A DNA stretch of 36,304 nt from Metallosphaera yellowstonensis MK1 (GTDB lineage Archaea > Thermoproteota > Thermoprotei_A > Sulfolobales > Sulfolobaceae). Numbering within the stretch: the first letter of the stretch is position 1; the number at the start of each line of letters is the position of its first letter. The position numbers were made by a program, and so were the translations under genes. This document shows, piece by piece, positions 1 to 36,304 of this stretch. The DNA lies in contig NZ_JH597761.1 in assembly GCF_000243315.1 (NCBI RefSeq), forward strand, positions 1,154,913-1,191,216, written 5' to 3'. A model generated the notes under the pieces. It was not told the origin of the DNA, ran no database searches, and saw only the letters and a program-made list of their open reading frames with translations.

Positions 1-125
1 CCCCTCCCCTTACACGGTAGACCCAAAATCATATTATGAAAAATAATTCTGGCAGTATAATATCGACTCATAGCGAATAACAGGATTTATATGAGTATTA
101 AGAATTCAGTTGAAGAAAGGTTTAA

Positions 126-188
126 GGTGAGGGAGATGTGGTATTACCACGTGTGATAGCGAGATGATAATACATCATCTCCCTCACC
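126..188 (+). promoter_or_regulatory. Hairpin around the transposase start codon
   Basis: GGTGAGGGAGATG at 126-138 is exactly complementary to 176-188, and an inner stem GTGGT/ACCAC lies at 138-142/146-150. The ATG at 164 is enclosed. Copy 2 keeps an 11-bp version of the outer stem and copy 3 keeps the left arm. Such a structure could block translation of read-through transcripts, as known for other IS families. That role is inference. Confidence 0.55.
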
Positions 189-1222
189 AAAACAACGTTC
201 AACAAATAGGATATAAATTACTTTCCATGCTGAACTTCAAGGGAAAGAGAGGGGAAGAGGTGGCGAGAACCCTCATCTCGGCCTGTCTGTGGAACGATTC
301 AGTAGAGAACAAGTCGAGGGCGTATGGCGTGTCCCCACAGACCGTGAGGAATTACGTGGAGGAGCAAGGGGTGGAAGTTATTGAGAAACTCTTGGAAAGC
401 GCCAGGAAAATATCCTTGGAGGTACTGAAGGGAGTCAAGGAGATAGACCTCTCAATAGACTGGACCACCAAGACCTGGTACGGGAGACCGGTGGAGGGGC
501 TCGGGAGTTCGGAGGAGGGAAACTCTTGGAACTACGCAACTGCGACGACTAAGTTTGACGGGAAAGTGCTCCTACTAGCTTTCGTCACTCAAGTGAACGG
601 GATGACCAAGGATGAGGTCGTGAAGGCCCTCGTGGAGCAAGTCGTCGCCATGGGGTTCAAGGTGAGGTTGATAACTCTCGACGCTGGTTTCTACACGGTT
701 GACGTGCTCAACTTCGTTTCGCAGTTTAAGTACGTAATTGCCGTCCCTGTTGGGGACGTGAAGGTCCACCGGGAGTTCGACGGCGAGTACGAGACGAACA
801 GTAAGAGGCACAGGAGGGACGAGCAGGTCGAGTTCAGGCTCCTCGTGTACAGCAAGGAGAAGGTCAGGAGAAAGAAGAGGACTCTCGTTTACTTCGCTAG
901 GGCTACGAACCTCGACCTACCGAAGGGGGAGGTGTTGAAGTTGTACAACAAGGTGAGGGGTCCCATAGAGACCTCTTACCGGAACATCAAGGCCTTTCTC
1001 CCCTTCACCAGTTCCACCAAGTTCGTCTTCCGCACGTTGATCTTCGTGCTGGCCGTGGCCTTCTACTCCCTGTACACCGTATTCAAGGGGGAGGTGAGGA
1101 GGGAGGAGTTCAGGTTACTCCTAATACTCTTGTTTTCTGATGATTTATTCTATCTAAGAGATTTTCTACTTAAATCAGTAGAACCGCTTATTAATAATAT
1201 AGATTTATTTTCAAGGAGGTGA
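164..1222 (+). CDS. ISH3-type DDE transposase (intact)
   Basis: This 352-residue transposase would cut and rejoin the element ends. Likely catalytic residues are D99 in DWTTKTWYG, D173 in TLDAGFYTVD and E269 in GPIETSYRNIK, the last resembling the ET-x-YR-x-IK signature of DDE transposases. An N-terminal helix-turn-helix-like stretch (about 45-66, KSRAYGVSPQTVRNYVEEQG) is the probable end-binding part. The C-terminus is hydrophobic. The gene fills almost the whole element and its stop lies inside the right inverted repeat. The first ATG at 164 sits in the loop of a 13-bp hairpin (126-188). A second in-frame ATG at 229, preceded by a TATA-like stretch, is an alternative start giving 331 residues. 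Nothing in this copy looks damaged, so it could be active. Confidence 0.9.
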   Translation: MIIHHLPHQNNVQQIGYKLLSMLNFKGKRGEEVARTLISACLWNDSVENKSRAYGVSPQTVRNYVEEQGVEVIEKLLESARKISLEVLKGVKEIDLSIDWTTKTWYGRPVEGLGSSEEGNSWNYATATTKFDGKVLLLAFVTQVNGMTKDEVVKALVEQVVAMGFKVRLITLDAGFYTVDVLNFVSQFKYVIAVPVGDVKVHREFDGEYETNSKRHRRDEQVEFRLLVYSKEKVRRKKRTLVYFARATNLDLPKGEVLKLYNKVRGPIETSYRNIKAFLPFTSSTKFVFRTLIFVLAVAFYSLYTVFKGEVRREEFRLLLILLFSDDLFYLRDFLLKSVEPLINNIDLFSRR

Positions 1223-1252
1223 TTTTGGGTCTACCGTACAGCACGGGCAACC

Positions 1253-1495
1253 TCACCGTGACCCACTCCAGCCCGTACACGACCCCCGGAGGGAGACCTT
1301 GAACCCCCTCAAGAACCTGTACCTGGCGTAACCCCTCCTCCTCACCTCCTTCCCCCTGACGTACCTGGGGGAGGTCCTCTCCGCCTCCTCCAGGGCCCTC
1401 CTCTCGATCTCAGCCACCGTTTCATTTAATAGCGCGTCCTTCCCAAGTAACTCGGGGACGAGCGAGGTCACCACGTGATAAAATAGATGTCTCAT
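1253..1495 (-). pseudogene. Transposase-like gene remnant beside ISH3 copy 1
   Basis: An open frame of 80 codons reads toward the ISH3 element. The middle is charged and Arg-rich (ERTSPRYVRGKEVRRRGY), like the DNA-binding N-terminal region of some archaeal transposases. Near 1280 the frame appears to slip: a different frame continues as VYGLEWVTVRLPVLY up to the ISH3 target duplication and then stops almost at once. I therefore read it as an already frameshifted remnant into which ISH3 inserted. The family cannot be fixed from this fragment. Confidence 0.4.
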
Positions 1496-1643
1496 GGTAT
1501 GACCTAGCGCTCGTCCCCCTTTTAGTGTTACTGATGTAGGATCAATTATGTCACTTTCATTCTATAGAAACAAATAGAAATCGCAATGGAGCCCTGAATC
1601 GCCCATCAATTTTATATTAGGGAGAATAATTTCTCTTTACCCA

Positions 1644-2018
1644 ATGAAAGTTAAGTTAGACCACTGTGGATGTCCAGTCCAGAGGAGATATGCCTCGGAC
1701 TTCCTCATGACCAGACTTTACCAACTTCGCAGTGAGAGGTGCTTTAAGAAGTTGGGAAGGAGAGAGTTGGAGGGGGGTAGGTGGTTTGAGCTGTACTCGA
1801 ACAGCACCGAGCTCAGGTACCGGAGTAGCGAGTGTCCACTCCTCATAATAGCCCTGGAGGTCCTGTTGGAGGCCTCAGAGGACGGGAGGAGGACACGTGA
1901 GGAGTTGTTGGCTTCCCTTAAGTCGATCAAGGGACTTCAGATGAACGAGCTTCTAGAGAAGGTAGTTGAGAACTTCCACGAGGTGATCTCAGTTGAAACG
2001 AGTGGCGTACATCATTGA
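1644..2018 (+). CDS. Hypothetical protein, 124 aa
   Basis: I do not recognise this protein. It is a soluble-looking, Arg/Glu/Leu-rich alpha-helical chain with a Cys pair near the start (DHCGCPVQRR), a central segment with another Cys (SSECPLLIIALEVLLEASED) and a helical C-terminal half. A TATA-like TTTTATATTA at about 1608-1617 lies some 30 bp before the ATG, which supports transcription with little or no leader. The gene stands alone, 15 bp before the left end of the IS607 element, and could be a remnant or an accessory gene disturbed by that insertion. Codon use is like its neighbours. Confidence 0.5.
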   Translation: MKVKLDHCGCPVQRRYASDFLMTRLYQLRSERCFKKLGRRELEGGRWFELYSNSTELRYRSSECPLLIIALEVLLEASEDGRRTREELLASLKSIKGLQMNELLEKVVENFHEVISVETSGVHH

Positions 2019-2060
2019 GTCGAACTTGAGCTGAATCCTTTCTCACGTTAATAGAAATCT

Positions 2061-2070
2061 TTTTATATTT
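2061..2070 (+). promoter_or_regulatory. TATA-type promoter of IS607 tnpA
   Basis: TTTTATATTT is centred about 26 bp before the GTG at 2091, so the message would be leaderless and the GTG is the likely start. The same sequence is kept in the miniature element at 22878-22888. Confidence 0.5.
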
Positions 2071-2090
2071 ATTTATTATCAACCAATTTT

Positions 2091-2732
2091 GTGGAGAGAC
2101 TACTGAGACCTAAGGAGGCTTGCCAACTGCTCAGCATTTCATACTCAACACTCCTACGGTGGATCAGAGAAGGGAAGATAAGGGCAGTAACGACTGAAGG
2201 AGGGAAGTATAGGATACCTTACAGCGAGATTAAGAAGTACTTAGAGAAGAGGGAAGAGACGAGGGCTGTAATTTATGCAAGGGTGTCCTCGGCTGACCGG
2301 AGGGAAGACTTGGAGAGGCAAGTGAACTACCTAACAAATTACGCAACGGCGAAGGGTTACAAGGTGGTTGAAGTACTGAAAGATATAGCTAGCGGGTTGA
2401 ACACGCAAAGGAAAGGACTGTTAAGGCTATTCAAACTTGTTGAGGGAAGGAGTGTAGACGTCGTATTAATAACCTACCAAGATAGGTTAACAAGGTTCGG
2501 TTTCGAGTACATTGAGGAGTTCTTCTCAACCGTGGGAGTTAAGATTGAAGTAGTTTTCGGTGAGGAGCCCAAAGATGACGCACGAGAGCTAGTTGAGGAC
2601 TTAATCTCAATCATTACCTCATTCGCAGGGAAAATTTACGGAATGAGGAGTCACAAGAAGACAGTCCTGGTTCAGGGTGTAAAGAAGTTGATAGGTGAGT
2701 TGAGTGGAGAGGACAGTGAAGTTAAGGGTTAG
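2091..2732 (+). CDS. tnpA: IS607-family serine recombinase TnpA
   Basis: This 213-residue recombinase catalyses IS607 transposition through a serine-linked intermediate. Residues about 5-50 form a MerR-type helix-turn-helix (PKEACQLLSISYSTLLRWIREGKI and a RIPYSEIKKYL wing). The resolvase catalytic domain follows, with IYARVSS (Ser66 the likely nucleophile), D-R-E-D-L-E-R-Q-V about 12 residues on, and DRLTRFG near residue 145. Length is normal for the family. The GTG start is supported by a TATA box 26 bp upstream. The tnpB start lies inside the last 29 bp of this gene. It looks intact, and a decayed relative lies at 31621-32080. Confidence 0.93.
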   Translation: MERLLRPKEACQLLSISYSTLLRWIREGKIRAVTTEGGKYRIPYSEIKKYLEKREETRAVIYARVSSADRREDLERQVNYLTNYATAKGYKVVEVLKDIASGLNTQRKGLLRLFKLVEGRSVDVVLITYQDRLTRFGFEYIEEFFSTVGVKIEVVFGEEPKDDARELVEDLISIITSFAGKIYGMRSHKKTVLVQGVKKLIGELSGEDSEVKG

Positions 2733-3933
2733 GGTTGACCATAAAACTTACTCAGCACTTAAGGAAGTTGAGGAGGAGTACAGAGAGGTTCTAGAGGACG
2801 CAATAAATTATGCGTTGTCAAACGAGACTACCTCCTTCATCAGGATTAAAGCTGGGATTTACAAGACTGAGAGGGAGAAGTACAAGGACTTACCATCCCA
2901 TTTCATTTACACCGCCTGTGAGGACGCAAGCGAGAGGTTGGACAGCTTTGAGAAGTTGAAGAAGAGAGGTAGGGCCTACACTGAGAAACCGTCTGTGAGG
3001 AGAGTTACTATTCACCTGGATGATCATCTGTGGAAGTTCAGCCTCGACACGATTTCAATTTCCACAAAGAAGGGTAGGGTTTTCATTTCACCAACCTTCC
3101 CTAAGATCTTCTGGAGATATTATAACAAGGGCTGGTCGATTGCCAGTGAGGCCAGGTTTAGGCTGATGAAGGGGAACGTGGTGGAGTTCTACGTCATTTT
3201 TAAGAAGGATGTTAAACCTTATGAGCCTAAGGGTTTCATCCCAGTCGACCTCAACGAGGACTCGGTCTCCGTATTAGTTCATGGAAAACCGACGCTTTTA
3301 GAGACTAACACTAAGAAAATTACTCTGGGCTATGAGTATAGGAGGAAGTTGACAACTACTGGTAAGCCAACTAAGGATAGGGAAGTGAGGGGGAAGTTAA
3401 AGAGGCTGAGGGAGAGGGATAAGAAAGTAGACGTTAGGAGGAAATTAGCCAAGCTGATCGTCATTGAAGCTTTTGAAAGTAGGAGTGCCATTGTCTTGGA
3501 GGACTTGCCAGGGAGAACTCCGGAGCATATGATAAAGGACGTGAAGGATAAACAACTTAGGTTGAGGATTTACCGTTCAGCATTTTCCTCAATGAAGAAC
3601 GCTATCATAGAGAAGGCTAGGGAGTTCGGTGTTCCAGTAATTTTGGTTAACCCATCTTATACTTCTTCAACTTGTCCAATCCACGGGACGAAGATCGTTT
3701 ACCGACCCGATGGGGGCGATGCCCCGAGGGTTGGTGTTTGTGGGAAGGGGAAGGAGAGGTGGCATAGGGACGTGGTTGCACTGTACAATCTGAAGAAAAG
3801 GGCTGGAGATGTGAGCCCCGTGCCGTTGGGCTCGAAGGAGTCCCATGACCCACCTACCTTAAGTGGGTGGCTGAGGGCTAAGTCCCTGCACTCGATCATG
3901 AATGAACATAAAATGATTGAAATGAAAGTATAG
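2704..3933 (+). CDS. tnpB: IS607-associated TnpB RNA-guided nuclease
   Basis: TnpB is the RuvC-like, RNA-guided DNA endonuclease of IS200/605/607 elements and an ancestor of Cas12. The 409-residue chain keeps the RuvC triad: D182 in PVDLNED, E266 in IVLEDL and D356 in WHRDVVALYN. The zinc-knuckle region is atypical: TCPIHG (C324, H327) then VCGKGKERWH (C346, H354), so two of the four usual cysteines are replaced by His or another residue. That pattern seems tolerated in archaeal TnpBs as I recall them. The N-terminal wedge/recognition part (1-175) is full length. The start GTG overlaps tnpA. The 3' end of the gene and the bases to 3943 probably also encode the guide-RNA scaffold. Confidence 0.92.
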   Translation: MERTVKLRVRVDHKTYSALKEVEEEYREVLEDAINYALSNETTSFIRIKAGIYKTEREKYKDLPSHFIYTACEDASERLDSFEKLKKRGRAYTEKPSVRRVTIHLDDHLWKFSLDTISISTKKGRVFISPTFPKIFWRYYNKGWSIASEARFRLMKGNVVEFYVIFKKDVKPYEPKGFIPVDLNEDSVSVLVHGKPTLLETNTKKITLGYEYRRKLTTTGKPTKDREVRGKLKRLRERDKKVDVRRKLAKLIVIEAFESRSAIVLEDLPGRTPEHMIKDVKDKQLRLRIYRSAFSSMKNAIIEKAREFGVPVILVNPSYTSSTCPIHGTKIVYRPDGGDAPRVGVCGKGKERWHRDVVALYNLKKRAGDVSPVPLGSKESHDPPTLSGWLRAKSLHSIMNEHKMIEMKV

Positions 3934-3943
3934 GGACAAACGG
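3808..3943 (+). ncRNA. Putative omega RNA scaffold at the IS607 right end
   Basis: In TnpB elements the guide-RNA scaffold is made from the 3' end of tnpB and the right end of the transposon, with the guide read from the flank. This stretch has a stem GAGCCC/GGGCTC (about 3812-3832) and a second hairpin CCCAC/GTGGG near 3849-3867. It is conserved outside any reading frame in the miniature element at 22969-23110, which suggests selection or function at the nucleotide level. The guide here would begin at 3944. No expression evidence is available. Confidence 0.5.
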
Positions 3944-3961
3944 TCATATATCTTAGGCCAG

Positions 3962-4237
3962 ATGATAGTGCCACAGATAGAGGAGGGCAGACACGGCGTT
4001 GAGGTCAAAGCGATGTTCTTCATTCACGATAATGTCTACATACCCATGAGGGACAACCCTCTGGGGGATAGGCTCGATAGGTTGGCCAAGGAGAAGGGGA
4101 TTTACCTCCAAGCGTGTGACCAATGCGTATACATGAGGAACCTGGCCGATAAATTGATATCCTCCTGTAAGATAGGCTGTTTCCCAGACTTTTACGGCGC
4201 CGTCCTCGACCAGGTGGACTTGATTATAACAATTTAA
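3962..4237 (+). CDS. DsrE-family sulfur-relay protein, probably 5'-truncated
   Basis: DsrE-family proteins carry sulfane sulfur on a cysteine in the cytoplasm. This 91-residue frame has the family-like core: VKAMFFIHDNVYIP, LGDRLDRLAKEKGIYL, then QACDQC (C52, C55) and SCKIGCFPDFY (C69, C73). The coding frame stays open upstream of the ATG (SYILGQ reads as family-like sequence) right up to the IS607 end at 3943. About 20 N-terminal residues, including the first beta strand, are therefore probably missing. It may be non-functional or a shortened product. It begins sulfur module A, but a promoter for the beta-propeller gene lies between them. Confidence 0.7.
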   Translation: MIVPQIEEGRHGVEVKAMFFIHDNVYIPMRDNPLGDRLDRLAKEKGIYLQACDQCVYMRNLADKLISSCKIGCFPDFYGAVLDQVDLIITI

Positions 4238-4320
4238 TAAAAAAGTTAAGTAAATGAGAGAAAGTAGTTATAAATGCGTTATTTTTAAAAGCCACACCTT
4301 GACGAATGTAATGAGAGATT

Positions 4321-5547
4321 ATGAACTACAAACTCCTTATTATAGCAGGGGTAGTTATCATACTCCTTATAGGAGTAGGAGCTGCCCTTCTCATAATGAG
4401 AAGCCCATCACCTTCGAGCACCACTACGACTCCTAATTCAACCACTACCACAACTCCAAGCAACTCCACTTCCTCTACCACTTCCTCTAATTTCTATTTC
4501 ATCGCCTTTACTCAAAAGGGGTTGGCACAGGTCCTGAACCCGTTCAGTCAATCACAGAGTTTCCTCGGGTTCACTAGGTACACTAACATCTCAACTAATC
4601 TCCCTCAACAGGTGTACTACTGGGAGGAGATTCCTGCAGGAGTAATGCCCAAGTACCTCTTCGTGCCTGTGAACAACGGGACTGTGTTCGTCCTTGACCC
4701 ACAGAGCTTTAAGGTAGTAGAGACCCTTTACGTTGGCTCCTCAGAGGGTCAGATAGGGTTCATAGGTGCATCCTTCTCTCCCAACGGTGAATATGTAGCT
4801 TTGGCTGACGGACCCTCTGGAATACTGGAAGTCATCAACGTGCAGACCTTACAGACAGTATGGAAGGTGACATTCCTTAGGGCTAACGGGGCCACGGCCT
4901 ATCCCTGTGACGTTAGGTGGACTCCGGACGGAAGTGAGCTGATAGTGCCGATGAGGTTTAATGAGACCGTGGATATCATTAACGCCAGCAACGGACAGGT
5001 GGTTAAGTCCCTCCTAACTCTCTCTCCTAACGAACAGGTATTACCACAGCCCTATATGGTTTCTCTAAACTTCCAGGGAACTATGGTCGCAGTTGAGTAC
5101 GCAGGAAATAACTCAGTTGGATTCTACTCCTTGCCCAACCTACAGTTGATGGGCATGGTTAAGATGCCAGGAAAGTTGGTACCACAGAGGGGAGTCTTCA
5201 CTCCTGATGGACAATACTACCTTGAGGCTCCTATCAACAATGACACTGTAGTGGTCATCTCCACCTCCAACTTCCAGGTCGTAAAGGAGATCCAGTTGCC
5301 TCAAATCAACTCGCCGGGTCTTGCAGACATAGAGATAGCCCCTGGGGATCAATACGCATATGTGGTTATCCACGGAAACGTCAACACTGGAGGGATGATA
5401 GTGCTGATATCTCTCTCCTCACTGTCCGTCGCCTATGAGTTACCTCTCACCACCGCTCCGGCCTTCGTGATACCAGTCAACCTGGGGATGGCCAATTACC
5501 TCCTCAGCCAAGTGATGTCTCCCCCAGTTACAGGACTCCACTGTTAA
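4321..5547 (+). CDS. Membrane-anchored extracytoplasmic beta-propeller (YVTN-like)
   Basis: This 408-residue protein is likely tethered outside the cell. Residues 5-27 are an uncleaved signal anchor ([20 protein letters not shown]), followed by a Thr/Ser/Pro-rich linker (29-58) that is probably glycosylated. The rest consists of blades of the YVTN/cytochrome-d1-like kind, with repeated patterns such as [40 protein letters not shown] and [18 protein letters not shown]. No heme motif (CxxCH) is present. Only two cysteines are seen, one in AYPCDVRW and one as the last residue (GLHC). A TATA-like TTTTTAAAA at 4282-4290 precedes it with a leader of roughly 10 nt. It is followed at once by a polytopic membrane protein and DoxD, so an electron-transfer or substrate-binding role in sulfur oxidation is plausible but unproven. 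Confidence 0.8.
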
Positions 5548-5557
5548 GGTGGGCTTA

Positions 5558-6484
5558 TTGAAAGCTGTAAATCCTTTTTTCACAGTTTTCTCCTTTTTCA
5601 ATGCAACCGTATTTCTACCAATAGTTGTGAACGGAGTTAGGGTTCTCGGGTTATGGTATTCCCCACTAGCTGACACTGGACAGGTCACGTTTGAGATACC
5701 GTTCCTTATCTTCGTATTGGTATATGCTCTGGTGTCTGGAGTGGTCGGGTTTCTCGTGTTCAGGATGAAGAAGGGGAGGTTCATCCTAGTTCACGGGCCC
5801 ATGAGGCTGAGAACAGTGGTCAGGGCAACCTTGAGGGATGGGTTCGGAAGGGCACTGGTAATGACGTTTTTCCCCTCCTATTTCTTAAGCTACCTGGTGG
5901 TCTCTGGCCTTCTCCTTATACCAAACGTCAACGTCAGTCCCTACTTTCACGACCTCACGACCATAACTTATCAGGCAGTTGGCTTCCCAGTGTTTGGGGG
6001 ACTCCTAGTGTTCTCTCCGGTGCAGTACCTAATAGGCCTGGCCAACGACGTCGTCTTGACGCTCTCACTGATACTCAGCTACTACGTAACTTCCCTACTT
6101 TACGTCTCCTCTAACGCTCTCAAATGGGCGGTTCCTAAATCTTTGAGGTTGAGCACCTATAACACCGCAGCCGGGTTCTTAACTGCCTCCATACCATCTT
6201 TGGGCACCATAGCAGGGGTCTGTTGTCTGACCCCCACCGCAGTGAACTCCTTGCTCTACCTACTCTCGGGTGCATATCCGGCAGTGACGAAGGGAATAAC
6301 CTGGAAGTACGGAACTTTCATGGCCGGTGCTTGGACGGGAGGTATCCTGCAGGCATTGATCCTGTTTTCCCCTTCGTTGCTCGGTCTGGTGATGTTGGGA
6401 TTAGGGGTTTGGCAGGTCAGCGTGATCTCCTCCCTACTGGTTAGGAGGGCCGTCTCAATTGAAAACAGTAAACCTATCCAATAA
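5558..6484 (+). CDS. Polytopic membrane protein of sulfur module A
   Basis: I do not recognise the family. About 308 residues form roughly seven or eight hydrophobic helices with short loops. Notable features are a paired cysteine in [23 protein letters not shown], a Gly-rich segment after it ([21 protein letters not shown]) and a basic cytoplasmic loop ([27 protein letters not shown]). The frame opens with GTG at 5549, but the TTG at 5558 has a ribosome-binding sequence AAGGTGG about 6 nt ahead and is preferred. The gene starts 10 bp after the beta-propeller gene and overlaps doxD by 26 bp, so the three are surely co-transcribed. A membrane partner of the propeller or of DoxD is a reasonable guess. 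Confidence 0.75.
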
Positions 6485-6998
6485 GGCCTGGCTCACCCTA
6501 GTAAGATTGGCAGTAGCAACTATATGGGCCTACGCGGGAATATTCGAGAAGTTACTCAACCCTGGGTTCCTGAACCCAGCCTCGACCTCCTACGTGGGGA
6601 TAACCGTCCAATATCTGGCCGAGGGCTCGCCCATAAGAGGTTTCCTCTACGCAGTCGTGTTCCCCCACGTCCTACTTGTGGGGGAGTTAGTCATGGTTGG
6701 TGAGGTTTCCTTTGCAATCCTCACCTTCCTGGGGTTAGCTAACAGGTTGAGCGGGACTGTGGCGTTCTACACGAACCTGATCTACTTCCTCTCTGCCTAT
6801 TGGACGGGAACCGAGGAATATGGGATTAATCTACTACTCATGATATTCGACGCTTTCCTAGTCATTAACGGGCCTGGCCCCCTCTCGCTGGACTGGTTGA
6901 TCTCCAGGAAGAGCAGGATCATGAACATGTCCCTCCTATGGTTCTCTATCGGAACGATCCTATACCTGTCCGTGATCCTTTTTTTATTATTTTACTAG
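6459..6998 (+). CDS. doxD: DoxD-like thiosulfate:quinone oxidoreductase subunit
   Basis: DoxD is the membrane subunit of thiosulfate:quinone oxidoreductase, which passes electrons from thiosulfate to caldariellaquinone while forming tetrathionate. The 179-residue protein has a family-like first helix ([24 protein letters not shown]), a conserved-looking second part ([30 protein letters not shown]), then [35 protein letters not shown], and a last hydrophobic helix. Length fits a stand-alone DoxD. No DoxA gene is seen nearby, so the partner is either elsewhere or replaced by the propeller/polytopic proteins upstream. The start is TTG at 6459 with GGAGG 11 nt before it, inside the preceding gene. 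The 3' end is T-rich (CTTTTTTTATTATTTTA), a possible terminator. Confidence 0.8.
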
Positions 6999-7020
6999 AT
7001 TTACACTCAGTTTAAAAAAC

Positions 7021-7074
7021 TATTTAAAAATGGGGATAACTTAAAAGCAGGTTCCCCAAGTATTCTTTGGTGAG
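7021..7074 (+). promoter_or_regulatory. Promoter and ribosome-binding site of the tusA operon
   Basis: Two TATA-like boxes, TATTTAAAA at 7021-7029 and CTTAAAAG at 7040-7047, precede a GGTGAG Shine-Dalgarno sequence at 7069-7074, 3 nt before the tusA ATG at 7078. The first box would give a leader of about 27 nt that includes the Shine-Dalgarno. A separate promoter here would let tusA and the genes after it be expressed independently of doxD. Confidence 0.45.
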
Positions 7075-7077
7075 ACG

Positions 7078-7329
7078 ATGGAAGACGTATTGAAAATTAA
7101 GGAGCCAGACGACACATTAGACGTAGTGGGGGAGTCGTGCCCTGTCCCTGAGATGATGGCCAGTAAGAAGCTAAAGAAGATGAAGATCGGTCAGATCCTA
7201 GAGGTCCTGACGGACCACCAGCCCGCGGTGGACGTAACCCTTCCCTCCCTTTGTAAGAACCTAGGGTACCCTTACATGATACTGAAGGACGGTGACCTAT
7301 TCAGGTTCAGAATACTTAAGGTGAGGTGA
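7078..7329 (+). CDS. tusA: TusA-family sulfur carrier
   Basis: TusA proteins bind sulfane sulfur on a single cysteine and hand it to partner enzymes. This 83-residue protein has the defining motif GESCPVPEM (Cys21 in a C-P-x-P loop) after the first strand LDVVG, followed by the usual helix [15 protein letters not shown] and the second alpha/beta unit ([20 protein letters not shown]). A second Cys lies in SLCKN. It heads a tight gene row with the YeeE/YedE transporter 7 bp downstream. TusA plus YeeE is a known pairing in thiosulfate uptake, where TusA accepts sulfur from the transporter. Confidence 0.92.
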
Positions 7330-7336
7330 GCTAGTC

Positions 7337-8578
7337 TTGGCCACGCCCTCAATGATCTTACAACCAGTTTTTTCCGAGACTTGGGCCGTCATATTTGGCC
7401 TCTTCGGATTGAGCGGATTTATCCTAGGTTGGGTGGCCCAGAGAGGGAATTACTGCTTCATAAACGCTATGACTTCAATATTTACCACTAAAAGTCTTGA
7501 GAGGTTTGGTGCCCTACTCCTCCTCTTCGGACTGACCGCCCTGGGCACCGGGATCCTCACCGCATTCGGTGTAATACCTGCAGTCGACCAATACTTTTAC
7601 AACTACTTCGCTGGTTGGTACATCCTTGTGGGTTCCTTCATCTTCGGATTTGGGGCCGCGATGGCAGGGGGTTGTAACCTATCCATGTTATACAGGGCCA
7701 GCAGCGGATACGTTCAGAATTGGATAGAGCTCTTCGGTATGATGATAGGGACTTACGTTTTTGCGGTGGCCATATGGCCCTTCCAATCCTACACGATGCA
7801 GGCCGGAATACTCTCAACTACTAGTGGGGGATATGTTGAGTACCTCCCTTACTTGTTGTTCCACTCCACTTCCAGCCTGGCTGTGTATGTTACAACCTTC
7901 ATTGTTGCCCTTCCACTAATATTGTTGGGCGTGTACTTCCAATGGAGGACTAGGAACAGGTGGGGGAAGTCGCTGGGAGGTTCAACGCCAGGTCTTCCAG
8001 GGATAAGGGCCTTGGGATCCCCAGGTATCCCAACACCCGCCGAGACCTCCTCTGGATTGAGACTGAAACAAGACGTCAAGGACATGCTACTGCTGAGGAA
8101 GCCCTATGGTACGAATCTATCCACGGTCATCTTAGCCTTGGATATGATATTCGTGTTCTTAGTGGGGGCCGGGTACACTTTCAATTACCTGGTAATAACT
8201 TCATCTGACGGAGGGAGGTTCTTCGAGTACATCCTCATGCCCTTGGGTATAAACCTGTTCACCAACACGCCGTGGTTCAACGACTCCCTCCCCATAGTCG
8301 ATCCCAGCACACTGATGGTAGTGATGCTATGTGTGGGTGCCTTCTCAGCATCCTATCTTAGCGGAGACTTTAAGATCAGGATACCGAAGGACAAGAAGAG
8401 GTTAGTCATAGGCTTCTTGGGAGGTATGCTTGTGGGAATAGGCGTGAGGGTGGCTCTTGGTTGTAACGTTGGATTGATGTGGACGAACTTTGGACAACTG
8501 GGTTATGACGGCTACATATTCCTCCTAGGCATGTTAGGAGGGGTTTACCTAGCCGTGAAGGTTCAGGAGAGGTTGTGA
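7337..8578 (+). CDS. YeeE/YedE (TsuA-type) thiosulfate transporter
   Basis: YeeE/YedE proteins import thiosulfate or related sulfane-sulfur compounds; in the studied TsuA, conserved cysteines inside the membrane guide the ion. The 413-residue chain has two inverted-looking halves of several helices. Cys40 lies in QRGNYCFINAM, Cys113 in MAGGCNLSMLYR and Cys376 in VALGCNVGLMWTN, matching the family Cys motifs. A Gly/Pro-rich cytoplasmic loop (about 205-250, GGSTPGLPG, SPGIPTPAETSSG) joins the halves. The TTG at 7337 has GAGGTGAG 6 nt upstream and is preferred over the ATG at 7352. The gene sits directly behind tusA and 3 bp before the next gene. Confidence 0.88.
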   Translation: MATPSMILQPVFSETWAVIFGLFGLSGFILGWVAQRGNYCFINAMTSIFTTKSLERFGALLLLFGLTALGTGILTAFGVIPAVDQYFYNYFAGWYILVGSFIFGFGAAMAGGCNLSMLYRASSGYVQNWIELFGMMIGTYVFAVAIWPFQSYTMQAGILSTTSGGYVEYLPYLLFHSTSSLAVYVTTFIVALPLILLGVYFQWRTRNRWGKSLGGSTPGLPGIRALGSPGIPTPAETSSGLRLKQDVKDMLLLRKPYGTNLSTVILALDMIFVFLVGAGYTFNYLVITSSDGGRFFEYILMPLGINLFTNTPWFNDSLPIVDPSTLMVVMLCVGAFSASYLSGDFKIRIPKDKKRLVIGFLGGMLVGIGVRVALGCNVGLMWTNFGQLGYDGYIFLLGMLGGVYLAVKVQERL

Positions 8579-8581
8579 ACC

Positions 8582-8881
8582 ATGGAGGAGATGGAAAAGG
8601 CTAAAACCAAGGCAAAGTCGTATCCTGTAAGGAAAGTCATTGCCCCCCTCATACTGTCCCTATTCGCCATTGTCTGGTTTCAGTTCAGTAAGGTCTACCT
8701 CACGGGGGCCGACAACATTGCCTTGAGGGAGGCAAACTTCGCCATATACGTCACTCCCGAGCAACTTCAAGGATACCTGGAGGCCACCGCGTGGACGTGT
8801 TACATCGTAGTTTACGTTGGTCTAATCTTCTTCTGGTACGGCCTCGTGAGGTATGTGGAATCTAAGGAGGTGTCCAAATGA
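8582..8881 (+). CDS. Small two-helix membrane protein
   Basis: This 99-residue protein is of unknown function. After a Lys-rich cytoplasmic N-terminus, hydrophobic helices lie at about 20-41 (VIAPLILSLFAIVWFQFSKVYL) and 71-90 (WTCYIVVYVGLIFFWYGLV). The loop between them contains YVTPEQLQGYLEATAW and would face outside if the positive-inside rule holds. It starts 3 bp after the YeeE/YedE gene and overlaps the next gene by 4 bp (ATGA), so it belongs to the sulfur operon. It may be a small accessory subunit of the transporter. Confidence 0.7.
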   Translation: MEEMEKAKTKAKSYPVRKVIAPLILSLFAIVWFQFSKVYLTGADNIALREANFAIYVTPEQLQGYLEATAWTCYIVVYVGLIFFWYGLVRYVESKEVSK

Positions 8882-9240
8882 CAGAGATGTATTCGTTCAT
8901 GATGATCTCAGGGCAGGAGGAGAAGCTCTTCATGGGAGTCATCACGGCCATAGGATATGCATCTGGTGGGAATAAGGTGTACATGTTTTTCACAATGGAC
9001 GCCCTGAGGGCACTCACTGCCGAGTCGGAGAAAATTAGCCTGAACGGTACCAAGAACTTGAAATACTATCTAGATAACCTAATGGACCTCGCAGGAGATG
9101 ATCTCGAGATAACGGCCTGTGAGTTTGGAATGAGGGTGAAGAACTTCAAGGAGGAGGACTTCGTCTATAAGGTAAAGGTAGGTGGAGTCTCAGAGTTCGC
9201 CCTGAAGAGTTCCCAGTCCAAGGAAACCCTGGTGTTTTGA
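8878..9240 (+). CDS. DsrE2-like sulfur-carrier protein
   Basis: DsrE/DsrE2 proteins bind sulfane sulfur and interact with TusA. The 120-residue chain opens with a strand and SGQEEKLFMGVITAIGYASGG, continues with a second strand VYMFFTMDALRAL and has the key segment LEITACEFGMRVKNF, in which Cys81 occupies the place of the active cysteine of DsrE2-type proteins. No N-terminal membrane helices are present, unlike some DsrE2 proteins. It overlaps the preceding gene by 4 bp, and its stop codon overlaps the start of the next gene by one base (TGATG), so translation is probably coupled. Confidence 0.8.
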   Translation: MTEMYSFMMISGQEEKLFMGVITAIGYASGGNKVYMFFTMDALRALTAESEKISLNGTKNLKYYLDNLMDLAGDDLEITACEFGMRVKNFKEEDFVYKVKVGGVSEFALKSSQSKETLVF

Positions 9241-9848
9241 TGAGTCTAAAGGTATTTGTTTTGGGCCCCTTGAACACTAATTCTTACCTCCTCTGGGATA
9301 GGGGAGAGGCGGTCGTAATAGATCCTGGAGGCGAGCCAGGGGAGCTCATATCCTTCATTAAGTCCTATAACCTGAACCTTAAGTATGTGATCTCGACCCA
9401 CGGCCACTTCGATCATGTCCTTGGGGTAAAGGAGTTGGTCAGGATCACCGGTGCTAAGTTTTACCTTAATTTTAAGGACGTGGACCTCATGCCACTCTTC
9501 TATGATTGGAGAGAGAAGCCACCCGCCCCTCATGACGATTTGCGGGACGGTCAGGAATTTAGATTCGGCTCGCAAATACTCCAGGCCGTGTCAACGCCTG
9601 GCCATACCATGGGGAGTACGTCCCTTCTCTGGGTCGGAAAAATGTTTACAGGTGACACGCTGTTCAAAGGAACGGTGGGAAGATATGACCTGGGAGGTGA
9701 TAGGGAAGTTCTCAGGGAGACGTTGGAGAAACTAAAGGGCATGGACATCAACGAGATCTACCCAGGTCACGGGGATACTACCAGTCTAAAGGAGGAACTT
9801 AAGAGCAACCCGTTCTTAAACGGAGTTGTGGGACCTGACGACTGGTGA
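9240..9848 (+). CDS. Metallo-beta-lactamase-fold hydrolase (glyoxalase II-like)
   Basis: This 202-residue enzyme has the full metal-binding set of the fold: THGHFDH (H54, H56, D58, H59), PGHT (H122), GDTLF (D139) and PGHG (H177). It resembles glyoxalase II-type and persulfide-dioxygenase-type proteins. The two cannot be separated with certainty from motifs alone, but its place at the end of a TusA/DsrE operon makes a sulfur substrate such as glutathione-free persulfide or a thioester attractive. The ATG at 9240 overlaps the stop of the previous gene; an in-frame TTG at 9237 is less likely. It is the last gene of module A. Confidence 0.85.
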   Translation: MSLKVFVLGPLNTNSYLLWDRGEAVVIDPGGEPGELISFIKSYNLNLKYVISTHGHFDHVLGVKELVRITGAKFYLNFKDVDLMPLFYDWREKPPAPHDDLRDGQEFRFGSQILQAVSTPGHTMGSTSLLWVGKMFTGDTLFKGTVGRYDLGGDREVLRETLEKLKGMDINEIYPGHGDTTSLKEELKSNPFLNGVVGPDDW

Positions 9849-10280
9849 GTCCCTTATCTTTATCATCCGAGGACCTCTAGAGGACTCGCGGACTTAGGAG
9901 TTGAAGTTCAGGGAGAGTGAGATCTAATCTCCTCGATACTGGCAACGACCAAAATTCAATCGTGAGGACAACTTTGGGACTTTTCTTAAACATCATATCT
10001 TGAAAGTTAGGTCAAATGACTATTGCCCGAGGTTCCCCGTCATTTCTACTTCTACCTCTACGGAAATGGAGGCGTGCCAGGCGTTCTCGACACTGTAGTA
10101 CATCTCGAGCTTGCCTTGTTTCCAGAACAACCTCAACTCACCCAAAAGGTCGGTCTCCAGGTCGAAACCAGAGGTCCGTTTACGCTGAACTGAAGTTTGG
10201 CCGGTTTCACATCACCTTAAAAATATCTAAGTTTCTTTGAGTAAAGTTAATTTTTTAATTATGCTTAATAAATCTATTCT
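9849..10280. other. Intergenic region after sulfur module A
   Basis: This 432-bp gap contains a possible frameshifted small gene on the minus strand (10020-10210) and, at its right end, the TATA-like TTTTTAATT (10252-10260) of the following oxidoreductase gene, 25 bp before its ATG. I see no RNA gene, repeat or IS end in bases 9849-10015. Confidence 0.5.
10020..10210 (-). pseudogene. Possible frameshifted small protein gene
   Basis: On the minus strand, a GTG at 10210 opens MKPAKLQFSVNGPLVST. A shifted frame then gives a protein-like stretch with alternating beta-type residues (FDLETDLLGELRLFWKQGKL, then EMYYSVENAWHASISVEVEV) ending at the stop 10020-10022. The two parts fit one small beta-rich protein broken by a frameshift near 10160. 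The plus-strand frame over the same bases is Arg/Ser-rich and unconvincing. I do not recognise the family. Confidence 0.3.
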
Positions 10281-11261
10281 ATGAAAGCTCTGGTCTTCGA
10301 TAAGAGCGGATTGGACAACCTGAGGGTAAGGGAAGTACCAACGCCTCTATTGGGCCCTCATGACGTTCTTGTCAAGGTGAAATTAGCTGGGGTAAATCCC
10401 ATCGATTACGCCGTGGTTCAGTTAATCCCAGTACAGCCTATGCCCCACATACCAGGAGCCGAGGTCTACGGAGAGGTTGAGGATGTGGGAGAACATGTCA
10501 AAGGGGTGAAGAAGGGTGACAGGGTGGTAGTTTACAACAGGTTGTTCGACGGTTCCTGTGATATTTGCCTCTCGGGGAGGGAAATGGTTTGCAGAAACGG
10601 TGGGATAATGAGTGTAGTCACCAACGGCGGTTTCGCAGAGTATATGGCAGTACCTGAGAAGAACTTGGTAAAGGTAGATCTTCCGCCAGAACTCTCTGCC
10701 TCCTTGCCCGTTGCAGCTCTGACCTCGTACCACGCTCTAAAAGAGGCCGAAGTCAAACCCTTGGATTACGTTGTCGTCTTTGGTGCATCTGGGAACACTG
10801 GGGCATTTGCCATCCAACTGGCCAAGAAAATGGGGGCCAGGGTTATAGCCGTATCCTCCAAGCCTTGGGTCGCTGAGTTTTCAGATCACGTGGTGGGTTA
10901 CGACCAGGTCCAGGATAAGGTGAGAGAGATCACCATGGGTAGGATGGCTGACGTCGTGATAAACTCAGTGGGTAACGCAGTCTGGGAATCCAGCCTGAAG
11001 GTTCTGGGAGTCGGAGGGAGGCTCGTGTTCTTCGGCGGTCTGACCGGTTCGCAAGTGAACCTGGACCTCTCCACGGTGTACGGGAAACATCAGAAGATAA
11101 TAGGAACCACTGGAGGAACCAGGAAGGAGCTGCTCGAGCTGACCGAGCTCTGCAAGGACTGTAGGGTCAGGGTCTGGAGGATTCTGCCGTTGGAGCAGGG
11201 TAGGGAAGCCCTGGAGTGGGTAGCCAAGGGGAAGGATGGTAGGATATTCCTGAAACCGTAA
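10281..11261 (+). CDS. MDR-family NAD(P)H-dependent oxidoreductase (quinone reductase/ADH-like)
   Basis: This is a 326-residue member of the medium-chain dehydrogenase/reductase superfamily. The N-terminal GroES-like domain has PGAEVYGEVEDVG and a lobe with C93, C96 and C104, which is one cysteine short of the structural zinc set. The catalytic-zinc cysteine expected after AGVN is absent (Asn39). The cofactor domain has VVVFGASGNTGAFAIQLAKK (about 163-182). The missing metal ligands point to a zinc-independent reductase such as quinone or enoyl reductase rather than an alcohol dehydrogenase. A TATA-like box 25 bp upstream suggests a leaderless message. Two crotonase genes follow, so an enoyl-CoA or related acyl-CoA substrate is possible. 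Confidence 0.82.
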   Translation: MKALVFDKSGLDNLRVREVPTPLLGPHDVLVKVKLAGVNPIDYAVVQLIPVQPMPHIPGAEVYGEVEDVGEHVKGVKKGDRVVVYNRLFDGSCDICLSGREMVCRNGGIMSVVTNGGFAEYMAVPEKNLVKVDLPPELSASLPVAALTSYHALKEAEVKPLDYVVVFGASGNTGAFAIQLAKKMGARVIAVSSKPWVAEFSDHVVGYDQVQDKVREITMGRMADVVINSVGNAVWESSLKVLGVGGRLVFFGGLTGSQVNLDLSTVYGKHQKIIGTTGGTRKELLELTELCKDCRVRVWRILPLEQGREALEWVAKGKDGRIFLKP

Positions 11262-11312
11262 TTTCCTCCTAAAGAATCATATGTTTTTCCTCTCTTCTAC
11301 TTAATTCAATCC

Positions 11313-11321
11313 TTATATATA
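11313..11321 (+). promoter_or_regulatory. TATA box that decides the start of the crotonase gene
   Basis: TTATATATA is centred about 24 bp before the ATG at 11341 but only about 9 bp before the upstream ATG at 11326. For a leaderless Sulfolobales message, this favours 11341 as the true start. Confidence 0.5.
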
Positions 11322-11340
11322 TGTAATGAGACAGTTGTCC

Positions 11341-12093
11341 ATGGCCGTAGTCGAAGTTCAAGATTTGGGACCCGTGTCTGTCATAACCTTGAATAGACCT
11401 GAAAAGTTAAACGCCATGAACCTGGAGCTGAGGAGCGAGTTGGGAAGAGCCATCAGGGAGTTCAACGCCAATCAGGGGAAGAGGGTCGCCGTGATCACCG
11501 GTGCCGGGAGGGCTTTCTCCGTGGGGGCGGACATAGCCTCAGTGTCAGAAGACCTGACGGAGGACCTAAGGATTTCGTTCTACCCTATCTACAGGGAGAT
11601 AAGGTTTTCCCCCAAGATCTTCATTTCGGCAGTGAACGGTGTTGCCGCGGGAGCTGGGATAAGTCTCTCACTAGTATGCGACTTGAGGTTAGCCTCCAAG
11701 AACGCCAAGTTCGTCACCGCCTTTCACGGAATAGGTCTGGCACCAGACACAGGATTGACCTTAATGTTAGCTAGGATGGGAGGATCCAGGTTCCTTGAGA
11801 GACTCCTCTTGGGAGGAGAGATAACGGCCCAGGAGATGGCTGAAGTAGGGATAGTCAGGTTGACTGACGATCCCTTGGGAGAGGCACTCAAACTCTCCGA
11901 GGGGATATCCAAGGGGCCCTTCAAGGCCTACTCCGCCAGTAAGAGGCTCATAAATAGGGCCATCTTCTTCGACATCGAGGAGTATCTCGAGTACGAGTCG
12001 GCAATGCAGGGGTTCCTTGGAAAGACCAGGGATTTCAAGGAGGGGGTCAAGGCCTTCCTGGAGAAGAGGAAACCTGAGTTCAGAGGTGAGTGA
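11341..12093 (+). CDS. Enoyl-CoA hydratase/isomerase family protein (isomerase type)
   Basis: This crotonase-fold protein has about 250 residues. The oxyanion-hole segments are present (GAGRAFSVGADI and VNGVAAGAGISLSLVCDLRLAS). Both glutamates of classical hydratases are missing: the first is Ser in GISLSLVCD, and the second lies in the changed segment FHGIGLAPDTGLT. An Asp in GLAPDTG matches the catalytic Asp position of PaaG-like isomerases, so a double-bond isomerase role is more likely than hydration. The ORF can start at 11326, but a TATA box supports 11341. Its last 8 bp overlap the next crotonase gene. Confidence 0.85.
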   Translation: MAVVEVQDLGPVSVITLNRPEKLNAMNLELRSELGRAIREFNANQGKRVAVITGAGRAFSVGADIASVSEDLTEDLRISFYPIYREIRFSPKIFISAVNGVAAGAGISLSLVCDLRLASKNAKFVTAFHGIGLAPDTGLTLMLARMGGSRFLERLLLGGEITAQEMAEVGIVRLTDDPLGEALKLSEGISKGPFKAYSASKRLINRAIFFDIEEYLEYESAMQGFLGKTRDFKEGVKAFLEKRKPEFRGE

Positions 12094-12859
12094 ACTGAAC
12101 ACCGTAATTGCGGAGAGAATAGGTAACGTTGCCGTAGTGAAGTTGAACAGGCCAGATAGACTCAACGCCATCAACATGGCCATGGTTTACGACTTGGTGG
12201 AGGCCTTCAGGACCCTATCTAGAGAGAGGGAAGTGTCATCGGTAGTGGTCACGGGCGTGGGGAAGGCATTCTCAGCAGGGGCGGACGTTAAGGAGATGGT
12301 GGAGATGCCCCTAGAAAGTGTGGTGAGGGAGGGACACATGCCCCTGTGGGAGGCTATGAGATCTTTCAAGAGGCCTATCATAGCTGCTCTCAATGGCGTA
12401 ACGGCCGGAGGTGGCCTGGAGTTAGCAATGGCGTGTGATATAATAATAGCAGGCGAGAGTGCGAGACTAGGACAACCAGAGATTAACTTGGGAATAATAC
12501 CAGGAGCGGGAGGCACCCAGAGGCTCACCAGAACGGTGGGTAAATATAGGGCTATGGAGTTAGTCTTAACAGGTAGGTTGATCTCAGCCTGGGAGGCATA
12601 TAGAATGGGGTTAGTTTACAAGGTAGTTCCAGACGAGGCGTTACTCGACGAGGCGATTAGACTAGGGAGGGAAGTCGCCTCCAAGTCCAAGTTTGCAGTG
12701 GAGCTGGCTAAGGAATCTGTTAACAAGGCCCTTGAGACCACTCTACAGCAGGGGTTAGACATAGAGAGGAGGAACTTCTACGTCTCAATCTCCTCAGAGG
12801 ACGGTAAAGAGGGCATGAGGGCATTCCTGGAGAAGAGGAAGCCGAACTGGAAGTTCTGA
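12086..12859 (+). CDS. Enoyl-CoA hydratase (crotonase)
   Basis: This 257-residue hydratase has both catalytic glutamates: GGGLELAMACDI and GQPEINLGIIPGAGGTQRLT. The first oxyanion-hole segment is GKAFSAGADVKEM. It is expected to hydrate a short enoyl-CoA in the cytoplasm, and relatives serve in beta-oxidation or the 3-hydroxypropionate/4-hydroxybutyrate cycle. I choose GTG at 12086 (MSELNTVIAERIG) because it gives the normal family length and overlaps the previous stop by 8 bp. The frame itself is open from further upstream inside the first crotonase. Translational coupling of an isomerase and a hydratase suggests sequential action on one acyl-CoA. Confidence 0.9.
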   Translation: MSELNTVIAERIGNVAVVKLNRPDRLNAINMAMVYDLVEAFRTLSREREVSSVVVTGVGKAFSAGADVKEMVEMPLESVVREGHMPLWEAMRSFKRPIIAALNGVTAGGGLELAMACDIIIAGESARLGQPEINLGIIPGAGGTQRLTRTVGKYRAMELVLTGRLISAWEAYRMGLVYKVVPDEALLDEAIRLGREVASKSKFAVELAKESVNKALETTLQQGLDIERRNFYVSISSEDGKEGMRAFLEKRKPNWKF

Positions 12860-12929
12860 GCTCTATTGAGCAGTGGCTGGGGCCATCTCCCTATAGCTGA
12901 CCTTACCACGAGGGATCTACGCATTTGTT

Positions 12930-13002
12930 ACAGCAGTTATGGGATTTTCCCTTAGAAATTGCCCTTTTATCAAGGCAAAATCTAACAGCAGTTATGGGAT
13001 TT
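12930..13002. repeat. Palindromic repeat of the 64-bp family, rearranged copy
   Basis: CAGCAGTTATGGGATTTTCC at 12931-12950 is the left arm of the family. AAGGCAAAATCTAA near 12973-12986 corresponds to the right arm, but instead of ending in TAACTGCTG it runs into a second left arm (ACAGCAGTTATGGGATTTC, about 12985-13003). It looks like two copies joined by deletion. Confidence 0.6.
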
Positions 13003-13024
13003 CAACGTAACTTAAAGATTTTCA

Positions 13025-13313
13025 TCAGCCCAGGTGGTTAGCCCAAACGGCGCTCGAGGACCTGAGGAACGCCTCCATGCTCCTCAGGTTCAGCTCCCCC
13101 ACCAGCTCCCTGACGACTCTGGCCCTCCCGTCGATCAGGACCATGAGGACTAGTGCCAGTTAACCTTCCTGCTCCTCCCGTTCCCCTCACCACGCCCAGC
13201 CTGTTGACCGCCTTGACGGCCTATCCCTAGCGAACTCGATCGGTCCCTTTCCGCACCTTTTCAGTAGGACGACGTCGAAAAACTTCTCGCTAATACCGAC
13301 TTCTTCGTATTAC
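13025..13313 (-). pseudogene. Degraded protein gene of unknown (possibly transposon) origin
   Basis: On the minus strand three pieces of good coding appearance follow each other in different frames: YEEVGISEKFFDVVLLKRCG, then AVKAVNRLGVVRGTGGSRKV, then LMVLIDGRARVVRELVGELN with a terminal part NLRSMEAFLRSSSAVWANHL and a stop at 13025-13027. Stops and shifts between them show that the gene is dead. The basic, helix-rich character fits a transposase or recombinase, but I cannot name the family. It is surrounded by the 64-bp palindromes. Confidence 0.4.
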
Positions 13314-13343
13314 CTCCCTAAGATTCCCATAACAGCTGTAACT

Positions 13344-13406
13344 CAGTAGTTATTGGAGTTCGCCTAGATTAAGGGGGGTACTCAAGGGAAAATCCCGTAA
13401 CTGCTG
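13344..13406. repeat. Palindromic repeat of the 64-bp family
   Basis: The outer arms are CAGTAGTTATTGGAG and ATCCCGTAACTGCTG, with a central part TTCGCCTAGATTAAGG. A loose extra arm (TTCCCATAACAGCTGTAA, 13324-13341) lies just to the left, so part of a second copy may be present. Confidence 0.65.
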
Positions 13407-13596
13407 TATTAACTGATGTTTGTTAGTTGCGTGTAAACGGCTTTCGCATCAGTGGTTAAATTGCCTTAGCTAACCCATAAACGAACGTGGTTTATTTAGA
13501 TAGGACTTCCCGCAAAGCATCGTCTCGCACTGAGATCACGTCCAGCAAGCGTCGTAGCTCATTGCGCATTGAAAAAAAGGAATGGAATCGAAAACG

Positions 13597-14604
13597 TTAG
13601 AAAATAGGGACGAAGTCTTCCTCCGTCACTTGTACTTCCTCACCGGTCACGCCTATCTCGGGAACTGCAGGCATCTTAATTCCGAACCTAGCCAATGTAG
13701 CCCCGACCCTTATCATCGCGCTCCTCCACGCCTCTTCCTTTTCCTTAATTTCAGGTATATAGAACCCAGAGTCCCTGGCGAGATCCTCCATACGTTCGTT
13801 AACCGACTCGAACCAGGGAGGTAGCTTCCAGAACTCCTTGGGAGGCTTATAGGTTATTAGGGAGAGGAACACGAAGCCTGCCCTGACCTGTTTAGTCACT
13901 AGGCTCTTTTGTTCCTCAGCCATCCTAGGGGCATTTTGTGTCATGATTAGGTGGGTGAAGGCGTAATGCCTAGTCTCGTCAACTGCGGTATTCTTGAAGG
14001 CCTTGGAGAACTCCTCGATTTTAGATCCTCTTGACATGGTTGTAAACACGGTGGTGGCTGCAGCTTCCCCCATCATGAAGGAGGTGAAGAGTACGTCTAG
14101 GGTGTACTTCCTGTAAGCCTCTAGGTAGGCCTTCCAGTACCTCGACCCGTTGTACCAAGTCCACATCACGTTTAGCATAGCCTTCCTCTCAAGGTCGTCC
14201 TGAGGCTTGAAATTGAAGGGAAAGCCTCTCATCATGGAGTCTATGGCGAGACCGCAGACCATATTGTGTCTGTTCTCGTCGTAGGTTATGGTTGTCAATA
14301 TCCCTCTCACCGCGGTGTCCAAATGATGTTCAAAGGCCTTTATCACCGCGTGTGCGAACACGGGAGTCGCGTTGTCAAAGTTAGACAGAAGTGACCACCA
14401 GTAGGCTATGGCCAACCTCTGTTTCCTGTCCAACCCTGACGCTATCTCCCTGACCCTGTTCCAGTCTATCTCCTCCTCGTCCCACTGTTCCCTCTTGGCC
14501 CTCCTGTAGAGTTGCCAGGCCCTCTCATTGTCGAAGTTCCACCTGGGAGGGTAGACGTTGAACTCGGGGTAGACAGGTTCTTTTTCGTAATCTAGTTCGG
14601 TCAT
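13597..14604 (-). CDS. Ferritin-like diiron oxidase (RNR R2-like)
   Basis: A soluble helical protein of 335 residues with a two-metal carboxylate site. Likely ligands, numbered from the TTG-extended frame, are D78 (SNFDNATPVF), E111 and H114 (YDENRHNM), E181 (MMGEAAATTVF), and E211 and H214 (VDETRHYAF). The spacing D78-E111 of 33 residues equals that between the first two glutamates of R2-like ligand-binding oxidases, with Asp replacing the first Glu as in class I R2 proteins. It is therefore R2/R2lox-like or a monooxygenase-type diiron protein; the substrate is unknown. The ATG at 14604 is preferred to the TTG at 14607. No R1 reductase gene is near, which argues against nucleotide reduction. 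The gene is flanked on both sides by palindromic repeats. Confidence 0.8.
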   Translation of the reverse strand: MTELDYEKEPVYPEFNVYPPRWNFDNERAWQLYRRAKREQWDEEEIDWNRVREIASGLDRKQRLAIAYWWSLLSNFDNATPVFAHAVIKAFEHHLDTAVRGILTTITYDENRHNMVCGLAIDSMMRGFPFNFKPQDDLERKAMLNVMWTWYNGSRYWKAYLEAYRKYTLDVLFTSFMMGEAAATTVFTTMSRGSKIEEFSKAFKNTAVDETRHYAFTHLIMTQNAPRMAEEQKSLVTKQVRAGFVFLSLITYKPPKEFWKLPPWFESVNERMEDLARDSGFYIPEIKEKEEAWRSAMIRVGATLARFGIKMPAVPEIGVTGEEVQVTEEDFVPIF

Positions 14605-14685
14605 CAAACCTCGTTTATCTATGTTTTAGAAACTATTTAAATGTTTACTTTAACCATATAATTGAGTCCGAGATAAGTTACTTAC

Positions 14686-14749
14686 AACAGTTATCAGATT
14701 TCCCATTACGTGAGGCAGCCTTTGAGGGAATGTCGCATAATTCCTGTTC
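14686..14749. repeat. Degenerate palindromic repeat of the 64-bp family
   Basis: The left arm AACAGTTATCAGATTTCCC is recognisable. The right half (GGGAATGTCGCATAATTCCTG) has drifted. Size and place in the intergenic gap match the other copies. Confidence 0.5.
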
Positions 14750-14884
14750 TCTTGAAACCTACAGCTTGACGAGAACCTTGGATCCAGAGCACCTGAAGAG
14801 TCCTCATCTACCTCGTGTCGAATCGCGTTCAGGAACCGGGTTATCCTTTCAAGAGTCCGCGAAAGCTTTGCGAGCTTCCACTTC

Positions 14885-14948
14885 CAGCAGTTACTAGATT
14901 TCGCCTTGACTTTAAGGCTACACCTAACGAAAAATCCCATATCTGCTG
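14885..14948. repeat. Palindromic repeat of the 64-bp family (typical copy)
   Basis: The outer arms are CAGCAGTTACTAGATTT and AAATCCCATATCTGCTG. An inner stem GCCTT/AAGGC lies at about 14903-14918. It is almost the reverse complement of the copy at 16013-16076. The repeat ends 21 bp before the start of the Cas4-family gene, so it may affect that gene's expression. Confidence 0.75.
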
Positions 14949-14969
14949 CACTTCATTGGAGGTTCTCAA

Positions 14970-15716
14970 GTGGAATGTTCGTCGTCGCTAAGAACCAATC
15001 CTTATTACGATGACCTCTCACTAATATTCAGGAGCGGTGTCCTGTCCTTGGTGGTTAAGGAAATAATCTACAAACACCTCTCGGAAAACGAGATAAGGGA
15101 ACCCTTTGAGGGAGAATATTGGCCTTCTCAGATATGGAACTGTATGAGAAGGCAATACTACGATAGGTTATACCCAGTGAACGCCGGCTACGATAGTGCC
15201 AGGTTCACCGTGCTAGGGACGGTACTACACGACCTCATAGCGGAGATCCTCAAGAGAGAGGACTCCATAAGGATCCAAAGCGAAGTACCCATAAGGATAC
15301 CCCACCCCACCAATCACGACATAGTGATATCCGGGAGAGCAGATGACCTCATAGTAGTGGAGTTCACCAAGGAGAGGTACTTGATAGAGGTGAAGAGCGT
15401 GGACGATTTGCAGGATAAGCTGAGAAAGGGCTATCTTCCTAGGCTAGATCACAGAGCACAGCTCAACCTCTACATGAAGGCCTACCCCAGATCCAAGGGA
15501 ATCCTCATGTACGTGGACAGATCAAACTTCGACATTGAGGAGATATTGGTGGAGTTCGACGAAGACCTTTACAAGAAGACCTTGGAGAGAGTTGAAAGGC
15601 TACACAACTACGTCAAGAAGAGAGAGATCCCTGAGGCTGAGGCCAAACTGAGTCAGGAGATGAATTGGCAATGTAAGTTCTGTATTCACAGGGCCAGATG
15701 TGATAGGGACCAGTGA
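14970..15716 (+). CDS. Cas4-family PD-(D/E)XK nuclease with 4-Cys cluster, not in a CRISPR locus
   Basis: Cas4/RecB-like nucleases cut single-stranded DNA and hold a 4Fe-4S cluster. The 248-residue protein has C58 (WNCMRRQYYDR), then a family helix with H87 (LGTVLHDLI), D125 (SGRADDLI), the E-x-K pair E140/K142 (LIEVKSVDD), Q164 (HRAQLNLYM), and a C-terminal cluster C235, C238 and C244 (WQCKFCIHRARC). This is the full catalytic and cluster set, so the protein should be active. The GTG start at 14970 is supported by GGAGGT 6 nt upstream. No Cas1, Cas2 or CRISPR array is found in the window, so a DNA-repair or element-defence role outside adaptation is possible. Confidence 0.87.
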   Translation: MECSSSLRTNPYYDDLSLIFRSGVLSLVVKEIIYKHLSENEIREPFEGEYWPSQIWNCMRRQYYDRLYPVNAGYDSARFTVLGTVLHDLIAEILKREDSIRIQSEVPIRIPHPTNHDIVISGRADDLIVVEFTKERYLIEVKSVDDLQDKLRKGYLPRLDHRAQLNLYMKAYPRSKGILMYVDRSNFDIEEILVEFDEDLYKKTLERVERLHNYVKKREIPEAEAKLSQEMNWQCKFCIHRARCDRDQ

Positions 15717-15724
15717 ACATACTT

Positions 15725-15782
15725 CAGCAGTCGTGGAACCTTTCCTAAATGTCGACCTGTAATCATGAAATCTAGTGACTGC
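15725..15782. repeat. Degenerate palindromic repeat of the 64-bp family
   Basis: CAGCAGTCGTGGAACCTTTC is a diverged left arm and GAAATCTAGTGACTGC a diverged right arm, 58 bp overall. It lies directly behind the Cas4-family gene, whose stop codon is at 15714-15716. Confidence 0.45.
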
Positions 15783-16012
15783 CAAAACTCCAAGGGTTAA
15801 CGTTCAACCAGTTCTGACCACTGATTTCTCACGGGTCATCGAGTGATGAAATGATATATGCCTGATGTGAAGGATATTGAGGAAGAAGGTATCGCTACCA
15901 TGTTCAATTTTCCCACACCCTCCTAGTCATTTACTCATGTCCGTCACGGATCGTGATGTGATCCTTTAATACAATTTTATTTGATATAGTAAACAAAAAG
16001 CAATCTTCTTAG

Positions 16013-16076
16013 CAGCAGTTATGGGGTTTCTCGTTAAGTGTAGCCTTAAAGTCAAGGCGAAATCTAATAACTGCTG
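16013..16076. repeat. Palindromic repeat of the 64-bp family (typical copy, reverse orientation)
   Basis: The arms are CAGCAGTTATGGGGTTTC and GAAATCTAATAACTGCTG, with the inner stem GCCTT/AAGGC. Its complement differs from the copy at 14885-14948 at only a few positions, which shows recent common origin. Confidence 0.75.
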
Positions 16077-16197
16077 TTCTTAGGTCATATTGAGGTCCTG
16101 ATTAGCCATACTGACAAGACGTACGTTTAACCACATACATTGGCCCAAAGTCGTGAGGTCCACTTATACCCGCATCAGCTCCGAAGTCACCGCTCGT

Positions 16198-17763
16198 CTA
16201 GTACGTGGTCCTAGCCTGTTCCCTCAGGAAGGAAAGCAGGTAATAGGGTCCTCCGGCGTTCCTACCCGTGAGACCTGAGTCCTTCCATCCACCGAAGGGC
16301 TGAACTCCGGGCATGGCCCCCGTTGTGGAACCGACCTCCCTATTGGCGTAAACCACGCCGGCCTCTACGTTCCTGAAGAAGTACTCTACCTCTCTCTCAT
16401 CCTCTGAAAATATGCCTGCCGTAAGCCCGTAGTCGACGTCATTCACAAGCCTCACTGCTTCCTCCAGGTTCCTCACAGACTTGACCAGGACTATGGGGAC
16501 GAATAGCTCAGTCTTCCAAAGGGAGCTGGTGTAGGGGACGTCTGTGATCACAGTCGGTTCCACCAGGTAAGTCTTAGTGTCTTCCCTCACCTTTCCGCCC
16601 ACTAGAACCTTGCCACCTTCGCTCAGGGCTTGATCCACAAACTTCCTGAACTTCTCCAAAGCCTGCTTGTTTATAAGTGGACCCATGAAGGTCGTCCTCT
16701 GCCTCGGATCGCCTATCTGAGTCGTGTCAGCCCTAGCCTTCAATCTTCTCAGGAACTCTTCATAAACTCCCTCCTCCACAAAAACCCTGGAAGTGGCACT
16801 GCACTTCTGTCCGTCGAAACCGAAGGCACCTCTGTAAGTCCCCTCCACCGCTTTCTTCAGGTCTGCCTTAACAGTCACCACCGTGGCGTTCTTCCCACCG
16901 AGCTCCAACACTGCCGGCCTAGGCCTCAGATTGACGAAGACCTTCAGTAAGCGATGCCCTACCTCCCTCGAACCGGTGAATGCAAAACCAGCAACATTCA
17001 GATCGGTCTCCAATACTCGGGAGACCTCCTCCCCTGGAGTCGTAACGTAATTGATTGCGTCTGCTGGGAAACCTGCCCTCCTGAGAACCTGTACTAACTT
17101 GAACGCTGATAGTGGAGTGTCTGAGGAAGGCTTTATCACGACGGTGTTACCAGTTATTAGGGCTCCCAAGGCCATAGTGGCCGTGATGGCGAGAGGGAAG
17201 TTAAAGGGTGAGATTATCAACCAAGGTCCGTAGGGTCGCATAACCGACACTCCCCTCTCGTTCTTGTATATTCTCCCTTCCATCTCCTTGACATAACCTC
17301 TGTTCTCTTCCAGTACCTGAGCGTAATAGTTGAAGTAGTCAATAGTCTCGTCTACCTCTGCCACACTTTCCGTCCTTATCTTACCGTTCTCGTAGGTTAT
17401 CGTGGCAGCCAGTTCATACTTCATCCTCCTGAGCTCGTTTGCAGCCCTCACTGTGAACTCAACTCTGTCCTTCCAGTCCGAATCCCTCCAATCTCTGAAT
17501 GCGTCTTTAGCGTTGGAGACTGCTAGCTTCACTAGCGATGAATCCGCCTTCTGGAAGATACCCAAGGTCAGGGACGTGTCGATAGGGGATCTAACCTCAA
17601 TCTTCTCACGTGTCTTGAGCTCTCTATCACCTAGGAGTATCGGGTACTCTCTCCCGAGTTCCTCCGAGACCTTCTTCAGTCCCTCCTCGAATAACTTATG
17701 AAACTCCTCTTCTCTCCCTTCCTGTACGTATCTCTGATAGGTCTTCTCGTTTACGAAAGGCAT
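16198..17763 (-). CDS. Aldehyde dehydrogenase, P5C dehydrogenase-like
   Basis: A 521-residue NAD(P)-dependent aldehyde dehydrogenase, acting in the cytoplasm. Expected active-site residues are present: N188 (ISPFNFPLA), K211 (VVIKPSSDTP), E287 (VLELGGKNA) and the nucleophile C321 (GFDGQKCSATSR). The long N-terminal extension and the motif FDGQKCSA are typical of 1-pyrroline-5-carboxylate dehydrogenase, which oxidises glutamate semialdehyde to glutamate in proline breakdown. No proline dehydrogenase gene is next to it. A weak TATA-like sequence (AATTTAGG on the minus strand, near 17785-17791) lies about 25 bp before the ATG, which suggests a leaderless message. Confidence 0.88.
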   Translation of the reverse strand: MPFVNEKTYQRYVQEGREEEFHKLFEEGLKKVSEELGREYPILLGDRELKTREKIEVRSPIDTSLTLGIFQKADSSLVKLAVSNAKDAFRDWRDSDWKDRVEFTVRAANELRRMKYELAATITYENGKIRTESVAEVDETIDYFNYYAQVLEENRGYVKEMEGRIYKNERGVSVMRPYGPWLIISPFNFPLAITATMALGALITGNTVVIKPSSDTPLSAFKLVQVLRRAGFPADAINYVTTPGEEVSRVLETDLNVAGFAFTGSREVGHRLLKVFVNLRPRPAVLELGGKNATVVTVKADLKKAVEGTYRGAFGFDGQKCSATSRVFVEEGVYEEFLRRLKARADTTQIGDPRQRTTFMGPLINKQALEKFRKFVDQALSEGGKVLVGGKVREDTKTYLVEPTVITDVPYTSSLWKTELFVPIVLVKSVRNLEEAVRLVNDVDYGLTAGIFSEDEREVEYFFRNVEAGVVYANREVGSTTGAMPGVQPFGGWKDSGLTGRNAGGPYYLLSFLREQARTTY

Positions 17764-17850
17764 GTATTATACTATACATATTCCCTAAATTAACCTTAGG
17801 ATGGAGGCACGATGAATAAGAAAAACAACGATATTACAATACAGAAAATC

Positions 17851-17857
17851 CTTAAAT
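17851..17857 (+). promoter_or_regulatory. TATA box of the MFS transporter gene
   Basis: CTTAAAT is centred 26 bp before the ATG at 17880, consistent with a leaderless message. The divergent dehydrogenase promoter lies in the same 116-bp gap. Confidence 0.45.
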
Positions 17858-17879
17858 GACATAAATTTGCTTATACATC

Positions 17880-19232
17880 ATGACAAGCTCGATAGCAGGA
17901 AGAATTGAGAGGCTTCCCTGGACCTCGTTTCACACAAGGTTAGTAGTCCTCCTAGCCTTGGGAGAATTTTTTGAGCTTTACGACCTCTTCAATGCAGGGT
18001 TCACAGTTCAACCCGTCTCGAAGTTTTTCGCTATCCCCACCACGGTGACCATCTTTGATATCATTGCGGTCTTCTTCCTTGGGGCCTTCGTAGGATGTGT
18101 GTTGTTCTCCTACATTGGGGACTCTATGGGAAGGAGGACAGCACTGCTGTTAAACTTGGGCATAATGAGCTTGGGTTTACTGCTCACACCTTTCTCCCCA
18201 AATCCTGAAGTGCTGGCGTTACTCAGGTTCATAACGGGTCTTGGAGTGGGCCCAGAGGCCCTGATAGTTATCGATATACTGACCACAGAGTTCTTTCCCT
18301 CAAAGCTCAGGGGCAGAGCCCTATCTACTGCCTACACCATTGCTTGGCTCGCCCCTCTAACCGTAGCTCTCTTGGCTTACTTCCTCATTCCCAGGACAAT
18401 AGTCCTACAAGGTTGGCAGTGGCTCTACATAATTGGCGGTTTGGGAGTAATATTGATCATCCCCTTTAGGTTCCTTATACCTGAGTCGCCTAGGTGGTTG
18501 GAGACCAGGGGAAGGTTGGAAGATGCGGAAAAAATTTTGTCAAAAATGGAAGAGATAGCCAGGAGGGAGAAGGGAGAGCTACCACCACCGTTTCAGATCA
18601 AAGTTCCTACCATCACGAGAGTCCCCATATCTGAGCTCTTCTCAAAGGCATATAGGAAGAGAACCATAATGCTGTGGATTTTCGAGTTCCTACAGACCGG
18701 AGTGTATTACGGTTTCGCTTCCTTGGCACCTACGGTCCTGTTCCAGAAGGGTTTCACTCTAGTCCATACATTAGAGTACTCAGTGTTGATCTACTCATCC
18801 TATTTCCTCTCCTCGCTGGTCTCAATAGCTGTCATAGATAGCGTGAGGTTCGACAGGAAGTATCAAGTAGGAGGCGTCGCGTTATTGATGGGAATCGTGG
18901 GCCTTCTGTTCGGTTTGGCCAGCTCCGCAACCGAAGTGATCACGACTGGTTTCACTTTTGGTTTTCTCTCCAACATATTCTCCAACTCATTTCATCAGTA
19001 CGGAGCAGAGCTTTACCCAACTAGGATTAGATCTTTCGCTGACGGTGTTCAATACTCCCTGAGCAGGTTAGGTAACTTCGTTTGGTTAAGTCTTCTGCCT
19101 CTAGTCCTTAAGAGTTACGGTCCCTTCTATATGTACGTAGTAGTCTTCGTCTTCGCCGTTATTGTGTTCTTGGACGTCGTAGCTTTGGGGCCTAGGGCGT
19201 CTAGGGTGGAACTGGAGGAACTCTCCACATAG
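17880..19232 (+). CDS. Major facilitator superfamily transporter
   Basis: A 450-residue secondary transporter with about 12 membrane helices. Family marks are GDSMGRRTALLL in the loop after helix 2, the central RFLIPESPRWLETRGRLEDA (the PESPRWL motif of the sugar-porter/organic-acid type) and a long charged central loop up to KAYRKRT. An acidic first helix (LGEFFELYDLFNAG) resembles archaeal phosphate/sugar or organic-acid porters. The substrate cannot be told from sequence. It is divergent from the aldehyde dehydrogenase and may move the amino or organic acid that pathway uses. Confidence 0.85.
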   Translation: MTSSIAGRIERLPWTSFHTRLVVLLALGEFFELYDLFNAGFTVQPVSKFFAIPTTVTIFDIIAVFFLGAFVGCVLFSYIGDSMGRRTALLLNLGIMSLGLLLTPFSPNPEVLALLRFITGLGVGPEALIVIDILTTEFFPSKLRGRALSTAYTIAWLAPLTVALLAYFLIPRTIVLQGWQWLYIIGGLGVILIIPFRFLIPESPRWLETRGRLEDAEKILSKMEEIARREKGELPPPFQIKVPTITRVPISELFSKAYRKRTIMLWIFEFLQTGVYYGFASLAPTVLFQKGFTLVHTLEYSVLIYSSYFLSSLVSIAVIDSVRFDRKYQVGGVALLMGIVGLLFGLASSATEVITTGFTFGFLSNIFSNSFHQYGAELYPTRIRSFADGVQYSLSRLGNFVWLSLLPLVLKSYGPFYMYVVVFVFAVIVFLDVVALGPRASRVELEELST

Positions 19233-19605
19233 AACGCTCGTGAAGGGTACGTTATCCCATTTTAAGATGTTTGTTTTGTTTCTCCCGCCACCCATTCTGT
19301 ACCTAAAACTCCAGTTTGACCCTACACCTTCACTTCAATCATTTTACATCCCATCATTATTGAATGTATGAAAACCTATTTTCTAGTATAACAGCGTTTA
19401 TTAGATTTCGCCTGATTACAGGGTGATATTTAAGGGAAAGTCCCATAACTGCTTGTATAAAAAGGATTAAGCCCATCTTGATCGGGGAAGAGAAAGTGAA
19501 CTTACATCAAAATTTCAGTGAAATTGTTAAATCACGAAAATTATACATAAATGAAGTGAATCGTAAGGGACATCTGAGTAGCCCGCTTTGTGGAGGTAGC
19601 CCTAG
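19233..19605. other. Intergenic region with one palindromic repeat
   Basis: A 373-bp gap between the ends of two convergent genes. It holds the repeat at 19392-19455. No other gene or structure stands out. Confidence 0.5.
19392..19455. repeat. Palindromic repeat of the 64-bp family
   Basis: The arms are CAGCGTTTATTAGATTTCGC and AAAGTCCCATAACTGCTTG, exactly 64 bp as in the typical copies. The centre (CTGATTACAGGGTGATATTTAA) has lost the inner GCCTT/AAGGC stem. Confidence 0.65.
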
Positions 19606-20049
19606 TCAACTTCTCCTTATTAAACCGTAGATCAATATTGCTAGACCTATGAAACTAACTAAGGCCCCAACTATGAACAAGACCCCGCCAAACTCTGTCA
19701 TACTTGTAATTGACGTCGAGGCCACAGTGAACTTGACCACTGAAGTTCCGTTGTTCTCAATGGAAAGTACAGGAGAACTACCGTTCAGGACTAACGACAT
19801 TGATCCTGATAGACTTTCCTGTTTAAGGAGCGTTCCCCCATCTACTACGACACGCAATGGATAACTTGAGTTAAAGGTAAGGGCAACACTATCCAGTCCT
19901 GGCCTTAACTCCTTGACCACTGATTGTCCGGGTGGTAGGTTTCCAGAGTACACCATCACGTAAGGTGTAACCTCTGAGAAGCCTATGAACGCCATTACTA
20001 CTCCCAATAGGATGATAACGAGACCAACAAGTACCACTTTCTTTTTCAT
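19606..20049 (-). CDS. Small membrane protein with an extracytoplasmic beta domain
   Basis: This 147-residue protein has a helix at about 4-24 (KVVLVGLVIILLGVVMAFIGF), a Ser/Gly/Val-rich beta-type domain (about 30-115) and a second helix at 120-143 (GGVLFIVGALVSFIGLAILIYGLI) with a short basic tail. The domain between the helices should lie outside the membrane. No cysteines or catalytic motifs are visible. Similar two-helix small proteins are common in Sulfolobales envelopes, but I cannot assign a function. It is alone, with a TnpB remnant upstream. Confidence 0.65.
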   Translation of the reverse strand: MKKKVVLVGLVIILLGVVMAFIGFSEVTPYVMVYSGNLPPGQSVVKELRPGLDSVALTFNSSYPLRVVVDGGTLLKQESLSGSMSLVLNGSSPVLSIENNGTSVVKFTVASTSITSMTEFGGVLFIVGALVSFIGLAILIYGLIRRS

Positions 20050-20094
20050 GCTAAAAGCTCGTTCTAGAGAACTTTAAGCCTTTGCAGAGGTGCT

Positions 20095-20600
20095 TGTGCA
20101 CACGTGGTAAACCACCTCGCCCTGACGGACGGGGCTTCCTGCTTCCTTGCCCAGCGGGTAGAGGGCGGAGGACCACAGGCACTACAGGCCACCAGTCCTG
20201 ATCTCTTGAGCACGTTCAGGGAAGCGTTTTAGTCACGGTCTGTTACCCAACTGCAGAGAACACGCGATCTGCTGAGGTCGAGTCCTTCACGTGTACGCAC
20301 ATGGCACAGGCCTTGGAGGTACATGATGGTTCGACGAGGACCAGTTCCTTGCCGTACTTCTCCACCTGGTACTTCAGGACGGTCTCGAGCTCGTGGAACG
20401 CGACGTCGCGGAGCCTCATCCTCCTTGAGGACTTACCCACCAGTTCCTTAACTTGAACGTCCTCCATGACGACCACGTCGTACTTCTCGGGGAAGTGTTT
20501 GCCCAACCTCACGTCCCTCAGCTCCTTCGAGCGCCCTTGAGCCTCGGCGAGCTTGACCTTCATCTTGAGAAACATCTTGTCCAGACTGTGACGCTTCTAC
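20095..20600 (-). pseudogene. TnpB C-terminal remnant (IS200/605 type)
   Basis: The frame at 20243-20575 gives the second half of a Tnp[21 protein letters not shown] (RuvC-II Glu), then [20 protein letters not shown] and [12 protein letters not shown] (zinc knuckle). Past a frameshift near 20245 the remaining C-terminus continues in other frames (ASLNVLKRS-like, then ACSACGPPP, RKQEAPSVRA) to about 20100. The N-terminal half, with the first RuvC Asp, is missing. It is a dead fragment of a different TnpB lineage from the IS607 element at 2034-3943. Confidence 0.75.
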
Positions 20601-20650
20601 GTAACTACTCGTTATTTTTAATCATCTAAATATCGTTTTGACAAGTTGTG

Positions 20651-20658
20651 TTTATATA
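20651..20658 (+). promoter_or_regulatory. TATA box before a small gene
   Basis: TTTATATA is centred about 28 bp before the ATG at 20683. This is the main reason to believe in the small gene there. Confidence 0.4.
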
Positions 20659-20682
20659 GTATCACCGAAGTAGTTTTTATTG

Positions 20683-20871
20683 ATGATCCCCCTAACTGAT
20701 GACGGGCACTGCTCACGAGGTTTGGGGAGTGATAAAAGTGTGGATGGGAGGGTAGTGGTGTTTCCCTCGACTAGCCCCAATGAGTTGAGGGTGACCCTGT
20801 GTGATCCCTTAAGAGGGGTGCCCGTGGTGGAATTAGAAGTAATTAAAGAAGATATGTTACGCCACGGGTAA
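20683..20871 (+). CDS. Small hypothetical protein, 62 aa
   Basis: I do not recognise it. The C-terminal part is protein-like and beta-rich (DGRVVVFPSTSPNELRVTLC, then DPLRGVPVVELEVIKEDM), with two cysteines in all. A good TATA box at 20651-20658 places a leaderless start at or near the ATG 20683. The antisense frame over the same bases is Ser/Thr-rich and less convincing. The ABC exporter genes follow 57 bp later under their own TATA-like sequence, so a functional link is not shown. Confidence 0.5.
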   Translation: MIPLTDDGHCSRGLGSDKSVDGRVVVFPSTSPNELRVTLCDPLRGVPVVELEVIKEDMLRHG

Positions 20872-20928
20872 ACACTTAAATTGTATGAAGCCAATTAATT
20901 TAACTTAGAGGGCTCTACTCGTTATATT

Positions 20929-21747
20929 ATGATAGAGGCCGTCGCACTCTCCAAGGTTTATAAGGATGGGACAAGGGCCCTGTCCGACGTTACTTTTATG
21001 TCCTCTGCCAAGATTTTGACTGTCCTTGGAAGGAACGGGGCAGGTAAGACCACCTTGCTCAGAATACTTTCCACCCAACTATTGCCCAGTGGCGGGATAG
21101 CAAGGATAATGGGCTATGATATCATCAAAGACGCTAAAATAGTGAGGAAGTTGATGGTCTCCATTCCTCAGGAGGCTAAGCCGGTAGGATTCGCTAGCCC
21201 GTTCGAACACGTGATCATGTTCCTCACCTCACGAGGTCACTCCTTAAGCTCGGCACGCGAGGAGGCGAGGAAAGCCCTTAAAGAGATTGGTCTTTGGGAG
21301 GTTAAGGACAAACCATGTGACGATTTGTCTGGGGGAATGAAGAGGAAAGTGTTCGTAGCCATGGCCATGAGCTCCAACGCAGAGGTCATATTCCTGGATG
21401 AACCTACCACGGGTCTCGATCCCATATCTAGACTGGAGGTGTGGTCAATTATCCGGACCCTACGTTCCAGAATAGTCTTAACTACCCACTACATGGAGGA
21501 GGCTGAGGAACTCTCCCACGAAATCCTCATGCTGGGGAGGGGAAGGGTTATAGCTAAGGGTAGTAAGGAGGAGTTACTATCTCCTCTCAAAGGGAAAGTG
21601 AGAGTAGAGGGGGTGGGAGAGTTAGTGGTTGGGAAGACTCCCATCTCGTATCTAGAAGACGAGAAGGCTAAATCCCTAGTGGGGAAGGCGGTAATAAAAC
21701 CCGTGAGCCTAGAGGATTTATTCATACTTAATGGTGAGGGAAATTGA
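20929..21747 (+). CDS. ABC exporter ATP-binding protein
   Basis: This 272-residue ATPase has Walker [13 protein letters not shown] (about 33-44), Q-loop SIPQEAKP, signature LSGGMKRKV (133-141), Walker [14 protein letters not shown] (153-165) and H-loop [11 protein letters not shown]. This is the pattern of the drug/natamycin-type ABC-2 family (CcmA/NodI-like). It pairs with the permease whose TTG start overlaps its stop codon. A TATA-like ATTTAACTTA at 20897-20906 lies about 27 bp before the ATG. Together they should form a dimeric exporter; the substrate is unknown. Confidence 0.9.
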
Positions 21748-22466
21748 ACTATAGGTTCATTTTAATCTTCGCGTGGTTTTACGGTTACTCGTTCCTCAGG
21801 AGAGGTTACACCTACGTCTTCACTTACCTCATCAACCCCCTGGCAATCCTCTTCCTAGTGTACGTCTTGTCGAGAGGTGAACTATTGAGCTATGCTGTAG
21901 TGGGGGGGATGATCTCCGTTGTGGCGACAAACGCCGTGGTGAGCTTATCTGACGTAGTCATGCTCAGGAAAGAGATGAAAATTCAGGACATGCTAGTCGC
22001 TAGTGAAGTTACTCCGCTGGACTACATGCTGGGCCTCGCTACGGCGAACTACGTCTTCTCTGTACCTGGGGTTATAGCTTACGTGATCATGGGTTTGCTC
22101 CTGGGGGTTCTTACCCCAGCCTCCTCCGTTGAGATCGTCCTAGTTTCAACGTTCTTAAACTACGTAATATCGGGACTAGCTTTCTTCATAGGCACGCTAG
22201 TGCCTTACACTAGGCATTCTTGGGCGGTATCTGGGGTGCTCAGCACTATCCTCACCGTATTCCCGCCTGTCTATTATCCCTTCGCCGTGCTGAGCCCTGA
22301 GTTGAGGGAGATCGTCCTGATATTACCATCAGCCTCGGCGTCTGCCCTGAGTCAATGGGTCACAGGACTTTACCAATTCGATCCACTGTCGCTCCTAGCA
22401 TTGATCGTAGAGTGTCTGATCTTCTTTACAATTTCGCTCAAGATATCCAAGTGGAGAGAAGAATAA
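21744..22466 (+). CDS. ABC-2 type exporter permease
   Basis: This 240-residue membrane protein has about six helices, as expected for an ABC-2 permease: an N-terminal hydrophobic segment with [20 protein letters not shown], the [20 protein letters not shown] elbow, then three central helices and the C-terminal pair ending in a basic tail. The TTG at 21744 overlaps the stop of the ATPase gene, and GGTGAG lies 5 nt before it, which supports this start and translational coupling. Confidence 0.85.
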
Positions 22467-22502
22467 AGAGAAGAGAAGCCCCAAGGGACAAAAAGTTTTC
22501 CC
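22467..22502. other. Short gap between exporter and small antisense gene
   Basis: The exporter operon ends here and converges with the small minus-strand gene. No terminator of a clear type is seen. Confidence 0.3.
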
Positions 22503-22676
22503 TTAAAGCCCAGGTAGTAGGTCAAAGGAGAGTTCAGGTTCAAAATTTGTTGATAACCTGTTAACGACGCATGCCAGTAATCTGCAGTTCTCACCCTCCT
22601 CAGTTAATTTGCATTCGTAGAGTCCATAATTTGTAGGACACGTTGAAGTTTGCTTAATGGTGAAGTATACCTTCAT
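22503..22676 (-). CDS. Small four-cysteine protein, 57 aa
   Basis: I do not recognise it. The sequence reads like a real small domain (MKVYFTIKQTSTCPTNYGLY, then ECKLTEEGENCRLLACVVNR) with four cysteines (C13, C22, C31, C36) that could bind zinc or form disulfides. The TATA-like TTTAAATA (22699-22706, minus strand) is centred 27 bp before the ATG at 22676. This favours this methionine over the in-frame ATG at 22691 and supports a leaderless message. It converges with the exporter genes and is divergent from the miniature IS607. Confidence 0.5.
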   Translation of the reverse strand: MKVYFTIKQTSTCPTNYGLYECKLTEEGENCRLLACVVNRLSTNFEPELSFDLLPGL

Positions 22677-22698
22677 CAATAACCTTCCCATCTTTTCC

Positions 22699-22706
22699 TA
22701 TTTAAA
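22699..22706 (-). promoter_or_regulatory. TATA box of the four-cysteine gene
   Basis: On the minus strand TTTAAATA, flanked by purines, sits 27 bp from the ATG at 22676, and it decides the start of that gene. Confidence 0.4.
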
Positions 22707-22852
22707 CTTTCATATGAATGATAAGGAGTTTTCTTTATTTAACGACGTTTTCTAAAGGTAATAATGAAAAAGGATAGCAGGTTATATTCGCTGATCGTAA
22801 TTCTTCCATTCCGATAAATCACTACAAAAACCTAATAGGATCTAAGGGCTGG

Positions 22853-23110
22853 ATCCTTTTTCACATTAACAGAAGTCTTTTTATATTTGTTTATAATAAA
22901 TTTTTGTTGATAAATGATGACCTCTCACGCCGATGCGGGCTAAGTCCAAAGGGGTGGGAGTGATCTGGGATGTGAGCCCCGTGCCGTCGGGCTCGAAGGA
23001 GTTTCATGACCCACGTGTGACTAGAATGAGCGTGTAATTGAGGGCTAGTTACCTACACTCGATCATGAATAAAGATAAAATGATTGAAATGAAAGTGGAG
23101 GGATAAACGG
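22853..23110 (+). mobile_element. Miniature IS607 derivative without protein genes
   Basis: The left 60 bp match the left end of the IS607 at 2034 (ATCCTTT, then TCACATTAACAGAAGTC and the TTTTTATATTTG promoter). The right 142 bp (22969-23110) match the IS607 right end (3808-3943), including the GAGCCC/GGGCTC stem and the terminus GGGATAAACGG. The tnpA gene and nearly all of tnpB are gone. It is 258 bp long, flanked by GG on the left and G on the right, which fits IS607 target preference. It could be mobilised in trans by the complete element. Confidence 0.8.
22969..23110 (+). ncRNA. Putative stand-alone omega RNA scaffold
   Basis: This conserved right end corresponds to the part of IS607-type elements expected to make the TnpB guide-RNA scaffold. 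The stem GAGCCC...GGGCTC (22973-22993) is kept although the reading frame is not. The upstream TATA box at 22878-22888 could drive a transcript starting near 22908. The guide would be read from 23111 onward. Expression and TnpB binding are inference. Confidence 0.4.
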
Positions 23111-23149
23111 GAACTAGGAAAATGTTTACAAAAAAGAGCTTCCAAAGAA

Positions 23150-24052
23150 TTAGGGTCTAAAGTTCTTCCCTATCACCTTGAGCATTCCCATCATCACGCC
23201 TAGTCCCCTCTGTATGTCTGGATCCTTCATTAGGGTTATTAACTTCCCCAGAGTTACATTCTCGGGTTTTGATAGGACCTTCAAGGCCTCCTCCCCGCTC
23301 AGGACCTCTACCAGTTCACTTAAGGGGGGTCTCATGACGGAGTTCAGGAATTCTAAACCCTTGGGCAGAAAGTCGAATATGAGGGACAGGGTAGTTCCTA
23401 GGTTGGTTATGGCGTCGTCGTTGAGGGCATCCCTCAGGGACTTGAGTGCGTAAGACATGTTCACTAGGACATCTAAGGTACCGCTGTCCTTGAGCTCCAA
23501 TACCCTCTTGATGACCTCGTTAAGTTCTGGAGCTTTAGCTAATATCGCCTTTAGACCCTCTGCTGATCTCGGATTTATCCCGCTCAGGACATCCATCAAT
23601 TGTCCTATGGTGTTCCCCAGGTTGGTTATGGCGTCGTCGTTGAGGGCATCCCTCAGGGACTTGAGTGCGTAAGACATGTTCACTAGGACATCTAAGGTAC
23701 CGCTGTCCTTGAGGGCCTTTAGCCTCATCACCGCATCCTTTAACGCGTCAGCGTTGGCCAGAATGTCCTCAATTTCCTTTTGTCTCGTCTTCATGGAACC
23801 TGCTATCACCATCATGTTGGATAACATATCCGCAATGCTCTGTATGGCGTCGTCGTTGAGGGCATCCCTCAGGGACTTTGCTCCATAGCTGAAGTTTATG
23901 AGTACATCGAGTGCACCGGAATCCTTGAGTTGTGCTACCTTGCCTAGCACTTCGTTGAGGGTAGAGACGTGATCCAGAAAGTTTGCTAATTCCTCCATCT
24001 TCTTCTCGTCTAGCTTAGCCATGACCTTCTCCAAGTTGACCTCGGTAGCCAT
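23150..24052 (-). CDS. DUF1641 protein with three internal repeats
   Basis: This 300-residue helical protein ends in a DUF1641-like segment (LMKDPDIQRGLGVMMGMLKV). Three internal repeats of about 42 residues lie at 42-83, 114-155 and 188-229, each with LKDSGTLDVLVNMSYALKSL followed by RDALNDDAI; the first repeat is somewhat diverged. DUF1641 proteins are recurrently encoded beside SQR or formate dehydrogenase-type genes and lack a known activity. Here it is the last gene of the tusA-sqr-dsrE operon, 4 bp after dsrE. It has no cysteines and no signal peptide, so a cytoplasmic or membrane-peripheral scaffold role is plausible. Confidence 0.85.
   Translation of the reverse strand: MATEVNLEKVMAKLDEKKMEELANFLDHVSTLNEVLGKVAQLKDSGALDVLINFSYGAKSLRDALNDDAIQSIADMLSNMMVIAGSMKTRQKEIEDILANADALKDAVMRLKALKDSGTLDVLVNMSYALKSLRDALNDDAITNLGNTIGQLMDVLSGINPRSAEGLKAILAKAPELNEVIKRVLELKDSGTLDVLVNMSYALKSLRDALNDDAITNLGTTLSLIFDFLPKGLEFLNSVMRPPLSELVEVLSGEEALKVLSKPENVTLGKLITLMKDPDIQRGLGVMMGMLKVIGKNFRP
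23400..23494. repeat. 95-bp direct repeat inside the DUF1641 gene, copy 1
   Basis: This stretch is identical, as far as I can read, to 23619-23713. It encodes the third protein repeat (read on the minus strand). Identity at silent positions shows a recent duplication or gene conversion and not only protein-level selection. Confidence 0.8.
23619..23713. repeat. 95-bp direct repeat inside the DUF1641 gene, copy 2
   Basis: The partner of 23400-23494, encoding the second protein repeat. A third, more diverged unit lies near 23846-23925. It is not a CRISPR array, since the repeats are in frame and protein-coding. Confidence 0.8.
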
Positions 24053-24056
24053 AGTA

Positions 24057-24434
24057 TCACCATACTGAAACTAGTTGACCCCCTTCGACCTCCATGGAGA
24101 AGGAGGTTATCCCCACAATGTCGTCTACCAGTTCGCTGTAGCTTTCCTTATCCAGTTTATGTACTTTGCTGGCATAGGAGCAGGCCAGGATCTTCAGTTT
24201 TCCAGATTTCTTAGCCCTCCTGAAGTGCTGAAACACGTCCTCCCTGCTCTCCTTAATTACCTTTGAAGTGTCGTCTGTCACCCTCAGGTCCGGAGTCTTG
24301 AGGAACGCCTTGACGCCGTCCATGGTCGCAAACAACACCACTTCGTTGTCTAGGGAGACGGCTATGGCTGAATGCATGGCAGCATAAGCTACCCTGCTCA
24401 ACTCGTTGGAACCTAGGATTATACCAACCTTCAT
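24057..24434 (-). CDS. DsrE2-like sulfur-carrier protein (module B)
   Basis: This 125-residue cytoplasmic protein of the DsrE/DsrE2 type begins with a strand and helix MKVGIILGSNELSRVAYAAM, followed by NEVVLFATMDGVKAFL. The key segment LKILACSYASKVHKLDKESY has Cys85 in the position of the active cysteine. It lies between sqr (10 bp upstream) and the DUF1641 gene, so it probably receives or passes on sulfane sulfur released by SQR. It shares the TusA-plus-DsrE arrangement with module A, but the two DsrE proteins are clearly different sequences. Confidence 0.82.
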   Translation of the reverse strand: MKVGIILGSNELSRVAYAAMHSAIAVSLDNEVVLFATMDGVKAFLKTPDLRVTDDTSKVIKESREDVFQHFRRAKKSGKLKILACSYASKVHKLDKESYSELVDDIVGITSFSMEVEGGQLVSVW

Positions 24435-24444
24435 TTAAATCCCT

Positions 24445-25599
24445 TTAAACTATAGCCTTAGCTGTCACTGTCCAGTACAACTTGTTATACATTAGTTTGC
24501 CCCACCAGTGGACGTAGGACGGGGGTGGTGGAACAGGCGGGTTAGCGTAGTTGAACCTAATGTAGGTTGCAGAGTCTACGCCAGTAGCTATGTAACAGAA
24601 GACTGAACCGTCGTAGGTCTTCTTCAAGCCTGTGCCCCTTATCTCATTGGCCACGTTGTTAGCAATGATGTAGGACTCGAAGTCCGCAGTCGAACCTGCC
24701 TTAGAGATTGGGATATCTGTGGTGTCTCCTATTACGAAGACGTTGGAGTGATCCTTCATCCTCAGGGTGAACTTATCTGTCGGGACCCAATTCCTCTTAT
24801 CGCCTATGCCTGAGTCCCCTATCACTTTTGCACCTACATGAGGAGGAACCCCTATGGCCAGATCGAACTTGACCTTCTCTCCTTCCTGGGATTCCATGAC
24901 CTTGTTCTTCGGATCGACGTTAGTTACGTTGAAGGGAGAAATGACCTTTATTCCCCTCTCTTGGAAGATCTTTATCATTACGTCGTTTGTGGTCTTTATT
25001 CCAAATATTCCGTTGATAGGATACGTGTAGACTATCTCCGTCTTATCCCTGAGACCCTTCTTCCTTAACATGTCGTCAAGCATCAACGTGGCTTCCATTG
25101 GCGCAACGGGGCACTTGTGAGGTAATTTAGCCACGTTTATTACTACTGTACCTCCGGAGAATTGATCTAAGGCCTCTCTAAGCTTCAGGGCACTATCGAA
25201 GTCCCAAGGGGAGTAAACAGCGTCCTTATAACCTGGTACTTCTTCCCATCTCAGATGGGATCCTGTGGCTATGATCAGGTAGTCGTAAGTGTGGGACACA
25301 CCGTCTGCAGTGACAACGGTATGATTTGCAGGGTCGATCTTGGTTACCTCTCCCTTCTGGCCGTGTAGAAACCTGACCCTATGATCCAGGATATCCCTTT
25401 CGTTCCTCACTAACTCCACTGGGTCCTGAACGTTAAACGGAACTAGTAGTTGGCCCGGCTGATAGACGTGCTTGTCACTCTTATCTAAAACTACTACTTC
25501 CGCCTCTCCCTTCTCCAACTCCTCTGGTATAGTCCTCGCTATCCTGTTTGCCACTATGGTTCCTGCAATCCCTCCTCCTACAACTATAACCCTCTTCAT
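24445..25599 (-). CDS. sqr: Sulfide:quinone oxidoreductase
   Basis: SQR is a membrane-bound flavoprotein that oxidises sulfide to sulfane sulfur or polysulfide and reduces quinone. The 384-residue protein has the FAD-binding [15 protein letters not shown] (5-20), the NAD(P)/FAD-type ATGSHLRW (111-118), GDTTDIP (291-297), and an amphipathic Trp-rich C-terminal end ([15 protein letters not shown]) that would attach it to the membrane. Cysteines are found at 163 ([13 protein letters not shown]) and 335 ([10 protein letters not shown]), the pair expected to hold the sulfur bridge. The third cysteine found near position 129 in several SQRs is missing here ([10 protein letters not shown]). It overlaps the upstream tusA gene by 4 bp (ATGA). 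Confidence 0.93.
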
Positions 25600-25835
25600 T
25601 TCGTGAGCACCACCACGTAATTGTTACCATCTCTCCTTTCTTGGACTATTTTGTAACCCTTCTTAGTTGCCCAAGCCACAACGTCTTTCTTGGTCGCTTC
25701 GTCTCCAAGGACAGCCTCAACTGCCTCTCCTGGACTTATCTCTTCCAATACCCCTGAGAGTTCTCCCAAGGGTCCTGCACAAGATTGGCCTGTAAGATCT
25801 AGCTTTTTATATATCTTTAGGGACATTTTTATCAT
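25596..25835 (-). CDS. TusA-family protein with a C-A-G-P motif
   Basis: A small sulfur-carrier protein of about 79 residues with the TusA layout: a first strand KKLDLTG, then [17 protein letters not shown], and a second alpha/beta unit with a Lys/Trp-containing helix ([16 protein letters not shown]). The cysteine (C19 from this start) is followed by A-G-P, so the first proline of the usual C-P-x-P loop is replaced. The frame can begin at TTG 25850. The ATG at 25835 has GGAG 9 nt upstream and the ATG at 25826 is also possible. It is the first gene of the sqr operon, divergent from the HerA-like gene. Confidence 0.82.
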
Positions 25836-25931
25836 TATAAACATCTCCAAGTGACTTATAAACTTTTATTTAAAAGTGTTTACTATGGATGATTTCATTT
25901 TTTCTAAAAAAAGTAGAGAAACGACTCAGCC

Positions 25932-25939
25932 CTTAAAAG
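25932..25939 (+). promoter_or_regulatory. TATA box of the HerA-like gene
   Basis: CTTAAAAG lies about 28 bp before the ATG at 25964. On the other strand, TTTAAATA near 25864-25875 is the likely promoter of the sqr operon, so the 128-bp gap is a divergent promoter region. Confidence 0.45.
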
Positions 25940-25963
25940 GGATTTTCATTAAACCTTGAAGAC

Positions 25964-26701
25964 ATGGATTTAGGTTCGGTGCAACTGGAGTTGAGGGACG
26001 TAACAAGGAAGTGCATAGCTATATTGGGGATAAGGGGATCGGGTAAGTCCAACACTGCAAAAGTGACGGCACAAGAACTCATTAGGGAGGGAGTCCCAGT
26101 AGTCGTAGTCGACCCTGACGGGGAGTACACTAACCTTCAGGCAAAGGTTCGGAATAACTTCTCCGTGAGTCCCCTCTCCTTGGCGTCATCAGTGTTAGGT
26201 GAGGGAGAGAGCGTTGTCCTGGACATGAACGAGTGGAACCAGGAGGCCTTTAAGTTTCTCTTGGACTTCATGACCTCCCTTTGGGAGCTATCCAAGGTGT
26301 ACTCCAGGGACGTCTTCATCCTCTTGGAGGAGGCTCACGAGTTCATCCCGCAGGGAGAGAGGACTGAACTCAGCGACGCGTTGACCAGGATCGCACTGAG
26401 GGGAAGAAAGAGGGGTTTGGGAATGATACTTGTCAGTCAGAGGTCTGCGAAGGTAAATAAGGACGTCCTGACTCAGAGTGAAATCTACTTCCTCCACAAA
26501 GTGGTCCATCCCATCGATATCAAGGTCTACAAGGAGATCTTACCCATCAAGAGTAGAGAGGTTGAGGCCACTGTGAAGACCCTGAGGACCGGAGAGGCCA
26601 TATTTTACAGGGACGGAGCGTTCAAAACTGTGAAAATAAGGAAATTTGAGCCAGACACCTTAATTCCTGTGGTCGAGACTAAGGAGGAACTAAAGGTTTG
26701 A
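25964..26701 (+). CDS. HerA-like (FtsK/HerA fold) ATPase, compact form
   Basis: The fold is known from HerA, which moves DNA during end resection with NurA. This 245-residue protein has Walker A ILGIRGSGKSNTAK (20-33), VVDPDGEYTNL (48-58), Walker B VFILLEEAHEFIPQ (117-130), and a sensor-type segment GMILVSQRSAKVN followed by LRTGEAIFYRDG, all typical of the DUF87/HerA ATPases. It is about half the length of canonical HerA, lacking the N-terminal HAS-barrel and helical insertions. No nurA, rad50 or mre11 gene is nearby. The isolated ATPase may load or translocate another nucleic acid or protein target. Confidence 0.85.
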   Translation: MDLGSVQLELRDVTRKCIAILGIRGSGKSNTAKVTAQELIREGVPVVVVDPDGEYTNLQAKVRNNFSVSPLSLASSVLGEGESVVLDMNEWNQEAFKFLLDFMTSLWELSKVYSRDVFILLEEAHEFIPQGERTELSDALTRIALRGRKRGLGMILVSQRSAKVNKDVLTQSEIYFLHKVVHPIDIKVYKEILPIKSREVEATVKTLRTGEAIFYRDGAFKTVKIRKFEPDTLIPVVETKEELKV

Positions 26702-26815
26702 AGCTAATTTGGGTTCCCTGAACGAGCTCACCGAATTCGTCCCTCAGTACTCCCGGTATTTAGGGTTCAGTTCCAGGGGTTCGGGCTTCATTAAATTTTC
26801 ATGAATTTATATCCA

Positions 26816-26985
26816 ATTCTCAGCCCTTGCGCTTCACCGGGGTCACGGGGAAACCCGTTACCCCTCCGCCCCCTCGGTTGACCCAACCCGCCTACTCCCA
26901 GTGGGAGTGAAAGAGGTGGGGGAAACCCGCACATCTTGAGGAAGATGTTGAGGGACGCGTTCAGTTGTCTGTGGGTTGGGCACTC
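26816..26985 (-). pseudogene. TnpB C-terminal tail remnant (IS605-type)
   Basis: Read on the minus strand the segment gives ECPTHRQLNASLNIFLKMCG, then PLSLPLGVGGLGQPRGRRGN and further. The part DRQLNASLNIFLKM-like matches the end of archaeal IS605-type TnpB proteins, just past the last RuvC Asp, which here is His. The upstream part of tnpB is gone. The GC-rich run and hairpins (CCGGGGTCACGG etc.) are typical of the right end of such elements. Confidence 0.6.
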
Positions 26986-27029
26986 TGTTCATCATGAACA
27001 AAACATTGTTAGAGAACCTGAAATACATG

Positions 27030-27037
27030 TTTATATC
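27030..27037 (+). promoter_or_regulatory. TATA box of the molybdoprotein gene
   Basis: TTTATATC is centred about 28 bp before the ATG at 27061, which suggests a leaderless message and confirms the start. Confidence 0.45.
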
Positions 27038-27060
27038 ATTCGCTTAACTTTGTTAAAGAT

Positions 27061-27663
27061 ATGGAAACAGGAAAGAGTTTACCAAGGGGCCAAAAGGTAG
27101 TTAAGAGGTTCATTTACTACGCCGCGTTGGGCGTGCCAGAGATCGATGAGGAAAGGTACAGGTTGACCGTCTCAGGACTTGTGGAGAAACCACAAGAATA
27201 TTCCTACCAGGAGTTGATGAGGATGATCGACGTAAACTATGTGAGAGATTTCCACTGCGTTACTGGGTGGAGTGTGTTGGGAGTTAGCTGGGAGGGAGTG
27301 TCGCTCAGGAACTTATTACAGAGAAGTGTGCCTAAAAAGGAGGCCAAGTGGGTGATGTTTTACTCCCTTGATGGCTACACAACTGCAGTCCCGTTAGAGG
27401 ACGCCATGTCGGAGGACGCCGTTGTGGTCCTGAAAATGAACGGTAAGCCCTTAACGAGGGAGCAGGGCTTTCCAGCTAGACCCTTTATACCCTACCTATA
27501 CGCATGGAAGAGTGCCAAATGGCTCGCCTCCGTGGAACTACTTCCGGATTACGTTGACGGCTACTGGGAGGAGAGAGGTTATCACGAGAGAGGTAACGTG
27601 TGGGAGGAGGAGAGATTCAAGGGACAGGGAGGAAAACATCTACCCAGGAGGCCTCTCCTCTGA
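27061..27663 (+). CDS. Sulfite-oxidase-family molybdopterin oxidoreductase
   Basis: This protein has the molybdopterin-binding fold of sulfite oxidase and MsrP/YedY. Residues about 31-58 ([20 protein letters not shown]) match the typical start of the domain. Cys66 in [11 protein letters not shown] is the expected Mo-thiolate ligand. Later family-type segments are [30 protein letters not shown] and [20 protein letters not shown]. At 200 residues it is the compact cofactor domain only, without dimerisation or heme domains and without a Tat signal, so it should be cytoplasmic. Its setting among sulfur genes makes sulfite or a sulfoxide plausible as substrate. A good TATA box precedes it. Confidence 0.88.
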
Positions 27664-27700
27664 ACAGCAACAGTTTATTTTCGTTTGACTATAATCTCTT

Positions 27701-28507
27701 ATGGAGCTTTGCGAGAAGAAGGTATCAAAGGTCGGTTTCGGTACCTGGAAAATAGGAGGAGGCTATTGGTCTGCCGACAGAACAAGGGACTCCCATTGGT
27801 TAGACCTCTTGAAGTATGTTGTGGAGAAGGGAATTAACCTCTTCGATACGGCGGAAATGTACGGAGACGGACACGCAGAGGAACTGCTGGGACAGGCCCT
27901 CAAGGGAGAGGACCAAGACGAGTTCACCGTCATTACCAAAGTGTGGAACAATCACCTGAAGTACGACGATGTCATAAAGGCCGCTAGGGCGAGTTTGAGG
28001 AGATTGGGATTGAAGTACATCGACATCTACCTCATACACTGGCCTTCTCCTTCAGTCCCCTTGAGGGAGACCATGAGGGCAATGGAAAAGTTGGTAGATG
28101 ATGGTGTTGTCAGGTGTATAGGTGTGAGTAACTTCGATACTAACCTGTTGGAAGAGGTATTGTCGGCGGTTAACAGGTACAAGATAGAAGTCAACGAGAT
28201 GGAGTACAGCATATTAAACAGGAAAATAGAGAAGGATCTCATCACATTGGCTCAGCGGAACGGTGTGAAGATAGTGGCCTACTCTCCCCTGGGAAGAGGA
28301 GAAGTCAGTAGCCTACCCATCCTCACGGAGGTGGCCAAGAAGTACGGGAGGACACCAGTCCAGGTAGCCCTCAATTACGTCGCCAGGAAGGCCATTCCGA
28401 TTCCTAAAGCGTCCACCAAGCCTCACGTGGACGACATAGCAGGAACCTTGGATTGGGATCTAACAGACGAGGACTATAGATATCTAGCCTCGTTGCCCAT
28501 AGGGTGA
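27701..28507 (+). CDS. Aldo/keto reductase
   Basis: A 268-residue NADPH-dependent reductase of the (beta/alpha)8 type. The catalytic tetrad is visible: D49 (LFDTAEMYGDG), Y54, K80 (VITKVWNNH) and H113 (YLIHWPSP). The cofactor segment is IPIPKASTKPHVDDIAGTL near the end. Length is slightly shorter than most family members. It has its own TATA-like TTTATTT (27674-27680) about 24 bp before the ATG, so it is probably transcribed separately from the molybdoprotein gene. The substrate is unknown. Confidence 0.9.
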   Translation: MELCEKKVSKVGFGTWKIGGGYWSADRTRDSHWLDLLKYVVEKGINLFDTAEMYGDGHAEELLGQALKGEDQDEFTVITKVWNNHLKYDDVIKAARASLRRLGLKYIDIYLIHWPSPSVPLRETMRAMEKLVDDGVVRCIGVSNFDTNLLEEVLSAVNRYKIEVNEMEYSILNRKIEKDLITLAQRNGVKIVAYSPLGRGEVSSLPILTEVAKKYGRTPVQVALNYVARKAIPIPKASTKPHVDDIAGTLDWDLTDEDYRYLASLPIG

Positions 28508-28575
28508 TCAGTGAAGCTGTCATATCTTCATATTCACTTTTTTCCTCAAGTTGAGATTTCCCTTCACCACGCTAA

Positions 28576-30345
28576 TTATCCCTCGCTCATCCTCTCGCCG
28601 ACCTTCAGCTTCACTAATTCTTCCCTGTAAACCTCCATCGCGTCTTCCATAATTAGAACTCCCAACAACTTTCCTTTCTCTACCACTGGTGCCCATCTAG
28701 CCTTGGTTCTGGACATGGTTTCCAAGGCCTCTTCTAGACTGCTCTGTCTCATCACAGTCTGGACTCCGCGAACTACGAACTTGCCTACATCTCCACTCTT
28801 GCCTAAAATGTCCCGCATGTAAGCTACCCCGAGGAAGTTATCGTCATTGTCTACCACTGGAATTGAGAAGAAATTGTTCCTCATCATGATTGAAATAGTC
28901 TCCTCCACAGGGGATATCGCAGAGACCTTGATGTCCCTGAGTTTGCATTGAGCTACCTTAATTTTGGCCAACAGTGCCTGTTCGTACTCGCTAGCGTGAG
29001 CTGGAGATTCCCTCCTGGTGGGAACCTGAGAACGGTAGATAGATTGATTCCCGGTGACCAGGTACGATATGGCCACAGCGATCATGGCCCCCGGGAGTAA
29101 CTGAAGGCTACCGGTCATTTCTGTGACCATTATCAGTACAGATAGGGGAGCCTTGGCAGCTCCACCGAACATAGATACCATTCCTATTATCACGAAGGGA
29201 GCTATCGAGGGGACGAGCTGAGGAAATAGGAAGTGGAAAAGTAGACCGACATCACCTCCCACGAAGGCTCCTATGAACATCCCGGGGGCGAAAACTCCTC
29301 CACTCCCTCCTGAACCTATAGTTAGACTCGTAGCCAGAACCTTTATGAACGGGAGGAGGACGAGTAAGTAAAGCACGGGTAAAAGTGAGTAAAATTCGGT
29401 GAACTTCTCGTACTCAAGGAGGTTTATCCACCCATAACCTGTAGCCATAACCTCTGGGGCGAGGAGAGCTATCGTCCCTGTGAGTAATCCCCCAATCACA
29501 GGTTTGAGGTAGGGCGATAGTCTGACCCTTTTGAAGGTGTCATGAACCCCGTAGAATGTCTTGATATAGAACAGTCCCATCAGGCCTGCTATCAATCCGA
29601 GGATGGCATATAACGGGAGCCTGATGGGATCGAAGGACCCCGTGTAGTTCCCAAAAATTGGGGTGAAACCTACTATTGAGCCGAATATCGAGTAACCCAC
29701 AGCGGACGCCACAAGTGCAGGGAATATGACGTCAGGTTCTAGGTCCCTCTTGTACAAGATCTCCGCTGCAAGTATTGCACCTCCTATGGGAGTCTTAAAT
29801 ATAGTTCCTATACCGGCACCTATTCCAACAGCTACTGCTCTTCGCCGATCTTCAGGGGTGAGACCCATGAGATCCGCTATCATAGACCCTATACCTGCAG
29901 ACAGTTGTGCAGTGGGACCTTCCCTACCCGCACTCCCTCCTGAACCTATTGTGAAGGCCGAGGCGATCAGTTTGATGGGGATTACCCTCCATCTGACTTT
30001 ACCCTCTCTGTAATGGTATGCGGAGATAGCAGCGTCAGTGCCATGACCCTCAGCCTCAGGCGCTAATGAATACACTAGGAGTCCAGATATAGCACCTCCT
30101 GCGGCTACCACAAAAGGAATCAGGTAATACCTAGTGGCATGAAACTGAAAGATCAGGGACCCTCCCTCTCCGAGGGGCCTAGGAACCGTAAGCCCTATCA
30201 CGCTTTCGAGGAGGAAGTATTCTACACCTCTTATAGCGAAATAGAAAGTTAGGGAGGAAAGACCTGCCACAATCCCTAGGATAACACCCATTATGAGCCA
30301 CTTCTCCAGGTATGGAAGAGATCGAAGATCCCTCAAGGAAGTCAT
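28576..30345 (-). CDS. ClC-family chloride channel/transporter with CBS pair
   Basis: A 589-residue membrane protein with about ten or more helices and two C-terminal CBS domains (about 470-580). Motifs are [14 protein letters not shown] (ion pathway, replacing GSGIP), [15 protein letters not shown] with the gating Glu142, [17 protein letters not shown], and [18 protein letters not shown]. The residue expected as the inner proton glutamate of exchangers is Ile196 (AAEILYK), so chloride/proton exchange may be lost or differ and a channel-like function is possible. Nucleotide binding by the CBS domains may regulate it. In an acidophile it could help hold the charge balance that keeps the cytoplasm near neutral. 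Confidence 0.92.
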
Positions 30346-30602
30346 GGAAAGATGTGTTCATGAGACTAATTTAAGTTTTAGGAGTAGTTCCTCGAGATGT
30401 TGTCCAACTTGCCTAAAATAGAGATTCGATGGTGATATTGACAAGAAACTGGTATGAGATAATATCATGCTGAGTCGATATTCACGGAAAGGACCTCCTA
30501 CGGTCCTTTTAGGTCTTCTTTGCGATTTCGTTTAAATTAAGAATAAGTTAAAAAATGATAGAAAGCAGTAAACTTTAATTTTTTATCTTCGGCGTTAACT
30601 CA
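30346..30602. other. Divergent intergenic region with a hairpin
   Basis: A 257-bp gap between the ClC gene (leftward) and the rhodanese gene (rightward). It holds an 8-bp perfect hairpin at 30488-30509 and, at about 30573-30583, the T/A-rich box CTTTAATTTTT about 26 bp before the rhodanese ATG. No gene is seen. Confidence 0.45.
30488..30509. promoter_or_regulatory. Perfect hairpin AAAGGACC/GGTCCTTT
   Basis: AAAGGACC at 30488-30495 and GGTCCTTT at 30502-30509 form an 8-bp stem with a 6-nt loop. It lies between divergent genes, so it is not their terminator. An operator, a small RNA or an attachment-type palindrome are options. Confidence 0.35.
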
Positions 30603-31427
30603 ATGAAAGCCCCTCACCTTATATCTGCAGAGACCCTCTTGGAAAACCTAAGGGATTACACCATCGTGGAGATTGCATATGATCCCTCCTCATATAAGGA
30701 ATGGCACCTACCGAGAGCAGTCCTCCTTCATTGGTGGAATTTCAGACATCCAGTAGTGAGGGATTTTGCCGATAGGGAAACCCTGGGAAGGAATTTAGGA
30801 AAGGTGGGCATATCAAGGGAGGACAGGTTAGTTCTCTACAGCGACTTCGGTAACAGATACGCGTACTATGCCCTATGGCTCCTCCTTAGCTACGGTCACA
30901 AGGAGGTTTACGTTTTAGATGGAGGGAAGGTAGCGTGGGAGGTCAAGGGTCTTCCCATGGAGACTGAGAGCTTCAGATTACCTGAGTCCAGGTACGATCC
31001 AGATCCCCCAGATTGGAGCAACAGGATAACGGTGTGGGAAATACTCACCCGATTGAGGACCGGAGACCTTCCTCAACTTATCGACGCTAGGTATCGAGAA
31101 GAATTCGAGGGGAAATTGAGCACACCGCCTGAGCACCCCCACGAGGAAGCCCAGACGAGAGGTCACATCCCGGGAGCTATTAACGTACCCTGGAATTCTT
31201 TTCTCAATGACGACACTGAAGAGTTGCGTCCCCCCGAGGAAATTCTATCTCACCTTAAAGAGAAGGGAATAAGGAATGAGGAGACAGTAGTTTACTGTAG
31301 GACTGGAGCTAGGGCCTCCTTGGTGTGGTACTATCTCAAATATGTCCTGGGCTTCAAGAGAGTGAGACTTTACGACGGGTCCTGGTCTGAGTGGGGTAAC
31401 ATGGTTGGGATGCCTGTGGAGTTTTGA
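30603..31427 (+). CDS. Tandem-rhodanese thiosulfate sulfurtransferase
   Basis: Rhodaneses move sulfane sulfur from thiosulfate to an acceptor. This 274-residue protein has two rhodanese domains. The C-terminal one has the active loop VVYCRTGARAS (C232 in C-R-T-G-A-R), typical of thiosulfate-type enzymes, and the family-like segment TRGHIPGAINVPW. In the N-terminal domain the equivalent loop is LVLYSDFGNRYAYYA: the Cys is replaced (Ser80/Asp81), so that domain is inactive and structural, as in classical two-domain rhodaneses. It is alone in its unit, with a TATA-like box about 26 bp upstream. It fits the sulfur-relay theme of the window. Confidence 0.92.
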   Translation: MKAPHLISAETLLENLRDYTIVEIAYDPSSYKEWHLPRAVLLHWWNFRHPVVRDFADRETLGRNLGKVGISREDRLVLYSDFGNRYAYYALWLLLSYGHKEVYVLDGGKVAWEVKGLPMETESFRLPESRYDPDPPDWSNRITVWEILTRLRTGDLPQLIDARYREEFEGKLSTPPEHPHEEAQTRGHIPGAINVPWNSFLNDDTEELRPPEEILSHLKEKGIRNEETVVYCRTGARASLVWYYLKYVLGFKRVRLYDGSWSEWGNMVGMPVEF

Positions 31428-31459
31428 CCCTTCCTGTGTATCCTCCAGCCCTATACGCA

Positions 31460-31573
31460 ATGAAGGAGAGGGTAATCCTGTCTCTTTCGTGTGTAGAGAA
31501 AGTCAGCGGCCTCGAGGACTGGGCCACTCTGATACCGCACGGACATTTCGGTTTGAGTCGCCTTTGTCAACAG
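31460..31573 (+). CDS. Short unassigned ORF downstream of rhodanese
   Basis: From the ATG at 31460 the frame reads MKERVILSLSCVEKVSGLED, then WATLIPHGHFGLSRLCQQFQ and continues a little further toward the IS607 remnant. The composition is protein-like and the segment could be the 5' part of a gene cut by the old IS607 insertion. Its evidence is only the open frame; it may equally be chance. The same frame is open upstream from 31424, overlapping the rhodanese stop. Confidence 0.25.
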
Positions 31574-31620
31574 TTTCAGATAAACCGTGAAGTTTATATA
31601 CTTTGTATGTAAGTTTAATT

Positions 31621-32080
31621 GTGATTCTGAAACCTAAGGAAGTGTGCCGTCAGGAAGAGGAAAGTGGTATTGTACGCTAGGGTATCGAACAAGCGAAAGG
31701 ACGACTTAGTGAACCAGGTTAGATACCTAGAGGAGAACGTTAAGGACTACGACCAGGTGATAACGGACGTGGGATCCTCGTTGAACTTGAAGAGGAAGGG
31801 GTTCCTCAAGTTACTCGGGATGATACTGAACAACGAGGTGTCGAAAGTGGTCATCGCGTATCCCGACAGACTGGTTAGGTTTGGCTTCTAGATAGTAGAG
31901 GAGGTGTGCAGAGCACACAGCTGTGAGCTCGTGGTGTTGAACAGGGAGGACGAAACTCCGGAACAAGAGTTAATAGAGGACTTGATCTCGATCTTGGTAT
32001 CGTTCAGCGAGAAATTGCAAGGGATGGGGAGTCGTGAGTACGAGAAGGTGAGGAAGTGCGTTGAAGAAATTAAGGCATAA
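31621..32080 (+). pseudogene. tnpA: IS607 serine recombinase pseudogene
   Basis: The start [10 protein letters not shown] fits an IS607 recombinase, but most of the helix-turn-helix is deleted and the frame shifts. The catalytic domain then reads [20 protein letters not shown], with the nucleophile Ser in ARVSN, and DRLVRFGF. It meets an in-frame TAG at 31889-31891, after which coding goes on as IVEEVCRAHSCELVVLNRED and EQELIEDLISILVSFSEKL. Two inactivating changes make it a dead gene. Confidence 0.8.
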
Positions 32081-32286
32081 ATCGTTTCAACCAGAGGAGG
32101 AATACGTCTACCTAACTTACTCCATAAAGAATGATAAGAGGGAGGAGAGCAGAGTGTTATTAGAGAACTACAGAGTCTTACTGCAGAAGGCTTTAGACTA
32201 CTTGTGGGAGAGGATCAAGGTTGAGAGGAGAGAAGTGAAGAGGGTAAGAAAGTCCTCACGAAGGTCAAGGTAACCCTCCCCGAGAA
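32061..32286 (+). pseudogene. tnpB: TnpB N-terminal fragment cut by ISH3 copy 2
   Basis: The frame at 32061-32273 reads KKLRHKSFQPEEEYVYLTYS, then LLENYRVLLQKALDYLWERI, the N-terminal region of an IS607-type TnpB. A small frameshift near 32250 leads into KVLTKVKVTLPEN, which runs up to the ISH3 inverted repeat. Nothing homologous follows on the other side of ISH3 copy 2 at 33484. The RuvC domain is therefore lost. Confidence 0.65.
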
Positions 32287-33483
32287 CGGTAGACCCAAAA
32301 TCATATTAGAAAAAATAACTCCAGCAGGATAATATCGATTCACGATAGATAACAGGATTTATAAGAGTATAAAGAATTCAATTGAAGAAAGGGTTTAAGG
32401 TGAGGGAGATGGAGTATTACCACGTGAGATAGGAAGATGGTAACACCCGGTCTCCCTCACCAAACATTCAACAAATAGGATATAAATTACTTTCCGTGTT
32501 GAACTTCCAAGGAGAGAAGGTAGAGAAGGTAGCGAAAACTCTCATCTCCGCGTGTTTGTGGAACAACTCTGTAGAGAACAAGTCCAGAGCGTATGACGTA
32601 TCCCCACAGACCGTGAGGAATTACGTAGAGAAGCAAGGGATGGAAGTGATTGAAAAGCTATTGGAAAGAGCTAGGAAAATATCCTTGGAGATATTAAAGG
32701 GAGTGAATGAGATAGATCTTTCAATAGACTGGACAACCAAGACGTGGTATGGGAAACCAGTGAAAGGGAGCTCTGAAAAAGGAAACTCGTGGAACTACGC
32801 AAGAACCAAGTATAAGGGGAAAGTACTTTTACTTGCCTTTATTCCGCAAGTGAACGGTATGACTAAGGACGAGATAGTGAAGGTTCTTGTGGAGCAAGTA
32901 ATGGCAACGGGATTCAGGATAAGGTTGATAACTCTTGACGCTGGTTTCTACACAGTTGATGTGCTCAACTTCATTTCACAGTTTAAGTATATAGTTGCTG
33001 TGCCTGTTGGGGACGTGAAGGTTTATGAGGAGTTTGACGGGGATTACACAACTAATAGTAAGAGGCATAGGAGGGATGGGCAGGTCGAGTTCAGGCTTCT
33101 CGTGTACAGCAAGGAAAAAGTGAGGAGAAAGAGTCTTGTTTATTTTGCTAGGGCTACTAATCTAGATCTGCCCAAGAGGGAAGTGTTGGATTTGTACAAT
33201 GAGGTAAGAGGTCCCACAGAGACCTCTTATAGGAACATTAAGGCTTTTCTTCCATTTACTAGTTCTACTAAGTTTGTTTTCCGCACGTTGATCTTCGTGC
33301 TGGCCATTGTACTCTACTCCTTTATACCGTATTCAAGGGGGAGGTGGGGAGAGAGGAGTTTAGATTATTATTAATTCTTTTATTTCCTGATTTATTCAAT
33401 CCAGAGAATTTTACATTTAATGTAATTGAAGCACTTATTTACACTATAGATTTATTTTTAAGGAGGTGATTTTCGGTCTACCG
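32287..33483 (+). mobile_element. ISH3-type element, copy 2 (damaged)
   Basis: The left inverted repeat CGGTAGACCCAAAATCA at 32287-32303 pairs with TGATTTTCGGTCTACCG at 33467-33483 with one mismatch. The element is 25 bp shorter than copy 1 and has several indels. The flanks differ (GAGAA left, TACGG right), so no target duplication is visible. It is in the same orientation as copies 1 and 3. Confidence 0.88.
32496..33374 (+). pseudogene. ISH3-type transposase, frameshifted
   Basis: The 292-residue frame opens with GTG at 32496 (MLNFQGEKVEKVAKTLISAC) and retains the DDE residues in DWTTKTWYG, TLDAGFYTVD and GPTETSYRNIK. Compared with copy 1 a 4-nt loss near 32467 throws the original N-terminus out of frame. 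A 1-nt loss near 33322 (TACTCCTTTATACCG in place of TACTCCCTGTACACCG) gives a wrong C-terminus of about 18 residues. If translation truly starts at the internal methionine (as is possible in copy 1), only the C-terminal damage matters. Probably inactive. Confidence 0.8.
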
Positions 33484-33668
33484 TACGGAGGGGGACTTCC
33501 GCCCCCTTAATCCCCAGAAAGTTAAAAGTCTTTTAAGGAATACCACTATAATTGGACCTAATAATAATGTATTACGCCATAACTTTTGTATAGAGCATAA
33601 AAAGTGCCATATACATATAAACTTTAAAAAGCCAAATGTTAACTATTTTTAATTAAAGGTAAGGAGTT
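33484..33668. other. Junction between ISH3 copy 2 and the AT-rich block
   Basis: Just after the IS end lies GGGGG/CCCCC, a short GC-rich inverted repeat (about 33490-33506). Then the sequence turns strongly AT-rich. A GGAG ribosome-binding sequence 2-3 nt before the ATG at 33669 belongs to the next gene. No other feature is seen. Confidence 0.4.
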
Positions 33669-34091
33669 ATGCTAGCTAATTCTGCCGATATTAGAAACCT
33701 CGAAGACTTCATTATGACTGTAGTGAGAAGCAGAGAGATTTTCAACCTTAAAAGTTATAGCTTAAGGATAATTTCTGATTATACGAAGTTCTTTAACCTC
33801 ATACTGCCTAAAGATGTAAGTGACGTCCTTGTTATATTACCAATTAGTAACGATGATTTAGGCAATACAATCAAAAACGAATTAATTAGGATAAGGACTG
33901 ATTGTTCAATAATTGTATTATATAGTAATAGATTGCAGAAAGATAGAATAGTTGTCGGATTTCGTACTGTTGTTAATAAAACTGTTGATAGTGAAATCGA
34001 TAGTAACAAAAATAACATGATTAGTAAGCACCTAGAGCCTCTAGGGTCAAAAACTCATCCAAATCTATACTCTCTCGGTATAACATTTTGA
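33669..34091 (+). CDS. Hypothetical protein in the AT-rich block, 140 aa
   Basis: I do not recognise this protein. It is rich in Ile, Asn, Ser and Lys. A central alpha/beta-type part reads DVSDVLVILPISNDDLGNTI and CSIIVLYSNRLQKDRIVVGF, which might be a nucleotide-binding or regulatory fold. There is no membrane segment. GGAG lies directly before the ATG. The AT-rich codon use contrasts with the rest of the window and matches the neighbouring ABC genes, which converge on it, so the three genes probably arrived together. Confidence 0.5.
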   Translation: MLANSADIRNLEDFIMTVVRSREIFNLKSYSLRIISDYTKFFNLILPKDVSDVLVILPISNDDLGNTIKNELIRIRTDCSIIVLYSNRLQKDRIVVGFRTVVNKTVDSEIDSNKNNMISKHLEPLGSKTHPNLYSLGITF

Positions 34092-34158
34092 CTCACGAGT
34101 AATCTTTCCTCTTATAGTTTTTAAGGTATTGCCATAGTGGTCAATAGTCATTTGTCTA

Positions 34159-34974
34159 TTAGTATTCTGCTAGAGTACCCTTTTCTCTAGCTTTTTTGAA
34201 TGCATAATTATATGAAAATATGCCTAATGGCAATAGAACTATATCAAATATGGCTAATATTATAATAAATTGGGCAACAGCAGTTATAGGAGTTCCATTT
34301 AAAAATGCCTCTCTTAATCCCTCTAATGCCCATGTTAAAGGAATTCCGTAACTTATATACCTAACAAATAGTGGAAGCACTCTGACTGGAAATACTGTAC
34401 CCCCAATAAGATTTGTAAAGGTGTTGAAGAAGAATGAAATGGGATTACCTTGTTTTGTTATCATTGTTACAGCCCCAGCTATCATACCTATACCTAATGT
34501 TGATAATATCAACAGTACTATAATCACTATTGCACTGAGTGCATTAACGTTATAATGTATATTTAACGCAAATCCTACGGCCAAAATTATAATCACATTT
34601 ATTGTATTTAGAGTAAGACCCCAAAGTGCTGAATACAACAAAAATCCAAACGTTCCAGTTCTTGAAATAACATAATACTCTATTGTTCCATAAAGCTGTT
34701 CATTACGTAACCTTTGACTTATGGTTGAAATTACGGAAGATACATATCCTTGGAAAGCTAAACCTATAGTGAAAAATGCTGTATAATTACTTACTCCTAC
34801 TTCACTCACTAGTCTATTTCCTAATGCAGTTCCAGTGAAGTAATACGTGAAGACTGGGAGAATCCAACCTAATACCGTTAATATTGTTTGGGTTCTATAC
34901 GATACCCATACCTTAAATCCTCTCAAATATAAGAAAGAGTAGAGTTTTCCGCTTATCCCCATCTTCCTCTCCAC
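34159..34974 (-). CDS. ABC-2 type exporter permease (AT-rich block)
   Basis: This 271-residue permease has about six helices: an N-terminal amphipathic part ([20 protein letters not shown]), a first helix, an elbow with [20 protein letters not shown], then central helices and the final pair with [19 protein letters not shown] between. It overlaps the ATPase gene by 22 bp (34953-34974) and should pair with it in a dimeric exporter. The AT-rich codon use differs from the exporter at 20929-22466, and the two permeases are only distantly similar, so the systems have separate origins. Confidence 0.85.
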
Positions 34975-35882
34975 CCTCCTCTCCTTACCACTTCTAACCT
35001 TGCCGAATCCTCAACATCTCCTATTAAAAATATATACACATCTTCTAATGATGACTCTTCCTCCTTAATTACCCTATAATCCTTTAATTCATCAAGTTCC
35101 TTCTCTGGTATCCTCAAAATGTAGTAGTTTGTTGAAGTTTCTACTACATATTTACCTAACGCTAATGGATACTCGTTTACTTCTACTTCTATTACTTTGC
35201 CTAAGTAATTCTTTAAATTCTCCTTGTTTCCTTCAGCTATTACTTTGCCTTTCTTTAATAGTATTATCTTCTCTGCTAACTCCTCAATATCCTTCATGTA
35301 ATGTGAGGTAAGGAGAATAGTCTTATCTCTACCAATTCTTCTAACTAAATCTCTAAACATTCTAGCTGAAAGTGGATCTAAACCTAAGGTAGGTTCATCC
35401 AATAGTAGCACTGGCGGATCCGTTATTAGTGCTCTAGCTAATGCCAATTTTCTCTGCATCCCAGTACTAAACTTCATATATGGTATGTTTTCCCATTCAG
35501 ATAATCCTACAATTTCCAATACCTCCCTTGCTCTTCTCCTAGCATCGGATAGGGATAGGTTTTGCAAACTAGCGAAGAATACTAAGTTTTCCAAGGCAGT
35601 CAATCTATAATAGAATAACCTTTCACTCACTGTAACTAAACCTATTGATTCTCTAACTTTCTTTTCCTCCCTAGTTATACTGTAACCATTAACTATCGCA
35701 TCTCCAGAACTAGGTATTATGAGAGTCGAAAGCATTTTAATCACGGTTGTTTTTCCTGCCCCATTTGGTCCCACTAAAGCCCCAGCCGTATTTCTTTCTA
35801 TCTCAAAGGAAACATCATCTACAGCTTTTATCACCTTATACTTTGTTTTAAAAGTCTTTGAAATGCCAATTGTTTTAATCAT
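34953..35882 (-). CDS. ABC exporter ATP-binding protein (AT-rich block)
   Basis: This 309-residue ATPase has Walker [17 protein letters not shown] (35-50), signature [15 protein letters not shown] (138-152), Walker [14 protein letters not shown] (158-170) and H-loop [12 protein letters not shown]. It is of the same drug-exporter type as the ATPase at 20929. In place of the usual Gln-containing loop it has [15 protein letters not shown], a substitution pattern seen in some members of this family. A T/A-rich promoter (TTTTTAGC on the minus strand near 35905-35912) lies about 25-30 bp before the ATG. Confidence 0.9.
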
Positions 35883-36148
35883 TAGTTAAAGTATTGACAA
35901 TAATGCTAAAAACTTTTTGCAGAAGGGTGATTCAGGGCTCCTTTGCAAATTGTAATATATCTCTCGGTTTAGACTTATTCAATGAAGGAATTACTGAATA
36001 TATTTGATCATATCACGAAGAAATAAGGGTTCTTGTAATATTATTACAAGGATGAGATAACAGGTGGAGAGGCTGTAGTTGAGGGCTATGGCCCTGGCGA
36101 TCCGGTCCTCCAGGGGGAGTGGCACTTCCCGAACCTCCTCCTCTCCAG
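35883..36148. other. Region between the ABC genes and ISH3 copy 3
   Basis: The first 180 bp are AT-rich and hold the promoter of the ABC operon and a palindrome at 36032-36050. From about 36060 the sequence becomes GC-rich. A minus-strand open frame reads EEEVREVPLPLEDRIARAIA and LNYSLST, apparently the truncated edge of a host-type gene cut by ISH3 copy 3. I cannot name that protein. Confidence 0.4.
36032..36050. repeat. Perfect palindrome CTTGTAAT/ATTACAAG
   Basis: Two 8-bp arms with a 3-nt loop lie about 150 bp upstream of the ABC ATPase start and at the border between AT-rich and GC-rich DNA. It could be a regulator-binding site or a recombination scar. Confidence 0.4.
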
Positions 36149-36304
36149 CGGTAGACCCAAAATCATATTAGAAAAAATATTTCTGGTAGGATAATATCGA
36201 ATTTATAAAAGATAAAGAAATTTATAAGAATATTAAGAATTCAATTGAAGAAAGGGTTTAAGGTGAGGGAGATGGAGTATTACCACGTGAGATAGGAAGA
36301 TGGT
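36149..36304 (+). mobile_element. ISH3-type element, copy 3 (cut by the window end)
   Basis: The left inverted repeat CGGTAGACCCAAAATCA starts at 36149. The following 139 bp match copy 2 closely (AGGTGAGGGAGATGGAG, then TATTACCACGTGAGATAGG) up to the end of the window. It is in the same orientation as copies 1 and 2. The transposase itself lies beyond the window, so its state is unknown. Confidence 0.85.

Follow-up and report, generated by a model that had tools for sequence, protein, structure and literature searches.

In the Sox system, SoxY works as a swinging arm, with its carrier cysteine near a flexible C-terminus. Relay of thiosulfate through the cysteines of YeeE to the cysteine of a TusA-type protein has been established (PMC11073785). 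For Sulfolobales, a 2021 review listed sulfur entry into the cytoplasm as an open question (PMC8551704). Transcriptomes in a 2024 study pointed to a YeeE importer without giving its partners; on sulfur, a YeeE-type gene was up 211-fold in A. brierleyi, and in S. ohwakuensis the rise was 4-fold (PMC11323534). In Metallosphaera cuprina, Liu et al. (2014, PMC4175335) described a "sulfur island" in which TQO genes, a sulfate-transporter-domain protein, DsrE5 (Mcup_1706), SQR and TusA lie together. The TTH of this organism, Mcup_1281, is encoded outside the island (PMC11818568).

Gene content and unit structure

The window is a 36,304-nt stretch of the Metallosphaera yellowstonensis MK1 genome. All eight ORFs of positions 4321-9848 are present. 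They are packed with overlaps or very short gaps, as the sequence-only reading had described, save 79 nt between the DoxD-like gene and tusA. That reading overlooked two conserved genes further upstream, encoding a Cys-rich protein (family F8) and a transposon-split SaoD-like DsrE protein. The features are listed below; G041 is the only locus found outside Sulfolobaceae.

1644..2018, + strand: Cys-rich protein of ~120 aa, family F8, with DxCGCxxxRxYASD; 19/24 loci, beside the SaoD-like gene
1993..2030, + strand: 5' fragment of the SaoD-like DsrE gene, about 13 codons; TTG AAA CGA GTG GCG TAC ATC corresponds to MKRVAYIxESNL of relatives
2031..3943, + strand: IS607-type element inside the SaoD-like gene, ends approximate; the gene is uninterrupted in relatives
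2091-2732: serine recombinase of the IS607-type element (Pfam Resolvase, 80.8 bits)
2704-3933: TnpB of the IS607-type element (Pfam Cas12f1-like_TNB, 43.2 bits)
3944..4237, + strand: rest of the SaoD-like DsrE gene (91-aa ORF at 3962-4237; 109-115 aa in most relatives)
4321..5547, + strand: seven-bladed propeller, predicted extracytoplasmic, with N-terminal TM helix; 24/24 sequences including G041 (AF2, Foldseek)
5549..6484, + strand: polytopic protein, eight predicted TM helices, no family; C225-C226 invariant in 25/25 sequences
6459..6998, + strand: PF04173 member, DoxD-like, in a clade without DoxA (23/23, support 100/100)
7078..7329, + strand: TusA-family sulfur carrier (Pfam, 67 bits); before yeeE in relatives and G041
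7337..8578, + strand: YeeE/YedE (Pfam Sulf_transp, 177 bits); C40, C113 and C376 in 23/23, including G041
8582..8881, + strand: two-helix membrane protein, after yeeE, including in G041; C73 conserved in 21/22
8878..9240, + strand: DsrE5-type DsrE protein; C81 invariant (22/22); gene order points to Mcup_1706
9237..9848, + strand: MBL-fold hydrolase (Lactamase_B, 101 bits), genus-level passenger, found here only in 5/6 genomes of the window's genus

The genes form at least two units: propeller, polytopic protein and DoxD-like protein in one; TusA, YeeE, two-helix protein and DsrE5 in the other. A head-to-tail arrangement of the two is confined to the window's genus and genome G019. Elsewhere the YeeE unit is located 3.9-6.3 kb from the propeller unit, usually in the opposite orientation. 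The propeller and tusA promoters are near-identical in G012, G013, G014 and G016 (score 160-174 vs. a control maximum of 26); no such likeness was found in the window's own genus, where scores were 15-19.

Distribution and co-inheritance

The propeller and polytopic genes were detected in the same 24 of the 229 genomes of the class, adjacent in every case; the carriers are thermoacidophilic, sulfur-dependent archaea. The DoxD-like gene follows them directly in 23 genomes, which are all the Sulfolobaceae carriers, and the grouping is beyond chance. The TusA-YeeE/YedE-two-helix-DsrE genes are also present in all 24, normally within 6.3 kb; class-wide, no genome has the propeller pair without the YeeE unit. 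Co-occurrence had been proposed earlier as a check on the module, and the outcome agrees with a sulfur role, since the pair was never seen without sulfur genes.

YeeE is encoded by the same 23 of 31 Sulfolobaceae as the propeller pair; the remaining eight have neither an intact yeeE nor the pair. These absences are scattered over three genera in which carriers occur as well (G017, G018, G022), so the genes were lost together more than once. The yeeE gene of G018 is reduced to a tail of 25-26 aa. Locus G041 keeps the propeller, polytopic protein, TusA, YeeE, two-helix protein and DsrE5. Neither DoxD nor DoxA was detected, but the assembly is 71% complete and may lack the region with DoxD, or the contig may be wrongly binned. 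Because the pair is kept in G041 with the importer but without DoxD, its tie is to the importer rather than to DoxD. Co-occurrence, joint absence and the near-identical promoters of both units together make a strong case for a link of the propeller pair to sulfur import.

A search of plasmids and viral contigs gave no relative, and a scan of named genomes yielded three relatives only. In G130 the polytopic profile picked up 46 aa at E 5e-4; the neighbours there are CO-dehydrogenase and hydrogenase-type genes, and the hit was attributed to chance.

The DoxD-like protein and thiosulfate:quinone oxidoreductase

The DoxD-like protein is a member of PF04173 (168.8 bits, cut-off 22.7), and profile-profile comparison matched it to DoxD at 98% probability with common R, S, E, W, E and D columns. 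Against the TQO large-subunit equivalog it scores 30.3 bits (30-33 including relatives) vs. a cut-off of 300, whereas the canonical DoxD of the same genome scores 340.6. The cysteine of GSTCEDEWQ occurs in 25/25 DoxA-linked DoxD proteins and in 0/23 DoxD-like proteins; the DoxD-like protein of this locus is cysteine-free and has an additional C-terminal helix. DoxA is found beside the DoxD-like gene in 0/23 loci and only adjoins other DoxD genes. A true DoxDA is located 45 kb from the locus in the same genome, and 21/23 carriers have DoxA elsewhere, beside its own DoxD. DoxA had been called missing, which is correct locally but not genome-wide. Only G013 and G023, both rated 100% complete, have no DoxA, and their DoxD-like protein is the sole DoxD.

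These data bear on the proposal of an alternative TQO, in which the DoxD-like protein reduces quinone while the propeller and polytopic protein replace DoxA and oxidize thiosulfate to tetrathionate outside or in the membrane, with YeeE importing the remainder. Pfam membership, the shared columns, the obligate adjacency in Sulfolobaceae and the two genomes lacking DoxA are in its favor. We consider it rather unlikely in view of the low equivalog score, the absent cysteine, the G041 set without DoxD and the DoxDA already owned by most carriers. What the data support of the proposal is a conserved, DoxA-independent sulfur module of propeller, polytopic and DoxD-like proteins with YeeE/TusA import; they do not support the TQO identity with DoxA replaced. 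Where Sulfolobaceae genomes carry a "doxD" annotation without doxA, it should not be taken to mean thiosulfate:quinone oxidoreductase.

The importer unit

The thiosulfate-import theme recognized from the sequence is supported by the Sulf_transp and TusA matches and by their constant co-occurrence. TusA carries the CPxP motif as CPVPEM. YeeE falls below both NCBIfam TsuA equivalog cut-offs (74.3 vs. 400 and 70.5 vs. 645), and the equivalence of its three relay cysteines to the established triad (PMC11073785) was judged by motif only. The two-helix protein has no Pfam family.

The 120-aa DsrE protein had been read as DsrE2, but it reaches 14.6 against the NCBIfam DsrE2 cut-off of 210; Pfam DsrE scores are 27-30 bits. 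A copy in G006, a genome that appears to be M. cuprina, is 84% identical, and its distance from DoxA, six genes, equals that of Mcup_1706 from Mcup_1712. By sequence and gene order, the protein is DsrE5, the orthologue of the prototype Mcup_1706. The MBL hydrolase is encoded where it had been placed, but belongs to the cluster in the window's genus only. It scores below the cut-off for the hydroxyacylglutathione hydrolase GloB (TIGR03413, 72.1 vs. 200.8).

The propeller and polytopic protein might instead form an outside receptor. YeeE-like SoxT1B proteins, which have essential cysteines and can signal external sulfur to a repressor, offer a precedent (PMC11582611). The conserved genes hold no recognized regulator (F8 is without assignment), and TusA and DsrE5 argue for flux over signal; such a sensor is very improbable.

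The propeller, the polytopic protein and the upstream genes

The propeller was modeled as a seven-bladed YVTN-type fold with an N-terminal helix (AF2 pLDDT 75.8). C196, H351 and the C-terminal H407-C408 are invariant, and the tail 400-408 has pLDDT <50. The computed topology places the propeller outside the membrane, on a single helix, with a probably disordered tail ending in His-Cys. Weak matches to hydrazine synthase beta, L-NosZ and cytochrome d1-type families, all under cut-offs, were taken as general propeller similarity. TetH is absent from the 27 PDB sequences (E ≤ 1) and 50 best folds matching the propeller, in a library whose TetH entry is unconfirmed.

Archaeal YVTN propellers are often surface proteins, and 1l0q (Foldseek E 3e-18) is the closest fold among the matches listed. 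The pair could therefore serve another process, e.g., protein maturation or S-layer attachment, with the sulfur genes merely linked. Constant association with the YeeE unit despite rearrangements, the joint losses and the common promoter leave this little probability.

The polytopic protein is predicted to have both termini inside. The invariant Cys-Cys pair is predicted on the outer side by the positive-inside rule, as there is no fold match and the model is poor around it (pLDDT 40-55). Foldseek against PDB gave nothing significant (best E 1.4), the PDB sequence search with the profile no match up to E 10, and Pfam across 23 members chance matches only. Kinship with the DoxD-like protein was rejected by profile comparison (0.4%).

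C8, C10 and C64 of the F8 protein are kept in 19/19 sequences; it has no Pfam or NCBIfam match. The SaoD-like DsrE gene was found at 21 loci, with C52, C55 and C73 in 21/21.

Vicinal membrane cysteines, a C-terminal cysteine and a SaoD-like DsrE could also bind thiophilic metals, so that the module would handle soft metals or metalloids (Hg, As, Cu) and the sulfur genes would serve metal sulfide or thiol chemistry. The CC(L)TP of the polytopic protein resembles the motif of MerF-type mercury carriers. The SaoD-like protein is akin to a family of a selenocysteine-assisted organometal system (PMC13188914). Nevertheless, the intact G009 copy misses the NCBIfam SaoD cut-off (NF040732, 122.1 vs. 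169 bits), the polytopic profile found no PDB relative, no metal pump or regulator look-alike among the checked families is common to the loci, and it is with the genes for thiosulfate import and sulfur carriers that the co-inheritance is exact. We regard a metal function as improbable.

Proposed mechanism and comparison with known systems

Our preferred reading, which we hold at a little short of an even chance, is a two-unit membrane system for uptake of sulfane sulfur, most likely thiosulfate, via an extracytoplasmic thiol relay. Beyond the linkage, the residues and the computed topology, we infer the following chemistry. The propeller tail would capture thiosulfate as a thiol adduct in the manner of the SoxY arm, or alternatively a sulfane group from tetrathionate hydrolase or from sulfur. 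Its His-Cys may pass the cargo to the 8-TM protein, at the outer Cys-Cys, and then to the YeeE cysteines, from which TusA and DsrE5 would carry sulfur towards an Hdr-like complex. In Sulfolobaceae only, the DoxD-like protein might couple carrier-thiol oxidation to quinone as a redox link. Cargo identity and transfer order are guesses.

More tentatively, at somewhat over one chance in three, the propeller and 8-TM protein may form a novel type of complex that captures sulfur outside the cytoplasm, in which a C-terminal Cys arm loads the outward Cys-Cys of a new membrane family that feeds YeeE/TusA. If true, this would give archaea an equivalent of SoxYZ loading and offer one explanation of how Sulfolobaceae take in external sulfur. 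The module supplies the YeeE importer with two strictly co-inherited partners that carry invariant, predicted outer-side cysteines, so that sulfur entry can be probed directly with gene deletions and Cys substitutions in Sulfolobales amenable to genetics.

No description of the propeller-polytopic pair was found in the literature searched, including by M. sedula locus tags. Four members, namely the propeller, polytopic protein, second DoxD and SaoD-like DsrE, go unmentioned in the available part of the M. cuprina island account (PMC4175335). With the DoxDA TQO of Acidianus ambivalens the module shares a DoxD superfamily membrane protein, its R/S/E/W/E/D positions and the sulfur gene context; it differs in lacking DoxA and the invariant Cys, in its separate clade and extra C-terminal helix, and in the position of the gene behind the propeller and 8-TM genes. 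Like YeeE (TsuA)/YeeD (TsuB) and SoxT1A, it has the Sulf_transp three-cysteine relay beside a TusA-type CPxP protein, but it is below the TsuA cut-offs and adds the two-helix protein, DsrE5 and the extracytoplasmic propeller/polytopic unit. TetH is likewise an extracytoplasmic or secreted archaeal beta-propeller of sulfur oxidation, of PQQ type, whereas the module propeller is a YVTN seven-blade. The propeller resembles the SoxY arm in its cysteine near a flexible C-terminus, the proposed carrier site; there is no homology between them, and the arm of the module is a membrane-anchored beta-propeller that ends in His-Cys.

Gene content of the module

All eight genes claimed in the sequence-only reading were found as described in the 2.8 Mb genome of the window, and their grouping was right. 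One label changed: by gene counting in genome G006, the DsrE called DsrE2 is assigned to DsrE5. The model of the propeller shows seven YVTN-type blades, a single helix at the N-terminus, a linker rich in Ser and Thr, and a disordered tail. For the polytopic protein, eight TM segments are predicted; its inside loops are strongly positive, and by this positive-inside pattern Cys225-Cys226 would lie between TM5 and TM6, in an outer turn free of charged residues. The island extends rightward, and the following features were noted.

Features flanking the module (window coordinates)
1993-4237: IS607-type element (recombinase and TnpB) interrupting a conserved SaoD-like dsrE past approximately 13 codons
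3962: ATG, a possible restart from which the 91-aa remainder of this dsrE could be made
23150-25599: DUF1641 protein, DsrE (in the DsrE4 position, adjoining SQR) and SQR-like flavoprotein
27061: molybdopterin oxidoreductase
30603: double rhodanese

Co-inheritance and the minimal set

The polytopic protein, the full-length propeller and the near full-length YeeE of the module occur in the identical 23 of 31 Sulfolobaceae genomes. The chance of such agreement is one in 7.9 million (31 choose 8) if genomes are assumed to be independent, which they are not. Genera g6, g7 and g9 each contain both carriers and non-carriers, indicating that the units were lost (or gained) jointly several times. In one loss case, G018, unit A is gone and only the last 25-26 residues of yeeE are left, with the two-helix and DsrE5 genes remaining. 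Across the class, the propeller and polytopic protein were found in the identical 24 of 229 genomes, and evenly sampling 398 genomes across the phylum gave no further carriers of either. A DoxD-family gene lies directly 3' of the polytopic gene in 23/23 Sulfolobaceae carriers, overlapping it in nearly all. In genome G026, a further polytopic gene, which is truncated, is accompanied by a complete DoxD-like gene and no propeller (locus L114, 8267-9326).

The carrier outside Sulfolobaceae, G041, belongs to another family of the class (0.6 Mb assembled). Its propeller (46% identical, C-terminal end PPVTGLHC) and polytopic protein (42%) are convergent with unit B (TusA, YeeE at 65%, two-helix protein, DsrE5), 0.9 kb on. 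Neither DoxD nor DoxA was detected anywhere in this assembly, which is 71% complete and possibly mis-binned; on that basis, propeller, polytopic protein and unit B would be the minimal set. The place of DoxD is taken by a 312-aa membrane protein on the opposite strand (locus L140, 9196-10134 (-)), with no Pfam match.

Two units and their promoters

The module is two units, not one.

Composition of the two units
Unit A: F8 (Cys-rich, ~120 aa), SaoD-like DsrE, propeller, polytopic protein, DoxD-like protein
Unit B: TusA, YeeE, two-helix protein, DsrE5

Only in G019 and the window's genus does unit A stand head-to-tail with unit B. In other genomes 3.9-6.3 kb separates the units, their orientations are usually opposed, and a TusA-fusion gene lies between or close to them; the draft genome G025 has the two units on different contigs. 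Nearly all loci have, near the module, a protein of 310-340 aa in which a TusA domain is flanked by unassigned N- and C-terminal parts (e.g. L091, 96-1115 (-)). Genomes outside the window's genus can also have a small TusA bearing a GLCCSxP motif, and in loci L111-L113 a TusA continues into a long, unassigned C-terminal part.

In the window, an AT-rich box lies ~30 nt ahead of the propeller start, and the 79-nt gap 5' of tusA has AT-rich boxes too; judged from these boxes, separate transcription of the units is likely even here. In G012, G013, G014 and G016, the propeller and tusA upstream regions are near-identical over ~88 nt (alignment score 160-174 vs. a maximum of 26 in 354 control comparisons), so that both units carry the same promoter. 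Eight other genomes scored 27-38, and no excess likeness was seen in the remaining genomes, the window's genus included. The near-identical regions are inverted repeats (134 nt in G012, 126 nt in G014).

Inverted promoter copies (also present in L101 and L104)
L100: 6325-6458 and 8281-8414
L102: 4665-4790 and 8070-8195

Each arm comprises the promoter plus saoD-like 3'-end sequence, with a multi-gene segment in between. This segment has opposite orientations in G012/G013 vs. G014/G016. The arms agree better within a genome than between genomes, and such homogenisation suggests inversion or gene conversion.

The DoxD-like protein

Profile comparison (98%) confirmed that the unit-A protein is homologous to DoxD, and R16, S42, E82, W115, E120 and D145 (window numbering) are common to unit-A and DoxA-linked proteins. 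In a tree of 48 sequences, the 23 unit-A proteins and 25 DoxA-linked DoxD fell into separate groups, divided by very long branches at 100/100 support. The Cys of GSTCEDEWQ is present in 25/25 DoxA-linked sequences, more distant DoxD2-like ones included, and absent from all unit-A proteins. Against the TQO equivalog model (cut-off 300 bits), unit-A proteins scored 30-33 bits, a DoxD2-like protein 138.7 bits and the canonical DoxD of the window's genome 340.6 bits; the latter lies with DoxA ~45 kb downstream.

doxD/doxA copies in the window's genome
C10:1206882-1207843: intact DoxDA
C10:423-1188 and C13:1332-1643: degenerate extra copies with stops or truncations

DoxA was found in 21 of 23 module carriers and was missing from G013 and G023, both rated complete, which shows unit A to be independent of DoxA. 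The mechanism proposed in the sequence-only reading, an alternative TQO with propeller and polytopic protein replacing DoxA, is the weaker reading.

Conserved thiols and relation to known systems

Invariant residues are propeller C196, H351, H407 and C408 (24/24), polytopic C225-C226 (25/25), YeeE C40, C113 and C376 (23/23) and DsrE5 C81 (22/22); C73 of the two-helix protein is kept in 21/22. The DoxD-like protein has no conserved Cys. Linkage, co-loss, a shared promoter in one lineage and these residues are established here. We infer all sulfur transfer steps that would occur outside the membrane, and the DoxD-like protein may have a redox role.

Among archaea, Liu et al. (2014) described an island encoding TQO together with a sulfate-transporter-domain protein and the DsrE5 prototype, Mcup_1706, and thiosulfonate transfer between DsrE3A and TusA is established there for M. 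cuprina (PMC4175335). A 2024 comparative study (PMC11323534) reports a YeeE-type gene strongly induced on sulfur and states that S. tokodaii and S. solfataricus lack YeeE; no mention of the propeller-polytopic pair was found in the searched passages of that study or of reviews. YeeE/YeeD thiosulfate import is established in bacteria, where thiosulfate is passed along three cysteines of YeeE to the Cys of YeeD, a TusA-type protein (PMC11073785). We concluded that the module is a real and so far unassigned component of sulfur import in archaea, in which YeeE/TusA thiosulfate import is joined by two further proteins: one belongs to no known family, the other is a propeller with no assigned role.

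Follow-up and report, generated by a model that had tools for sequence, protein, structure and literature searches.

The archaeal MITE family SMN2, to which a short IS607-derived element of Metallosphaera yellowstonensis belongs, probably carries a stand-alone TnpB guide RNA

The window, by which we mean the whole 36,304-nucleotide stretch of Metallosphaera yellowstonensis MK1 DNA that was analysed (contig NZ_JH597761.1, positions 1,154,913 to 1,191,216), holds a full-length IS607 element and a short element whose two ends are both of the IS607 type (Table 1). TnpA of the full-length element (2091-2732) is an IS607 serine recombinase, scoring 236.8 bits against NF033518 (cut-off 110), and its TnpB (2704-3933) is intact, lying above the cut-off of TIGR01766 and reaching 98.9 bits against NF040570, for which the cut-off is 100; a PDB sequence search with this TnpB gave no match. 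The short element is complete and runs from 22849 to 23110. It had originally been predicted from the sequence as an IS607-ended unit at 22853-23110, and its character was borne out while its left boundary had to be moved. Its termini, CTGGATCCTTTTTCAC... directly after GG on the left and ...GGGATAAACGG on the right, agree with those of the full-length IS607 (2031-3943), and the left end recognized by the le.hmm profile was also found on that element at 2031. The predicted TATA box and right-end match likewise held up, the former being conserved over 89 MITEs. The start of the putative omega-RNA was estimated from its expected distance to the promoter and from where tnpA begins in the full-length element. 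Rfam 15 gave no match in the window, the full-length element included, a match in Rfam not being defining for omega-RNAs.

Table 1. Coordinates of the short element, its predicted RNA and the full-length IS607 within the window.
Feature	Position	Strand	Basis or remark
GGG (flanking G plus GG crossover dinucleotide); candidate TAM	22846-22848	+	Flank counts; likeness to ISXfa1
IS607 left end with TATA-like promoter	22849-22900	+	le.hmm match 22847-22897, E 3.9e-15
TATA-like box	about 22878-22888	+	Well conserved over 89 MITEs
Putative omega-RNA gene	22908-23110	+	Start estimated about 25 nt past the TATA box
5' hairpin of the RNA, CTCTCAC (22922-22928) / GTGGGAG (22954-22960)	22922-22960	+	Covariation in MITEs and homologues
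Omega-RNA scaffold / IS607 right end	22969-23110	+	cmsearch R1, 141.8 bits (the window copy itself belonged to the training set); common to full-length copies
Stem GAGCCC (22974-22979) / GGGCTC (22989-22994)	22974-22994	+	Compensatory changes in 3 of 6 pairs
Variable hairpin CACGT (23012-23016) / GCGTG (23030-23034)	23012-23034	+	Both arms change or shrink among copies
Terminal stem preceding the guide	23048-23104	+	Two internal mismatches in the window copy
ACGG right terminus including the GG core	23107-23110	+	Candidate pseudoknot with CCGTC loop 22984-22988
Predicted guide segment from the insertion site, GAACTAGGAAAATGTTTACA	23111-23130	+	Directly past ACGG; analogy with IS607 reRNA (PMC10711439)
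Full-length IS607, candidate helper in trans	2031-3943	+	tnpA 2091-2732, tnpB 2704-3933, scaffold 3808-3943

Searching the M. yellowstonensis genome with the short element returned 41 near-full-length DNA matches, far beyond chance, and pairing of left and right ends across the genome gave 44 pairs, comprising 37 of 230-333 bp, one of 552 bp and six of 1910-2032 bp, these copy numbers being approximate for a draft genome in 21 contigs. The six long pairs are full-length IS607 elements, and a TnpB search found six copies that are intact and at least 91% identical, that of the window included. Short copies, which outnumber the full-length elements by about 6:1, are numerous, lack a transposase gene and have ends matching the full-length IS607 of the same genome. 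By its sequence, the window element is an IS607-derived MITE and one of about 40 copies in this genome of the family SMN2, not the single case originally described. None of the 44 pairs was shorter than 200 bp and no scaffold-less copy was present in the genome, whereas a need for the recombinase ends alone should have left copies of about 100 bp. The same plan recurs in MITEs of over a dozen further genomes, which extend to three other families of the order. At one locus (L008, G000:C4:46524), the MITE is about 20 bp away from a run of N and shares its left flank with L011; the scaffold may have been joined through the repeat there.

SMN2 is annotated as MITE-SMN2 in the virus SMV1, in two copies, and occurs also twice in the plasmid pMGB1 (accessions of the virus and plasmid records HG322870, NC_021914). 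A typical chromosomal copy, L004, is 93.5% identical to the SMV1 form and 88.1% identical to the pMGB1 form over its full length. The sections of PMC3839810 that were consulted describe SMN2 as 'MITE-like' and related to SMN1, note small putative ORFs in it and name an IS200 transposase as its probable mover, and those sections make no mention of a guide-RNA role. In contrast, the ends of SMN2 as analysed here are those of IS607, and the attribution to an IS200 transposase is probably mistaken.

To describe the predicted RNA, 47 divergent MITEs were aligned. In this alignment 92.9% of 2462 pair cells pair, compared with 33-47% in slid controls, and two-sided changes occur in 17 of the 54 pairs, with 40 such cells against a shuffle mean of 16.0. 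The covariation score exceeds that of all 500 shuffles, although with this tool related sequences can beat shuffles without structure; the more robust pair and pair-type counts were matched by 1 and 0 of 500 shuffles, respectively. Pairs are kept even though copies differ by up to about 25%. The stem GAGCCC/GGGCTC, conserved as predicted, carries its compensatory changes in several genomes, reading GACCCG/CGGGTC in L103 and showing a C-G to U-A replacement in L101, L102 and L146. The hairpin CCCACCTACC...GGTAGGTGG is shortened on both arms in some copies, to CCCACCTATAAGGTGG and CCCACAGTGG, and is replaced in others by CCCACACACG...CGTGTGG; in genome G155, the MITE and the full-length element share an identical shortened hairpin. 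Among the inferred changes away from Watson-Crick pairs, 132 led to G-U and 76 to A-C, a lean expected if the RNA of the + strand matters, to which mutation bias may contribute. These are counts of events, used because an initial count of cells, since dropped, was inflated by pairs in which G-U is the commonest form.

Some parts of the structure are less readily read. The candidate pseudoknot CCGUU/AACGG keeps 94% of its pairs over the 47 MITEs and, being nearly invariant, is weakly informative. GGGCUC/GAGUCC and AGCCC/GGGCU are rivals for the same strands, and most minimum-energy folds contain them; covariation favoured the GAGCCC/GGGCTC stem plus AGUCC/GGGCU. An RNAalifold fold of the first alignment was set aside, as it broke the 5' hairpin.

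This 5' hairpin lies where the original prediction had the left end joined directly to position 22969, and it is part of the conserved RNA. In full-length elements the homologous hairpin, of the form ACCAACCC-GATG-GGGGC-nnT-GCCCC-AA-GGGTTGGT, is located inside tnpB, between zinc-finger residues, and 99 nt separate it from the scaffold that follows, compared with 38-45 nt in elements belonging to other families and about 39 nt in the MITEs. Across 15 sequences, from autonomous elements and the MITEs of genome G108, the hairpin shows 42 two-sided cells against 15.9 in shuffles and is 95.4% paired, compared with 29-48% when slid, and its outer stem lay outside the search pattern yet covaries strongly. 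The MITE-type hairpin taken alone gives a weaker signal, its pair and type counts being matched by 101 and 24 of 500 shuffles, respectively; this form has two-sided changes of its own and is absent from the full-length elements examined. Since the hairpin covaries and precedes the scaffold, the MITE would in effect be a promoter fused to a complete omega-RNA. Genome G108 also contains differently built MITEs. One group there consists of the left end, the first tnpA codons, a fusion to the tnpB zinc-finger hairpin and then the scaffold, others enclose the same internal loop with another stem (CCTGCAGGG...CCCTGCAGG), and all of them, with their different middles, retain one hairpin and the scaffold. 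From their sequences, we read these MITEs as products of at least two independent reductions converging on the same RNA. A separate observation comes from a Caldivirga MAG (L211, about 5679-5703, - strand), in which the same hairpin directly precedes a TnpB-like start (MRVREVLRTVKLRVKINYDVHSALEEVEREY), with a stop soon after.

In 87 of 98 MITEs the GG core is preceded by a further G, as it is in 18 of the 21 longer left-end/scaffold pairs, most of which are full-length elements, and GG is present at both element junctions. TnpB of the IS607 element ISXfa1 has a GGG TAM, with GG as the crossover dinucleotide (PMC10711439). By analogy, the GGG flank of SMN2 is a candidate TAM equal to that of ISXfa1, but a preference of TnpA itself for GGG could account for the flank as well. 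One of the pMGB1 copies interrupts plrA, and its guide would be GATAATAGAGAGGAAGTGGC; in the plasmids pBEU9E1 and pB12E5, where plrA is uninterrupted, GGG is followed by TATAATAGAGAGGAAGTGGC, identical to this guide at 19 of 20 positions. GGG plus guide-like sequence in uninterrupted plrA is what a homing model predicts of an empty site. At two sites, plrA of pMGB1 and L019, the sequence with the element removed is one base short of its homologues, and reading-frame restoration across the junctions gave an ambiguous crossover position. For the second pMGB1 site, no uninterrupted homologue spanning the junction was found. All SMN2 copies on SMV1 and pMGB1 (L212-L215, L221) have the GGG flank, and their guides point to viral or plasmid loci.

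The window copy itself is in poorer condition than the family. Its stem pairs are 86% intact against a family mean of 93%, its stems have changed as fast as its loops (17.6% versus 16.0%), and its folding energy is unremarkable (z -1.4), while five other copies range from z -2.5 to -4.7. An open tail of tnpB of about 60 codons is retained in younger copies and is interrupted by a stop in the window copy, which qualifies the original statement that no reading frame is kept. By these sequence measures it looks like an old, partly decayed member of SMN2, and a present-day function for it is doubtful. The proposal of a stand-alone guide-RNA unit is well supported for the family by the covariation, TAM-like flank, promoter, size distribution and G108 retention, but is doubtful for the decayed copy from which it was made. 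Reduced pairing and equal change in stems and loops make this copy a poor choice for experiments, for which L004, L014 or the SMV1 copy would be better. Two neighbouring features were also noticed. A small sequence at 22567-22680, to the left of the MITE, has the opposite orientation relative to ABC genes in congeners; the window MITE may thus mark the breakpoint of a rearrangement, and its two flanks would then not necessarily stem from a single site. At 19312-19560 (- strand) lies a degenerate right-end relic of the SMN2 family (cmsearch 27.7 bits, E 1.3e-5), into which a further small repeat seems to have inserted.

The best overall explanation, to which we assign a probability of roughly 0.7 from the sequence comparisons, is that SMN2 exploits TnpA and TnpB of full-length IS607 elements and has been selected to keep its RNA. 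SMN2 would have lost both protein genes while keeping ends recognized by TnpA, an archaeal promoter and a complete TnpB omega-RNA, the guide being whatever DNA adjoins the right end. TnpA from full-length copies would move it in trans, and its transcript would load the TnpB that they make and guide it to the site in its uninterrupted form, that is, GGG plus the guide sequence. Cutting there could lead to repair from a sister copy, restoring copies lost by excision, or to conversion of empty sites, and selection would then act on SMN2 to keep the RNA. That the family is a MITE with a conserved stand-alone TnpB guide RNA is the part we hold with most confidence and regard as highly probable; loading of TnpB in trans, with the RNA retained since it aided persistence, is only somewhat favoured. 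Counting against this model, recombination with resident full-length copies could import RNA constraint into the scaffold, and the MITE form of the 5' hairpin alone is free of constraint imported in this way. We also put forward, tentatively and at slightly less than even odds, that SMN2 is a 'double parasite', in which mobile protein-less guide-RNA genes of more than one origin use TnpA and TnpB in trans, ride viruses and plasmids, and would aim TnpB at uninterrupted loci of rival replicons (e.g., plrA, pBEU9E1 and pB12E5).

SMN2 could instead be an ordinary deletion derivative, in which the scaffold was kept by a chance endpoint, spread was recent, and covariation was inherited or recombined from autonomous elements. 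The many MITEs of this genome that are 92-97% like the IS right end, together with the hairpin shortened alike in MITE and IS of G155, would fit such an origin, but the retention of pairs despite the divergence among copies, the two-sided changes particular to the MITE-form 5' hairpin (whose counts alone are weak), the different construction in G108 and the lack of copies below 200 bp make it unlikely. It is much less probable still that a long right end is needed by TnpA, with binding sites over about 200 bp and no role for the RNA in the MITE: TnpA must recognize both ends, and the last 50 bp or so of the element are strongly conserved, yet a serine recombinase acting on double-stranded DNA explains neither the covariation, nor the tolerance of G-U on one strand, nor symmetric deletions centred on a hairpin.

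Two further alternatives concern what the RNA might do. It could act as a decoy or brake that ties up TnpB and lowers cutting or spread by full-length elements, to the benefit of the host or of the MITE; at a MITE to IS ratio near 6:1 the RNA could saturate TnpB, but a decoy needs neither the GGG flank nor an intact 3' terminus, both of which are kept, and we consider this highly improbable. Least credible is co-option by the host, as the original prediction allowed, with the window copy guiding TnpB to repress or modify the neighbouring gene. The guide does lie just downstream of a convergent gene (23150-24052), but in five congeners that gene is present and the MITE absent. A search for the empty site within the genus found the gene, beside which the intergenic sequence had diverged too far for the junction to be aligned. 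Given the decay of the window copy and the MITE-free site in five congeners, host regulation is unsupported at this site.

The preferred reading, in which SMN2 draws on IS607 proteins in trans, depends on helpers, and the complete IS607 that the original prediction proposed as one is intact in this genome, but many other MITE-bearing genomes are without an intact close TnpB. None was found at E<=1e-60 in G114, G119, G081, G108, G142 or G171; in G146 and G167 the TnpB copies are broken, and in G175 the match is split in two fragments. The persistence of MITEs in such genomes implies that SMN2 is not functional everywhere. Pairs are intact at 94.6% in genomes with an intact TnpB compared with 89.8% elsewhere, a difference that is suggestive of better pairing (nominal p 0.03, uncorrected for relatedness). 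The outcome named as refuting in the original prediction, right ends only beside intact tnpB and broken stems in free-standing copies, was looked for in part and not seen: free-standing copies proved to be the majority, with the stem kept by compensatory changes.

Altae-Tran et al. reportedly described, in 2021, stand-alone omega-RNAs for IscB at loci where the nuclease gene is absent, presumed to act in trans. SMN2 resembles these as guide-RNA loci without a nuclease gene, but the IscB case is bacterial, whereas SMN2 belongs with IS607 TnpB, in archaea, as a mobile MITE of many copies. With the IS607 omega-RNA or reRNA of ISXfa1 (PMC10711439) it shares a right-end RNA with stem-loops and the GG crossover, and it has a candidate pseudoknot and, as a candidate TAM, the GGG flank; it differs in that the RNA is freed from tnpB and follows the left-end promoter in an element that has lost both tnpA and tnpB. 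The PATEs of Haloquadratum, as presented in the sections of PMC3119063 consulted, are likewise protein-less derivatives of TnpB-bearing elements in archaea, but they are IS605-type, have near-terminal palindromes and include 52-bp versions consisting of termini only; those sections report no RNA retention. SMN2 was thus already known as a MITE, and its putative identity as a guide RNA is new as far as our literature search reaches. If the preferred reading is correct, a TnpB guide RNA worth keeping alone would be natural evolutionary evidence, beyond that from the laboratory, that TnpB helps transposons persist, and a described MITE family of the Sulfolobales would be re-explained. It would also offer dozens of natural guide/target pairs for testing, and naturally compacted scaffolds of about 180-200 nt, some shorter, with their own promoter, in genetically tractable thermophilic archaea.

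Several observations on individual copies were made in passing. In some copies (L005, L016, L064 and L081) the terminal stem-loop holds inserted DNA with CAGCAGTTAT- or ATAACTGCTG-like borders, which suggests a second small mobile element that targets the SMN2 MITE. A sequence of about 127 bp (window 20748-20874) adjoins a truncated TnpB of another subfamily (20243-20575) and recurs near several such TnpB genes (L034-L041), and the L019 MITE sits in one copy of it; it may be the terminus of a further IS that has an RNA of its own. Finally, a subfamily in G175 and G155 (L094, L128, L134, L140, L170, L126 and L169), present in several copies, has lost 9 nt that include one arm of the GAGCCC/GGGCTC stem, and thus amounts to a natural experiment on which stems the element requires.
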